A DNA stretch of 64,000 nt, from positions 1 to 64,000 of the forward strand of contig CANQJO010000002.1 of the NCBI GenBank assembly GCA_947624255.1, written 5' to 3'. This stretch comes from an uncultured Ruminococcus sp. (GTDB taxonomy: Bacteria; Bacillota; Clostridia; Oscillospirales; Ruminococcaceae). The notes under the pieces were generated by a model. It searched no databases. It saw only the letters and a list, made by a program, of their open reading frames with translations, and was not told the DNA's origin. Positions within the stretch are counted from its first letter, which is position 1; each line of letters opens with the position of its first letter. Positions 1 to 64,000 of the stretch are shown here, piece after piece. Made by a program: the position numbers and the translations under genes.

Positions 1-86
1 TTTTCCATTTCAAGAAATGAAAGCGTTTGTTTTAATTTCCGCAGTCGGTCTATCTGCAAATCGTTCGATGTTATTTTCTGACATTA

Positions 87-993
87 GACCCGTTCTAAAA
101 CCTCAAAGTGCATGCTGAAAATTATAAATAGAGCAAATAAGAGAAGCCCTGAGAGCAAATCTTCTGCGTTTATTTCTATAACGATAGGAAAGAATTTTAA
201 AGCGTTTGATATAGCGATTAATGTGTTCTATAAAAATTCTATGTTTTGCAAGAGACGAATTAAAGGAACGTTCCACATCTGTCAACTTATGATTTTTTGT
301 AGCTTTTATTGGAATAAGACTATTAAAATGAACATCAAAAATGCCGGTATATCCCTTATCTGCGATGATAAGAGTTCCTTCCGGCACAAGAATTCTGCTG
401 TTCTTAAAAAGCTTAAAATCATGTGTTTTTCCGCTTGAAACCGATATTCTTAGAATATCCTGAGTCTTTTCATCAGCGACGATCTGAATTTTTAATGTAT
501 GTTTCTTTTTCTTTCCGGAATAATACTTCTTTTGTTTTTTTGGGGACGTTCAATTTCGCATTCTGTTGCATCTACCGCAATTACCTCTATGGATGTATCT
601 TCTAACATCTTCTTTCTTGAGGGCAGATGAAATGCCTTATCTTTTATCAGTGTCTCTTCTGCCCATTTTATGGCATAATAAACAGTGCTTTTATTCGTTC
701 CGTAATCAAAGGCTATGTTATCCATTGTACGATATTCACGATAATATTGCAGCATGATTACAAGCTTGTCCAAAACACTCAATATAGATGGTCTGCCTCC
801 ATTTTTATGCTTATTTGTATACTCTTTTTCCAAAATTTCCGGCATTTTATCAAATGTTGCTTTGGTTACTCCAAAATATTTCTGATAATCTTTTTCTTTC
901 AACTCTTTTATTCTTTTTTCGTTGTCCATTTTTTCATCACCTGATTCTATTTTACCACTTTTTTTCGCTCTTTTCAAGGTTTTAGAACAGGTT
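87..993 (-). mobile_element. IS5-like insertion sequence with terminal inverted repeats
   Basis: Imperfect inverted ends GACCCGTTCTAAAACCT (left) and AACCTGTTCTAAAACCT (reverse complement of right) flank two minus-strand transposase ORFs; flanking TA on both sides is compatible with a 2-bp target duplication. Confidence 0.85.
103..977 (-). CDS. IS5-like DDE transposase in two frames (N-terminal ORF 492-977, C-terminal part including ORF 103-387)
   Basis: N-terminal HTH-like region (GRPSILSVLDKLVIMLQYYREYRTMDNIAFDYGTNKSTVYYAIKWAE), IAVDATECEIERP, and C-terminal LIIADKGYTG; the frame changes near an A7 run on the coding strand (about 534-541). Confidence 0.8.
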
Positions 994-997
994 TAAT

Positions 998-1804
998 GTT
1001 CCGGCAGGTTACGGTATCCGTGTGACACCGCATAAATATCTTGCAGAAACAAGAATAGAACAGCTTTGTTGTTATCATTCCGTTGATATTAACCGTGGTG
1101 AACTCAGCCTCGGAACGCTTGGCGGTGGGAATCAGTTCATAGAAATTGACAAAGATGATGATGAAAATCTCTACCTTGTCATTCATACAGGAAGCCGTCA
1201 TATAGGCTTGCAGACAGCGAAGTATTATCAAGATGCAGCATTCAAGGCATTAGGAACGCAGGACGAGATCCCCTATGAACTTGCCTACTGCGAGGGAGAA
1301 CTTCTTAAACAGTATCTTCATGATATGGAAATCATGCAGGGATATGCTGATCTGAACCGTCAGGCAATTGCAGATACTATCATCAAAGGCTGCAAGCTAA
1401 AGGTGGATTCACAGTTTACAACCATTCACAATTACATTGACCTGAAACACAAAATACTCCGCAAGGGTGCTGTTTCGGCACAGCTTGATGAAACACTGCT
1501 TATCCCGATCAATATGCGTGACGGAGCACTCATCTGCCGTGGGCTTGGAAATCCTGACCGGAATTACTCTGCACCGCATGGTTCAGGTCGTGTAATGAGC
1601 AGAAGTGAAGTCAAGGATCATGTCACAGTGAAAACCTATAAGGAAACAATGAAAGGTATCTTCTCTACTACTGTCAACGCAGGAACTTTGGACGAATGTC
1701 CTATGGCATATAAAGGTATTGATGAGATCATTGCCAATATCACACCGACTGCGGAGATCATCACCAAAATCAAACCGATATATAACTTCAAAGCTGACAA
1801 ATAA
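998..1804 (+). pseudogene. rtcB: RtcB RNA ligase, C-terminal part; N-terminal part absent downstream of the IS
   Basis: In-frame from VPAGYGIRV; SLGTLGGGNQFIEI, HTGSRHIG and APHGSGR motifs; N-terminal half not present on this side of the IS. Confidence 0.8.
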
Positions 1805-1805
1805 G

Positions 1806-1851
1806 AAACAGCAGGGAATCTCCGTCAAGCACGGATTCCCTGCTGTTTTTT
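1806..1851 (+). terminator. Rho-independent terminator after rtcB remnant
   Basis: AAACAGCAGGGAATC...GGATTCCCTGCTGTTTTTT hairpin plus T-run. Confidence 0.8.
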
Positions 1852-1924
1852 ACTTCTGACTGATATTCCGGATAGTCAGTACGAACCCATATTTGATGTA
1901 TATGGTGTTCGTATAAGATTGCAT

Positions 1925-2294
1925 TGGTGGAGGCGAGGAGAATTGAACTCCTGTCCGAAAATCCATTCATGCAACTTTCTACGAGCGTATTTTACCTACA
2001 GAGATTCCCCAACTCAGCAGCCGGTAAACGGGCGGCAATGTCAGGTAGTCCGAATACAGACTCAGGGTACGGACACCCCCTGAGAGCGTTCACCGCAAAT
2101 CGATGCCCGGACGGCAGGTGCGGTAGACTGCCGTGGACGGAAGCAGACTTAGGCTGCTACCAGTTCTCTGTTGTGAGAAACCGTGATATTATTTCTTGCG
2201 TTTATATTTAAACGTGGCACGAGTTTAAGGAGATCGAGCCATACTCCGCTCGCTTATCACACTTCAGTATCCCCGTCGAAACCTTTACGCCCCC
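1925..2294 (-). ncRNA. ssrA: tmRNA
   Basis: 5' GGGGGCGTAAAGGTTTCGACGGGGAT and 3' GGACAGGAGTTCAATTCTCCTCGCCTCCACCA on minus strand; acceptor stem pairs; tag ORF present. Confidence 0.95.
2149..2199 (-). other. tmRNA proteolysis tag ORF, ARNNITVSHNRELVAA*
   Basis: GCA AGA AAT AAT ... GTA GCA GCC TAA within ssrA, ending in a hydrophobic-AA degron. Confidence 0.75.
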
Positions 2295-2390
2295 GAGGAA
2301 TAAAGCTCCAAAAGGAGCTCCATAACAGCATTATACAATATAATCAAGCGGAAGTCAATAGATATTTTGATGAAAAAACGAAAAAAAGAG

Positions 2391-4037
2391 TTATTTTTTG
2401 CCGGGAGGATTTACAGGCAGCTCCACGGTAAATACAGAGCCTTTGCCGGCGGTGCTTTCAACTCTCAGCTCTCCGTTATGATACATTACAGCGTGTTTGA
2501 CGATAGAGAGTCCCAGACCTGTGCCCTTGATCTTACGTGATCGGCTTTTATCCACACGATAGAAGCGCTCAAAGATGCGGTCGATGTGCTGCTGAGGAAT
2601 GCCTATCCCCGTATCGCTCACGGTGATGACCGCTTTAGTCGGGATATGTGAGATCTTCACCTGAAAGAATCCGTTTTCACGATTATATTTTATCGCATTA
2701 TCACACAGATTATACAATATCTCGCTGAGGATAGTCCTGTTTCCGTTGATGACGGTATGTTCGCCGATAAGCAGTGCTGAAACATTTTTTTCCGAGGAGG
2801 TGTGTTCAAGGCGGGCAATAGTCTCGCTTGCAAGCTCGTACAGATCGACAGGCTCATTTTCCTTGGGAACGGAGTTCTCATCGAGCTTTGAGAGTGCAAC
2901 TATGTCATTGACAAGGTCAATAAGTCTTTCGGTCTCGGTGCGGATATTTTCGCCGAATGATATGGTATCATCCGGCTTGACGATGCCGTTGGCGAGCATA
3001 TCGGCAATACCGTATATCGTAGTCAGGGGAGTTTTAAGCTCATGCGAGACATTCGAGGTAAATTCACGTCTCATCGTTTCAAGCTGCTGTCTTTCGGTAA
3101 CATCAATGATGAATACCACAATGCCGTTGACCGTATCGGTACTGTTGGCAGGGCTTGCAAGTATCTGACACTCACCGTAGGAGGTATGGAGTATACACTC
3201 AGAGCTGCGCCCTCCTGCGGCATTCTGTATACAGCGGCGGAACGCATCTGAATGGTTCATAGAAAAAATACTCTGTCCCTCGCTGTTTTTTTCGGCATCA
3301 AGAAGCCTGACCGCACCGGAGTTGCAGGCGAGGACATTCAGCTTAGGATCAGCGATCATAAGCCCCTCGCTCATATTTTCGGTTATAAGGCTGAATTGTA
3401 TGCGGCTCTGTCTCAGTTCCTCCATCTGACGGCTGATACGCCTGTTCTGGAGCTTTAATTTTTTAAGCAGGGGAGAAAGCTCACTTAGATCCTTATTTTT
3501 GTTCGGAGCATCAGGCTCAATGGCATTTATTCTTTTAATTATCTTATGTGAAGTCATAAACGACACTGCTGCAGATACGGGAATAACGACAAGGAAAAAA
3601 ACAAGCAGAGCCGTAATAACAGCAGTGAGCGGCATATCAGCGGGAGTGGCGATTTTTCCGGCAATGATAACATCACCGTTCTCCGATCTGACAGAGCAGA
3701 TGATTTTTCTTTTTGCAAATGAGAGCCTTTCGTTCGCAGAATACTCATCGCTTTTAAGTGCTGCCTGAGCAAACCTGCTCAGTCCCTCATCATTGGAGAA
3801 AAGGACATCTCCGTCAGGCGACAGCCACATCACATCAATATCTTGAAATGCGGCATTTTCCGCATAGCTGCTCCCTGAGAGCATTATCCCCTCAGAAATG
3901 AGTCTCAGTTCGGAGCGAAGCTCATTTTCTGCTTTTTCGGGCAGGTATATTTCCGCAAGAATAAAGGCAGTAAAGAAAGCGCAGACAGCGGTTATCAGCG
4001 AGACGATCACAGAACAGAGAATATATTTTTTAGTCAT
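2391..4037 (-). CDS. Sensor histidine kinase (PhoR-like; PAS, HisKA, HATPase)
   Basis: FTSNVSHELKTPLTTI, NLCDNAIKYN, DTGIGIP, GTGLGLSIVKH; two N-terminal TM segments. Start chosen at MTKKYI. Confidence 0.9.
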   Translation of the reverse strand: MTKKYILCSVIVSLITAVCAFFTAFILAEIYLPEKAENELRSELRLISEGIMLSGSSYAENAAFQDIDVMWLSPDGDVLFSNDEGLSRFAQAALKSDEYSANERLSFAKRKIICSVRSENGDVIIAGKIATPADMPLTAVITALLVFFLVVIPVSAAVSFMTSHKIIKRINAIEPDAPNKNKDLSELSPLLKKLKLQNRRISRQMEELRQSRIQFSLITENMSEGLMIADPKLNVLACNSGAVRLLDAEKNSEGQSIFSMNHSDAFRRCIQNAAGGRSSECILHTSYGECQILASPANSTDTVNGIVVFIIDVTERQQLETMRREFTSNVSHELKTPLTTIYGIADMLANGIVKPDDTISFGENIRTETERLIDLVNDIVALSKLDENSVPKENEPVDLYELASETIARLEHTSSEKNVSALLIGEHTVINGNRTILSEILYNLCDNAIKYNRENGFFQVKISHIPTKAVITVSDTGIGIPQQHIDRIFERFYRVDKSRSRKIKGTGLGLSIVKHAVMYHNGELRVESTAGKGSVFTVELPVNPPGKK

Positions 4038-4713
4038 TTTTATCAGCCTCGCTGATCTTGTAGCCTGCGCCACGGACGGTGTTTATCAGATCACCGCATA
4101 TCCCGAGTTTAGAGCGCAGTGTACGTATATGAACATCAACAGTGCGGCTTTCACCGGAGAAATCGTATCCCCATATCTCCCTCAGAAGAACATCACGTGA
4201 GAAGACCCTGTTTTTATTTTTCATCATAAAAAGCAGCAGTTCATACTCTTTTTTTGTCAGGATAACTTTATTTCCGGCAGCGATGACCTCGTGGCGTGCG
4301 GGATAGATAACAAGCTCCCTTTCCGACAGCACCTCGTCCGATGAGTTATCTGCTGTCCGCCGCAGGAGTGCCTTTATCCGTGAAATAAGCTCCATAGTAC
4401 CGAACGGTTTGGTGATGTAATCATCAGCACCGTTGTCAAGACCGTTCACCTTGTCAAATTCGGTATCCTTGGCGGTCAGCATTATCACCGGGAGCCTGCG
4501 TGTGACGGGATCGCTGCGTATACTTTTCAGCACCGATAATCCGTCCTCCTCGGGCAGCATTATATCGAGCAGAATAAGCTCCGGCAGCTTATGTGACATA
4601 GCCGTTCTGAACTCTGAGGGAGTTTCAAATCCCTCTGCGTCAAGTCCGGAGTTATTCAGCGCATAAATGACGAAACTGCGTATTCCGGCATCGTCCTCAA
4701 GCAGATAGATCAT
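4030..4713 (-). CDS. Response regulator, OmpR/PhoB type
   Basis: Receiver domain LILLDIMLPEEDGL and winged-helix C-terminus SRTVDVHIRTLRSKLG...VRGAGYKI; overlaps the kinase start. Confidence 0.92.
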   Translation of the reverse strand: MIYLLEDDAGIRSFVIYALNNSGLDAEGFETPSEFRTAMSHKLPELILLDIMLPEEDGLSVLKSIRSDPVTRRLPVIMLTAKDTEFDKVNGLDNGADDYITKPFGTMELISRIKALLRRTADNSSDEVLSERELVIYPARHEVIAAGNKVILTKKEYELLLFMMKNKNRVFSRDVLLREIWGYDFSGESRTVDVHIRTLRSKLGICGDLINTVRGAGYKISEADKND

Positions 4714-4714
4714 A

Positions 4715-5935
4715 TCAGTCTTTCACAATGATCTTGCGGAAAGCCTTTTTGCCCTTGCGGATAATGACTTCACCGCTGAGTGAAATTCTTGCTTTCGGGT
4801 CGGAGATCTTTTCATCGTTGACGGTAATTCCTCCCTGCTGAACGAGACGGCGTGCCTCAGAGACAGAGGGAGCAAGCTCAGCCTTGACGAGAATGTTGAG
4901 AAGTCCCATAGAGCCGTCTTCAAGCTCTGCGGAGGAAATTACGGCGGTAGGCATATTCTCACTGTTTCCGCCGCCGCCGAACAGAGCCTTTGAGGCTTCA
5001 AGAGCCTTGTCAGCCTCTTCTTTTCCGTGAACGAGCGTGGTAAGCTCATATGCAAGAAGCTCCTTTGCCTTGTTGAACTGTGAGCCCTCCATATCTTTCT
5101 CCATTTCCTCGATATCCTCCACGGGAACGAAAGTAAGCATTTTCAGACATTTGATAACATCAGCATCTGCAACGTTCCTCCAGTACTGGAAGAACTCATA
5201 CGGGGGAGTTTTTTCGGGATCAAGCCATACCGCACCCTTTTCGGTCTTGCCCATTTTCTTTCCCTCGGAATTGAGGAGCAGGGTAATGGTCATGGCATAA
5301 GCGTCCTTACCGAGCTTGCGCCGTATAAGCTCAGTACCGCCGAGCATATTCGCCCACTGATCGTCGCCGCCGAACTGCATATTACAGTCATATTTCCGGA
5401 AAAGCTCAAGGAAGTCGTAGCTCTGCATTATCATGTAATTGAATTCAAGGAATGTCAGACCACGCTCCATTCTTTGTTTGTAGCACTCATGTGAAAGCAT
5501 TCTGTTCACGCTGAAATGAGCACCGACCTCTCTGAGGATATCAATGTAGTTGAGTTTCATGAGCCAGTCGGCATTATTCACAATGATCGCCTTATTATCG
5601 GAGAAATCTATAAAGCGGCTCATCTGCTTTTTGAAACATTCAACATTATGCTGAATTGTTTCGGGAGTCATCATTTTGCGCATATCGGTCTTGCCGGAGG
5701 GATCGCCTATCATAGCCGTACCGCCGCCGATAAGGACGATAGGCTTGTTTCCTGCCGTTTGCAGACGCTTCATAAGGCAGAGCGCCATAAAATGTCCGAC
5801 ATGGAGGCTGTCAGCGGTGGGATCAAATCCGATATAGAAAGTAGCTTTTCCGGCGTTGACAAGCTCCTCTATTTCCTTTTCATCGGTGAGCTGAGCGAGC
5901 AGCCCCCGTCTTTTAAGTTCTTCAAAAGTAGTCAT
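4715..5935 (-). CDS. tyrS: Tyrosyl-tRNA synthetase
   Basis: [28 protein letters not shown]-terminal S4-like domain. Confidence 0.95.
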
Positions 5936-5982
5936 TTTTTTACTCCTTTATATTTTATTGATTTTATGCTTATCATTATCTC

Positions 5983-6912
5983 CTATGTAAATATTTCATT
6001 CGTGAAAGTTTCATCGTATTGAGCAGGGGTGCTGCTATGCTCAATGATTTTTTTCAGCTCGGTGATGATCATTTCCGCCTGAAATTCATTAAGCTCTGCG
6101 GAGATCTTGAAACTGCTCCCTTCATGATCGGCAGAGATGTCGATATAATGGCGGTATTCCTCGTTTGCATAGAGATCATTCTGATAATTTTTTTGCCTGA
6201 CAACTCTTTTCACCGCTCCGGTAAGGTCTTCATACGGAATGGCAGCAACTTTTTTGTCGGTATGGATAAAAACGTGATAAGCTCCGAGGTTTACGCCGTT
6301 TTCCTTGTAGGAGGCTTTTTTACCTTTCATGTATGACTCCTCATATTCATCGAGACGCTCCGCAGACCGCCGTAACCATTTCCTCACAGGATATCCCGTA
6401 TAATCCCTCAGAGGGAGATAAAACAGCACGCCAAAGAGAGGTATTCCAAAAACAGGCAGCCATAGCCATGCATCGGGGATAGGCTCATTATCAAGGGCAT
6501 ACCCGATCGGAGCGGCGATAGTCAGAACGAGCAGAAAACCGCAAAGGAACATCATACCGAGGCTTTTGCGCTGATGGTAATCCTTGAGCATATCGTACTT
6601 CATTCCCCGTGAGTCGGGAGCTTCAAGAGGGTGCTCCAGTGCAAATTGCAGATATTCCTCACGCCACTCAGCGGAGGAAAAGCGGCTGCCGTCGATGATC
6701 TTCGGCTTGAGAGTTTCGGCTTTGCTGTCGGCTTTTTTCTCCTTACAATAGGAGAATATCGCATATACTATAAGGGCGGGAGGCACGATAAAGGCTGCAA
6801 TTTTATACCCCGGACCATCTCCCATGAGGAAATACAGCACGAAAAAAGCTAAGATCGAGCCAACGATATATATGGCAAGATTTTGCTTCGGTGACGGTTG
6901 ATTTCTGTTCAT
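5983..6912 (-). CDS. Hypothetical membrane protein, YcxB-like C-terminus
   Basis: Two paired TM regions and a C-terminal PH-like segment; start chosen at MNRNQPS because the longer ORF runs through the tRNA. Confidence 0.6.
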   Translation of the reverse strand: MNRNQPSPKQNLAIYIVGSILAFFVLYFLMGDGPGYKIAAFIVPPALIVYAIFSYCKEKKADSKAETLKPKIIDGSRFSSAEWREEYLQFALEHPLEAPDSRGMKYDMLKDYHQRKSLGMMFLCGFLLVLTIAAPIGYALDNEPIPDAWLWLPVFGIPLFGVLFYLPLRDYTGYPVRKWLRRSAERLDEYEESYMKGKKASYKENGVNLGAYHVFIHTDKKVAAIPYEDLTGAVKRVVRQKNYQNDLYANEEYRHYIDISADHEGSSFKISAELNEFQAEMIITELKKIIEHSSTPAQYDETFTNEIFT

Positions 6913-7021
6913 ATCCGATTCCTCCGATCGTTCCATGCAGTCATACAATTTAATGATACAATATATCAGGAGAAATGTCAAGCCGACGATATAATTAAAA
7001 AAATAATTTTTTTCAAAACTC

Positions 7022-7050
7022 TTGACAGATATAATTTTGTGCTGTATAAT
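7022..7050 (+). promoter_or_regulatory. Sigma70-type promoter for tRNA-Thr
   Basis: TTGACA, 17-bp spacer, TATAAT. Confidence 0.8.
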
Positions 7051-7063
7051 TAAATCGTTGACT

Positions 7064-7139
7064 GCTGATGTGGCACAGTCGGTAGCGCAACGCCTTGGTA
7101 AGGCGTAGGTCGTCGGTTCAAGTCCGATCATCAGCTCCA
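7064..7139 (+). tRNA. tRNA-Thr (GGT)
   Basis: Cloverleaf: GCTGATG/CATCAGC acceptor, anticodon loop TTGGTAA, GGTTCAAGTCC T-arm, CCA encoded. Confidence 0.93.
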
Positions 7140-7150
7140 GTCATATGGTA

Positions 7151-7190
7151 AATAGGCGTTTTCCTGTTATGGGAGAACGCCTATTTATTT
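7151..7190 (+). terminator. Terminator after tRNA-Thr
   Basis: AATAGGCGTTTTCC / GGGAGAACGCCTATT hairpin. Confidence 0.7.
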
Positions 7191-7199
7191 GAAAGCAAA

Positions 7200-7231
7200 C
7201 ACCGCACAAGGTCGTTGATCCTTGTGCGGTG
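7200..7231. terminator. Hairpin 3' of carB (probable terminator)
   Basis: CACCGCACAAGG...CCTTGTGCGGTG, perfect 12-bp stem. Confidence 0.65.
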
Positions 7232-7277
7232 CTGTGTTACGGATACACAGATCTTATATTAAACGCCGGATAAACGT

Positions 7278-10200
7278 TCAATATATATCAGCATGATGAG
7301 CCTGAAGTGATTTCACTCCAAAATGCCTGCTCTCCTTGATAGCACGTATTCCCTCGGCACTTGCCTTTGCCGCAGCCATAGTGGTGATATACGGAACTCT
7401 GTGCTTTATGGCAGTCTTGCGGATATAGCTGTCATCGTGTATGCTCGTTTTTCCGGCAGGAGTGTTGATAATGAGCTGTATTTCGCCGTTTGCGATCTCA
7501 TCGGTAATGTTCGGACGACCCTCATAGATCTTGAATATCTTGTCCGCAGGTATACCTGCTTCACGTATCATCTCATAGCTTTTGCCGGTGGCGATTATGC
7601 GGAATCCTAAATCGCTGAACTGTTTTGCGATCTCAATAAGCTCCGGTTTATCCCTGTCGCACACACTGAGGAGCACCGTTCCCTCTTCGGGAAGTTTTAT
7701 CTGAGTAGCCTCCTGCGCCTTATAGTATGCCTCTCCGAATGACGGTGAGATCCCCAGAACTTCACCGGTAGAGCGCATCTCCGGTCCGAGGACGGGGTCT
7801 ACCTCCGGGAACATATTGAACGGGAAGACAGCCTCCTTGACACCGTAGTGGCAGATCTTTCTGTCTTTAAGCTCAGGCACGGGTGACGGTCTGCCCGTAA
7901 TGGAGGAGGTGATTATCTCTGTGGCGATCCTTACCATATTTATGCTGCACACCTTTGACACAAGCGGAACAGTCCTTGACGCTCTCGGATTTGCCTCCAG
8001 AACGTATACCGTATCGCCCTCGATAGCGTACTGCATATTCATAAGACCGCAGACGTTCATCTCTACAGCGATCTTTCTTGTATACTCCTTGATCGTTTCT
8101 ATCTGCTTGTCGGTGAGATTCTTCGCCGGAAGTATGCACGCCGAATCGCCGGAATGTATTCCTGCAAGCTCGATATGCTCCATAACAGCAGGAACAAAGC
8201 AGTGACTGCCGTCGGAAATGGCATCAGCTTCACATTCGACGGCATGATTCAGAAAACGGTCAATGAGGATTGGTCTGTCGGGAGTTACACCAACGGCTGC
8301 CGACATATAGACTTTCATCATCTCGTCATCGTGAACGATCTCCATTCCACGGCCGCCCAGAACGTAGGAGGGGCGCACCATTACGGGATAACCGATCCTG
8401 TTTGCGATTTCAAGAGCGTCCTCAACGCTGACAGCCATACCCGATTCGGGCATGGGAATTCCCAGCCTGTCCATCATTGCACGGAAGTGATCTCTGTCCT
8501 CGGCAAGATCTATCGTTTCGGGAGTTGTTCCCAGAATATTCACACCGTATTTTTTCAGATCGTTTGCAAGGTTCAGAGGAGTCTGTCCGCCAAACTGAGC
8601 GATCACGCCCACAGGCTTTTCCTTGTCATGGATACTCAGAACATCTTCAAGAGTAAGCGGCTCGAAATAGAGCTTATCTGAGGTATCATAGTCGGTGGAG
8701 ACCGTCTCGGGATTGCAGTTGACAATGATAGACTCAAATCCTAAAGATTTCAGTGCAAGCGCCGCATGAACACAGCAATAGTCAAACTCGATGCCCTGAC
8801 CTATCCTGTTCGGACCGCCGCCAAGTATCATGATCTTCGGCTTGTCGGAGGAGGGACTTTTATCCTCGTCAAGGTGATATGTTGAGTAGTAGTACGCTGC
8901 GTTTTCCGTACCGCTTACGTGAACGCCTTCCCATGCCTCCTTAATGCCGTAGGAGAGGCGTGTGTTCCTGACCTCCTCCTCGCTGACTTCAAGGAGCTGA
9001 CTGAGGTAACGGTCTGAGAAACCGTCCAGTTTTGCCTGTCTCAGAATGTCCTTACCGGGAACGCTTCCCTTTGCGGCAAGAAGCTGCTCCTCCTCCCGGA
9101 CAAGCTCAAGCATCTGTTCAAGAAACCAGTGCTTTATTTTTGTGAGCTGATAGATCTCCTCAACGGATGCGCCTTTTCTCAGAGCCTCATAGATGATGAA
9201 CTGTCTTTCGCTCGTGGGATATCTGAGCTGTGCAAGAAGCTCCTCTTTTGTCTGCTCGTGGAAATTCTTCGCAAATCCGAGACCGTACCTGCCTGTTTCA
9301 AGGCTGCGTATAGCTTTCTGGAAAGCCTCTTTATACGTTTTGCCGATGCTCATTACCTCGCCGACAGCTCTCATCTGAGTGCCGAGTCTGTCCTCAGCGC
9401 CCTTGAATTTTTCAAACGCCCAGCGTGCGAATTTTATGACCACGTAGTCGCCGTCGGGAGTGTATTTATCAAGAGTGCCGTACTTTCCGCAGGGTATGTC
9501 TTTCAGAGTAAGACCGCAGGCGAGCATTGCGGAAACAAAAGCGATAGGGAATCCCGTTGCCTTTGACGCAAGTGCCGAGGAGCGTGATGTACGTGGATTT
9601 ATCTCGATAACGATGATGCGTCCCGTTTCGGGATCACGGGCAAACTGACAGTTGCAGCCGCCGATTACCTGAATGGATTCAACGATAGCATATGCCTGAC
9701 GTTCAAGCTCTTTCTGTACGTCCTCCGGAATGGTGAGCATCGGCGCAGAGCAGAAAGAATCGCCGGTATGAACGCCGATGGGGTCAATATTTTCGATAAA
9801 GCAGACGGTGATGATGTTGTTTTCGGAGTCACGGACAACTTCAAGCTCCAGCTCTTCCCAGCCGCTGACGCACTCCTCAACGAGTACCTGTCCCACAAGG
9901 CTTGCTTGGAGACCTCTTGCACAGACGGTTTTCAGCTCATCTATATTGTAGACCATTCCGCCGCCTGCACCGCCCATTGTATATGCAGGACGGAGCACCA
10001 CGGGATATTTCAGTTTTTCTGCGATCTTTACAGCCTCGTCCACCGAGTAGGCGACCTCACTGCGAGCCATATCAAGACCAAGGCTGTTCATTGTGTTCTT
10101 GAATTCTATCCTGTCCTCGCCACGCTCGATAGCATCGACCTGAACGCCTATTACCTGAACGCCGTATTTTTTCAGCACACCGGCATTGTCAAGCTCAGAG

Positions 10201-10496
10201 CAGAGGTTAAGTCCCGACTGACCTCCCAGATTTGGCAGGAGCGCATCGGGGCGTTCTTTTTCGATTATCTGTGTAAGTCTTGAAAGATTGAGCGGCTCGA
10301 CATAGGTGATATCCGCCACATCGGGATCTGTCATGATAGTGGCGGGGTTTGAGTTTACGAGGACTATTTCGTAGCCTAATTTTCTGAGAGCCTTGCACGC
10401 CTGAGTCCCCGAATAGTCGAACTCACACGCCTGACCAATGATTATCGGTCCTGAGCCGATTATCATTATCTTATGGATATCCTGTCTTTTTGGCAT
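7278..10496 (-). CDS. carB: Carbamoyl-phosphate synthase large subunit
   Basis: Two duplicated ATP-grasp halves, MIIGSGPIIIGQACEFDYSG and ILGGGPNRIGQGIEFDYCC; start chosen at MPKRQDIHK. Confidence 0.97.
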   Translation of the reverse strand: MPKRQDIHKIMIIGSGPIIIGQACEFDYSGTQACKALRKLGYEIVLVNSNPATIMTDPDVADITYVEPLNLSRLTQIIEKERPDALLPNLGGQSGLNLCSELDNAGVLKKYGVQVIGVQVDAIERGEDRIEFKNTMNSLGLDMARSEVAYSVDEAVKIAEKLKYPVVLRPAYTMGGAGGGMVYNIDELKTVCARGLQASLVGQVLVEECVSGWEELELEVVRDSENNIITVCFIENIDPIGVHTGDSFCSAPMLTIPEDVQKELERQAYAIVESIQVIGGCNCQFARDPETGRIIVIEINPRTSRSSALASKATGFPIAFVSAMLACGLTLKDIPCGKYGTLDKYTPDGDYVVIKFARWAFEKFKGAEDRLGTQMRAVGEVMSIGKTYKEAFQKAIRSLETGRYGLGFAKNFHEQTKEELLAQLRYPTSERQFIIYEALRKGASVEEIYQLTKIKHWFLEQMLELVREEEQLLAAKGSVPGKDILRQAKLDGFSDRYLSQLLEVSEEEVRNTRLSYGIKEAWEGVHVSGTENAAYYYSTYHLDEDKSPSSDKPKIMILGGGPNRIGQGIEFDYCCVHAALALKSLGFESIIVNCNPETVSTDYDTSDKLYFEPLTLEDVLSIHDKEKPVGVIAQFGGQTPLNLANDLKKYGVNILGTTPETIDLAEDRDHFRAMMDRLGIPMPESGMAVSVEDALEIANRIGYPVMVRPSYVLGGRGMEIVHDDEMMKVYMSAAVGVTPDRPILIDRFLNHAVECEADAISDGSHCFVPAVMEHIELAGIHSGDSACILPAKNLTDKQIETIKEYTRKIAVEMNVCGLMNMQYAIEGDTVYVLEANPRASRTVPLVSKVCSINMVRIATEIITSSITGRPSPVPELKDRKICHYGVKEAVFPFNMFPEVDPVLGPEMRSTGEVLGISPSFGEAYYKAQEATQIKLPEEGTVLLSVCDRDKPELIEIAKQFSDLGFRIIATGKSYEMIREAGIPADKIFKIYEGRPNITDEIANGEIQLIINTPAGKTSIHDDSYIRKTAIKHRVPYITTMAAAKASAEGIRAIKESRHFGVKSLQAHHADIY

Positions 10497-10661
10497 AATA
10501 TTCTCCTGACTCGTACACGGTACGATAGTATTTGCCGCTGATCCGGCATTTGTTATAGGCAGCATTTGCCCTGTTAAAGGATCTCTGTATAGTAATCATA
10601 ACATAAAGCGGAAAAAAATGCAAGAGTTTTATGCAAGCTTTTACGATAATGACAAAAAAAG

Positions 10662-10690
10662 CTCCGCACCATATGCGGTGCAGAGCTGTC
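10662..10690 (-). terminator. Terminator of the SleB-like gene
   Basis: Minus strand AGCTCTGCACCGCATATGGTGCGGAGCTTTTTTT. Confidence 0.7.
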
Positions 10691-10692
10691 TG

Positions 10693-11592
10693 TCAGCAAA
10701 AGTAATTGCGAACGCCGTCGCCCCAAAAACTCATATAGCCGTGGGAGAACGATCCGGGATCATTGAAATAAAGTCTTACTGCCTGCTTGACACTTTCTGT
10801 TACATATCCGGAGTATGTGCCGAGGAAAGCATAGCTCTCGCAGCCTGTAAACTGATAGGGCTGTGTGAGAACTCCGGAGATAGTGTTCGGATAGAGAGGA
10901 CTGTTCACTCTGTTCATGATGACCTCTACTATGCAAGCCTTGTCATATTCGCTTATCCAGCTTGAACCTGCTTCGTGTGCGACCACGTTGCAGAGAATAA
11001 TGAAATCACTGTCTGAAATTGCGAGCTGCTCAGTGCCGCCCGATGTTCCGGGATCGGCAGGAGCTTCTGTGGGAGCTTCGGTGGGTGTTTCTGTGGGAGG
11101 TTCTGTGACCGGCTCGGCAGTAGTAGTCATCTGAGCAGTCGTGGTTGTTTCCACCGGAGCTGTCTCGATAACGGTCACATCGCTGTAGATGCCGATCTCC
11201 TCGTCTGCGGTTTGATCTATCGCAGGAAAGCTGTAATCGTAGGTTTCGGTGTAAGGCTCTGTATAAGCCTCAGTTGTATATGACCACAGAGATGTATCAT
11301 AAGAAGTATCATCCTCCATAGCCGTGCTGTCCGCCTCATAGAAGACGGGAGCCGTGGTGGTTGTTTCCGTTGTACACTGTGTTGTCGCAGATGTATAAGT
11401 AGTAACGATCGTAGTAGTGCTAACAGAAGTTGCGATTGGAGCGAATATCAGCTCTTCGCCGATAGCCTCAGCGGTGTCAGAGACACTTGCCGAGCCTACC
11501 TCCGGTGCTGTCATATATGCGGCGGCAAGACCACCGACAAGGCACACCGAAACGGCTCCGAAGACAGTCGCTGCAAATTTGGCTTCTCTCAT
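10693..11592 (-). CDS. Secreted cell-wall hydrolase, SleB-like, with Thr-rich linker
   Basis: C-terminal CNVVAHEAGSSWISEYDKACIVEVIMNRVNSPLYPNTISGVLTQPYQF; N-terminal TM helix; Thr/Pro/Glu linker. Confidence 0.8.
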   Translation of the reverse strand: MREAKFAATVFGAVSVCLVGGLAAAYMTAPEVGSASVSDTAEAIGEELIFAPIATSVSTTTIVTTYTSATTQCTTETTTTAPVFYEADSTAMEDDTSYDTSLWSYTTEAYTEPYTETYDYSFPAIDQTADEEIGIYSDVTVIETAPVETTTTAQMTTTAEPVTEPPTETPTEAPTEAPADPGTSGGTEQLAISDSDFIILCNVVAHEAGSSWISEYDKACIVEVIMNRVNSPLYPNTISGVLTQPYQFTGCESYAFLGTYSGYVTESVKQAVRLYFNDPGSFSHGYMSFWGDGVRNYFC

Positions 11593-12191
11593 CAACTCAT
11601 CCTTTCGTATATCATGGGTGCGTCCGCAAAGAAGCAGTACGTGATCCGTGCACCCTTTTGTCCGGCAGTCATGCATCTGAGCATCTGCCGTTGATGTTCC
11701 CTTTTTCAAAGGTCGTGCTAATGATACCATATTCTGATGAAAATGGCAATAGTTTTCAGGATTTTTCCATTTTACATCCAAAATCATTACCCGAAATTTG
11801 CTGTATTCATGTAAAATGAGCACATATTATATTGTTTTTTTATGAATATAATATTTCTAAATTATTGAATATCCAAAATATTAAACTTTATATTATTACA
11901 AAAAAGTTACAGTCCGGGAGGATTTTTTTCGGGGTATAGATCTCGGCAAAAAAGGCGGTTTTTCGTGGCGGCTGACAATTTTCAACATTTCCGATCTCCG
12001 GAGATCCGATCGGATAACTCCTTGTTTTTTTTACCGCCTTGTAAATTATTATTCAGGCTGTAATCAAAAAATGACAGTTTCATTACAACTTTATGTAAAA
12101 AAGCAGCGTTACACTCCACCCGATCACGCTCCCCCCGATCTCGTAAGATCACGGAGTTTTGGCAAATAAAGCCGGGGGAGGAATAAAATGC

Positions 12192-12220
12192 TTGACAAAA
12201 TAAAAACACAGTGCTATAAT
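12192..12220 (+). promoter_or_regulatory. Consensus promoter for the ATP synthase operon
   Basis: TTGACA, 17 bp, TATAAT, about 120 bp upstream of atpB. Confidence 0.8.
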
Positions 12221-12340
12221 AGTGTAAGCGGATATGCAAATGCCTGTATATCCCGATCACGACCGGATCAACGGAGATTTGTGCCGCTGTACTTTCTCCG
12301 CTTTTTATTTGCTCATAACCCTGCAAGGAGGTCGGTTCTT

Positions 12341-13033
12341 ATGGGTGATCTTTCTGAAAAGCTCATGGAGGAGCTTGAATCCCGTGTAGCATTTACTATC
12401 CCCATTCTTGGAGGGATACCCGTCCCGGAATCATGCGTTGTTACGTGGGTGATAATGGCAGCGCTCGTTCTGCTCTCCATAATTTTTGTGCATAAGCTGA
12501 AAACCGTTCCCACCGGCGCACAGTGTCTGATAGAGATACTTATAAACTGGCTGGACAACTTCTTCACCGAGATACTGGGCGAAAAAGGGAAAAAATATCT
12601 TCCCTTTCTTGAAACGCTCATTATCTATATAGGCTGCTCGAATATCATAGGCATATTCGGACTTCGCCCCCCGACAAAGGATATCAACGTCACCGCCGCT
12701 CTTGCCGGAATTGCCATAATCCTGATACAGGTGGCCGCCGTCAGGGAGAAAGGTCCGGGCGGCTGGATAAAAGGCTTCCGGCAGCCGATGGCGATAATGC
12801 TGCCGTTCAATATCCTTGAGCTGGTGACACGTCCGCTGTCGCTGTGTATGCGGCTTTTCGGCAACGTGCTGGGCGCATTCGTCGTTATGGAACTGATAAA
12901 GCTGGTCGTTCCTGTGGGTGTACCTGTTATTTTCAGTTTCTACTTTGATGTTTTCGACGGTCTTATACAAGCATACGTTTTCGTTTTCCTGACCTCGCTT
13001 TTCATGTCCGAGGCTATGGAATCACATAATTAA
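12341..13033 (+). CDS. atpB: ATP synthase subunit a
   Basis: PFNILELVTRPLSLCMRLFGNVLG; RBS aaggagg upstream. Confidence 0.95.
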   Translation: MGDLSEKLMEELESRVAFTIPILGGIPVPESCVVTWVIMAALVLLSIIFVHKLKTVPTGAQCLIEILINWLDNFFTEILGEKGKKYLPFLETLIIYIGCSNIIGIFGLRPPTKDINVTAALAGIAIILIQVAAVREKGPGGWIKGFRQPMAIMLPFNILELVTRPLSLCMRLFGNVLGAFVVMELIKLVVPVGVPVIFSFYFDVFDGLIQAYVFVFLTSLFMSEAMESHN

Positions 13034-13066
13034 GGACCGGCTGCCGGTCCTAAGGAGGTTATTTTT

Positions 13067-13294
13067 ATGGGACTTATTGCTATCGGTGCAGGTATCGCCG
13101 TACTTACGGGTATGGGTGCAGGCATAGGAATCGGTATCGCTACTTCCAAGGCTGCGGAGGCTATCGCACGTCAGCCTGAGGCAAAGGGCGACATAAACAA
13201 GGCACTCCTTTTAGGTTGTGCTCTTGCAGAGGCTACGGCTATCTACGGCTTTGTTATCGCACTGCTGATAATTCTTTCACTGGGCGGAAAATAA
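13067..13294 (+). CDS. atpE: ATP synthase subunit c
   Basis: Two-TM proteolipid with AIARQPEAKGDI loop and LAEATAIYGFVIALLI. Confidence 0.97.
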   Translation: MGLIAIGAGIAVLTGMGAGIGIGIATSKAAEAIARQPEAKGDINKALLLGCALAEATAIYGFVIALLIILSLGGK

Positions 13295-13369
13295 CAGGCA
13301 TCTCTGAAAAGCTCTTTCAGGAATCAGCTTTCAGAGAGAAAATATGCCATAAACAGGAGGTAATTTTCT

Positions 13370-13861
13370 GTGCTTGATTTCAACTACTGGAATATAATCT
13401 GGTCAGTGGTCAATATCCTGATATTGTATATACTTCTGAGGATATTCCTCTTCAAGCCCGTCAGCAAAATAATGAACGAGCGTACCCACACTATACAAAA
13501 GAATCTCGAATCCGCAGAAAAATCAAAAGAGGAGGCTGAGTCCCTCAAAAAGCAGTACGCCGATGACATCGCCGCTGCAAAAGAGGAGGCTCGGAGTATT
13601 CTCAACAAGGCTCATGAAGATGCCGATGCGGAGCGCTCCTCCATGCTGAGAAAAACTCAGGAGGAGGCTGACAGAATGATCGCTGACGCTAACAAGACTA
13701 TCGAAAATGAGCGAAAAAAAGTCCTCCAGCAGGCACAGTCCGAGATCGCCGATCTCGCTATAGAGGCTGCCTCTCGCATTATCGGCGAGAATGTCGATGA
13801 TGAAAAGAACCGCCGCCTTGTGGATAAATTTCTCTCCGGGGAGGAGGGCGAGACCAAGTGA
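13370..13861 (+). CDS. atpF: ATP synthase subunit b (GTG start)
   Basis: N-terminal TM plus long charged coiled coil; operon position. Confidence 0.92.
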
Positions 13862-15876
13862 AAGATACTGACAAGGAGCTTCTCAAAGAGCTGATAAGAC
13901 TTGATATCTCTCAGGACGATGCCGATATGACAAAGGGACTTCTTGAAAGCTGCCCCGATGTCGCCGACACTCTTGCAAATCCGCTCGTCACCCACGATGA
14001 GAAGCGCAGCATCATTGAAAAACTGTTCCCCGAAAGCGTTCGCAAATTCCTTATGAATGCCGTCAGGAACAATGCTGTTGACGATCTTGGCGATATCCTT
14101 GAGGAGTACGGCGAGCATCTGCTTGACAAACAGGGCTGCATACGTGCCGTTGTGAGGTATGTAACTCCCCTTACCGAATCACAGCAGGCTGACTTAAGAC
14201 AATTCATAATGGATAAATTCGTCAAGGACGACGTTGCCGTTGAGTACCGCCAAGATCCCGATATTATCGGCGGATTTATCCTTAATGCCGGTGATGTTGA
14301 GTACGACCGCAGCTACAGGAAAAGTCTGCGCCTTATGCGTGAGACTCTCCGCAGCAAAGCCGCGGAGTATTCGGATAAGGCAAAAGCCGGCACAGGTGAT
14401 ATAATCTCCGTACTGAAAACAGAGGTACGGGATTTTGACGTAAAATCGGGAGCTACCGAAACAGGATTCATCACCCGTCTCGGTGACGGTATCGCAAGAG
14501 TGCGAGGCATGAACTCCGTTATGTACGGCGAGCTTGTTGAATTTGAAAACGGCATAAGAGGCATCGTTCAGGATCTTGAAGAAAAAACGGTCGGTGTCGT
14601 TCTGCTCGGTGACGACCACGGACTTACCGAGGGTTCTTCCGCTATCAGAACGGGAAAGCGTGCCGGAGTAGGCGTGGGCGAGGAGCTTCTCGGACGTGTT
14701 GTTGACGCTCTCGGTGCGCCTGTTGACGGCATGGGAAACATCAACGCTGAGGATTATTTTCCCATAGAGCGTGAAGCTCCCGGCGTTATTGAGCGTCAGC
14801 CCGTAAGCGTTCCGCTGCAAACGGGAATACTTGCGATAGATTCGATGTTCCCCATAGGAAGAGGTCAGCGTGAGCTTATAATCGGCGACCGTCAGACAGG
14901 CAAGACATCTATCGCTGTGGACACCATTATAAATCAGAAAGACCGGGACGTTATATGCGTTTACGTTGCCATAGGACAAAAATCGTCCACGGTGGCACAG
15001 GTGGTCAGCAATCTGAAAAAACACGGAGCTATGAGCTATACCATTGTCGTGGAGGCATCTGCCAGCGATCCCGCTCCGTTCCAGTATATAGCGCCGTATT
15101 CGGGTACGGCTATGGCTGAGTATTTCATGTCAAAGGGCAAAGATGTGCTCATCATTTACGATGACCTCTCAAAGCACGCCGTTGCTTATCGTGCGATGTC
15201 CCTGCTGCTGCACAGACCTCCCGGAAGAGAGGCATATCCCGGTGACGTTTTCTATCTTCATTCAAGACTTTTGGAGCGTTCCAGCCGTCTTGACGAGGAG
15301 CATGGCGGCGGTTCGCTGACTGCTCTGCCGATAATAGAGACTCTTGCCGGCGACATCTCGGCTTATATCCCGACAAATGTTATCTCGATAACCGACGGTC
15401 AGATCTTTCTTGAAAGTGAGCTGTTCAACTCGGGACTCAGACCTGCTGTCAACTACGGACTCTCTGTTTCACGTGTGGGCGGTGCTGCACAGACAAAGGC
15501 GATGAAAAAGGTTGCCGGAAGTCTGCGTGTCGATCTTGCTCAATTCAAGGAAATGGAGATCTTTACGCAGTTCTCCTCAGAGCTTGATCAGGCAACGACC
15601 GAGCTGCTCAAACACGGTCATATGCTCACCGAGCTGCTCAAACAGCCGCTTTATGCTCCGCTGCCGCACTATGAGCAGGTGATACTCCTGTATGCGGCGC
15701 AGCACGGTATGCTGGATGATATCCCGCTCAATGAGCTGAAAGAATACCGCTCGGAGCTGATGAGCTATATCAGGAGCTACGGTCAGGATATCATTGACGA
15801 GATCGAGGAGAAGAAAGTCCTTACCGATGATCTTGCCGAGCGCATTGAAAAGATCATCACAGCATTCGGCGAATAG
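13858..15876 (+). CDS. Fused ATP synthase delta (OSCP)-alpha polypeptide, 672 aa
   Basis: Residues ~1-165 delta-like ([18 protein letters not shown]...[32 protein letters not shown]) continue without a stop into alpha ([14 protein letters not shown]...GDGIARV...GDRQTGKTS...VGGAAQ). Confidence 0.93.
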
Positions 15877-15887
15877 GCGGTGAGAAT

Positions 15888-16790
15888 ATGCCGAATATCA
15901 GAGAGATCAGGGAGCGTATCGCAAGCATTCAGCAGATATTGAAGATCACGAATGCCATGTATCTGATGTCCTCCTCAAAGCTTAAAAAAGCGAGAAAGGC
16001 ATATGAGGCGACAAGTCCGTATTTCGACAAGCTGCGCTCCACGATAGAGAGTATCCTTGAACACACTCCCCACACACGTCAGATGTACTTCGATCGGCGT
16101 GAAAACATTCCCGAGGAGAAAAGGAAAAAGGGATATATCGTCATCACAGCCGATAAAGGACTTTGCGGAAGTTATAATCACAATATCCTGAAATTTACCG
16201 AACAGGAGCTTGAAAAGGCTGCCGATACCGGAAACTGCCGCCTCTTTATCATGGGACAGGTGGGCAGACAATACTTCAACAGCCGTTTGAAAAACAGCAG
16301 TAGAGCATATGTGGACGGTGAATTTCTCTATACCACGCAGAATCCCACGCTCTACCGTGCTATGGAGATCGCAAGGCTCGTTCTTGATAAATTCGAGAAA
16401 CATGAGTTGGACGAGGTCTACCTCATCTACACGGAGATGGAAAGCTCTGCCCAATTCACGCCAAAAACAGTCAGGCTGCTGCCCTTTGTGAGAAAGCATC
16501 TCGGAGTGGCTGCTGACGGTACACTGAAAAAGCTCCCCAAGGCATCATTCCTGCCGTCTCCGGAGGAGGTAATGGCGAACCTCATACCAAACTATGCAAA
16601 GGGACTTATCTACGGCGCAATGGTCGAAGCTTTCTGCTGTGAACAGCAGGCAAGAATGACCGCTATGGATGCGGCGACCTCCAGTGCAAAGGACATGATA
16701 AAGTCTCTGTCGCTGCTGTACAATCGTGCAAGGCAGGCGGCTATCACTCAGGAGATCACAGAGGTCGTCAGCGGTGCGCAGGCGTTTTAG
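15888..16790 (+). CDS. atpG: ATP synthase subunit gamma
   Basis: IREIRERIASIQQILKITNAM; C-terminal AMDAATSSAKDMI...NRARQAAITQEITEVVSGAQA. Confidence 0.95.
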   Translation: MPNIREIRERIASIQQILKITNAMYLMSSSKLKKARKAYEATSPYFDKLRSTIESILEHTPHTRQMYFDRRENIPEEKRKKGYIVITADKGLCGSYNHNILKFTEQELEKAADTGNCRLFIMGQVGRQYFNSRLKNSSRAYVDGEFLYTTQNPTLYRAMEIARLVLDKFEKHELDEVYLIYTEMESSAQFTPKTVRLLPFVRKHLGVAADGTLKKLPKASFLPSPEEVMANLIPNYAKGLIYGAMVEAFCCEQQARMTAMDAATSSAKDMIKSLSLLYNRARQAAITQEITEVVSGAQAF

Positions 16791-16823
16791 GCGGGGCATA
16801 TTCGTACCTATATCTCTAATTGA

Positions 16824-18227
<1,404 letters not shown>

Positions 18228-18286
18228 GCTTACGGATATCCCCGGCTTTCAGCCGCTTATCTCTGAGTTTTTAAGGGGGTGACTTT

Positions 18287-18697
18287 ATGTCCGGAATTTT
18301 TCATCTTGAAATAATTGCGACTGACAGAGTGTTCTATCAGGGCGACTGTCAGCACCTTGTCATTACCGCTGTTGACGGACTTCTGGGCATACTCCCCGGT
18401 CATGAGCCGATGGTTACGACACTGCCCACGGGTGAGCTGAAATACATGGTCAATGATTCGTGGAAATATGCTGCCATTTCGGGCGGATTCATTCAAGTGA
18501 TGCCTGATTCGTCCATAATTCTTGCGGATTCATGCGAGCTGCCGGAGGAGATAGACATCAAGCGTGCCGAGGAGGCTAAGGAGCGTGCGGAGGAAATGCT
18601 CCGGCAGAAGCAGAGCATCATGGAGTATTACCGCACTCAGGCAGCTCTCAATCGTGCGATAAACAGATTGAAGGTTTCTCAGAAACATTTTCGCTGA
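18287..18697 (+). CDS. atpC: ATP synthase subunit epsilon
   Basis: LGILPGHEPMVTTLPTGEL; last gene of the operon. Confidence 0.93.
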   Translation: MSGIFHLEIIATDRVFYQGDCQHLVITAVDGLLGILPGHEPMVTTLPTGELKYMVNDSWKYAAISGGFIQVMPDSSIILADSCELPEEIDIKRAEEAKERAEEMLRQKQSIMEYYRTQAALNRAINRLKVSQKHFR

Positions 18698-18834
18698 TGT
18701 TCCGGAGCGGTATGCTCAATGAGCTTTCGGAAAATACGGCGATGCGGAGCAAAAATAATACACAATATAACGATTTGAAATTTGTGCATATTGCTGATAA
18801 ATTGGAAAATTCTTCATATTTATCTGCGATATGC

Positions 18835-18863
18835 TTGACTTATTTGCAAAAATATAGTAGAAT
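18835..18863 (+). promoter_or_regulatory. Promoter upstream of secD
   Basis: TTGACT, 17 bp, TAGAAT. Confidence 0.6.
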
Positions 18864-18978
18864 TGAGGTAATTGTCAGAGCACGAATATTGCCGGAGCTT
18901 TCCCCACCAAGAAGTACAGCCTTTGTCTTCGGGGACAAGTCCTGATGAATAACGTGCCCAAAAGGAAAATTAGGAGGC

Positions 18979-20397
18979 ATGACTGTGAAAAAAATCGGCA
19001 AATCCACATTCTTCATCGTCGTTGCTTTTATCGCACTGTTTTCTTTTCTGTCTGTAGTAGGAGTTGATTCCTCATATGCCGACAACACTACGACCCTTAT
19101 CAAAGGCGTGGACGACATTCGTCTCGGCATTGATATCAGGGGCGGCGTTGATGCGACGTTTGAGCCTGCCAACGGCTTTGAAGCCTCTGACGATCAGCTC
19201 AGAGCAGCTACGCAGATCATGAAAACACGTCTTTCGTCTCTCGGTATCACCGACAGCGAGGTCTACAGTGACGAAAAAAGCAACAGAATAATTGTACGCT
19301 TTCCGTGGCAGGCAGGCGAATCTGATTTCGATCCGAAAGCTGCCGTAAAGGAGCTGGGCGATATGGCAAAGCTCACATTCCGCAGGGGTACCGATACAGA
19401 GACCGACGAGGACGGAAATACCATTCCTGCCGGTGAGATCGTTATCGAGGGCTCGGATATAGAATCGGCTGATGCAGGATACCGTCCTACCGAAGACAAC
19501 GGTGAGCCGCAGTATATCGTTGAGCTGAAGCTCAGTTCTACGGGTATCTCAAAATTTGGCGAGGCTACCTCAGAGCTTGCAGGTACAAGCACTCCGATAT
19601 CTATATGGATGGATAACACAATGATCTCTGCCCCTACCGTAAATCAGGCGATCACTGACGGCAGTGCGATCATTGAGGGCGATTTTACCGCTGATGAGGC
19701 GCAGAAGCTCGCCGATCAGATAAATGGCGGCGCACTTCCTTTTAAAATGGATACTGTCAGCACTAATACGATCTCTCCCACTATGGGCGAGGGCTCGCTT
19801 GATGCTATCCTCCTTGCAGCCGCTATCGCATTTGCATTTATCGCTGTATATATGGTATTTCTCTATCGCCTCCCCGGATTTGTTGCTGTTATCGCTCTTG
19901 CAGGTCAGATAACAGGAAGCATCGCCGCTGTGACAGGCTGGTTCGGCTTCATGTCCGGCTCAACACTGACTATCCCCGGTATTGCGGGAATTATCCTCGC
20001 TGTCGGTATGGGCGTTGATGCAAACATCATCACCGGCGAAAGAATCAAAGAGGAGCTTCGTTCGGGCAAGTCGCTTGACTCCGCTATCAAGGTGGCGTAT
20101 AAGAGAGCTTTCTCCGCTATTCTTGACGGAAACGTTACAAACGTTCTCATCGCCGTTATCCTTATGGGAGCGTTCGGTGTGCCGACAAGTTTCTTCTCAA
20201 GAATACTTAACAGCACTATATTCCGTATGTTCGGCGCAACCGCCGAGGGCTTTGTTTACTCCTTCGGATTTACTCTCCTTGCAGGCGTTGTGCTCAACTT
20301 CGTAATGGGAGTGTTCGCATCAAGACTTATGGTGACATCACTTTCAAAATTCAAGTGCTTCAGAAGCAGAAAGCTTTACGGAGGTGACGAAAAATGA
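18979..20397 (+). CDS. secD: Protein translocase subunit SecD
   Basis: LGIDIRGGVDATFEP; PGIAGIILAVGMGVDANIITGERIKEEL. Confidence 0.95.
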   Translation: MTVKKIGKSTFFIVVAFIALFSFLSVVGVDSSYADNTTTLIKGVDDIRLGIDIRGGVDATFEPANGFEASDDQLRAATQIMKTRLSSLGITDSEVYSDEKSNRIIVRFPWQAGESDFDPKAAVKELGDMAKLTFRRGTDTETDEDGNTIPAGEIVIEGSDIESADAGYRPTEDNGEPQYIVELKLSSTGISKFGEATSELAGTSTPISIWMDNTMISAPTVNQAITDGSAIIEGDFTADEAQKLADQINGGALPFKMDTVSTNTISPTMGEGSLDAILLAAAIAFAFIAVYMVFLYRLPGFVAVIALAGQITGSIAAVTGWFGFMSGSTLTIPGIAGIILAVGMGVDANIITGERIKEELRSGKSLDSAIKVAYKRAFSAILDGNVTNVLIAVILMGAFGVPTSFFSRILNSTIFRMFGATAEGFVYSFGFTLLAGVVLNFVMGVFASRLMVTSLSKFKCFRSRKLYGGDEK

Positions 20398-21362
20398 GCA
20401 AAAAGACCAACACCGCACCTCCCGAAAAAACGACTGCCAAAGTATACAATTTCTGCGGCAAGAAAAAAATGATACTCGGGATATTTATCGCTGTTGCGGC
20501 AGCTCTTATTCTGGGGATCGTTATACGTGGCGTGAACTTCGCTATCGAATTCAAAGGCGGTACTATCCTCACATACTCCTATACGGGAGATATCGACACC
20601 CATGCCGTTGAGGACTCTGTCAAGACGATCGTCAGCGATCCGTTCACTGTCAGAACAGGTGAGGATATCAACACCGGCGGAAAGCAGTTTACCATATCGT
20701 TTACCTCTGAATCGGGCTTCAATGCCGATAAACAGGCAGAGCTTACCACACTTCTCAAGGAGACTTTCGCTGAAAATCAGCTCACCGACACCGAATCAAA
20801 TGATGTAAATCCCACCACCGGACGTGAGTTCTTTATCAAGTGTCTTATTGCGATAATCTTTGCCGCTGTTCTGGTAATCATTTATATTGCTGTAAGATTC
20901 CGCAAAATCGGCGGCTGGTCGGCAGGAATATGCTCTGTTTTTGCGTTGTTCCACGATCTGATAGCTGCTCTGGCAGCCTCGATACTCTTCGGATTTGAGT
21001 TCAACTCCAACACAGTTGCGGTAATTCTCACAATCCTGGGATACTCTATCAACAACACGATCGTTATCTACGACAGGATCCGTGAAAACCGCAAGCTCAT
21101 GCCAAAGGCATCACTGAACGAGCTTATCAATACAGGCTGTTCGCAGTCACTCACACGTTCGATACGAACCTCTCTTACGACCATTGTGACAATGCTTGTC
21201 ATCACGATCGTTGCGGTCATAATGGGCTACACCTCACTGCTCACTTTCTCCGTACCTCTTATGGCAGGTCTTATCTCAGGAACGTATTCGTCCCTGTTTG
21301 TTGCACCTGTTACGTGGTCATGGTGGAAAAGCAAAAAGGGCAAGGCAAAGGCAAAGGCATAA
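20394..21362 (+). CDS. secF: Protein translocase subunit SecF
   Basis: GVNFAIEFKGGTIL; ILGYSINNTIVIYDRIRENR; 4-bp overlap with secD. Confidence 0.95.
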   Translation: MSKKTNTAPPEKTTAKVYNFCGKKKMILGIFIAVAAALILGIVIRGVNFAIEFKGGTILTYSYTGDIDTHAVEDSVKTIVSDPFTVRTGEDINTGGKQFTISFTSESGFNADKQAELTTLLKETFAENQLTDTESNDVNPTTGREFFIKCLIAIIFAAVLVIIYIAVRFRKIGGWSAGICSVFALFHDLIAALAASILFGFEFNSNTVAVILTILGYSINNTIVIYDRIRENRKLMPKASLNELINTGCSQSLTRSIRTSLTTIVTMLVITIVAVIMGYTSLLTFSVPLMAGLISGTYSSLFVAPVTWSWWKSKKGKAKAKA

Positions 21363-21363
21363 C

Positions 21364-21390
21364 GAAAAGCGGCATTTCTGCCGCTTTTTT
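21364..21390 (+). terminator. secDF terminator
   Basis: AAAGCGGCATTTCTGCCGCTTTTTTT. Confidence 0.8.
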
Positions 21391-21487
21391 TGTATCTATC
21401 TGATACTGCTCCTCCGGACAACAGCAGGCAGCTCCGATCTCTTTGTTACACCTCGCAGCCTTTTTAGCCGGCATCGTATTACTTTTA

Positions 21488-21516
21488 TTGACAAATATGC
21501 TCGGATAGGTTATAAT
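21488..21516 (+). promoter_or_regulatory. Promoter upstream of nucleoside kinase gene
   Basis: TTGACA, 17 bp, TATAAT. Confidence 0.75.
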
Positions 21517-21558
21517 ATAATGTAGAAGATCATATCTGCATTTATGAGGTGATACAGA

Positions 21559-22482
21559 ATGAATATAGAAGTAACAAGGATAAATGAACAGCTCTCAGAA
21601 AACAGCGCCCGTTTTATAAGCAATGCCGGAGCAGATCTGCACTTCCGTTTGAAGAATATAGCAGAAAGGATCGCAGAAGAACGTGACACAAAGCCGGTGA
21701 TACTCCTTTCGGGACCTTCCGGTTCGGGAAAGACCACAACTGCAATGATGATCGAAAAGCTCCTTGATGATATGGGCTGTGCGACTCATACACTTTCAAT
21801 GGACAATTATTTCCGACCGCTTTCAGATGAGGAAAAGGAGCTTTCAAAGCTGGGAAAAATTGATCTTGAATCTCCCGACCGAATGGACAAGGAGCTTCTC
21901 AATCAGCAGATAAAGGATATCAGTGCCTGTAAGGAGGTCGAGCTTCCCAGATATGATTTCAAGGATTCAAAGAGAGAAAGCTCAGGGATAAAATTACAGC
22001 GAAAACCCGGCGAGCTTGTCATATTCGAGGGGATACACTCTCTGAATCCGGAGGTCATAACTGTTCCGGACAGCCGCCTCACAAAAATATATGTCAGTGT
22101 CCGCACAAGAGTTGTCTGCGGTGATATAATACTCCATCCGTCGAGAGTAAGGCTGCTCAGAAGAATGATACGTGACAGCCTGTTCCGCAAGCGTTCGCCG
22201 GAAGAAACGATGAATATGTTCAACAGCGTTGAAGACGGAGAGAATAAGTACATAATGCCTTACAAATACCGCTCAGATTTTGATGTGGATACATTTATGC
22301 CCTATGAAATGAGCGTATATAAGCCGCTCCTCATGGAGGGACTGCTTGAACTGAGAGACACCGCTCCCGAACTTGATGAGGTCATAGCTGTTCTTGAACG
22401 GCTTGAACCGCTGGAGGTATCGCAGCTACCGAAAGATTCTCTTATATGCGAATTCGTGGGAAGCGGGAGTTTCAGTTACTGA
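21559..22482 (+). CDS. Uridine kinase-like nucleoside kinase
   Basis: Walker A LLSGPSGSGKTTTAMMI; LSMDNYFRP; FEGIHSLNP. Confidence 0.8.
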   Translation: MNIEVTRINEQLSENSARFISNAGADLHFRLKNIAERIAEERDTKPVILLSGPSGSGKTTTAMMIEKLLDDMGCATHTLSMDNYFRPLSDEEKELSKLGKIDLESPDRMDKELLNQQIKDISACKEVELPRYDFKDSKRESSGIKLQRKPGELVIFEGIHSLNPEVITVPDSRLTKIYVSVRTRVVCGDIILHPSRVRLLRRMIRDSLFRKRSPEETMNMFNSVEDGENKYIMPYKYRSDFDVDTFMPYEMSVYKPLLMEGLLELRDTAPELDEVIAVLERLEPLEVSQLPKDSLICEFVGSGSFSY

Positions 22483-22541
22483 TACAGCGATCTTAAGTCC
22501 GTGTAAATTGAGAAAGAAGCGCACCCGTGGGGCGGCTCTTT

Positions 22542-22600
22542 GCGGCTTTGCCGCACCACGCAGCAATGCTGCGTGGTACTGAAAAACGGAGTTTTTCAGT
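22542..22600. repeat. Three contiguous perfect hairpins, each with a 3-nt loop
   Basis: GCGGC-TTT-GCCGC, ACCACGCAGC-AAT-GCTGCGTGGT, ACTGAAAAAC-GGA-GTTTTTCAGT, back to back. Confidence 0.85.
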
Positions 22601-22643
22601 AAGAGCCTGATACGATGCAAAAAGAAAACGCAGGAGGGAAATT

Positions 22644-24800
22644 ATGGATCATCTTGAAAACCGTGAGCTTTCATGGCTGAAATTCAATAAACGTGTTCTG
22701 GAGGAAGCATCTGCGCCGGAGAATCCTCTTCTGGAAAGACTTTCTTTCTCGGCAATATATCAAAGCAATCTTGACGAATTTTTCATGGTGAGAGTCGGCT
22801 CGCTGACCGATCTGGAAAAAACTGACAAAAAAAAGAAGGACAGCCGCACGGAAATGACGGCATCGCAGCAGCTTGATGCGATATTCACCGCAGTGAGAAG
22901 ACTCCGGCCGGCGGTAGAAAAGGCTTACCGCCACACTATGAAGGAGCTTGCCGCATACGGCTTTGAGCACGTAAACTTCGATACCGCCACAAAGGAGGAG
23001 ATCGCATTTCTGGAGCTTTATTTCAGGCGTGAGATCAAGCCGTTTATTTCCGGTCTTGTGATAAATGATGCACTGCCGTTTCCGTTCCTCAAAAATAAGG
23101 AGCTTTATGCCGCAGTGCAGCTTGGCTCAAAGAAAGGGACTTCTATTGGAGTGATACCTGTTCATCACGAGCATAGTCAGCGGCTGATATCTCTCGGAAA
23201 CGACGGAAAACGCTTTATCCTTGAGGAGGATGTCGTGCTTCACTATGCGCACCTGATGTTCAAGGGATATAAGGTCATTGACAGGGCGCTTATCCGTGTG
23301 ACGAGAAATGCCGATATAATGGTCTCAGGCAGAGATTCTGATTTCCGTGAGCGCATGGAGGAGCTTGTCGCAAAGAGGAAAAAGCTTGCTCCCGTAAGGC
23401 TTGAAGTCTCGGATGATTTTTCACGTGAGGCACTTGATTACATCTGCAAAAAGCTGAAAATAAAGAATGTCCGGGTATTCACTTCGCACATACCGCTTGA
23501 TATGTCCTATGTATATCAGCTTCAGGATATGTCGGAAGATCCTGTTCTGCACTATGAACAGCGCTCCCCGAGGAAACCTGCGGAGCTTTCGGAGACAAAA
23601 TCCGTATTTTCACAGGTACGGTCAAAAGATCTGCTTTTGTGCTATCCGTTTGAATCAATGAATCTGTCGTTCATAAGACTGCTGCAAGAGTCTGCGAACG
23701 ATCCGAAAGTTGTTTCGATAAAGATAACGCTTTACCGCCTTGCAAAAAGCAGTAAAGTGATAGACGCCCTCTGCACCGCAGCAGAGCAGGGAAAAGAAGT
23801 CCTTGTTATGATAGAGCTGAGAGCGAGATTTGATGAATCAAACAATATCGAATGGTCAAAACATTTGCAGAAAGCAGGAGTGAAAGTCATCTACGGACCT
23901 AAGGACTATAAGGCTCACTCAAAGCTGCTGCTCATCACAAGAAAGGCTCAGGGCGGCGGATATGAGTACGTCACTCAGATAGGTACGGGAAACTATAACG
24001 AGAAAACCTCTGCCATATATACGGATATGATGCTCCTGACTGCCGACAGAGCAATAGCTGCCGATGCAGAAAGAGTATTCGGTGCTCTTCTTACGGGAGG
24101 TCTCGTTGAGCAGACGGAGAAGCTCCTTGTTGCGCCGCTGTGTCTCAGAGCGCCTGTGCTCTCAATGATGGACGAACAGATAAATATTGCCAAAAACGGC
24201 GGAGACGGCTACATTGCCGCAAAGGTGAACGCCCTCTGTGACATGGTGATCATCAATAAGCTGATAGAGGCATCTCAGGCAGGAGTTAAGGTCGAACTGG
24301 TTGTCAGGGGCATATGCTGCCTTATCCCCGGAGTGGAGGGCTTCACCGAAAATATCACTGTGAGAAGCATCGTGGGACGATTTCTTGAACACAGCAGGAT
24401 ATTCATTTTCGGCAAGGATGCTCGTTCTCAGAAGATATACATAGGCTCAGCAGACTATATGTCCCGTAATACGATACGCCGTGTCGAGGTGGCTGCTCCT
24501 GTTGAGGATATGAAGCTGAAAAAGCGCATAAGAGAGATGTTCAATGTAATGATGAGTGATAACGTCAAGGCAAGAATAATGCTGAATGACGGCACATACG
24601 TCCATGCAGAGACTGCCGATGGCGAGGAGCGTATCAATTCGCAGGAGTATTTCTATCAGCAGGCATACAAGCGCTTAGAGGATAAGCAGAAGCGTCAGGA
24701 GCAGCTCAGAAAGAACAGAGACTCTGCCGCAAAAAGCAGCTCCGCCGGCAAAAAGGCAGGGAGAACTTCTTCAAGGGGCAGAAAGAAAAAGGCTGAGTGA
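22644..24800 (+). CDS. ppk1: Polyphosphate kinase 1
   Basis: NRELSWLKFNKRVLEEA; KAHSKLLLI; GTGNYNEKTSAIYTD; IYIGSADYMSRN. Confidence 0.95.
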   Translation: MDHLENRELSWLKFNKRVLEEASAPENPLLERLSFSAIYQSNLDEFFMVRVGSLTDLEKTDKKKKDSRTEMTASQQLDAIFTAVRRLRPAVEKAYRHTMKELAAYGFEHVNFDTATKEEIAFLELYFRREIKPFISGLVINDALPFPFLKNKELYAAVQLGSKKGTSIGVIPVHHEHSQRLISLGNDGKRFILEEDVVLHYAHLMFKGYKVIDRALIRVTRNADIMVSGRDSDFRERMEELVAKRKKLAPVRLEVSDDFSREALDYICKKLKIKNVRVFTSHIPLDMSYVYQLQDMSEDPVLHYEQRSPRKPAELSETKSVFSQVRSKDLLLCYPFESMNLSFIRLLQESANDPKVVSIKITLYRLAKSSKVIDALCTAAEQGKEVLVMIELRARFDESNNIEWSKHLQKAGVKVIYGPKDYKAHSKLLLITRKAQGGGYEYVTQIGTGNYNEKTSAIYTDMMLLTADRAIAADAERVFGALLTGGLVEQTEKLLVAPLCLRAPVLSMMDEQINIAKNGGDGYIAAKVNALCDMVIINKLIEASQAGVKVELVVRGICCLIPGVEGFTENITVRSIVGRFLEHSRIFIFGKDARSQKIYIGSADYMSRNTIRRVEVAAPVEDMKLKKRIREMFNVMMSDNVKARIMLNDGTYVHAETADGEERINSQEYFYQQAYKRLEDKQKRQEQLRKNRDSAAKSSSAGKKAGRTSSRGRKKKAE

Positions 24801-24918
24801 TCTCAGATATCACAGAAATTCTCTCAATTTTCATCATTTACCGCTTTATTTTTCCGTTGATCTGTAGTATAATATAAGTATACTCACCGGCGATGCCGGT
24901 ATTACTGCGAGGTGTATT

Positions 24919-27840
24919 ATGTCAAAAAAATATTCGCTTGGGATAGACGTTGGTTCAACGACCGTCAAAACAGTCATTATTGACGGTGAAAACAATATCA
25001 TTTATTCCGAATATCAGCGTCACTTCTCAAAGGTGAAAGAAACCGTGACAGCACAGCTTGAACTTATAAGCGAGTCTTTCCCCGGCGATGAGTTTTCCGT
25101 GTGCATAACCGGTTCTGCCGGACTCGGACTTGCCAACTCCGCTGAGATACCCTTTGTTCAAGAGGTCCATGCAGCATTCCTTGCAGTGAAAGAGAAGCAG
25201 CCCGATGCTGATGCAGTCATCGAACTGGGAGGCGAGGACGCTAAAATGATATTCCTCACCGGAGGCGTTGAACAGCGTATGAACGGTTCATGCGCAGGAG
25301 GTACGGGTGCTTTCATAGACCAGATGGCAACTCTTCTCGGAATGACCTCAGACAAGCTTGATGAGCTTTCGCTTCATGCAGAGAAAGTATATCCCATAGC
25401 ATCACGCTGCGGAGTTTTCGCAAAATCGGACATCCAGCCGCTGCTCAATCAGGGCGCACGCCGTGAGGATATCGCCGCAAGCATTTTTCAGGCTGTAGTC
25501 GATCAGACGGTTTCCGGTCTTGCACAGGGACGGAGCATCGAGGGAAAAGTGCTTTTTCTCGGCGGACCGCTCTTTTTCCTTAAAGGTCTGCGCAATGCCT
25601 TTGTAAAGACACTCGGTCTTGATGAGGAGCACGCCGTATTCCCGGAGGAAGCTCCGGTGTTCGTGGCATACGGCTGTGCATTGTATGCTGCCTCCTCGGG
25701 AGATACATTCACTATCAGCAGGATCTGCGAAAAAATAAGAAATGCCCATGCCTCTGACAGCATCGTCACCGGAGAGCCGCTGTTTGCATCTCATGCCGAA
25801 TATGATGAATTCATAGAGCGTCATAAAAAATTCGACCTTGGCTATGCCGATATACATACATACAAGGGTGATGCCTATCTTGGAATAGATGCAGGCTCTA
25901 CGACCACAAAGCTTGTTCTTATCACCGATGACGGACGTATACTTTATCATCACTACTCATCTAATATGGGTCAGCCTCTTGACAGGATCGCAGAACAGCT
26001 CAGGAGGATATATTCCGAAATGAACCCCGATATAACTATCAGGGGCTCGGCTGTCACCGGCTACGGCGAGGATCTCATCAGGTCGGGACTCTCTGTAGAT
26101 CACGGCATCGTTGAGACAGTTGCGCACTTCAAAGCGGCATCGTATTTTTGTCCGGAGGTAGATTTCATCATTGACATAGGCGGTCAGGATATAAAATGCT
26201 TCCGTATAAAGAATCACACCATCGACAGCATCATGCTTAACGAGGCTTGCTCCTCCGGCTGCGGCTCATTCATACAGACATTTGCAATGGCTATGGGTTA
26301 TGATATCGCAGAATTCTCCCAACTCGGACTTTTTGCAAAGCACCCTGTTGATCTCGGCTCACGCTGTACGGTATTCATGAACAGCTCTGTAAAGCAGGCT
26401 CAGAAAGACGGCGCAACAGTTGAGGATATTTCCGCAGGACTTTCCTCTTCGATAATCAAAAATGCGATATATAAGGTAATACGTGCAAAATCTCCCGATG
26501 AGCTGGGAAAAAATATCGTTGTTCAGGGCGGTACGTTCCTCAACGATGCAGTGCTGCGCTCGTTTGAAAAGGAGCTCGGCAGAAATGTTATCCGTCCTGC
26601 GATATCGGGTCTTATGGGAGCGTTCGGCTGCGCCCTTTATGCAAAAGAGCACTGTACGGAGTCGTCGCTTATCTCTGCTGAGGAGCTGGAAGACTTCTCC
26701 TATGTGTCAAGGTCGGCACAGTGTCACGGCTGTACGGCAAACTGTCAGCTCAATATAATCAGTTTCGGCGGCGGAAAACGCTTTATTTCGGGAAACCGCT
26801 GCGAAAAGGGCAGCGGCACTGCAAAGAAAAACAACGTTCCCGATCTCTATGAATATAAATACAACAGCATCATCAACATGAACAACGGTCAGCCGAAAAA
26901 TCCGATAGCGACAGTCGGACTTCCTCTTGCACTGAGTTTTTATGAGCAGATGCCTTTCTGGCAGACACTTTTCACGCAGATCGGGTTCAGGACGATACTC
27001 TCAGATGAAAGCTCACGCGGAATGTACTACCTCGGTCAGCATACGATCCCCTCCGATACGGTATGCTATCCGGCGAAACTCACTCACGGACATATCGAAA
27101 ACCTCCTTGACAAGGGTGCGGATCTTATTTTCTATCCCTGCATGAGCTACAACATTGATGAGGGCGGCAGCGACAATCACTTCAATTGTCCCGTAGTGGC
27201 ATACTATCCGGAGCTTCTGCTTGCAAATAATACACGGCTCAGCGAGAAAAATTTCATTCACCCGTATATGGATCTGAACAACAGAAAAAACGTTATCCGG
27301 GTGCTTGCGAATTCTCTGAAACGCTTCAACATTAAGGGAAGAATTCCGGCTGCCGTTGATACGGCTTACGCAGCTCTGGAGAAATATCACCGAGATGTCA
27401 CCGATAAGGCGGCAGCGATAGTCGCTCAGGCGAGGGCAGAGCATCGCAATATAATCGTTCTTGCCGGAAGACCGTATCACATCGACAAGGAGATAAATCA
27501 CGGCATACACAAGCTCATAACGAGCCTTGGAATGGCTGTCATCACCGAAGACAGCGTTGCTCATCTTGCACAGACACCCAAACTCGGAGTGCTTAATCAA
27601 TGGACGTATCATTCAAGGCTTTACCGTGCGGCAGAGTATGTCACGACTCAGCCTGATATGCAGCTTATACAGCTTGTTTCATTCGGCTGTGGGATAGATG
27701 CCGTTACGGGCGATGAGGTAAGAGCGATACTTGAAAGCTGCGGAAAGCTCTATACACAGCTCAAGATAGATGAGATAAACAATCTCGGAGCTGCAAGGAT
27801 ACGTCTGCGCAGTCTTGTGGCTGCAATGCAGCAGGCATGA
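24919..27840 (+). CDS. Acyl-CoA dehydratase activase with two ASKHA domains and a DUF2229-like C-terminus
   Basis: SLGIDVGSTTVKTVIIDG and YLGIDAGSTTTKLVLI; NGSCAGGTGAFIDQMA and NEACSSGCGSFIQTFA; C-terminal VGLPLALSFYEQMPFWQTLF. Confidence 0.88.
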   Translation: MSKKYSLGIDVGSTTVKTVIIDGENNIIYSEYQRHFSKVKETVTAQLELISESFPGDEFSVCITGSAGLGLANSAEIPFVQEVHAAFLAVKEKQPDADAVIELGGEDAKMIFLTGGVEQRMNGSCAGGTGAFIDQMATLLGMTSDKLDELSLHAEKVYPIASRCGVFAKSDIQPLLNQGARREDIAASIFQAVVDQTVSGLAQGRSIEGKVLFLGGPLFFLKGLRNAFVKTLGLDEEHAVFPEEAPVFVAYGCALYAASSGDTFTISRICEKIRNAHASDSIVTGEPLFASHAEYDEFIERHKKFDLGYADIHTYKGDAYLGIDAGSTTTKLVLITDDGRILYHHYSSNMGQPLDRIAEQLRRIYSEMNPDITIRGSAVTGYGEDLIRSGLSVDHGIVETVAHFKAASYFCPEVDFIIDIGGQDIKCFRIKNHTIDSIMLNEACSSGCGSFIQTFAMAMGYDIAEFSQLGLFAKHPVDLGSRCTVFMNSSVKQAQKDGATVEDISAGLSSSIIKNAIYKVIRAKSPDELGKNIVVQGGTFLNDAVLRSFEKELGRNVIRPAISGLMGAFGCALYAKEHCTESSLISAEELEDFSYVSRSAQCHGCTANCQLNIISFGGGKRFISGNRCEKGSGTAKKNNVPDLYEYKYNSIINMNNGQPKNPIATVGLPLALSFYEQMPFWQTLFTQIGFRTILSDESSRGMYYLGQHTIPSDTVCYPAKLTHGHIENLLDKGADLIFYPCMSYNIDEGGSDNHFNCPVVAYYPELLLANNTRLSEKNFIHPYMDLNNRKNVIRVLANSLKRFNIKGRIPAAVDTAYAALEKYHRDVTDKAAAIVAQARAEHRNIIVLAGRPYHIDKEINHGIHKLITSLGMAVITEDSVAHLAQTPKLGVLNQWTYHSRLYRAAEYVTTQPDMQLIQLVSFGCGIDAVTGDEVRAILESCGKLYTQLKIDEINNLGAARIRLRSLVAAMQQA

Positions 27841-27868
27841 TGCCGATCAACTTATAAAGGAGTCATTT

Positions 27869-29122
27869 ATGTCTGACTATGTTAAATTCACTGACGAAAT
27901 GAAAAAGACTCATACCATACTTGTGCCGGATATGCTGCCCATACACTTCAAAATGTTCATCAGCATATTTGCGTGTGACGGATACAGAATGAAACTGCTC
28001 CGGAACGACTCACGTGCCGTGGTCGATGAGGGACTGAAAAATGTGCATAACGATGCCTGTTATCCGGCACTGCTTGTCATAGGTCAATTCATGGATGCTC
28101 TCAACAGCGGAAAATACGATCCGGATAAAACGGCACTCCTGATAACTCAGACCGGCGGAGGCTGCCGTGCCTCAAATTATATTTTCCTTTTGAGAAAGGC
28201 TGTGGAGAAAAATTATCCGCAAGTGCCTGTGCTTTCTTTGAATTTCAGCGGTCTTGAAAAGGGAAACTCCATAAAAATGGGACTTCCTACACTTCTGAAA
28301 CTCGTTCATGCCGTGCTTTACGGAGATCTGCTCATGACCTGCTACAACAGGTGCAGAGCATATGAGATCAACAAGGGCGAATCGAAGAAAATGCTCGATA
28401 AATGGGTAAACCGCCTGTGTAATCTTTTCCGCAGTGATAATAAAAAATACATGAAGGCAAAGGTAGTTTATAATGATATACTGAACGATTTTTCTTCTGT
28501 GCCCGTTACGGACGAGGAAAAAATACGTGTAGGCATAGTGGGGGAGATCTATGTGAAATATTCTCCCCTTGCAAACAATCATTTAGAGGATTTTCTGATC
28601 TCTGAGGGCTGTGAGCCGGTAGTGCCGTCACTCATGGAGTTTGTGATGTACTGTGCGGTCACGTCATTCAACAATGCGAAACTGTATAATAATGTCACAA
28701 TGTCATCGAGGATATACCGCATAGCGTACCGGCTTCTGTACACAAAGCAGAAACAGCTCATCAAGGTGATGAAAGATCATGGAGTATTCGAGCCGCCCCA
28801 TGATTTTGAGTATCTGCGCTCTCTTGCGGATAAATACATAAATCAGGGTGTCGTTATGGGCGAGGGTTGGCTTATTCCGGCAGAAATGGCTGCTCTTGCG
28901 AAATCGGGAGTTGAGAACATAATATCGGCGCAGCCCTTTGGCTGTCTGCCAAATCATATTGTCGCAAAGGGAATGTCACGTGCCATAAAGAATGACAATC
29001 CCGATGTGAATATTGTAGCCATAGATTACGATCCCGGAGCAACGAGAGTCAATCAGGAGAACAGGATCAAGCTGATGTTAGCGAATGCAAAGACACCGGG
29101 CAGCAATAAGCGCTCAGGCTGA
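27869..29122 (+). CDS. Acyl-CoA dehydratase activase-related (2-hydroxyacyl-CoA dehydratase-like) protein
   Basis: FTDEMKKTHTILVPDMLPIHFKMF; ITQTGGGCRASNYIFLLRKA; start chosen at MSDYVKF. Confidence 0.8.
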   Translation: MSDYVKFTDEMKKTHTILVPDMLPIHFKMFISIFACDGYRMKLLRNDSRAVVDEGLKNVHNDACYPALLVIGQFMDALNSGKYDPDKTALLITQTGGGCRASNYIFLLRKAVEKNYPQVPVLSLNFSGLEKGNSIKMGLPTLLKLVHAVLYGDLLMTCYNRCRAYEINKGESKKMLDKWVNRLCNLFRSDNKKYMKAKVVYNDILNDFSSVPVTDEEKIRVGIVGEIYVKYSPLANNHLEDFLISEGCEPVVPSLMEFVMYCAVTSFNNAKLYNNVTMSSRIYRIAYRLLYTKQKQLIKVMKDHGVFEPPHDFEYLRSLADKYINQGVVMGEGWLIPAEMAALAKSGVENIISAQPFGCLPNHIVAKGMSRAIKNDNPDVNIVAIDYDPGATRVNQENRIKLMLANAKTPGSNKRSG

Positions 29123-29157
29123 GCTGCCTCAAGGACGATCGACAGAAAGGATAAATT

Positions 29158-32100
29158 ATGGCTAAGAAACCGATACGACTTCATTTTATTATATTCCGAT
29201 ACATTCTTGTTTGTTGTATGCTGATAATGCTGCTTCATGGCAGTATTGCAGAAATGGCAGTAAATGCTTCCGATGAAAATAACGAAAAATATAAAGTAGG
29301 TTTTTTTGCTTTTTCGGGTTATCATGATATAGATGAAGATGGAACAAGGAGCGGCTACGGCTATGAATTCTTCCGGAAGATCAGCGTTTTGGACGACTGG
29401 ACGTTTGAATATGCCGAATATGACGTATCCTACGCCGAAAGCCTTGAAATGCTTGCAAACGGCGATCTGGATATTGTAACATCAGTCTCTAAGACACCGG
29501 AACGTGAGAAAATGTTTCTGTTTTCCGAAGAGCCTATCGGTACGAATTCGACTATCTTCACGGTCAAGGAAGGGAATAAGGCTGTCACTGCGGGAGATTA
29601 CTCGACATATAACGGCTTGAAGATCGGAATGCTGAATGGTAATTCCAAAAACAACGATTTTGAAGATTTCGCAGAGGAGCATGATTTCAGCTTTACTCCC
29701 GTTTATTATGCAGCAGAAGATGACCTGACACAGGCTTTGCAGACGGGTGAGGTGGACGGTATCGTTTCGGGAAGTCTGCGCAGGATAAATAATGAGTGGC
29801 TGATAGAATCAATGAACGAGGCGGATTTTTATGTTGCTGTAAACAAGGACAATAAGCAGCTTATGGAGCGGATAAATGCTGCCATTCGGGAGCTTGATGA
29901 AAACGAATCCGACTGGAGGAACGTTCTTCAGCGAAAATACTATTCCAAAGGTTCGGTCGATATAGTTATGCTTTCGGCAGATGAGCGTGCATATCTTGAA
30001 GAACTTCATTCCTCGGGAAGAACGCTCAGAGTGCTGATGAATCCCGACTGTGATCCGTACTCATATTTTGAAAACGGTGAGGCAAAGGGCATTGTGCCCG
30101 AGGTGTTCCGTCATATTGCGGATAAAGAGGGTGTTCCCTACGAGTTTATCGAAACTTCAACACGTGACGAATATTATGAAATGTGTGAAAAGGGCGAGGC
30201 AGATATCGTATTGGATCACACCTCCTCCAATTCGTTGGCAGAGGATCAGGGCTACAAGCTCACCAATGAGTATATGCAGGGGAATATCGCATTGCTGACG
30301 AAAAAAAGCAGCGGCGATATCAAAAAAGTCGCAGCCGTTGAGCGTTCTGATTTTCTGACCGCAAGCATCAGGGAAATTTACCCGGCAGAGAACATCATAT
30401 TCTATAACAGCATGGAAGACTGCATAGATGCCATTGATAAGGGAGAAGCTGATGCACTGCTGATCCCTGCTTACCGGGCAGAGAAAATGATCCGGAATGA
30501 CGTGAAAAACAGGTACTCGTATTCTCTTGTCGGCGATATGACGATACCCTTTGCAATTGCTGTCAAAGACAGCGAGAAGCACGAGCTGATCTCTATCTTC
30601 AATAAAGAACTGAACGCAATGAGCAAGACTGATTTTACCAATATTATCCTAAAGGAATCAGGACTGCAAAACACTGCCGGCAATAAAAGTCTCATTGCGA
30701 TGCTGTATGCAAATCCTGTCTATTTTATAGCTTTGGTGCTGTTTGTTTCGCTTTTCGCCATTATCTGTATAATTTTGCTGATAACCGGACATTCGCAGAA
30801 AATGTTGAAAAAGAAAGTCATGGAGGTCAGCGAAAAATACGAGGCAAAGGAGAAGGAGCTCTCTGATGCACTGGCAATGGCAGATCAGGCAAACCGTGCA
30901 AAGACAACGTTCCTGAATAATATGTCGCATGATATCCGCACGCCTATGAACGCAATAATCGGATTTACCTCACTTGCAGCCACACATCTCGATAATAAGG
31001 AAAAGGCAGGGGATTACATCGCCAAGATCGCACAATCCTCCAATCATCTGCTCTCGCTGATAAATGATGTGCTTGATATGAGCCGTATTGAATCGGGAAA
31101 TGTGGTAATTGAAGAAAAGCCGGAATGTCTTTCCGAAATATTGCAGGGGCTGCGAAACATCATTCAGGCTGATATTCATGCAAAGCATCTTGAACTCTAC
31201 ATTGATACGATAGATGTTACGAACGAAAACATATTCTGTGATAAACTCCGCTTGAATCAGATCCTGCTGAATCTGCTCTCCAACGCTATCAAATTCACAA
31301 ATCCGGGCGGTACGATCTCTCTTAAGGTCACGCAGAGACCGGCAGACGATGATAAGCACAGAAATTATGAATTCGTGGTCAAGGACACGGGTATCGGTAT
31401 GAGTCCCGAGTTTATCAAGACCATTTTTGAACCGTTTACACGTGAGCGCACCTCCACGGTGAGCGGCATTCAGGGTACGGGACTGGGTATGTCCATCACA
31501 AAAAATATTGTGGATATGATGAACGGAACGATCTCTGTAAGCAGCAAGCCGGGCGTTGGTACGGAATTTGTCATAAACCTGACATTCCTGATACAGGGAA
31601 AGCTCTATGAGCCGACTGCTATCAAGGAATTAGAGGGCGCACGCAGCCTTGTCGTAGATGATGATGTCGTAAGCTGTCAGAGCGTAACAAAAATGCTCCG
31701 GCAGATCGGTATGCGCTCGGAGTGGACGATGTACGGAAAGGAAGCCGTTGTCAGAACGCAGGAGGCATATGATATCGGCGATCCCTACAAGCTGTACATT
31801 ATTGACTGGTCTATGCCCGATATGAACGGTATCGAAACGGTAAGGCAGATCCGCAGAGTGATCGGATATGACGCACCTATTATTCTTTTTTCGGCATATG
31901 ATTGGACGGATATAGAGGACGAAGCAAGAACCGCCGGTGTTACGGGTTTCGTAAGCAAGCCGCTGTTTGCAAACGATCTTCATTATACGCTTGACAGAAT
32001 AATCGGCAACGCTGATGACACTGCTGAGAAAAAGCCTGACGATACGAAATTTCAGGGGCAGACAGTCCTGCTTGCCGAGGACAATGAATTGAATCGTGAG

Positions 32101-32430
32101 ATCGCAGTTGAGATACTCAGCAGCATGGGAGTGAACACAGAGACCGCTGAAAACGGCAAAGAGGCGGTAGTAATGCTTTGTGCAGCTCAGCCGGGGCATT
32201 ATAAGATGATACTCATGGACGTGCAGATGCCGGTCATGGACGGATATCAGGCAACGCAGGAGATACGTGCATTGCAAGACCGCAGATATGCCGGAATTCC
32301 CATAGTGGCAATGACAGCAAACGCCTTTGATGAGGACAGACAGATCGCTATTGACGCAGGAATGAACGATCACCTTGCAAAGCCGTTCAAGACCGAACAG
32401 CTCTATAACATTTTGAAACAATATCTGTGA
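29158..32430 (+). CDS. Hybrid sensor histidine kinase: two periplasmic SBP-like domains, TM, HisKA, HATPase, two REC domains
   Basis: FLNNMSHDIRTPMNAIIGFTSLA; DTGIGMS, GTGLGMSI; YIIDWSMPDMNG and ILMDVQMPVMDGYQAT; two solute-binding-like repeats in the N-terminal 500 aa. Confidence 0.9.
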   Translation: MAKKPIRLHFIIFRYILVCCMLIMLLHGSIAEMAVNASDENNEKYKVGFFAFSGYHDIDEDGTRSGYGYEFFRKISVLDDWTFEYAEYDVSYAESLEMLANGDLDIVTSVSKTPEREKMFLFSEEPIGTNSTIFTVKEGNKAVTAGDYSTYNGLKIGMLNGNSKNNDFEDFAEEHDFSFTPVYYAAEDDLTQALQTGEVDGIVSGSLRRINNEWLIESMNEADFYVAVNKDNKQLMERINAAIRELDENESDWRNVLQRKYYSKGSVDIVMLSADERAYLEELHSSGRTLRVLMNPDCDPYSYFENGEAKGIVPEVFRHIADKEGVPYEFIETSTRDEYYEMCEKGEADIVLDHTSSNSLAEDQGYKLTNEYMQGNIALLTKKSSGDIKKVAAVERSDFLTASIREIYPAENIIFYNSMEDCIDAIDKGEADALLIPAYRAEKMIRNDVKNRYSYSLVGDMTIPFAIAVKDSEKHELISIFNKELNAMSKTDFTNIILKESGLQNTAGNKSLIAMLYANPVYFIALVLFVSLFAIICIILLITGHSQKMLKKKVMEVSEKYEAKEKELSDALAMADQANRAKTTFLNNMSHDIRTPMNAIIGFTSLAATHLDNKEKAGDYIAKIAQSSNHLLSLINDVLDMSRIESGNVVIEEKPECLSEILQGLRNIIQADIHAKHLELYIDTIDVTNENIFCDKLRLNQILLNLLSNAIKFTNPGGTISLKVTQRPADDDKHRNYEFVVKDTGIGMSPEFIKTIFEPFTRERTSTVSGIQGTGLGMSITKNIVDMMNGTISVSSKPGVGTEFVINLTFLIQGKLYEPTAIKELEGARSLVVDDDVVSCQSVTKMLRQIGMRSEWTMYGKEAVVRTQEAYDIGDPYKLYIIDWSMPDMNGIETVRQIRRVIGYDAPIILFSAYDWTDIEDEARTAGVTGFVSKPLFANDLHYTLDRIIGNADDTAEKKPDDTKFQGQTVLLAEDNELNREIAVEILSSMGVNTETAENGKEAVVMLCAAQPGHYKMILMDVQMPVMDGYQATQEIRALQDRRYAGIPIVAMTANAFDEDRQIAIDAGMNDHLAKPFKTEQLYNILKQYL

Positions 32431-32434
32431 TACA

Positions 32435-32476
32435 AACAGCACCGCACAAATTTTCCCTGTGCGGTGCTGTTTTTTT
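32435..32476 (+). terminator. Terminator after hybrid kinase
   Basis: AACAGCACCGCACA...TGTGCGGTGCTGTTTTTTT. Confidence 0.85.
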
Positions 32477-32483
32477 ATTGGTA

Positions 32484-33500
32484 TTATGCGTTAAAATCAG
32501 ATTTAAGGGTTTCGATCTTCTCTATCACCTTATCGCACCATTCATCGAACTCGGGATCGTCCTGCTGATACTCCTCGTGGTGCAGAATAAAATTCAGAGT
32601 ATTTTCGATACCCTCTCTGAAGCTGATGACCGGCTTGTAAGAGGGGACAGCACGTTTCAGCTTGCTGTTGTCGAAAATGACCGAATTCGCCTTGTCACCC
32701 ACAAGACTTCCCATGAAATCGAAATCGCCCAGTGCCGCCAAAAGCTCTGAGGAAACGTGGCAGGTATGCAGCTCAACGCCGAGGCAGTCCGCAATTGTCC
32801 GGTAGATCTGATCCCATGTCAGAGTCTCGTCAGATGTGATATGAAAAGCCTCTCCGATCGTGTGCGGATTTCCGATCAATCCGATAAATCCGTTGGCAAA
32901 ATCACGGCTGTCCGTCATTGTCCAGAGTGATGTGCCGTCGCCGTGAATTATCACAGGCTTGCCGCTGAGCATTCTTTTAATGACCTGCCAGCTTCCGTTT
33001 TTGCCGTGTACTCCCAGCGGTACAGACTTTTCGCAGTAGGTGTGACTCGGGCGGACGATCGTTACCGGGAAACCGGTTTCCCGGTACATTTTCATGAGAA
33101 ATTCCTCGCAGGCAATTTTATTTCTTGAATATTCCCAATAAGGATTCGCAAGAGCCGTTCCCTCCGTGATAACGCAGTCCGCAGGCGGTTTGTTGTACGC
33201 AGAGGCAGAGCTGATGAAGATATACTGCTTTGTTTTGCCGTTAAAAAGGCGGTAGTCACGCTCTGCATCTGAGGGCAGAAAGCCGATGAATTCACAAACG
33301 GCATCGAACTGCATACCGATTATTTTTTGCGAGACCAACGCCTCATCGTGAATATCCGCATGAATAAAATTCACATTTTCGGGCAGATCGTGGCTGCTTT
33401 TTCCACGGTTGAGAAGAAAAAGCTCGTGACCGCTCAGAGCGAGTTTTTCGGAAATTGCAGAGCTTATCGTACCTGTGCCGCCGATCATCAATATTTTCAT
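32484..33500 (-). CDS. NAD-dependent epimerase/dehydratase family protein
   Basis: MKILMIGGTGTISSAISEKL Rossmann motif; SDR-type core. Confidence 0.85.
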   Translation of the reverse strand: MKILMIGGTGTISSAISEKLALSGHELFLLNRGKSSHDLPENVNFIHADIHDEALVSQKIIGMQFDAVCEFIGFLPSDAERDYRLFNGKTKQYIFISSASAYNKPPADCVITEGTALANPYWEYSRNKIACEEFLMKMYRETGFPVTIVRPSHTYCEKSVPLGVHGKNGSWQVIKRMLSGKPVIIHGDGTSLWTMTDSRDFANGFIGLIGNPHTIGEAFHITSDETLTWDQIYRTIADCLGVELHTCHVSSELLAALGDFDFMGSLVGDKANSVIFDNSKLKRAVPSYKPVISFREGIENTLNFILHHEEYQQDDPEFDEWCDKVIEKIETLKSDFNA

Positions 33501-33570
33501 ATGTTTCCTCCTTTTCAGACAACACCGCACAGACGAGCGGAGTATGCGCTGTCAGATCTTTCGTATTGTT

Positions 33571-34626
33571 TTACTGCCCGAAATGCTCATCTGCGATCGC
33601 ATTGAGCTGTGCAGCGATCTCTGAGAAATCACGGTTAAGATCAAGTGTCCTGACACTGATCTTGTTTCCGCTCATCTGATAGACATTATCAGGCAGGACA
33701 GCCTCTTCTGTGCGGGCATAAAGCAGCATTCCGGATACCGTGTGCGGCTCATCACCAAATTCGCTGTCCTTGTTCTTCACATAGGTGAAGATCTGGTATA
33801 AATTATTCGAGTGAAGTGTATGTACGTCGTATTTTTCCTGCGTGGTATGGGCATAGTATTTGGCATCTATGATAAGTACCTTGTTTCCCTGTGAAAGCGT
33901 AATATCACTCTGCATGACAGGCAGCATTGTTCCGGCACCATCGTCCAGACTCCACGGTATCCGTGAGGCATTTGCTTTCACCTGCGGACATTCCTTTGCA
34001 TAATATTCAAGAATGAACCTTTCATACAGCCGCTCCATACGCTGCCGATCAATGAATTCCGCCAGCTTATATTCTCCGGGAGATGTAGTCATAAGCATAC
34101 CCTCAAGCACTAACTGACAAAGACCGATGAGCATTCGATATGCGTTATTGTTCCTCTGAAAGCAGATCGAAGACCGGTTAAAAGATGTCGGATCTATCGT
34201 ATCAACATTCGAGAAAAAAAGCATTTCCTTTTTCAGATCTGTCTTATACCTTGTGCTCACCGATGTGCTGCGCAGCAGGAGATCCATCGTTGTTTTCAGG
34301 ATCTGATTAAGCTGATTATTTTCGGAAAGCTCATCATATTCGCAGGTCAGCGCCCGTTTTCTTGCAAGACTATTCCGAATTGTTCCGGCAATATCTATCT
34401 TGCCCCGCATTACTGCCGTGTCCTCCCTGCGGCTCAGATATTCACGGTAGAGTCCCTGTTTCAACAGTCTGCCGATCCCCTTTGTCAGTATAGCGGCAAA
34501 GAGATCATGCAGATTCTCAAACTCCTCTGCCGCCACATTTTCACAGCTCCCCTGCTCCAAAGAAGTGAACGCATAGGAGAGCATATAGTATATATTTTTT
34601 ATGAATATGCTCTTATCCCTTGTCAT
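33571..34626 (-). CDS. mcrC: McrC-like restriction component
   Basis: IKNIYYMLSYAF N-terminus; nuclease-like VMQSDITL...KVLIIDAKYY; ATGA overlap with the upstream McrB-like gene. Confidence 0.85.
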   Translation of the reverse strand: MTRDKSIFIKNIYYMLSYAFTSLEQGSCENVAAEEFENLHDLFAAILTKGIGRLLKQGLYREYLSRREDTAVMRGKIDIAGTIRNSLARKRALTCEYDELSENNQLNQILKTTMDLLLRSTSVSTRYKTDLKKEMLFFSNVDTIDPTSFNRSSICFQRNNNAYRMLIGLCQLVLEGMLMTTSPGEYKLAEFIDRQRMERLYERFILEYYAKECPQVKANASRIPWSLDDGAGTMLPVMQSDITLSQGNKVLIIDAKYYAHTTQEKYDVHTLHSNNLYQIFTYVKNKDSEFGDEPHTVSGMLLYARTEEAVLPDNVYQMSGNKISVRTLDLNRDFSEIAAQLNAIADEHFGQ

Positions 34627-36206
34627 TGAAACACACCCTGCAGGATATTCTCCCAACGCCGCAGCTTGACAGCATCATCGAACCAATACTCGGACAGCAT
34701 CGGGAGAATATCAAAATCAACAACGGAATGCAGCCAATCTTCGGTGCAAATGTCTTTGCCGCAGAAATAGCTGTGACCGATGCAAAATCCTTTACCGAGA
34801 GACTTGTCCGATGCGATCTCTCTGTTCAGCTCTTTCACTCTCGAAATAAGCTCATTAAATGTCTCGCTATCCAGCTTTTTTTGATATCGGATAAATCCGT
34901 CGGTGTCGAACCCCGGCTCTATCTCGAAGAAACTGAAACGGCGGCGGAGTGCATAGTCGATCATGGCAAGGCTTCGGTCAGCCGTATTCATCATGCCGAT
35001 GATGTATAGATTTTCCGGAACAGAGAATGTAAGACCGTTGTATGCAAGTGTGGCTTTTGTCCCTCTGTAGTCACGTTCAATGAGCATGAGCAGCTCTCCG
35101 AAAATTTTGCTCATATTGCCACGGTTGATCTCGTCAATGATGAAAAAGAAGTCCTTATCCGGCTGATCGGCGGCTTTTCGGCAGAATCGGTAGAAAATGC
35201 CGTATTTCAATTCAAAGCCGTCCTTGACAGGCTTATATCCCATCATGAGATCTTCATAGGAATAGTTCTGATGAAACTGTACAAATTCGATGCGGCTCTC
35301 GTCCTTCACGCCCATCATAGAATAAGCGAGTCTCTTAGCTGTAAAGGTTTTTCCGACACCCGGCGCTCCTTGCAGGATAATGTTCTTCTTGTTGCGAAGC
35401 ACTGCGACAAGCTTTTCATACCGTGTTTCGGTCATATAGACCTCTTCGAGAAAATCGTGTTTCGTATAAATGCCGGTCAACGTTTCGGAATGAATATCCT
35501 CCTCATCAGGCACAGAGGTGCTCTCCTGCGGGTAATATCGGCTGATGTAAAAGCACACATCAGTGGTCAGTGTTTTAAGCTCCGGATCGGGATAGCAGGT
35601 ATCTGTCAGCCGGCTTTTGATCAAATCGACAAGCTCTGTGTCATGCTTCAATTCTTCGCAGATCTCATCACAGAGCCTATAGAAATTCCTGATATTGTCG
35701 GCATATGCGCCTTTTCTGAACCGGTAGCTGCTATTCAACTCATCTGCTACGGCTTTGATCTCGCCGAACTTATAAATATAATACTTGTCCGGATATCGCA
35801 GCCACAGGTATGTGCTGACGGCGTTTTCATATTGGTAATGCTGACCGGCACCGTTCCCGTATTTTTCAAGGAGAACAGAGGACTGCATCTTAAAGGCATC
35901 AATACGCTCATATATATCCCTGCTCTCATCAAAAAGGGCAATGAACATGGAGCGCACCTCCTCCGGAGCAGTCTTTGCAAATCCGGTGATCATTCGTGCC
36001 GGAAAATTATTCATTGAAGATAGCAAGTTGTATGTCTTTGCAAGGGATCGGGTGAGCATATCGGCAAAATCAGTCTCATTCACATTCCAATTGTCCTGAA
36101 AGCACTTAACAGCCTCCCACTTATATTTTTCGTTGTCCCGGTGCGCAGACACGAGATCCTGTTTGTATTTTACGAGAATATCCCTCAAACGAAATTTGTC
36201 AAACAT
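34623..36206 (-). CDS. mcrB: McrB-like AAA+ restriction motor with unassigned N-terminal domain
   Basis: ILQGAPGVGKTFTAKRL; FVQFHQNYSYEDLMMGY; FFIIDEINRGNMSKIFGELL; MNTADRSLAMIDYALRRRF. Confidence 0.9.
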   Translation of the reverse strand: MFDKFRLRDILVKYKQDLVSAHRDNEKYKWEAVKCFQDNWNVNETDFADMLTRSLAKTYNLLSSMNNFPARMITGFAKTAPEEVRSMFIALFDESRDIYERIDAFKMQSSVLLEKYGNGAGQHYQYENAVSTYLWLRYPDKYYIYKFGEIKAVADELNSSYRFRKGAYADNIRNFYRLCDEICEELKHDTELVDLIKSRLTDTCYPDPELKTLTTDVCFYISRYYPQESTSVPDEEDIHSETLTGIYTKHDFLEEVYMTETRYEKLVAVLRNKKNIILQGAPGVGKTFTAKRLAYSMMGVKDESRIEFVQFHQNYSYEDLMMGYKPVKDGFELKYGIFYRFCRKAADQPDKDFFFIIDEINRGNMSKIFGELLMLIERDYRGTKATLAYNGLTFSVPENLYIIGMMNTADRSLAMIDYALRRRFSFFEIEPGFDTDGFIRYQKKLDSETFNELISRVKELNREIASDKSLGKGFCIGHSYFCGKDICTEDWLHSVVDFDILPMLSEYWFDDAVKLRRWENILQGVFQ

Positions 36207-36362
36207 GATACTTTCCTCCGATACGTTTTCAACGTCTCAATTATTATATCATATCATGCTGATAATTGCAAGCGGCGGCTCGGCGCTGTTTTATAAATAT
36301 GTTTCCAAAGCATATTGACAATCAGGAAAAAATGGTGTATTATAAATGTAACATATGATTCA

Positions 36363-36500
36363 GAGCTTGTCTTCGTAATGCCTGAGCGTAATTTTGCCAA
36401 AGACAAGAAAATTTGAAGCAATACTGTCATGCTGCGGGAACTTTTACGCATTCATCGGCAAGATCTGCCGTAACAGAGTGCGCAATATCCTGCAATGACA
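36363..36500 (+). ncRNA. Candidate structured RNA, copy 1, upstream of trkA
   Basis: GAGCTTGTCTT...AAGACAAGAAAATTT hairpin, then ATACTGTCA, CTTTTACGCA and CGGCAAGATCTGCCG hairpin; strongly similar to 41482-41620. Confidence 0.55.
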
Positions 36501-36523
36501 ATTTCTTAAAAGGGGATCCATGT

Positions 36524-37882
36524 ATGGATATTATTATTGTGGGCTGCGGCAAGGTAGGAAATGCTCTTGCCGAAGTGCTGTCCGAAGAGCACAGCGTTAC
36601 CATTATTGATAAGATCGAGGATAAGATCGAAGCCGCTGTAAATGACTATGATGTCATGGGAATAGCCGGAAACTGTCTGCAAACAAGTGTTCTTGAGGAG
36701 GCAAATATTGATAAGACCGATATCTTCATTGCTGTTACTTCCTCCGACGAGGTGAACATTCTCTCATGCCTTATAGCAAAGAAAATGAAAGCGCACCACT
36801 GCATTGCACGTGTACGGAATCCGGAATTTGACCGGCAGCTTGTTTTCATGCGTGAGGAGCTTGGTATCGGTATGATGGTGAATCCTGATTACAACGCTGC
36901 CAATGAGATCGCTAAGGTCCTGCGTTATCCGGAGGCTATCAATATCGAGTCATTCGCTAAGGGACGTGTTGATCTTGCCGAAATACGCATAAGCAGCGGC
37001 AGTATCCTTGACAACATTGCACTCAGTCAGCTTTCAAAAAGGCTGAAGCTCGATGTGCTGATATGCGCCGTTCAGAGGGGAGATGAGCTTATTATCCCGA
37101 ACGGCAGCTTTATTCTCAGAGCCGGTGACAAGATCCATATGACGGCATCACACAGCGCAATGGTGAAGTTTTTCCGGAGCATAAGTGCCGCATACCGTGA
37201 AAAGCGTGTAAAATCGGCAGTCCTTATCGGCGGCGGACGTGTGGCATATCATCTCTCAAAACAGCTCATAGAAATGGGCGTTAAAGTCAAGATAATCGAG
37301 ATAGATGAGGAACGCTGCATAGAGCTGAGCCAAAGGCTGAACAAGGTGAATATCTCCCATGCGGACGGTACTGACCACGATATCCTTGAGGAGGAGCACG
37401 TCTATGATGCGGACGCTGTTGTCACACTCACGGGTATTGACGAGGAGAATATACTCCTCTCACTGCTTGCAAAGAAAAACGGCGTTGAAAAGGTCGTCAC
37501 AAAGGTGAACAGAATGTCGCTGATACAGCTTTCTGATACGCTTGCGCTTGACAGCCTTATCTCGCCCAAGACCATAACGGTCAACCAGATATTGCAGTAC
37601 GTCAGGGCAAAGCAGAACTCGGTCGGAAACAGCGTTACAACACTGTACCGCCTTGTGAACGACAGACTTGAAGCTCTTGAATTCGTTATCCGTGATGAAA
37701 AGGAGTATATCGGCGTACCGCTTAAAAAGCTGAAGATCAGGAGCGGTATACTTATCGCAAGCATCGTCCGTGGAAATGAGCTTATAATCCCCAAGGGCGA
37801 TGACTGCCTGCGGATAAATGACAGCGTTGTTGTGATAAGCACCAACAAGGGATTCCACGATCTGAGCAATATCTTCGATTAG
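36524..37882 (+). CDS. trkA: Trk potassium uptake regulatory protein TrkA
   Basis: MDIIIVGCGKVGNALAEVL and a second Rossmann/RCK unit SAVLIGGGRVAYHLSKQL. Confidence 0.95.
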   Translation: MDIIIVGCGKVGNALAEVLSEEHSVTIIDKIEDKIEAAVNDYDVMGIAGNCLQTSVLEEANIDKTDIFIAVTSSDEVNILSCLIAKKMKAHHCIARVRNPEFDRQLVFMREELGIGMMVNPDYNAANEIAKVLRYPEAINIESFAKGRVDLAEIRISSGSILDNIALSQLSKRLKLDVLICAVQRGDELIIPNGSFILRAGDKIHMTASHSAMVKFFRSISAAYREKRVKSAVLIGGGRVAYHLSKQLIEMGVKVKIIEIDEERCIELSQRLNKVNISHADGTDHDILEEEHVYDADAVVTLTGIDEENILLSLLAKKNGVEKVVTKVNRMSLIQLSDTLALDSLISPKTITVNQILQYVRAKQNSVGNSVTTLYRLVNDRLEALEFVIRDEKEYIGVPLKKLKIRSGILIASIVRGNELIIPKGDDCLRINDSVVVISTNKGFHDLSNIFD

Positions 37883-37942
37883 TGCCGGGGATAACTTCGA
37901 TGAAATAACGCTTCGGCGCAATATGAAAAAGGATCATACAAA

Positions 37943-39379
37943 ATGAATTATAAAATGATAATGTACATGATGGGTCAGATCTTCAAAGTAGTCGGACTCT
38001 TCATGCTTTTGCCTGCTGCGGTAGGACTATACTACGGTGAAGATCACGTTGTCACCTCGTTTGGTATCCCGTTTCTGATACTCGTGACCATTGCTTTCCT
38101 TTTCACCGTGAAAAAACCAAAGGATAACTCTGTATATTCTATGGAGGGCTTCGTCAGCGTTGCCGCTTCGTGGATAGGCGTTTCCGCCATAGGAGCGCTC
38201 CCGTTCGTCATTTCCGGAGAGATACCCAATTACGTTGACGCACTCTTTGAAACTGTGTCCGGCTTCACCACTACGGGTGCAACTATTCTCAGCGATATCG
38301 AGAGTATGTCACGCTCATGTCTCTTCTGGAGATCGTTCACTCACTGGCTGGGCGGTATGGGAATACTCATGTTCGTACTGGCGATTATGTCGAGCAATGA
38401 CTCACGCACAATGCACATGATGAGAGCTGAATGTGCAGGACCTAACGTCGGAAGACTCGTGTCAAAATCGAGTTTCTCCGCAAGGATTCTCTACGGTATA
38501 TACATATTTCTCACCGTTTCCGAGATAATACTTCTTCTCTGCGGCGGAATGTCCCTGTATGACAGCGTTATCCATGCCTGCTCCTCTGCCGGAACAGGAG
38601 GATTCTCCACATATTCCGCAAGCATCGGTCATTTCAACAGCCTTTACATCGAAATGGTCATAGCGGCGTTTATTATTCTTTTCGGAGTGAATTTCAACCT
38701 GTACTACTATCTTATTATAAGGAAATTCTCCCTTGCCTTCAAGAATGAGGAGGTGCGTGTTTACTTCGGGACGATAATCTTCGCAACGGTGATAATAACT
38801 CTGAATATTATGCGCCTTTACGATAACTTCGGCGGCGCACTCAGGCACGCTTTCTTTATGGTCGCCTCCACTATCACTTCGACAGGCTTTGCCACTGCCG
38901 ATATTACTCAATGGCCGGTATTTTCGCAGACGCTGCTCGTGCTTCTGATGTTCGTAGGCTCGTGTGCAGGCTCGACCGGCGGCGGTATGAAAGTCTCACG
39001 TATAATGATAATCGTCAAGACCGGCATAAAAGAGCTGAAATATATCGTAAATCCGAGAGCTGTTGCCACTGTAAAAATGGACGGCAAACCCGTTGACAGG
39101 GACGTTGTGCGAGGAGCGGCATCATATCTTGTGCTTTTTCTGATGCTCATGGCGGTGTCGCTGCTTCTGATAACGCTTGATAAATACTCAATCGAGGAGT
39201 CTGCTTCGGCTGTCATAACCTGCATGAACAATATCGGTTTCGGCGTGGGAGCTTTCGGTCCTAACGGAGGTTTTGGCGATCTTAATTCCTTTTCAAAGAT
39301 AGTGCTGTGCTTCGATATGCTTTTAGGAAGACTGGAGATATATCCTCTGATAATGCTCTTTGCATCAAAGAGAAGATAA
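37943..39379 (+). CDS. trkH: TrkH-family potassium transporter
   Basis: VSGFTTTGATIL; SSAGTGGFSTY; GSCAGSTGGGMKVSR; selectivity-filter repeats. Confidence 0.95.
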   Translation: MNYKMIMYMMGQIFKVVGLFMLLPAAVGLYYGEDHVVTSFGIPFLILVTIAFLFTVKKPKDNSVYSMEGFVSVAASWIGVSAIGALPFVISGEIPNYVDALFETVSGFTTTGATILSDIESMSRSCLFWRSFTHWLGGMGILMFVLAIMSSNDSRTMHMMRAECAGPNVGRLVSKSSFSARILYGIYIFLTVSEIILLLCGGMSLYDSVIHACSSAGTGGFSTYSASIGHFNSLYIEMVIAAFIILFGVNFNLYYYLIIRKFSLAFKNEEVRVYFGTIIFATVIITLNIMRLYDNFGGALRHAFFMVASTITSTGFATADITQWPVFSQTLLVLLMFVGSCAGSTGGGMKVSRIMIIVKTGIKELKYIVNPRAVATVKMDGKPVDRDVVRGAASYLVLFLMLMAVSLLLITLDKYSIEESASAVITCMNNIGFGVGAFGPNGGFGDLNSFSKIVLCFDMLLGRLEIYPLIMLFASKRR

Positions 39380-39402
39380 AATTTTATTAAGGAGGTCTTT
39401 TT

Positions 39403-40842
39403 ATGTGTAAAAAATTGTTGTCTGTTTTGCTCAGTATCGTTATTTCTGCGGCGTTCGCCGTTGCTTCGGTGGTAAATGCAGTACCCTCTCTGCCGGAGCT
39501 TGACACGCCTGATACATCGTCTTCATTTATGGAATGGCATCTTTCCTCAGCAAAAGGCGTTCCCGGAGACTATATCAAGGTAGATGTAAAGGTGTATAAC
39601 TGCGTTGCCTTGAGATCCGTGCGAGGAGTCGGCTTCATAGTGGATTCTCCGATCGAATTTGTCGGAATGTCTTCGACCTGCCCCACATATAATGCCTCTA
39701 TAGACTATACGATATCGGGAAACAGGCTGTCCTTTTCCTTGTCGGGCAGCAATCCTTCGACCACCGCTGATAAATCTGTCCTGTTTTCTGTGTATCTGAA
39801 AGTTCCTGAAAATTGCCCTGTCGGAGAATATGATCTTGGGTGGACGTCCGCTGACTGGCGCGCTGAAACTGCATCAGGCTCGTCCTGCTATGCACTTCTG
39901 AGATCTACCACAGTATATATCACCAACGGCACATCTACCGGAACAATGCCTCCTGTATCAAACACAACGGCAACGACCTCAAGAACAACGACAACAACGA
40001 CTTCAAGGACAACTACCACTACAACCACTACCACACGCCCGACAACGACCTCTACCACCACGACCACACGTCCGACCACGACTTCTACCACCACGACCAC
40101 ACGTCCGACTACGACTTCTACCACCACGACCACACGCCCGACTACGACTTCTACCACGACCACTCAGCCGCAGAGCAATTTATCCGTAAAACAGCCGAAT
40201 GAGAGTCAGCTCTATGTGGGAAATACCATAACGCTTGAATATACAGCACCGACCGGCATCGGTATCGGCTGGGTAGAGCTTTCAGACTGGAATATAGCGA
40301 GCGTGAGCGGAGGTAAGCTCACATTCCGGAATGCCGGAAAACTCACCGTTACGATACATTTCAACGATCAGACACAGACGGCGATACCGATCGAACTGAA
40401 TATACGTGAGACGCAGGACAGCTCTGCAACTTCGTCTGCGACCACCACAAGCACAACAACCTCTACGAGTACGACTACATCGACATCGACATCAACGTCA
40501 AGGTCAACGTCAACGTCAACTTCAACTTCTACATCATCAACGACATCATCAACGACATCATCAACGACCACCTCAACAACACCTCCTCAGCCGAATATAA
40601 ATTTGGGAGATATCAACACTGACGGAAAGATTTCGGCGGTCGATGCCTCAATGGTGCTGTCTGAGTATGCCGAGCTTTCATCGGGCGGAGGCGGCAGCTT
40701 TACTCCGGAGCAGAAAACCGCCGCAGATGTAAACTTTGACGGTATGACCGATGCCCGTGACGCATCGCTTATTCTCAGCTATTATGCGTATCTCTCGAGC
40801 GGCGGCACGATCACCGATATGAGGGTATGGCTGACGCAGTAG
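39403..40842 (+). CDS. Secreted cohesin-like / Ig-like / dockerin protein with Thr-rich linkers (scaffoldin-adaptor-like)
   Basis: Signal peptide; cohesin-like domain (FMEWHLSSAKGVPGDYIKVDVKVYN...); C-terminal dockerin GDINTDGKISAVDASMVLSEYA / ADVNFDGMTDARDASLILSYYA. Confidence 0.82.
   Translation: MCKKLLSVLLSIVISAAFAVASVVNAVPSLPELDTPDTSSSFMEWHLSSAKGVPGDYIKVDVKVYNCVALRSVRGVGFIVDSPIEFVGMSSTCPTYNASIDYTISGNRLSFSLSGSNPSTTADKSVLFSVYLKVPENCPVGEYDLGWTSADWRAETASGSSCYALLRSTTVYITNGTSTGTMPPVSNTTATTSRTTTTTTSRTTTTTTTTTRPTTTSTTTTTRPTTTSTTTTTRPTTTSTTTTTRPTTTSTTTTQPQSNLSVKQPNESQLYVGNTITLEYTAPTGIGIGWVELSDWNIASVSGGKLTFRNAGKLTVTIHFNDQTQTAIPIELNIRETQDSSATSSATTTSTTTSTSTTTSTSTSTSRSTSTSTSTSTSSTTSSTTSSTTTSTTPPQPNINLGDINTDGKISAVDASMVLSEYAELSSGGGGSFTPEQKTAADVNFDGMTDARDASLILSYYAYLSSGGTITDMRVWLTQ
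40032..40160 (+). repeat. 33-bp tandem repeat (four units) encoding TRPTTTSTTTT
   Basis: CG(C/T)CCG anchors at 40036, 40069, 40102 and 40135, exactly 33 bp apart. Confidence 0.9.
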
Positions 40843-40948
40843 GAGTGTGATCTATAGAAAAAATCACCAATGAACGTGCCTGAAAACTCCCTTTATGGGA
40901 AAAAATCAACAAAATAATGAGTATCGGCGGCTTTTTTGAGTATTCCTC

Positions 40949-40977
40949 TTGACAAGCCGCCTTTTTTTGGTTATAAT
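40949..40977 (+). promoter_or_regulatory. Promoter upstream of rpsL
   Basis: TTGACA, 17 bp, TATAAT. Confidence 0.8.
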
Positions 40978-41024
40978 AAATAAGTGTGCATGATTGTGCA
41001 TAATTTCAGAAAAGGAGGAGAAAT

Positions 41025-41441
41025 ATGCCTACATTCAACCAACTGGTCCGCAAGGGCAGAAAGGATCTCGAATCCAAGTCTACTGCACCTGCTCTCCAGA
41101 AAGGCTACAACGCCAAGAAGAAGGTCCAGATCAACCTCAGCTCACCCCAGAAAAGAGGAGTGTGCACTGCTGTAAGAACGGCTACACCTAAGAAGCCTAA
41201 CTCGGCTATGAGAAAGATCGCAAGAGTTAAGCTCACCAACGGCTATGAGGTAACTTCCTACATTCCCGGTATCGGTCATAACCTTCAGGAGCACAGCGTC
41301 GTTCTTATCAGAGGCGGACGTGTAAAGGATCTCCCCGGTGTGCGTTATCACATCATAAGAGGTACTCTCGATGCTCAGGGCGTTGCCAACAGAGGTCAGG
41401 CTCGTTCAAAGTACGGTGCCAAGAGACCAAAGGCAAAATAA
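41025..41441 (+). CDS. rpsL: 30S ribosomal protein S12
   Basis: [40 protein letters not shown]. Confidence 0.98.
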
Positions 41442-41481
41442 GCCTTTAAGTCGGCGGAAGACTCTAAACTCCGCATAACAT

Positions 41482-41620
41482 GAGCTTGTCTTTACGGCTG
41501 AGTCCAATACTGCCGGGGACAAGAAAATTTAACGGGATATTGTCACAACAGCAAGTGCTTTTTACGCAGATAACGGATCTTCCGGAAATCATGCTGACTG
41601 CTGCTTGTACGGACAGTTCC
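41482..41620 (+). ncRNA. Candidate structured RNA, copy 2, in the rpsL-rpsG intergenic region
   Basis: GAGCTTGTCTTTACGGCTGAG...TGCCGGGGACAAGAAAATTT, ATATTGTCA, CTTTTTACGCA; aligns with 36363-36500. Confidence 0.55.
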
Positions 41621-41790
41621 GGATAGGCTGACTACTGCCGCAAGAAAATGCGGAGATTCTATATAGATCCCTCTGCATTGGTCTTGACGCACCCGACCGG
41701 TGAAGCGCTTTACCTGCCCCGAACGGCGGGAGTAACCGGTCTGTACGAGTACCTATGAATTCATGAATCTATGTGAAGGAGGGAAGCGAA

Positions 41791-42261
41791 ATGCCAAGAA
41801 GAGGTAATATCGCAAAGCGTGATGTATTACAGGATCCTGTATACAATTCAAAGCTCGTTACACGTCTCATAAACAATATTATGCTGGACGGTAAAAAGGG
41901 CGTTGCACAGAAAATAGTTTACGGTGCATTCGACATCGTTGCCGAGAAAACAGGCAAGGACGCACTTGAAGTATTTGAGCAGGCTATGGAGAATATCATG
42001 CCTGAGCTTGAAGTAAAGGCTCGCCGTCTGGGCGGTGCAACATATCAGGTGCCTATGGAGGTAAGACCTGAAAGACGTCAGACTCTCGGTCTCAGATGGA
42101 TAACAAAATATGCCAGAGAGAGAAACGAGAAGACAATGAAGGAAAGACTTGCCGGTGAGATCCTCGATGCTGTAAACGGCACAGGCGGTGCCTGCAAAAA
42201 GCGTGATGATACTCACAAGATGGCAGAGGCTAACAAGGCGTTTGCTCATTACCGTTGGTAA
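41791..42261 (+). CDS. rpsG: 30S ribosomal protein S7
   Basis: [44 protein letters not shown]. Confidence 0.97.
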
Positions 42262-42345
42262 TAAGCCGCCGAGGTACGGCTTTGCAGTGATCTGCAAGGT
42301 CACGCTTCATGTCTCTGATGATCTTGTATCTGAAAGGAGATTATT

Positions 42346-44424
42346 ATGTCAAGAGACTGTTCACTTGAAAACACAAGAAATATCGGCATAATGGCTCATA
42401 TAGATGCAGGCAAGACCACCACCACAGAGCGTATCCTTTTCTATACCGGAGTTAATCACAAAATAGGTGAAACTCATGAAGGCTCCGCTACTATGGACTG
42501 GATGGAACAGGAACAGGAAAGAGGTATAACGATCACCTCTGCCGCAACCACCTGCTACTGGGCCGGACACCGACTCAATATTATCGACACACCCGGACAC
42601 GTTGACTTCACCGTTGAAGTTGAGCGTTCGCTCCGTGTACTTGACGGCTCCGTTACCGTACTCTGCGCTAAAGGAGGCGTTGAGCCTCAGTCTGAGACCG
42701 TTTGGCGTCAGGCTGATAACTACAAAGTCCCGCGTATGGCTTATGTCAACAAGATGGATATAATGGGTGCTGACTTCTATCACGTTATCGACATGATGAA
42801 GGACAGACTCAAGTGTAATGCCGTTCCAATACAGCTCCCTATCGGTGCTGAGGAGGATTTCAGAGGCATTATCGACCTCGTTGAGATGAAAGCATACATC
42901 TACTATGACGATCTCGGAAAGGATATCCGTGTTGAGGAGATCCCCGATGATATGAAGGAAAAAGCTCAGCAGTACCACGATGAAATGGTCGAGCACGTTG
43001 TTGAGCAGGACGATGAGCTCATGGAGAAATACTTCGCAGGCGAAGAGCTCTCTATCGAGGAGATCAAGTCCGTTATCCGCAAGGCTACCATTGCAAACCA
43101 TATGGTTCCCGTTACCTGCGGTACTTCCTACAAGAACAAGGGAGTTCAGAAGCTCCTTGACGCTATCATCGACTATATGCCCTCTCCGCTGGACGTTCCG
43201 GCTATCAAGGGCGTAAATCCCGACACTGATGAGGAGGAAGACCGTCCCTCGTCAGATACCGAGCCGTTCTCAGCTCTCGCATTCAAGATCGCTACCGATC
43301 CTTTCGTAGGAAAGCTTGCGTTCTTCCGTGTGTACTCGGGCGTTATCAATCAGGGAGACACCGTTCTCAACGCCACTAAGGACAGCCGTGAGCGTTTCGG
43401 TCGTATCGTTCAGATGCACGCAAATCACAGAAAAGACCTTACAACTGTTTACTCCGGCGATATCGCTGCCGCTGTAGGTCTGAAAAATACAACCACAGGT
43501 GACACTCTCTGTGATGAAAAGCACCCCATAATCCTTGAGTCTATGGACTTCCCCGAGCCTGTTATCCAGCTCGCTATCGAGCCTAAGACAAAGGCAGGTC
43601 AGGAGAAAATGGGTATCGCTCTCGGCAAGCTTGCTGAGGAAGATCCTACTTTCAAGACATGGACTGATGAGGAGACCGGTCAGACTATTATCGCCGGAAT
43701 GGGTGAGCTTCACCTCGATATCATCGTTGACCGACTCCTCCGTGAGTTCAAGGTAGAGGCTAATGTAGGCGCACCGCAGGTCGCTTACAAGGAGACTATC
43801 AAGGGCAACGCAGACATCGACTACAAATACAAGAAACAGTCCGGCGGTTCAGGTCAGTACGGTCACGTTAAGATCCGTGTTGAGCCGAATGAATCAGGTA
43901 AGGGCTATGAATTTAAGAATTCCGTTGTGGGAGGATCTATCCCCAAGGAGTATATCCCTGCTGTAGATGCAGGTATTCAGGGAGCTATGAAAGCCGGTAT
44001 ACTCGCAGGCTATGAGGTCGTTGACGTTAAGGTCGAGCTTTATGATGGTTCTTACCACGAGGTCGATTCATCGGAAATGGCATTCAAGATCGCCGGATCT
44101 ATCGCTTTCAAGGAAGCCCTCAAACAGGCAACACCTATCCTCATGGAGCCTATCATGAAAGTCGCAGTTATCGTTCCCGATGATTACACGGGAACTGTTA
44201 TCGGCGATCTCAGCTCAAGAAGAGGTCAGATACAGGGTCAGGAATCCAGAACAGGTACTGTTCAGATAGATGCTCTTGTACCGCTGTCTGAGATGTTCGG
44301 CTATACGAGCGATCTTCGTTCCAATACACAGGGACGTGGTCAGTATACCATGGAGCCGCACAGCTACACCGAAGTGCCCAAGAACATTGCTGAGAAGATC
44401 ATGGCTTCAAGGAGCAAGGGCTGA
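42346..44424 (+). CDS. fusA: Elongation factor G
   Basis: [48 protein letters not shown]. Confidence 0.98.
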
Positions 44425-44469
44425 TTTTAAAAATTTATGTGCTTTGGAGAATTTATTTCTCCAAAACAC

Positions 44470-44498
44470 TTGAATTTACCAAAATAATCTGTTATAAT
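44470..44498 (+). promoter_or_regulatory. Promoter upstream of tuf
   Basis: TTGAAT, 17 bp, TATAAT. Confidence 0.65.
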
Positions 44499-44543
44499 AT
44501 ATTTACAGATTTCTGTATTTCTTAATTAAGGAGGAATTTTCCA

Positions 44544-45746
44544 ATGGCTAAGGCTAAATTTGAAAGAACCAAACCCCATGTAAACATTGGTACTATCGGA
44601 CACGTTGACCACGGTAAGACAACTCTTACCGCTGCTATCACCAAGGTTCTCGCTATGAAGGGACAGGCTAAGTATGAGGCTTACGATATGATCGATAAGG
44701 CTCCCGAGGAGAGAGAGCGTGGTATCACTATCAACACCGCTCACGTTGAGTATGAGACAGATAAGCGTCACTATGCTCACGTTGACTGCCCCGGTCATGC
44801 TGACTACGTTAAGAACATGATCACCGGCGCTGCTCAGATGGATGGTGCTATCCTCGTTGTTGCTGCTTCCGACGGTCCTATGGCTCAGACAAGAGAGCAC
44901 ATTCTTCTCGCTCGTCAGGTCGGCGTTCCTGCTATCGTTGTATTCATGAACAAGGCAGATCAGGTTGACGATGAAGAGCTTCTCGAGCTCGTTGAAATGG
45001 ACATTCGTGATCTTCTTTCTTCTTACGACTTCCCCGGCGATGATACACCTATCATCAAGGGTTCTGCTCTCCAGGCTCTTGAGTGCTCAAGCAACGACAT
45101 AAACGATCCTGCTTACGCTCCTATCCTTGAGCTCATGAACGCTGTTGATGAGTTTATCCCCAGCCCTGAGAGAGACGATGCTAAGCCTTTCCTCATGCCT
45201 ATCGAGGATACAATGACTATCTCCGGACGTGGTACTGTTGTTACAGGACGTGTTGAGAGAGGAAAGCTCAATGTAAACGAGCAGGTTGAGATCGTAGGTC
45301 TTTCTGACGAGAAGCAGACAACTGTTGTTACAGGTCTTGAAATGTTCCGTAAGACACTCGACTTCTGCGAGGCCGGCGACAATGTCGGAGCACTTCTCCG
45401 TGGTATCACAAGAGATCAGGTTGAGAGAGGACAGGTTCTTTGCAAGCCCGGCTCGATCCACCCCCATACAAAGTTTGCAGGACAGGTTTACGTTCTGAAG
45501 AAGGAAGAGGGCGGTCGTCACACACCTTTCTTCAATAACTACAGACCTCAGTTCTATTTCAGAACTACAGACGTTACAGGCATCGTTCAGCTCCCTGCTG
45601 ACAAGGAGATGTGTATGCCCGGCGATAACGTAACAATGGACGTTGAGCTTATCACTCCTATCGCTATCGAAGAGGGACTTCGTTTCGCTATTCGTGAGGG
45701 CGGCAGAACTGTTGGTTCAGGCGTTGTTACAAAGATCAACGAATAA
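44544..45746 (+). CDS. tuf: Elongation factor Tu
   Basis: [47 protein letters not shown]. Confidence 0.98.
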
Positions 45747-45754
45747 TTCTGATA

Positions 45755-45788
45755 GAAAAAGTCCGGTGTTTGCCGGACTTTTCTTTTT
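45755..45788 (+). terminator. tuf terminator
   Basis: AAAAAGTCCGGTGTTTGCCGGACTTTTCTTTTT. Confidence 0.85.
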
Positions 45789-45795
45789 GATGAAG

Positions 45796-45827
45796 AAAGC
45801 ACCACACAAGCCGTGTGCGGTGCTTTT
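45796..45827. terminator. Second hairpin between tuf and the convergent ABC permease gene
   Basis: AAAGCACCACACA-AGCCG-TGTGCGGTGCTTTT. Confidence 0.75.
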
Positions 45828-45830
45828 CTG

Positions 45831-46598
45831 TTATTTGATATCTGAGCGTTTCATTACGAAGATCCCGCCGAATATGGATATAATCGTTACTGCTGCATCG
45901 TATATCGGCATGAGTATGTTGTGCGGATATTTGGGTATATCCGCTTGACTTGTCAGAATATCCGATTGAAAGAGGGGAAAGAAATCTTCGACAAATTTTT
46001 CTACAAGATCTACGGTCTGTTCATTGCTGGAAAATATAATTATTATACTTGCGACAAACGGTGACATTATATAGAACAGATATGTAAATACCGCTCCGGA
46101 AAATTTCTTCATCAGCGTTACCATAAACAATATGCACGATAAATGTTCGATCAGCACCAAAGCTGACAGCATCAGATAATACGGATATTCGTCAGAGGGG
46201 AAGTCACCTTTGCCGACCATGGCAAATCCGACTGTCATGGCAAAGATCTGAGTTACGAAAAGATAGAACAGTCCTATAAATACTGAAATTATCCAGTTTG
46301 ACATATATATCTGCGTGCGTGTGTAGCCGCCTGTGATCTTATAGCGTATTGTGTTGTTTGTAAAGTCAGAGGAGACGAATTTTCCTGCGACGATAAGAAC
46401 GCACAGCAAAATTATTTCATGAAAGGAGAACAGAAGATAATCTGAAGAAGGGAGATATTCGATTATGGTACGTATTCCCGCAAATTCAAGAAAACAGAAT
46501 ATAAAATATATGAGCAACATCACATATAAGAGCTTGCTTTTGAAAAGGCGTGCAAAGCCCTCGGATAAAAGATTAAGCATTATCAGCACCTCCCACAA
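45831..46598 (-). CDS. ABC-2 type transporter permease
   Basis: Six-TM pattern; FVSSDFTNNTIRYKITGGYTRTQIYMSNWI. Confidence 0.8.
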   Translation of the reverse strand: MWEVLIMLNLLSEGFARLFKSKLLYVMLLIYFIFCFLEFAGIRTIIEYLPSSDYLLFSFHEIILLCVLIVAGKFVSSDFTNNTIRYKITGGYTRTQIYMSNWIISVFIGLFYLFVTQIFAMTVGFAMVGKGDFPSDEYPYYLMLSALVLIEHLSCILFMVTLMKKFSGAVFTYLFYIMSPFVASIIIIFSSNEQTVDLVEKFVEDFFPLFQSDILTSQADIPKYPHNILMPIYDAAVTIISIFGGIFVMKRSDIK

Positions 46599-47484
46599 GA
46601 CTCATGTAGTAGCTTTCAAGCGACTCGCTCTTTTCGGTCATGGTGATGACCTCACAGCCTTTTTCTGCAAGATCATGCACCAGCGTAGTTACATTTATAT
46701 GAGAGTATATCTCTGCCTCGGTTTCGGAGACGATCTTGTAATCGAGATTTTTCTCCATGAGGACGGGTGCAAGGAGCATTGTGTTATTCACAGTGATGAG
46801 CATTGACTTTTTGACGGCGTTTTCAAGCTCCTCACTGCTCATCTCTTTGACGATCGTACCCTTATCAACAAAGCCGTAGTGTGTTGCAAGCTTTGAAAGC
46901 TCGTCAAGTATATGACTGGAGATAAGTATAGTCATATTTTTTTCCCGATTCAGCTTCAGGAGCAGCTCACGAACCTCCACGATACCCTGCGGATCAAGAC
47001 CGTTTATCGGCTCGTCAAGTACAAGAAAATCAGGCTCATTCACCAGTGAGAATGCAATGCCCAGCCTCTGGCGCATACCGAGCGAGAAATCCTTTGCCTT
47101 CTTTTTTCCGGTATCGGGAATTCCCACCAAGTTCAGCAATTCGTCTATCTTGTCCGGATTTTTTCCGGTGAGCTTATACTGCAAAAGGAGGTTATTCTTA
47201 GCACTCAGGTTGGGATAGATCGCAGGAGTTTCAACAACTGCGCTGATTTTTTTTCGCATTTGAGTTATTTTCTTGTCCCTGTTACTGATCCCATAGAGTG
47301 ACAGCTCCCCATCGCTTGCATTGTGTAGTCCGCAAACTATGCGGATGATCGTGGTCTTTCCGGCACCGTTTTTTCCCACAAGACCGTAGATAGCACCTTT
47401 AGGTACGGTCATGGTCACATTTTTGAGGGCGGTAAATCTGCCGTATTTTTTTGTAAGACCGTTTGTCTGCAATACGTTTTCCAT
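46573..47484 (-). CDS. ABC transporter ATP-binding protein
   Basis: GLVGKNGAGKTTIIRI; FSLGMRQRLGIAFSLVNEPDFLVLDEPINGLDP. Confidence 0.95.
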   Translation of the reverse strand: MENVLQTNGLTKKYGRFTALKNVTMTVPKGAIYGLVGKNGAGKTTIIRIVCGLHNASDGELSLYGISNRDKKITQMRKKISAVVETPAIYPNLSAKNNLLLQYKLTGKNPDKIDELLNLVGIPDTGKKKAKDFSLGMRQRLGIAFSLVNEPDFLVLDEPINGLDPQGIVEVRELLLKLNREKNMTILISSHILDELSKLATHYGFVDKGTIVKEMSSEELENAVKKSMLITVNNTMLLAPVLMEKNLDYKIVSETEAEIYSHINVTTLVHDLAEKGCEVITMTEKSESLESYYMSLVGGADNA

Positions 47485-47711
47485 AACATTTCCTTTCATG
47501 TTTATTTGGCAAAGTATAGTAAACGACAAATTATTTTTGAGGTTTACTGTAATATTATACATCATACATCAGATAATGTCAAGCATTTCACCCCACTATA
47601 TTTTTCTTTTTATTTCAGCTAAATTTCACACAATTATCATATCGGTCGTTTATAATACAGTCATAGAAAGAGAAATACAGGAAATGGGAGCTTGGAAAGC
47701 GGTGAATATTT

Positions 47712-49793
47712 TTGAGAAAATTTGCTACTATGGAATTCATCACTGCCGCCATGACATTTGCAGCTCTTACCTCTTGCAGCAGTGAAGCTCCTGAAAATTC
47801 CACACCCACAACCACAACCACCCAAACGACAACAGCTATATCTGCTGAGTCTTTGGGAAATTCAACAGCAGATTACTCCCTGATTTTTTCAGACCGTGAT
47901 CTTGAGCAGACTCCCGATGATACCACTTGTGAGATCACACTGAACGGCGATTCTGCCGATATTGACGGCTCCGGAGCTTCTGTAAGCGGCTCGGTGATAA
48001 CGATCTCCGCTGAGGGAGTTTACCGCATATCAGGAAAATTCAATGGTCAGATAGCGGTCAATGCTCCCGGAGCAAAGGTTCAGCTTGTCCTTGACGGCGC
48101 AGATATAACCTGCTCTGAGGCTGCACCGATCTGTATTGCAGACGATGATAAGACATTTATCACTCTTCTGAATGAGAATTCTGTCACTGACAGCCGTGAT
48201 CCCTCATCATACGATGAGACAGCCGATATTCCGGATTCTGCCATTTTCAGCGAGGACAGCATCACCTTCAGCGGTACGGGAACGCTCAATGTGAATGCAC
48301 TTTACCGGGACGGTATCCACTCCAAGGATGATGTGGTCATAACAGGAGGTACTATCTCAGTTGATGCGGCTAATAACGGCATCAAGGGCAAGGATTACGT
48401 TGCCGCCGCAGATGGAAATATTACCGTAAATTCCGCAAATGACGGCATCAAGGCTACAAATACCGAGGAAACAAAGGGATTTGTATACGTCCGTGACGGA
48501 AGTTTCAATATTGAGGCTCTCGGAGACGGAATTCAGGCTGAAACGCTCTTTATCGCAGAGGGCGGAGATTTCAATATAACCTCGGGCGGAGGAAGTGCGA
48601 ATGCTGCACAAAAGCAAAATGATGACTTTTTCGGCGGCAGGCACGGTATGCAGAACAATGCTGAGATGACGGCTCTTGCGAATACCGAAACCACTGATGA
48701 GACGAGTGTCCGTGGGATAAAAGCGGGCACGGCAGTAAACATCTCTGCCGGAGAGTTTGAGATAAACTCTGCTGATGATTCGATACACTCCAATGGTGTT
48801 GTCACGATAACAGGCGGAAATATCGTCATAGACGCAGGCGACAAGGGAATACATTCCGATACTCAGCTTGATATATCAGGCTCTGCAAACGTTGAGATAA
48901 CCAAATCCAACGAGGGGCTTGAATCCGCTGAAATAAACATCTCGGGAGGTACTGTTGATGTAAGATCTTCCGATGACGGTTTCAACGCAAGTGACGGCAC
49001 ATCACAAGGCGGTATGGGTACTTATTCCTCTGATGTATCGCTGAATATAAGCGGCGGAACTGTTCTTGTTGATGCTGACGGCGATGGTCTTGATTCTAAC
49101 GGAGATATGCTCATAACAGGAGGAACTATCCTCGTAAACGGACCTGAAAACAGCGGAAACGGCGCTCTTGACGGCAATGGTGAGATCATAGTCAACGGCG
49201 GTCTGCTTATTGCGGCAGGCGGTTCGGGCATGGCTGAATCTCCCGGAAACAGCTCTGAGCAAAATTCACTCTCTGCTACAATAGGGAATTTATCCGCAGG
49301 CACGCTTGTCACTCTCACAGACAGCACCGGCAGCGAGATACTCAGCTTTGCACCATCAAAATCTTTTGGAAATATAGTGATAAGCAGTCCCGATATAAAA
49401 ACCGGAGAAGCTTACACTCTCTATACAGGCGGAACGTCCATCGCCAAGGAGACACATGGTCTCTATGAAACGGGCGGCTATCAGAACGACGGCACTGAGG
49501 CAGGAAGCTTTACTGCTGACACTTCTACCTCCTATATAGGCTCTCAAGGAAGTATGGGCGGAGGTTTCGGAGGAAAAGGTCAGCATGGCGGAGACTTCGG
49601 CGGCGGACGTGGCGATAGATTTGGTCAGGACGGAGATATGACACCTCCTGAGCTCCCCACGGACGAAAACGGCGAAACTGTCGAGCCCGGAGATTTTAAC
49701 GGCAAAGGCGGTTTCGGCGGTATGATGACACCACCCGACGGAGATACACCTCCATTCGGTGATATGCAGCCTCCCACTGAGGAAGCACAATAA
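47712..49793 (+). CDS. Cthe_2159-like beta-helix carbohydrate-binding lipoprotein (TTG start or ATG at 47730)
   Basis: Lipobox FAALTSC; repeated ITGGTISVDAANNGIKGKD / INISGGTVDVRSSDDGFNA units; Gly/Pro-rich C-terminus. Confidence 0.78.
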   Translation: MRKFATMEFITAAMTFAALTSCSSEAPENSTPTTTTTQTTTAISAESLGNSTADYSLIFSDRDLEQTPDDTTCEITLNGDSADIDGSGASVSGSVITISAEGVYRISGKFNGQIAVNAPGAKVQLVLDGADITCSEAAPICIADDDKTFITLLNENSVTDSRDPSSYDETADIPDSAIFSEDSITFSGTGTLNVNALYRDGIHSKDDVVITGGTISVDAANNGIKGKDYVAAADGNITVNSANDGIKATNTEETKGFVYVRDGSFNIEALGDGIQAETLFIAEGGDFNITSGGGSANAAQKQNDDFFGGRHGMQNNAEMTALANTETTDETSVRGIKAGTAVNISAGEFEINSADDSIHSNGVVTITGGNIVIDAGDKGIHSDTQLDISGSANVEITKSNEGLESAEINISGGTVDVRSSDDGFNASDGTSQGGMGTYSSDVSLNISGGTVLVDADGDGLDSNGDMLITGGTILVNGPENSGNGALDGNGEIIVNGGLLIAAGGSGMAESPGNSSEQNSLSATIGNLSAGTLVTLTDSTGSEILSFAPSKSFGNIVISSPDIKTGEAYTLYTGGTSIAKETHGLYETGGYQNDGTEAGSFTADTSTSYIGSQGSMGGGFGGKGQHGGDFGGGRGDRFGQDGDMTPPELPTDENGETVEPGDFNGKGGFGGMMTPPDGDTPPFGDMQPPTEEAQ

Positions 49794-49833
49794 TTCAGCC
49801 ATCTTCTTATTTCATATAAACCACCCTAACGGG

Positions 49834-49869
49834 AACAGCGGTCGGAGAGAGATCTCCGAACCGCTGTTT
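49834..49869. terminator. Hairpin between convergent genes
   Basis: AACAGCGGTCGGAGA...TCTCCGAACCGCTGTT. Confidence 0.7.
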
Positions 49870-49918
49870 CCGTTATCGGCGAATCGCCGCATGATTTTTT
49901 TCACTGCTGCTTTAGTAA

Positions 49919-50605
49919 TTACCGGATCTCGTTGATCTCCCAGACAAATTCAGCAGTTGCACTTATCTTAATATCATCAGGATTTACGCTCACCGAGGCA
50001 ACCTGTGATACCGCTGCTGCTCTGAGTCCCATATTGTCTACATGGTAAGCGGTAGGGGAGACCATATCATATTCCACAGGAGAGTAGTCAATAGAGAGTA
50101 CTCCTCCGAGTTCAACATTCATCTCATCGCAAAGGACTTCGGCATTTCTGCGTGCATCTTTAGCTGCACGCCGCAGTACACGCTCCTTGAGTGTAGCCTT
50201 ATCCTTGACCGTGAAGTCAAGGGAGATCTCAGGGGTGGCATCTCCGCCTGCTATTGCTGATATCGCCTTTGAGAGCACATCGTTGTCAAGGTCGAAATCG
50301 AGGCATAACTGATGTGTACACTTATATCCTGCGAATACCTTTGTATATTTTCCATTATCGTTCAGGGTGTCATATTCGGTATCTACACGGAAACCGGTGC
50401 TTTTGAGACGCTCGACCTCAAAGCCCTTTTCGTCAAGATTTTGGCGGATAGACTCCGTTTTTTCGGCAGCCTCCGTAATGACCTGATCGTATTCCTTTCC
50501 GCCGGTTATAACGGTCATGGAGATTATGACAGTATCAGGCGGAACAGAAAGTGTTCCTTTACCCTTAACGATAATTGATGTAAGATTGCTGTTGACATTA
50601 TACAT
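49919..50605 (-). CDS. SIMPL (DUF541) domain protein
   Basis: IIVKGKGTLSVPPDTVIISMTV; VASVSVNPDDIKISATAEFVWEI. Confidence 0.85.
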   Translation of the reverse strand: MYNVNSNLTSIIVKGKGTLSVPPDTVIISMTVITGGKEYDQVITEAAEKTESIRQNLDEKGFEVERLKSTGFRVDTEYDTLNDNGKYTKVFAGYKCTHQLCLDFDLDNDVLSKAISAIAGGDATPEISLDFTVKDKATLKERVLRRAAKDARRNAEVLCDEMNVELGGVLSIDYSPVEYDMVSPTAYHVDNMGLRAAAVSQVASVSVNPDDIKISATAEFVWEINEIR

Positions 50606-50641
50606 AATAAAGACCTCCTTAACGGGATCGTCCTGCGATCC

Positions 50642-51403
50642 CTATGCTTTTTTTCTGAATTTTGTGGGAGTCACTCCCACTATTTTTTTGAATTGGCGCA
50701 TGAAATGCTCCTCGTTATCGTAGCCGCACATAGCAGCTACCTGCGAGACCGTACATGATGTCTCACTGAGTATTTCCTTTGCCTTTTCGATCTTACTGTT
50801 TATTACGTCAGAAATGCAGGAAACTCCGAACACCTCCTTATAGATATGCTGAAAATATGACCGGGACATATTTACGTTTGCAGCCATTGAATCCACATTC
50901 CATTTTTGCTGAGGATTTCTATATATCCTTGACCGCAGATCGGACAGCTCGTTGTAGTATGGTTCAGCAGCAGGCTGCTCCGCAGTCCTGCGCTTTTCAC
51001 AATCGCTGATCTTTATGAGAAGCATCCGCAGCAGCGAGTCCAGAAGCTTTGTTCTCCGTGAACTCAATGAATAGAATTCGACTGTTATGCTCCGGATAAG
51101 CTGACTTATAAATTCTGTGTCTGAACAGATCATCGGCTTGTTGAGCGGTATATCCTGTAATTCCGGAAACTCCGAATTTTCTGCCCGAAAGCAAAGCCAG
51201 TCGCAGACAAGTACACCCTCACAGGCAGAATACTCCAGGGAGGCGTTTTCCCATAGCACAAGCGTATCCTTATCAAAGCGGCAATTGCCGATGCAGACGG
51301 AAGAACCTGCGAGAAGCAGCATATATTCTCCTTGCATCAGCTCACCATGGAATGAAAAGCTGCTGTCATATATTGAATTATACCCGATGGAGCTGATATT
51401 CAT
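50642..51403 (-). CDS. AraC-family transcriptional regulator
   Basis: C-terminal two-HTH region MSRSYFQHIYKEVFGVSCISDVINSKIEKAKEILSETSCTVSQVAAMCGYDNEEHFMRQFKKIVGVTPTKFR. Confidence 0.92.
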   Translation of the reverse strand: MNISSIGYNSIYDSSFSFHGELMQGEYMLLLAGSSVCIGNCRFDKDTLVLWENASLEYSACEGVLVCDWLCFRAENSEFPELQDIPLNKPMICSDTEFISQLIRSITVEFYSLSSRRTKLLDSLLRMLLIKISDCEKRRTAEQPAAEPYYNELSDLRSRIYRNPQQKWNVDSMAANVNMSRSYFQHIYKEVFGVSCISDVINSKIEKAKEILSETSCTVSQVAAMCGYDNEEHFMRQFKKIVGVTPTKFRKKA

Positions 51404-53157
51404 TTAGCGCTCACTTTCAGCCGCTGTTCAAGCTCCTTGTCGGGTTTGACAAAAGCGGTCTTATAGTTGCTGAAAATGACCTTGCCCGGCTTAGCTCCCG
51501 GAGTTTTTTTCACGTAGCGTGCAAGGCAGTAATCCACGGGAACGATGCTTGAATCCCTGCCCTTGCTGTTCACGGCGGCTATCACAGCAGCCTCCTCTAT
51601 GGTGCTGTCAGGAGGTGTCTGTCCGTCGGAAAGTATCAGCACATGAGAGCCGGTAATACTCTGTGTGTGCAGCCATATATCATTTTTTTCAGCCAGTTTC
51701 AGAGAGAGCCTGTCATTCTGCATATTGTTGCGCCCCACGAGTATCGTGAATCCCTCACCTGAGCGGTACTCAACGGGAGGCAGTGCTTTTGGAGGCTTGA
51801 CTTTTTTTCCTGTCGAGCGGATATATCCCTGTTCACGAAGCTCCTCACGCAGCTGTATCACATCGTTCTCTGAAACTGCTCTTGTCAGGGCATCGAAAAC
51901 GCTGTCAAGATACGACAGCTCTTCCTCGCCCTTTTCTATTCGTTCAGCGAGTTTCTCCTCGGCAGTGACGAGTTTTCTGTACTCGGAGTAGAAATGCTGG
52001 GCATTCTGAGAGGGCGTTTTGCGTGCGTCAAGGGGGATCTTCACGACCGGACTGCCCTCCTTGTAGAAATTCTCCACCTCAGCCACGGTATCGCCCTTAT
52101 TTATTCTGTAGATGTTCGCTGAGACAAGGTCACCGCAGAGTTTCAATTCCTCCTTATTTCCGCAGGCTGCAAGCTCCTCACGCTGGATATTTATTCTCCG
52201 TGAGGTGCGCTCCGTGAGATTGATAAGCAGGCGGAAAAGGTCATTTGCACGCTGCTTTGTTCGTGCAGCGGAGTCTCTTTGAAAGTAGAAGTGATCGAGC
52301 AGCTCAGAGGCTGTGGAAAACTCCTGTGTCTTCATAAGATCGCCGAATTGAGTGATCTCCACAAAGGAGATATCCTTAAGCTCACCATCGGGAGTGCTGA
52401 CCACAGTAAAACGGCACTCTCCCCGAAGAAGCTTCTCACGGGCAGAGATGACAGCCGCAACGAGACGTTCAAGGGGTTCGCCTGTGATATTAGTTTTCAG
52501 CTCCTGACCGCCGCCGGCACGAAATACCCATTCACGGGCAAGTATAGGTGACACTCCCTCGAAAATGCGTATCAGAGCCTTTGAAAGCTCAGACGGCTCG
52601 GAATCGGAAATGCGCTGTTTTATTTCTTCGGGAGAGACTGTCAGCATATTCAGCCGCTCTCGTCTCGGGGGCATGACGTACCTCATTCCCGGCAGCACCG
52701 AACGTTCACGGGACATCTCCTCGTCCACACGTTTTATGCTGTCGATGACTCTGCCGTCAGGTCCTATGACCACCAGATTGGAGCAGCGCCCCATGATTTC
52801 GCAGGCAAGGACGATAGTGACAGTATCTCCCAGTTCATTTACACATTCAAAGTCAAGAAAAAGCACACGTTCAAGACCGTCCTGACGGATATTCACCAGT
52901 CTGCCGCTGCCGAGCCGTTTTCTCAGGAGCATACAGAACATGGGCGGTGTCTGAGGATTATCCACATCTTTGTTGGTGACATGAACTCTTGCACTTGCGG
53001 CATTTGCTGATATATAGAGTTTTTTTGCGCCCTGACGTGTACGCATGGTAATTATGATTTCCTCACGTGAGGGCTGATGTATGCGGTCAACACGAGAGCC
53101 TATAAGCGGCATAAGCTCCGTTTTCACAGCATAAAGGAATGCACCGTCAAGTGCCAT
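51400..53157 (-). CDS. rqcH: NFACT-family ribosome quality control factor RqcH
   Basis: MALDGAFLYAVKTELMPLIGSRVDRIHQP; ILVGRNNMQNDRLSLKLAEKNDIWLHTQSITGSHVLI. Confidence 0.92.
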   Translation of the reverse strand: MALDGAFLYAVKTELMPLIGSRVDRIHQPSREEIIITMRTRQGAKKLYISANAASARVHVTNKDVDNPQTPPMFCMLLRKRLGSGRLVNIRQDGLERVLFLDFECVNELGDTVTIVLACEIMGRCSNLVVIGPDGRVIDSIKRVDEEMSRERSVLPGMRYVMPPRRERLNMLTVSPEEIKQRISDSEPSELSKALIRIFEGVSPILAREWVFRAGGGQELKTNITGEPLERLVAAVISAREKLLRGECRFTVVSTPDGELKDISFVEITQFGDLMKTQEFSTASELLDHFYFQRDSAARTKQRANDLFRLLINLTERTSRRINIQREELAACGNKEELKLCGDLVSANIYRINKGDTVAEVENFYKEGSPVVKIPLDARKTPSQNAQHFYSEYRKLVTAEEKLAERIEKGEEELSYLDSVFDALTRAVSENDVIQLREELREQGYIRSTGKKVKPPKALPPVEYRSGEGFTILVGRNNMQNDRLSLKLAEKNDIWLHTQSITGSHVLILSDGQTPPDSTIEEAAVIAAVNSKGRDSSIVPVDYCLARYVKKTPGAKPGKVIFSNYKTAFVKPDKELEQRLKVSAK

Positions 53158-53184
53158 TGTATCACCCCATTTATATCAATAGTA

Positions 53185-54630
53185 TCAGATGTAGCGCACC
53201 GGATCTGATGAGCTTTCTGCGATCTCCACATCAAGGAGTGGGAATTCCTTTTCAAGAATGCGTTTCAGCTCCGGCAGAACGATATTTTCCGTGTGAAAAT
53301 GTCCGCAGTCAAAGAGGGCAATGCCTCTGTTTGCTGCATCTATCCAGACATCGTGCTTCACGTCACCGGTGATATAGGCATCGCAGCCGTTTTCAAGGGC
53401 AAGCTCAAGCATAGAGCCTCCCGAACCGGAGCAGAAAGCGATGCGTGAGATATTTTCCCGGCGGTGAGAAGCTCTCACATAAGCGCAGCCGAAGATATCT
53501 TTCAGCAGTGCGCCGAGATCATCGGGAGAGATCGCCTCTTGCAGATCGGCAATATAGCCGAGATATCTGCCGCCACCGCAGTTCTCAAAGGGGAGAGTCT
53601 CCTTTATGCTCAGCCGCTCCCGCAGCTTATCAAGGATAACGCCGTTTGTGCCATTATTTGCGATATCGAGATTCGTGTGCATACAGAGTGCAGCGATGCC
53701 GCTCCGTATCAGACGAAAAACAGGCGTTGAGCGGCGAATATTTTTAAGCGGCTGAAAGATGACCGGATGGTGAGAGATCATAAGCTCTGCGCCTTTCCGT
53801 TCGGCTTCGGATATGCTCTCACAGGTGATGTCAAGTGTCAGCAGAATTTTACGGCAGCTCATGCTCTCGTTTTCTGCGAGCAGACCAGAGTTATCCCATT
53901 TTTCCTGCGTACTGAAGGGATAAAGGCTGTCGAAGAAACGGCAGATCGCCGTGATATCCGTTGGCTGTGAGCCTTTTTCCAGACGCAGAGCAAGCGCATT
54001 ATAATGAGTGCTCCCCGAATGATCGCCTGAGATGCTCAAACCGGCAGCAATTTTTCTGAGCCGTGCGATCTCGGCAGCCCGATACTCACGTCCGGGGGAG
54101 TTTTCGCAGCTGTACATACCTGCGTAAGCCTCAGTTTCGGTAAGAAGCGGTGTATCAGCGGAGAATTCAGCGCACATGACGGTGTACATCTTTCTGCCGT
54201 CCTCTACAATTTCTTCCTTGATGAGCCGAAGTCCCATTTTGTAAAGCTCTCTGCGAAGGATCTCAGGCTTTGTCATGGGCTGCAATATCCAGCGGATATT
54301 ATTTCTGTGATGCTCGTCAGTTCTGCGAATGATATCTGTGATCGTTTCGCCGCCCATTCCGGCGATGATGATATCGCTGACACGGTCAAGGGGGACGTTT
54401 TCAAGACCGTCGGAGAGCACAAGGCTGATCTTATCAGAGAGTCCGTGTTCACTGACAGTTTTAGCGGCAGCACTGAGAGGTCCTTTACCGATATCAGAGG
54501 CAATGACTTCACGGCAGCGTCCGCCGGAGATAAGATATACAGCAAGATGTGCATGGTCTGTACCCACGTCACAGGCGACTCCTCTGCCTGAGACAAATTC
54601 TGCTGCTTTTTTCAATCTGTTGTCAATCAT
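53185..54630 (-). CDS. TrmK (tRNA m1A22 methyltransferase)-Nif3-like fusion
   Basis: N-terminal MIDNRLKKAAEFV..VACDVGTDHAHLAVYL..IIAGMGGETI; C-terminal WDNSGLL, MISHHPVIFQPLK, HTNLDIANNGTN, ITGDVKHD, DCGHFHTE. Confidence 0.9.
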   Translation of the reverse strand: MIDNRLKKAAEFVSGRGVACDVGTDHAHLAVYLISGGRCREVIASDIGKGPLSAAAKTVSEHGLSDKISLVLSDGLENVPLDRVSDIIIAGMGGETITDIIRRTDEHHRNNIRWILQPMTKPEILRRELYKMGLRLIKEEIVEDGRKMYTVMCAEFSADTPLLTETEAYAGMYSCENSPGREYRAAEIARLRKIAAGLSISGDHSGSTHYNALALRLEKGSQPTDITAICRFFDSLYPFSTQEKWDNSGLLAENESMSCRKILLTLDITCESISEAERKGAELMISHHPVIFQPLKNIRRSTPVFRLIRSGIAALCMHTNLDIANNGTNGVILDKLRERLSIKETLPFENCGGGRYLGYIADLQEAISPDDLGALLKDIFGCAYVRASHRRENISRIAFCSGSGGSMLELALENGCDAYITGDVKHDVWIDAANRGIALFDCGHFHTENIVLPELKRILEKEFPLLDVEIAESSSDPVRYI

Positions 54631-54831
54631 TTTACACCTCTGTATATACTGCCATCTGATGCAAATAGCGATCATCTGACATAAATTTACATTAGATGGT
54701 GGTATAGCAACAGCGTGCCGAAGCTCCGGCACGCCGTTTTGCTTTCTGCATACGTTCCGCAGTAATAGTGTGTATCTCCGAAAGTCTGCGGATATCAGTT
54801 TACACCTCGGATATCGCAGCACCGGGAAACA

Positions 54832-55035
54832 TTATTTTTTGCTTTCAAAATATGCGTTGAGTTTTTCCACAAGAGCATCGGGATCTGTTCCGTGAACAGA
54901 GCAAGCCTCCTCAATGGATTCACCTCTTGAAGCGGGGCATCCAAGGCAATGCATACCTATCTCAAGGAAAAAGGGTGCAACATTAAAATCGGCATCGAGA
55001 ACGTCACCGATAATAGATTCTTTTGTGACCTGCAT
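54832..55035 (-). CDS. DUF1858 domain protein
   Basis: MQVTKESIIGDVLDADFNVAPFFLEIGMHCLGCPASRGESIEEACSVHG. Confidence 0.85.
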   Translation of the reverse strand: MQVTKESIIGDVLDADFNVAPFFLEIGMHCLGCPASRGESIEEACSVHGTDPDALVEKLNAYFESKK

Positions 55036-55170
55036 ATTTTTTCATCCTTTCTGAAAATCATGGCTGAGACTGTGCGTCGGATCTTTAAGGCGACACCATA
55101 CAAACGTGTTATACAGTCTTGCCTCACGATCTCTTTTCACGGAAAAAACGCATATTTCCTGCAAGAGAGA

Positions 55171-55455
55171 TCATTCAGCCGCAGTCTCGTTCAATTTAGC
55201 AAAGCACTCGCTGCAATAAACAGCTCTGCCTTCCTTTGGCTCAAACGGGATCTTTGCCTCACCGCCGCAGTTTGCACACGTTGCTGTATACATAACACGC
55301 TCAGCTTTGCCGGCGTTTTTTCTTGCGCTGCGGCAAGCTTTGCATCTCTGGGGTTCATTGACGAATCCTTTTTCCGCATAGAATTCCTGTTCGCCTGCTG
55401 AGAATACAAATTCATTTCCGCACTCTTTGCAGACTAATGTCTTGTCTTCGTACAT
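55171..55455 (-). CDS. Zinc-ribbon protein
   Basis: CKECGNEF, CKAC, CANCGGEAKIPFEP, YCSECF. Confidence 0.8.
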   Translation of the reverse strand: MYEDKTLVCKECGNEFVFSAGEQEFYAEKGFVNEPQRCKACRSARKNAGKAERVMYTATCANCGGEAKIPFEPKEGRAVYCSECFAKLNETAAE

Positions 55456-55747
55456 TTTACAATACCTCGCTTATAATATTTGGACCGCAGACGGATTCAC
55501 ACCGTCATCTCTTATTATGCCAAACTTGCACATTGAACGCCTATAACGGAGGAGCTTCGTTTTCATGAGGAGCGAAAACTGCATTCATGAAGACAGATGC
55601 AATGAGGGATATCAGTGTTCACGGCACGGTAATTGACTTTGACAGCGCTCTTGGAAAATTGAGCTATACGATCATGATCTGATACAAGTGCTGAATGTTT
55701 TTTCGAAATTTGGGCAACACTGCACAGGGATCATGTGTAGGATAGTC

Positions 55748-55775
55748 TCTCATCTGCTCCGAAAATACGGAGCAG
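55748..55775. terminator. Hairpin 3' of the DivIVA-like gene
   Basis: CTCATCTGCTCCG-AAAATA-CGGAGCAGAGAGAG. Confidence 0.55.
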
Positions 55776-55790
55776 AGAGAGCAAGAGTTA

Positions 55791-57458
55791 TTATTGAAGA
55801 TCGGGATCTGCCTTTGCAGCCTCCTCCTCAGCAGCCCTTAAAAGCTCCGACATATCGAAGTTGAAGTTCTTTTTCGGTGCAGGTTTCGGCTGCTCCTGCT
55901 GAACCGGAGCGGGTGCGGGTGCAGGTGCAGGTTTATTATAGACAGAAGTGTCGATTTTATCAAGGGCATTTGCATCGAGAGATCCCATATTGAATCCTCC
56001 GGCTGCAACGCCGGCAAACGGATCATCAGAATTCGTCGGTGCAGGAGCAGATGTGCTCTTTGCCGTATTATCAGCACCTGAAACTATCGAAGCCTTTTCG
56101 CTGTCGACCGCATTGCGTGCTTCGCCGAAGATAGTCTCAGCCTCGGACATACGCTTGTTAGCCTGGTCTGTGAGACTTGTCATAGATCTTGAGATATCCT
56201 TGAACTTAGCGCTTACGCTGTTGATCTCATTGATGAGCATACTCCGGACGGTGGTGGACATCCGGTCCATTTTGTCAGCCTTAAGATTAGCCTCATCGAC
56301 TGTAAGTTTAGCCTTAGCATTGGCTTCACTGATAGTCTTCTTAGCCTGAGCGTCGGCATCACCGATAGTCTTCTCAGCCTGAGCGTTAGCATCACTGATA
56401 GTCTTTTCAGCCTGAGCGTTAGCATCACTGACGATCTTTTCAGCCTTTTCGTCAGCCTCTTTGGTGACTTTTTCGGCGTGCTCGGCAGCCTCCTTGGTCA
56501 TCTTGTCAGCCTTTTCCTGTTCATTTTTCTTGAGCTGATCTATATTCTTTTGAGCCTCTGCGAACATTGTGCCCATCATAGCAACAGGATTGCTCATATT
56601 TTCCTTGAGTTGAGCGATCTCACCATTGAGCTTGGTGATCTCTTCATCCTTACGGGCAGCAGTATCACTGACCTCCTTGGAGATCTGAGCGATCTTTTCG
56701 TCCTTTTCAGCGGCTTCCTTTGTTTTGGCATCAAGAGCAGCAGTCTTGGACTGAAGCTCTGAGGTTATGCGAGTGATCTCCTGTTTAGCCTTTGCAAGCT
56801 CTGCATCATTTGCGGCGTTGGCAGGAGCAGCGGCAGCCTTCTGTTCAGCAGCCTTTAGCTGAGCTCTGAGCGTGTCGATCTCCTTCTTAGCTGTTTCAAG
56901 AGCAGCCATATTTTGGGCGTTATCACCGGCAGCAGGCTTCTGCTGTTCGGCAGCCTTTAACTGAGCTCTCAGTCTGTCGATCTCTTTCTTAGCGGCTTCA
57001 AGAGCAGCCATATTCCGAGCATTATCGCCGGCAGCAGGTTTCTGCTGTTCGGCAGCCTTTAGCTGAGCTCTCAGGCTGTCGATCTCTTTTTTGGCAGTTT
57101 CAAGAGCAGCCGCAGTCTGCTGATTGCTCTGTGCGGCAGCGGCAGCAGCGCCGGGACCGCCTGCTTTTAGCTGATTTATGAGTTTCTGGTCAGATTCATG
57201 CTGCTTTTTTGATTCTTCAAGTTCTTTTTTTGCTGCTCTGAGAGCGTTGTTTGAAGCATTGAGCTTTTCCTGCAGCTTATCCACCTGATTACGGTATTTG
57301 ATAAGCTCCTGGGGATCGGCAGGACCTGTTTCGTTAGCTTTTTTCAGTTCATCCTCAAGCGAAACGATCTTGGAATTGAGCTCATCCAGATAAGTCATAA
57401 CGTCTTCTTTAACAAAACCTCCGACTCTGGCGGTTCTTAATACTGTTGGTTCGTCCAT
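55791..57458 (-). CDS. DivIVA-like N-terminal domain with long Ala-rich coiled coil
   Basis: RVGGFVKEDVMTYLDELNSKIVSLEDELKKA; extended heptad-like region with internal repeats. Confidence 0.65.
   Translation of the reverse strand: MDEPTVLRTARVGGFVKEDVMTYLDELNSKIVSLEDELKKANETGPADPQELIKYRNQVDKLQEKLNASNNALRAAKKELEESKKQHESDQKLINQLKAGGPGAAAAAAQSNQQTAAALETAKKEIDSLRAQLKAAEQQKPAAGDNARNMAALEAAKKEIDRLRAQLKAAEQQKPAAGDNAQNMAALETAKKEIDTLRAQLKAAEQKAAAAPANAANDAELAKAKQEITRITSELQSKTAALDAKTKEAAEKDEKIAQISKEVSDTAARKDEEITKLNGEIAQLKENMSNPVAMMGTMFAEAQKNIDQLKKNEQEKADKMTKEAAEHAEKVTKEADEKAEKIVSDANAQAEKTISDANAQAEKTIGDADAQAKKTISEANAKAKLTVDEANLKADKMDRMSTTVRSMLINEINSVSAKFKDISRSMTSLTDQANKRMSEAETIFGEARNAVDSEKASIVSGADNTAKSTSAPAPTNSDDPFAGVAAGGFNMGSLDANALDKIDTSVYNKPAPAPAPAPVQQEQPKPAPKKNFNFDMSELLRAAEEEAAKADPDLQ
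56330..57110 (-). repeat. In-frame internal repeats: ~34-aa/102-bp units and ~11-aa/33-bp units
   Basis: KAAEQQKPAAGDNA(R/Q)NMAALE(A/T)AKKEID(R/T)LRAQL copies; AQAEKTISDAN-like copies. Confidence 0.85.
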
Positions 57459-57696
57459 AAGTACACTCCTTTTTCCTGCATAAAGATATGCGGCAAAAAT
57501 TTCAAATGGAATTGCTCCGTCAGGCGCTCCATCTCAAAGCAACAAATAAATTGCCTTATTCAAATTATAACATATTCTATATTATATTTCAACTATTTGA
57601 ATGTAGAAATTTTTTGGTGATTTTAGTGCATTTTACTACAAAAAAAGTTATATTCGGATTCAAGAACGGATTTTTTGTAAATTTGAAAAACAAAAA

Positions 57697-57721
57697 AGCT
57701 GCTGTAGTATATACAGCAGCC
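57697..57721 (-). terminator. ftsZ terminator
   Basis: Minus strand GGCTGCTGTATATACTACAGCAGCTTTTTTG. Confidence 0.85.
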
Positions 57722-57734
57722 TGATTTTGTCAGA

Positions 57735-58859
57735 TCAGTTACCTAACATCTTGAAAATATCGTCCAGATCGTAATCCTGATTTGGCGACGGAGATTTCAT
57801 ACCTCCGCCCAGACCGAGACTGTCGATAAGGGGATTGTCTATCTGAATAACGTCCTCATCGGAGTCAGTATCCGCAAGGGGATCGGCAGAAACATCATCA
57901 TCGGAGTCAAATCCGGCAGCGATGACAGTTATAGTCATCTCGTCCTGCATATCCTCCTTGAAAGCTGTACCGAAGATGAATTCGACACCCTCAGCAGCGG
58001 TATCGGTTATCATTTTGGTAGCCGAATCAACATCGGAGGAAAGAACATCCTCAGACATGGCGATGTTGATAAGAAGTCTCTTAGCGCCTGAGATGGACGT
58101 TTCAAGAAGGGGACTTGAGATAACGGCATTAGCGGCATCTCTTGCCTTGTCCTTGCCGGAGCCGTGACCGATAGCCATATGAGCGTAGCCTGCGCCCTTC
58201 ATAATGGTAGATACATCAGCAAAATCGAGGTTGATGTATCCCTCCTCGACGATGAGGTCAGAGATGCTCTTCACACCCGTTTTGAGGACTTCATCGGAAA
58301 GAGCGAACGACTGTATCATAGTGAGAGGCTTGTCCTGACCGACAAGAAGTCTCTCGTTCGGGATAACGATAAGGGAGTCAACATATTTTTTCAGCTCGGC
58401 GATACCCTTTTCAGCCTGAGCCATTTTCTGTTCTCTCTCAAAGAGGAACGGCTTCGTAACGACAGCGACCGTAAGGATATCCATCTCCTTTGCGATCTTT
58501 GCGACCACAGGAGCAGCACCTGTTCCTGTACCGCCGCCCATCCCTGCTGTAATGAATATCATATCAGCACCTTTAAGATGAGTTTCGATCTCGTCCCTGT
58601 TCTCCTCAGCGGAACGCTGACCTATTTCGGGCTTGTTGCCGGCACCTCTGCCCTTGGTGAGCTTTGCACCGATAGGTATTCTTGTGGTAGCTTTTGATTT
58701 ATTGAGAGCCTTTGCATCAGTATTGATGGCTATGTACTCTATATTATTCACGCCGGATTCTACCATACAGTTGACGGCATTTCCACCGCCGCCGCCTACG
58801 CCGATGACCTTAATATTCACATCGGGTTCAAGGGCTTCTTCATAATTGAAATCAGACAT
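57735..58859 (-). CDS. ftsZ: Cell division protein FtsZ
   Basis: [44 protein letters not shown]. Confidence 0.98.
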
Positions 58860-59111
58860 TCTAAATCCTCCTATTTATATTCTGTGTTATATCACGCAGC
58901 CTCCACAATTTTGCAGGAGTCCGGAGTGCCGCATTGAACAGACATGATAACTCATACTAAATACACTCTTTATTTTACCACAATATGCGCTCTTTTTCAA
59001 GTCTCTGAAAATTTTTTTTGAATTTCGGCACATTCAACAATGCAGCATAAAATTATTTAATGATTTTGCACATATTCGTACATGAAATTTACATATGTTA
59101 TAGAGCATTTT

Positions 59112-60206
59112 TTATCCGACATAGTCCTGACCGTAGTCATAGTCATAGCCGTAGTCGTATCCGTCATAATTCCGATCGTCACTGTAACCGTACTCATCGC
59201 CGTAGCCGTAATCATCACCGCCACTGTAATCGTAATCGCTGTATCCGCCGTCATAGCTCTGATCTCCTTGATCGTAGGGCGCATCGGTCACTGCCTGAGT
59301 CGTTGTGCGGTTGTTGTATTCGTCAAAGATCTCATCCTGTCCGGGAATGTTCTCGCCGCTCTGCTGTGTGGGGGAGGTACCGGGAACATTTATGCCCGTG
59401 CCGGGGATTTCTGCCGGTTCATCAGTTGTTCTGAAGCTGCACTGATTTTTTCCGACCATTGTGAGATAGCCTTTTTTTCCTTTGACACTGCTGTCCTCCA
59501 TAACAGCGGCTGCAAGATCGAGCTTATACTCCACATCTGTCCAGTTGCCCATACGGAAGACCGATCCGCTGCCGTAATTCACGATTATTGAGAATTCATC
59601 GCTCATATCTACGCTGGTGATATTTTTTTCCGGATCAGCGACAATGCTTGCCGTCAGCTCACGGAACGCCTCAGCCTTGTGCTCATTTTCGCAGGTTATG
59701 ATCTTTCCCGGCTGATTCTCCGCCGGTTCATAGCCGTATATTATCGGAAGTCCCTGAACTAACGAGCCTTTGCCGTTGTCGGCAAGTATCTTTCCCTTTT
59801 GGCTCACGAGGAGCACTCCATTATCATAGCTCACGTTGAACGCCGGTATGCAGGCACTGACAGTTATCTCCAGTCCGGTGGGGAATTTTTTGTCGATCAC
59901 TGCTGTCTCAACATAAAGCAGCTTGTCCAGAATAGCCTGTTCGCTTTTTTTCCTGTCCAGTCTCAGGAGATTATCTCCTCTCTTTATACCGGAGGCATCA
60001 ACGATATCCTGTGCCGTATATTCGTCGGATACTCCTGAGACACGTATTTTGTCAATGTTGAACAGGAATGTATAGCATATAGTTACTCCTGCGGTGATAA
60101 CGAGTATCACCACGATAAGTCCGTATACATTCATCATGCGTTTGCGCCGTCTCATGCGCTTACTGCTGTTATCTCTTTCCACACTGGTTTTTTCAACGTC
60201 TTTCAT
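59112..60206 (-). CDS. ftsQ: FtsQ/DivIB-like protein with Tyr/Gly/Asp-rich C-terminal tail
   Basis: Cytosolic basic N-terminus, one TM, POTRA-like FNIDKIRVSGVSDEYTAQDIVDASGIKRGDNLLRLD; adjacent to murA and ftsZ. Confidence 0.82.
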   Translation of the reverse strand: MKDVEKTSVERDNSSKRMRRRKRMMNVYGLIVVILVITAGVTICYTFLFNIDKIRVSGVSDEYTAQDIVDASGIKRGDNLLRLDRKKSEQAILDKLLYVETAVIDKKFPTGLEITVSACIPAFNVSYDNGVLLVSQKGKILADNGKGSLVQGLPIIYGYEPAENQPGKIITCENEHKAEAFRELTASIVADPEKNITSVDMSDEFSIIVNYGSGSVFRMGNWTDVEYKLDLAAAVMEDSSVKGKKGYLTMVGKNQCSFRTTDEPAEIPGTGINVPGTSPTQQSGENIPGQDEIFDEYNNRTTTQAVTDAPYDQGDQSYDGGYSDYDYSGGDDYGYGDEYGYSDDRNYDGYDYGYDYDYGQDYVG

Positions 60207-60229
60207 AGTCTCTCCATATTCCGGAAGGC

Positions 60230-61492
60230 TCAGCCGCTCCGCAGCATTTCACCGCCGAGTCTGCCGACCGCCTCCTCGATTTTTTCGTATCCTCTGTCAA
60301 TGTGATCTATCCTGCTTATTTCCGTAGTGCCCTCGGCAGCAAGTGCCGCAGCGACCATTGCCGCTCCGCCGCGTAGATCTGTCGCTTCAACGGAAGCTCC
60401 GTGAAGCAGCGGTACTCCGCGTACTATGGCGACCTTTCCGAGAACTTGTATATCTGCCCCCATTTTTACAAGAGCATCTGTATGACGATATCGGCAGTCA
60501 AAGATATTCTCCTCAAAAACGCTTGTTCCGTCGGCAGTTGCAAGTGCAGCCATGAGCACGGCTTGTGCATCGGTGGGAAATCCCGGATGAGGCATAGTGC
60601 GTATCCTGTCGCTGACAGCCTTGAGTCTTGCGCCGCTTCGGAGATATATCCTGTTCTCACCCGTGTAGATGCTGCAGCCGGTCTGCTCCAGAACGGAGAG
60701 AAAAGGCTCCATTTCGGAAATGCAGGCATTGCTGAGTATCATTTCTCCTCTTGTTGCTGCTGTCATCGAAAGATATGTCGCTCCGGCGATCCTGTCAGGC
60801 ATGATCCTGTGCTCACAGCCGTGGAGATCATTTCTGCCGTTGATTATTATTCTGCTTTCGCCGTCTCCGGAGATATCTGCACCGCATTGCCGCAGAAATT
60901 CGCAAAGATCGCAGATCTCAGGCTCACGTGCAGCATTATTCACGACCGTTTCTCCCTCTGCCGATACCGCACAGAGAATTATATTCTCAGTAGCTCCCAC
61001 GGAGGGAAATGCCAATGAGAGCCTTGCTCCGTGAGCTTTTCCGGCAGCAGCCCGGCAGACTATTCTTCCGCCGCTCTCTTTTATGTCAATGCCCATTTTA
61101 CGCATTGCAGCAAGATGCATATCAATGGGACGGGGACCAAGCTCACACCCGCCCGGTATGCTGACGATACATTCGCCTGTCCTGCCGAGAAGCGCTCCCA
61201 TAAAGATTATTGAGGAACGCATCTCTCTCATAAGCTGTTCCGGAATAGAAGTCTCCCTTATATCCCTTGAATCCACAGCCGCAGTGTTTTCCGAGAACGT
61301 ACATCGGCAGCCGGTGTAATTAAGTATTCTTGCCGCAGAATATATATCGGTAAGTCCGGGACAGCCCGTCAGAACGCACTCCCCGCCGCAGAGAAGAGTC
61401 GCTGCCATAATGGGGAGTGCGCTGTTCTTGCTTCCCTGAAGAGGCAGCTCGCCTCTGAGCCGTCTGCCTCCTTTTATGATGAATCTTTGCAT
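60230..61492 (-). CDS. murA: UDP-N-acetylglucosamine 1-carboxyvinyltransferase
   Basis: LPLQGSKNSALPIMAATLL; IPGGCELGPRPIDMHL (catalytic Cys retained). Confidence 0.95.
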   Translation of the reverse strand: MQRFIIKGGRRLRGELPLQGSKNSALPIMAATLLCGGECVLTGCPGLTDIYSAARILNYTGCRCTFSENTAAVDSRDIRETSIPEQLMREMRSSIIFMGALLGRTGECIVSIPGGCELGPRPIDMHLAAMRKMGIDIKESGGRIVCRAAAGKAHGARLSLAFPSVGATENIILCAVSAEGETVVNNAAREPEICDLCEFLRQCGADISGDGESRIIINGRNDLHGCEHRIMPDRIAGATYLSMTAATRGEMILSNACISEMEPFLSVLEQTGCSIYTGENRIYLRSGARLKAVSDRIRTMPHPGFPTDAQAVLMAALATADGTSVFEENIFDCRYRHTDALVKMGADIQVLGKVAIVRGVPLLHGASVEATDLRGGAAMVAAALAAEGTTEISRIDHIDRGYEKIEEAVGRLGGEMLRSG

Positions 61493-61579
61493 TATACCAC
61501 CTCACAGCATTTTTTGTATATTATGCTGTGGGAGGGGTTTATGTGAAATGTATGAAAACTCCGGTCTGTTACTCGGTTT

Positions 61580-62716
61580 TCACGCCTTCTTGTTTTTATT
61601 CAGAAGCTCCTCAACGACCGCAAGTATCCTCTGATTTGTGTCCGGCAGATGAAGCTCCGAGGCACAGTGTCCCATTATCTCGACCTTGTCGGGGTCACTG
61701 CTGAGCTTTTCGATCTCGGAAATAATTCTTTCCGAAGATGCGTCTTTTTGTTCGATAACAACGGCAGCACCTGCTTTTCCAAGAACCATTGCATTGTGAT
61801 ACTGATGATTTCCCGCAACTATGGGAGAGGGGATAAGTATTGAGGCTCTTCCTGCGGCTTCAAGCTCAGCAAGAGTTGAAGCTCCGGAGCGGCATATCAC
61901 CAGATCGGCTGCCGCAAGACAGACATCCATATCGTTTATGTATTCGGTTATCCTGAGCCGATCGCTTTTCAGGGGAATGTCTGCTGCTTTCATTGCCTGT
62001 GGAAAGCTCTCTCTGCCCATTCCGCCGTATCCGTGTATATGATTTATCCTCAGACCGTTTGATGTATGCCGTTTTATTGCCTCGGCCATGGTTTCGTTGA
62101 TGCAGCCTGCTCCGAGACTTCCGCCGAATGAGAGTATGGTAAAATCGTCGTTGAATCCCAGACGCTTTCTTGCTTCATTTTTGCTTATACGGCTGATGCT
62201 CCCCCTGACGGGAAGTCCTGTTACACTGTATTCAAAACGGCTTTTATCCATAAATTCGAGAGCCTCTATCACCGTCAGCATGACATGATCCACCTCTTTT
62301 GCAAGAAGACGGTTTGTCACGCCGGGATAGGCATTCTGTTCATGTATCGCAGTGGGAATACCCATTTTCGCAGCCTTCCGGATAACAGGCCCTGCGGCAT
62401 ACCCTCCTGTACCGATAGCAATATCAGGCTTGAAACCTGTGATGATCTCCTTGGCACGCTTGCCCGATACAGCAAGATATGCCGCAGCTTTTATATTTCG
62501 TCCCACATTTTTGACCGAGAGTTTCCTCTGAAATCCTGCGACCTTGATAGTTTCAAGCTTATATCCTGCATTAGGAACGAGCTTCGACTCCAGACCTTTT
62601 GGTGTTCCGACAAAAAGGAACTCAGCAACGGGATATTTAGTTTTGATGATATCTGCTATGGAGAGTCCGGGATTGATATGACCTCCCGTACCTCCGCACG
62701 CTATTAGAACTCTCAT
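61580..62716 (-). CDS. murG: MurG glycosyltransferase
   Basis: MRVLIACGGTGGHINPGLSIADII; IHEQNAYPGVTNRLLA; ICRSGASTLAELEAAG. Confidence 0.96.
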   Translation of the reverse strand: MRVLIACGGTGGHINPGLSIADIIKTKYPVAEFLFVGTPKGLESKLVPNAGYKLETIKVAGFQRKLSVKNVGRNIKAAAYLAVSGKRAKEIITGFKPDIAIGTGGYAAGPVIRKAAKMGIPTAIHEQNAYPGVTNRLLAKEVDHVMLTVIEALEFMDKSRFEYSVTGLPVRGSISRISKNEARKRLGFNDDFTILSFGGSLGAGCINETMAEAIKRHTSNGLRINHIHGYGGMGRESFPQAMKAADIPLKSDRLRITEYINDMDVCLAAADLVICRSGASTLAELEAAGRASILIPSPIVAGNHQYHNAMVLGKAGAAVVIEQKDASSERIISEIEKLSSDPDKVEIMGHCASELHLPDTNQRILAVVEELLNKNKKA

Positions 62717-62738
62717 AGATAAACTCCTCCGGGCAGCA

Positions 62739-63962
62739 TCAGGCATTTTTAGGCTGAACGTGATCTCCGGTACGAGATCTTTTTTTCTTCGGGGCAGGAT
62801 TTTCGTCATCGTAGTATCGCTGCTGCGAGATGTTGAGCATAATGCCCATTTCGGCAAGCTGCATAATTAGCGCCGTACCTCCGTAGCTGAAAAACGGCAG
62901 GCTGATACCGGTGTTGGGGATCAGATTGCTGACAACGGCAAGATTGAAAACGGTCTGAATGCCGATCTGGGTCGTGATGCCCACAGCGATGAGCATTCCG
63001 AAGCGATCCTTGCATCTCACCGCAATGGAGAATCCCTCAACGATAAGCAGGAAGAACACAATGATTATCGCCAGTGCGCCGATAAATCCGAGCTCCTCGC
63101 AGACAATGGGGAAAACGAAGTCATTTTTCGTTTCCGGAAGATACAAATACTTCTGACGGGAGTTGCCCAATCCCAGACCGAAAAGTCCTCCCGAACCTAT
63201 TGCAATAATGGAGTTTGATGTCTGCCATGTATCACCGAGAGTATCGGCAAAAGGATCCTTCCATGATTTTATGCGGACGGAAACATAGCTTCCCTCAATG
63301 TTTGCCTGCCAGCTTATGATGATTATGGCTGCGGCAAGAGCGGCTATACCGAGGATCAGGAACTGTTTTCTGTTTGCACCGCCGCAGAGGACCATTGCTA
63401 TAGAGATAGTCACGATGAGGATAAGTCCCGAAAGATGAGGCTCCTTATACAGAAGAAATGCATACACTGCCATAAAAGCCGCATACTTGACGATACCCAC
63501 ATCAAAGCGGTTCATTTTTTTGCCGTCACGCTCCATGCTGTAGGCGAAGAAAATGATTATCGCAAGCTTTGCGACCTCAGAGGGCTGAAAGTTTTGTCCT
63601 GCGAGGGTGAGCCAGCGTTTTGCTCCCATTGATCCGCCCTCATCGTTTCCTATGGCAAGAACGAGTATCAGCAGCAGTGCGCCTATAGCATAGAGTATGC
63701 TTGCAATATTGAATTTCTTGATAAAGGGGATCTTTATATTTTTGAGGTTGTGATAGTCCATTTTCATGAAAAACAGCAGGACAACGAAGCCTATCGCAGC
63801 ATTTTTTGCCTGATTTTTCGCATAATAAAGACCGTCGCCGCCATGCTCGCTGTAAGCCCATGCATAGCTCGCTGAGGACATCATTACCAGTCCCACCACA
63901 AGGAGGATCATAACATATGCAAAAAATGAAAGGCTGATGTCACCGTTTCTGCCGTCTCCCAC
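62739..63962 (-). CDS. ftsW: FtsW/SpoVE SEDS-family protein (5' end may extend past the window)
   Basis: Multi-TM SEDS protein; GGLFGLGLGNSRQKYLYLPETKNDFVFPIVCEELGFIGA; VFNLAVVSNLIPNTGISLPFFSYGGTAL. The upstream frame is open to the window end. Confidence 0.93.
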   Translation of the reverse strand: MGDGRNGDISLSFFAYVMILLVVGLVMMSSASYAWAYSEHGGDGLYYAKNQAKNAAIGFVVLLFFMKMDYHNLKNIKIPFIKKFNIASILYAIGALLLILVLAIGNDEGGSMGAKRWLTLAGQNFQPSEVAKLAIIIFFAYSMERDGKKMNRFDVGIVKYAAFMAVYAFLLYKEPHLSGLILIVTISIAMVLCGGANRKQFLILGIAALAAAIIIISWQANIEGSYVSVRIKSWKDPFADTLGDTWQTSNSIIAIGSGGLFGLGLGNSRQKYLYLPETKNDFVFPIVCEELGFIGALAIIIVFFLLIVEGFSIAVRCKDRFGMLIAVGITTQIGIQTVFNLAVVSNLIPNTGISLPFFSYGGTALIMQLAEMGIMLNISQQRYYDDENPAPKKKRSRTGDHVQPKNA

Positions 63963-64000
63963 AAAGACCTTCCGGAGCTTTGCGAAAGAGCTTTCCTTTT

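What the first reader, a model, noticed from the sequence alone, without database searches (positions are those of the whole stretch)
36363..36500. Candidate structured RNA upstream of trkA (copy 1)
GAGCTTGTCTT-N-CTGAG-N-TGCC-N-GACAAGAAAATTT-N-ATACTGTCA-N-CTTTTACGCA followed by a CGGCAAGATCTGCCG hairpin. A TGTCAT/ATGACA pairing (36425-36500) could close a multistem. The sequence is strongly similar to 41482-41620, 5 kb away. It does not match the ydaO c-di-AMP riboswitch or other K+/Mg2+-linked riboswitch consensus I remember. Location directly 5' of K+ uptake genes suggests regulation.
Basis: partly seen in the sequence, partly recalled or inferred. Interest (0 to 1): 0.66.

Follow-up and report, generated by a model that had tools for sequence, protein, structure and literature searches.

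The report
Decayed mobile-element copy, not K+ switch
The "RNA" in front of trkA is a worn-out copy of a small transposon (MITE) that happened to land there; what is surprising is that its folded core recurs, with a strictly kept shape, inside many otherwise unrelated small transposons across a whole order of gut bacteria.

Summary
The two similar sequences exist as described (36363-36505 and 41482-41620), but they are two of about 25 copies of a repeat in this genome. Relatives carry 12-74 copies each, and 93 of 394 sampled genomes of the order have it. Intact copies are about 160 bp, end in ~20-bp inverted repeats and are flanked by a 3-bp TNA duplication (identical flanks in 31 of 44). IS5-type (DUF4096) transposons with the same ends occur in the same genus. 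These are therefore MITEs. Orthologous trkA leaders and rpsL-rpsG gaps lack the element, and copies face genes at random (15 same, 17 opposite). Both window copies are decayed: 32 and 19 of 53 family pairs kept, against a median of 51. A potassium-linked riboswitch is not supported.

The surprise is the core. A ~90-nt hairpin with invariant internal loops (AAGG/AACGCA and GCA/AA) and freely covarying stems sits inside MITEs with about ten unrelated terminal repeats. On 32 cores, 27 of 28 pairs show double-sided changes (covariation score 0.72; shuffled 0.20). It matches no Rfam family, and no paper describing it was found in the library. What the core does is unknown.

The parts
36363..36505 (+). 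Copy 1: decayed MITE of the GARCYTGT-ended (IS5-like) family, 143 nt, about 14-18 nt of the left arm lost
   Evidence: R2 covariance model 69.0 bits, E 1.9e-14, model 1-161; 73% identity to family consensus, 32/53 family pairs kept
36363..36371 (+). Left terminal repeat remnant GAGCTTGTC
   Evidence: Aligned with 46 full-length copies
36497..36505 (+). Right terminal repeat remnant GACAATTTC
   Evidence: 8 mismatches in the outer 18 bp against the left end
36360..36362 (+). TCA flank, fits the TNA target site but differs from the right flank TTA at 36506-36508
36384..36469 (+). Structured core (CAAG..., ...TTACGCA) in decayed form
   Evidence: Core rows from model alignment and A10
36315..36343 (+). 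Promoter-like TTGACA-17-TATTAT upstream of the element, comparable to the promoter-like sequences of relatives' trkA genes; would put the element in the 5' UTR of trkA
   Evidence: Consensus scan 11/12; similar TTGACA...TATAAT in relatives; inference
36524..37879 (+). trkA
   Evidence: Pfam TrkA_N 1.7e-49, TrkA_C 7.7e-24
41482..41620 (+). Copy 2: more decayed MITE copy of the same subtype, between rpsL (41025-41441) and rpsG
   Evidence: R2 26.5 bits, E 2.7e-4; 19/53 family pairs kept; absent in relatives' rpsL-rpsG gaps

Best explanation
[quoted passage not shown] Intact relatives are ~160-bp DNA hairpins with ~20-bp terminal inverted repeats (GARCYTGT...) and a TNA target duplication, and transposons with the same ends and a DUF4096 (IS4/5-type) transposase exist in the same genus. 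Inferred: those transposases moved the element in trans into the trkA 5' leader and the rpsL-rpsG gap, where the copies have since decayed and serve no conserved regulatory role. Shown for the family: a ~90-nt core with invariant internal loops and covarying stems is shared by MITEs with unrelated ends across the order. Inferred: the core is under selection as a folded single strand (RNA or ssDNA) and is a module distinct from the ends that determine mobility.
For: A model from copy 1 alone finds full-length relatives in 34 of 125 genus genomes at E <= 1, many multi-copy. TIRs and lengths of 157-164 bp; identical 3-bp flanks in 31 of 44 and TNA on both sides in 38 of 44. TIR pattern 101 hits against 4 reversed-control hits in one genome. 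DUF4096 transposons bounded by the same TIRs. Own genome: 26 model hits. Seven equal-scoring copies on both strands of one genome suggest recent amplification. Absent from orthologous sites. No strand preference to genes. Window copies decayed. Core covariation 0.722 against 0.197 (sd 0.016) shuffled and at most 0.199 slid. Transposons lack the core.
Against: The ends of copy 1 and copy 2 are too eroded for a clean TIR or identical target duplication, so their insertion is inferred from family membership and from absence at orthologous sites. Copy 1 still folds well alone (z -3.6), so a secondary local effect on trkA mRNA cannot be excluded.
Confidence: 0.94

Rival explanations
1. A cis-regulatory leader RNA (riboswitch-like) controlling K+ uptake, with a second copy controlling ribosomal proteins.
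For: Position in the predicted 5' UTR of trkA, stable fold of copy 1, structured family.
Against: Not found in the orthologous leaders read; ~25 copies beside unrelated genes in both orientations; transposon ends and TSDs in intact copies; family pairing lost in both window copies.
Confidence: 0.03
2. The copies were exapted after insertion: still MITE-derived, but copy 1 now tunes trkA expression in this lineage (for example by RNase III cleavage or translation effects), as known for Correia and ERIC elements (reviewed in PMC10969869).
For: It is transcribed as 5' UTR if the upstream promoter is used and keeps a stable local fold.
Against: Only this one species carries it here; no conservation to show selection; no terminator-like structure.
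Confidence: 0.1
3. The pairing of the family is only a by-product of palindromic DNA (both ends must fit one transposase; arms corrected by template switching), with no selection on a folded strand.
For: TIR pairing is required for transposition; quasi-palindromes are known to be corrected (own knowledge). In the TIRs G.T and A.C cells are nearly balanced (44 against 31, summed from the table).
Against: The internal loops AAGG/AACGCA stay unpaired and invariant in 32 cores from many families, which correction would erase. Interior G.T cells exceed A.C (188 against 29 in A8, 62 against 17 in A10). Cells count sequences, not independent events.
Confidence: 0.25

Closest known systems
Bacterial MITEs such as RUP, Correia/NEMIS, ERIC (reviews PMC10969869, PMC2229807)
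   Same: Short, intergenic, multi-copy, inverted-repeat ends, target duplication, no transposase, transcripts fold into long stem-loops, ends matching resident IS elements.
   Different: One structured core with invariant internal loops recurs behind many unrelated terminal repeats over an order; I know of no described MITE family with this and found none in the library searches.
IS5-type insertion sequences with DUF4096 transposases
   Same: Share the terminal repeats GARCYTGT...; the TNA target duplication fits the IS1031/ISL2 groups (own knowledge).
   Different: Autonomous, 0.75-0.9 kb, two reading frames, and they do not contain the core.
BOX and SPRITE repeats of pneumococcus (PMC3049150; PMC10969869)
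   Same: Dispersed repeats with conserved RNA-like structure and suspected roles in mRNA.
   Different: Different elements; here the ends are exchanged between element families. No sequence comparison with them was made beyond the Rfam scan.
K+/Mg2+-linked riboswitches (ydaO and others)
   Same: Only the position upstream of a K+ uptake gene.
   Different: No Rfam match even at relaxed threshold, no conservation at trkA.

Membership tests
MITE (the family of intact copies) | 50-500 bp, non-coding | tested here: met
   157-164 bp for 44 copies; no transposase inside; stops in every forward frame of copy 1
MITE (the family of intact copies) | Terminal inverted repeats | tested here: met
   ~18-22 bp arms with 0-4 mismatches in 44 copies
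MITE (the family of intact copies) | Target site duplication | tested here: met
   31/44 identical 3-bp flanks; 38/44 TNA both sides
MITE (the family of intact copies) | Ends match an autonomous transposon able to move it | tested here: met
   Sequence match with DUF4096 transposons L208, L210, L211; movement itself not tested
MITE (window copy 1 itself) | Intact TIR and TSD | tested here: not met
   8/18 end mismatches; TCA against TTA. It is a decayed copy, placed by homology: E 1.9e-14
MITE (window copy 2 itself) | Intact TIR and TSD | tested here: not met
   10/18 end mismatches, no TNA flank; homology E 2.7e-4
Riboswitch / leader RNA of trkA | Conserved upstream of orthologous genes | tested here: not met
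   Absent in the relatives' trkA leaders that could be read at length, 26-27 of them
Riboswitch / leader RNA of trkA | Fixed orientation to the regulated gene | tested here: not met
   15 same, 17 opposite among co-directional contexts
Any Rfam family | Covariance-model match | tested here: not met
Core as a functional RNA | Covariation beyond controls | tested here: met
   0.722 against 0.197 shuffled, 0/500
Core as a functional RNA | Expression and activity of the RNA | not testable with these tools
   No transcript data

The most novel reading that the evidence does not exclude
The ~90-nt core is a functional RNA (or single-stranded DNA) module that has spread through an order of Clostridia by riding in MITEs whose ends were repeatedly exchanged to fit different resident transposases; its two invariant internal loops, built from direct repeats CAAGG-N8-CGCAG whose N8 parts pair with each other, bind a host or element factor.
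Probability: 0.35. Interest if true: 0.82.

Novelty: new variant of a known kind. Interest (0 to 1): 0.52.

Why it matters
It removes a false lead (a K+ riboswitch) and replaces it with a mobile-element superfamily that could mislead other RNA-motif scans, because it covaries strongly. If the core is functional, it would be a case of a structured nucleic-acid module that outlives its transposon ends and changes them, which is testable because cores are numerous and their stems vary freely.

Tried and rejected
Exact or gapped sequence patterns from the two copies found only chance matches; only a structure model worked. BLAST with copy 1 in 60 relatives found nothing convincing. A shared protein frame in the two copies (SLS..LS.ILP.TRKF..ILS) was considered; differences are spread over codon positions (6, 4, 7) and one copy has an in-frame stop, so coding was rejected. 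The first structure (P1 hairpin plus P2-P4) was replaced: the family folds as one long hairpin, and the first structure pairs only 64-74% of cells in other members against 95% for the family hairpin. Phages gave no match; plasmids gave two Subdoligranulum records. tRNA genes at the tRNA-like ends: none found. An autonomous partner for the ATACTRATTTC ends of the own genome was sought in 1.88 Mb held and not found. One exact core pattern in viral contigs: none.

Full report
What was claimed and what is there. Copy 1 lies between a promoter-like TTGACA-17-TATTAT (36315-36343) and trkA (ATG at 36524, TrkA domains by Pfam). Copy 2 lies between rpsL and rpsG. Copy 1 folds better than all 200 shuffles, copy 2 only weakly so. 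No Rfam family matches the window stretch, even with relaxed thresholds.

Not conserved at trkA or rpsG. Protein searches gave the orthologous loci in the genus. In the trkA loci that could be read at length (26-27 relatives) the leader runs from a TTGACA...TATAAT promoter-like sequence to the ribosome site without this element. The rpsL-rpsG gaps of relatives read on the correct strand also lack it; in one of them the sequence ...CCGCATCATAAACCGAATAGGCTGAC... corresponds to ...CCGCATAACA[element]CGGATAGGCTGAC... here. So both sites look like insertions.

A dispersed family. Exact patterns failed, but a covariance model from copy 1 alone found copy 2 (E 9e-6) and many full-length relatives in 34 of 125 genus genomes at E <= 1, up to 22 per genome. 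Seven equal-scoring copies on both strands in one genome (G440) point to recent amplification.

It is a MITE. Intact copies are 157-164 bp with terminal inverted repeats of about 20 bp. Of 44 copies, 31 have identical 3-bp flanks and 38 have TNA on both sides. The end pattern occurs 101 times in one genome against 4 for the reversed control. Transposons with a DUF4096 (IS4/5-type) transposase and the same ends are present in the genus: L208 (GAACCTGTCCACATAGG, about 810 bp), L210 (GAGCCTGTTCAGTATC, about 890 bp), L211 (GAACTTGTTCTCATAG, about 750 bp); the own genome has a DUF4096 gene next to TAAGAACTTGTATTCATAG. Different MITE subgroups carry ends matching different ones of these transposons. 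Among co-directional gene contexts 15 elements point with the genes and 17 against (simple ORF calling).

The window copies are decayed. They keep 32 and 19 of the 53 family pairs; other members keep a median of 51, minimum 46. They have lost 14-17 alignment columns of the left arm and have 8 and 10 mismatches in the outer 18 bp.

The structured core. Hits outside the first group carried quite different ends but the same middle: GGGAACCTCTGAATAAAT, GGGTGTATCTGAAAAATC, GGGTATTACCGCATAATTC, AAGGAGTCTCTGATTAAAT, ATACTRATTTCATTCT (own genome), ATACCGCCYTY-ATGCAAATG (own genome), ATTGCTCCC-CAATTAA (own genome), GGGCGTGCAGATAAGGGATA, and longer elements with tRNA T-arm-like inverted ends. I aligned 32 cores from these groups by sequence alone (A10). 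The consensus is a single hairpin: an outer stem, an internal loop CAAGG against AACGCAG, an 8-bp stem, an internal loop GCA against AA, and a 5-bp stem with a short loop. A24, G25, A69 and C70 are invariant, and A23, G26 and G71 nearly so. 27 of 28 pairs have changes on both sides; 90.4% of cells pair; the covariation score is 0.722 against 0.197 (sd 0.016) in shuffles and at most 0.199 when partners are slid. Both arms carry the direct repeat CAAG(G)-N8-CGCAG, with the two N8 complementary to each other (read). The autonomous transposons do not contain the core, and representative elements match no Rfam family.

What selects the core. Correction of palindromes could keep arms complementary without selection, but would not leave the same unpaired loop bases invariant. 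G.T cells exceed A.C cells in the interior (188 against 29; 62 against 17 in the core set), whereas in the terminal repeats they are nearly balanced (44 against 31; sums made from the table). That is expected if the interior is selected as a folded single strand in one orientation and the ends as double-stranded DNA. Limits: sequences are related, four column pairs give 101 of the 188 interior G.T cells, and the structure was predicted with G.U allowed. In column pairs that are at least 70% Watson-Crick the excess remains but is smaller (core set 26 against 11, p 0.02). The core is probably not needed for movement: in the own genome elements with ATACTRATTTC ends also occur as 67-71-bp forms without the core, in at least as many copies as the core-bearing 156-161-bp forms (1.88 of 2.24 Mb examined).

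Literature. The library has MITE reviews (PMC10969869, PMC2229807) which describe stem-loop transcripts, RNase III cleavage and motif capture, but searches joining MITEs with Ruminococcus, Faecalibacterium or shared cores found nothing describing this family. The library is incomplete, so novelty is provisional. The statement that TNA duplications fit IS1031/ISL2-type elements rests on my own knowledge.

Verdict. Copy 1 is an ordinary, decayed MITE copy: confidence 0.94. Its regulatory role at trkA is unlikely. The superfamily with exchangeable ends and a structure-conserved core is a new variant of a known kind and deserves follow-up.

Noticed in passing
41622-41784: Just downstream of copy 2, the rpsG (S7) leader is strongly conserved in 12 genus genomes and predicted to pair its Shine-Dalgarno GGAGGG with an upstream TCCTCT; no Rfam match. 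Candidate autogenous S7 leader.
   Followed up: partly
L265-L268, L270-L272: Related ~270-nt elements whose inverted ends look like tRNA T-arms (GGGTTCGACTCCC); several (L267, L270, L271) hold a second core in inverse orientation; ARAGORN finds no tRNA there.
   Followed up: partly
G000 C1:67172-67242 and similar; C22:15142-15302: Own-genome elements with ATACTRATTTCATTCT ends come in core-less 67-71-bp and core-bearing ~160-bp classes; autonomous partner not found; left and right flanks often share one base.
   Followed up: partly
G000 C12:15266-15750 (locus L209): IS5-type transposon remnant with DUF4096 gene and left end TAAGAACTTGTATTCATAG in the own genome; no matching right end was seen in the 3.2-kb locus.
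   Followed up: no
L176 (G135:C49): A copy whose ends (GGGCGTGTTGACACTAA) differ wholly from its siblings while the interior is the same: an example of end exchange inside the main group.
   Followed up: no
L192-L197, L204: Short 45-90-bp internal-deletion derivatives of the main MITE keep both ends.
   Followed up: no
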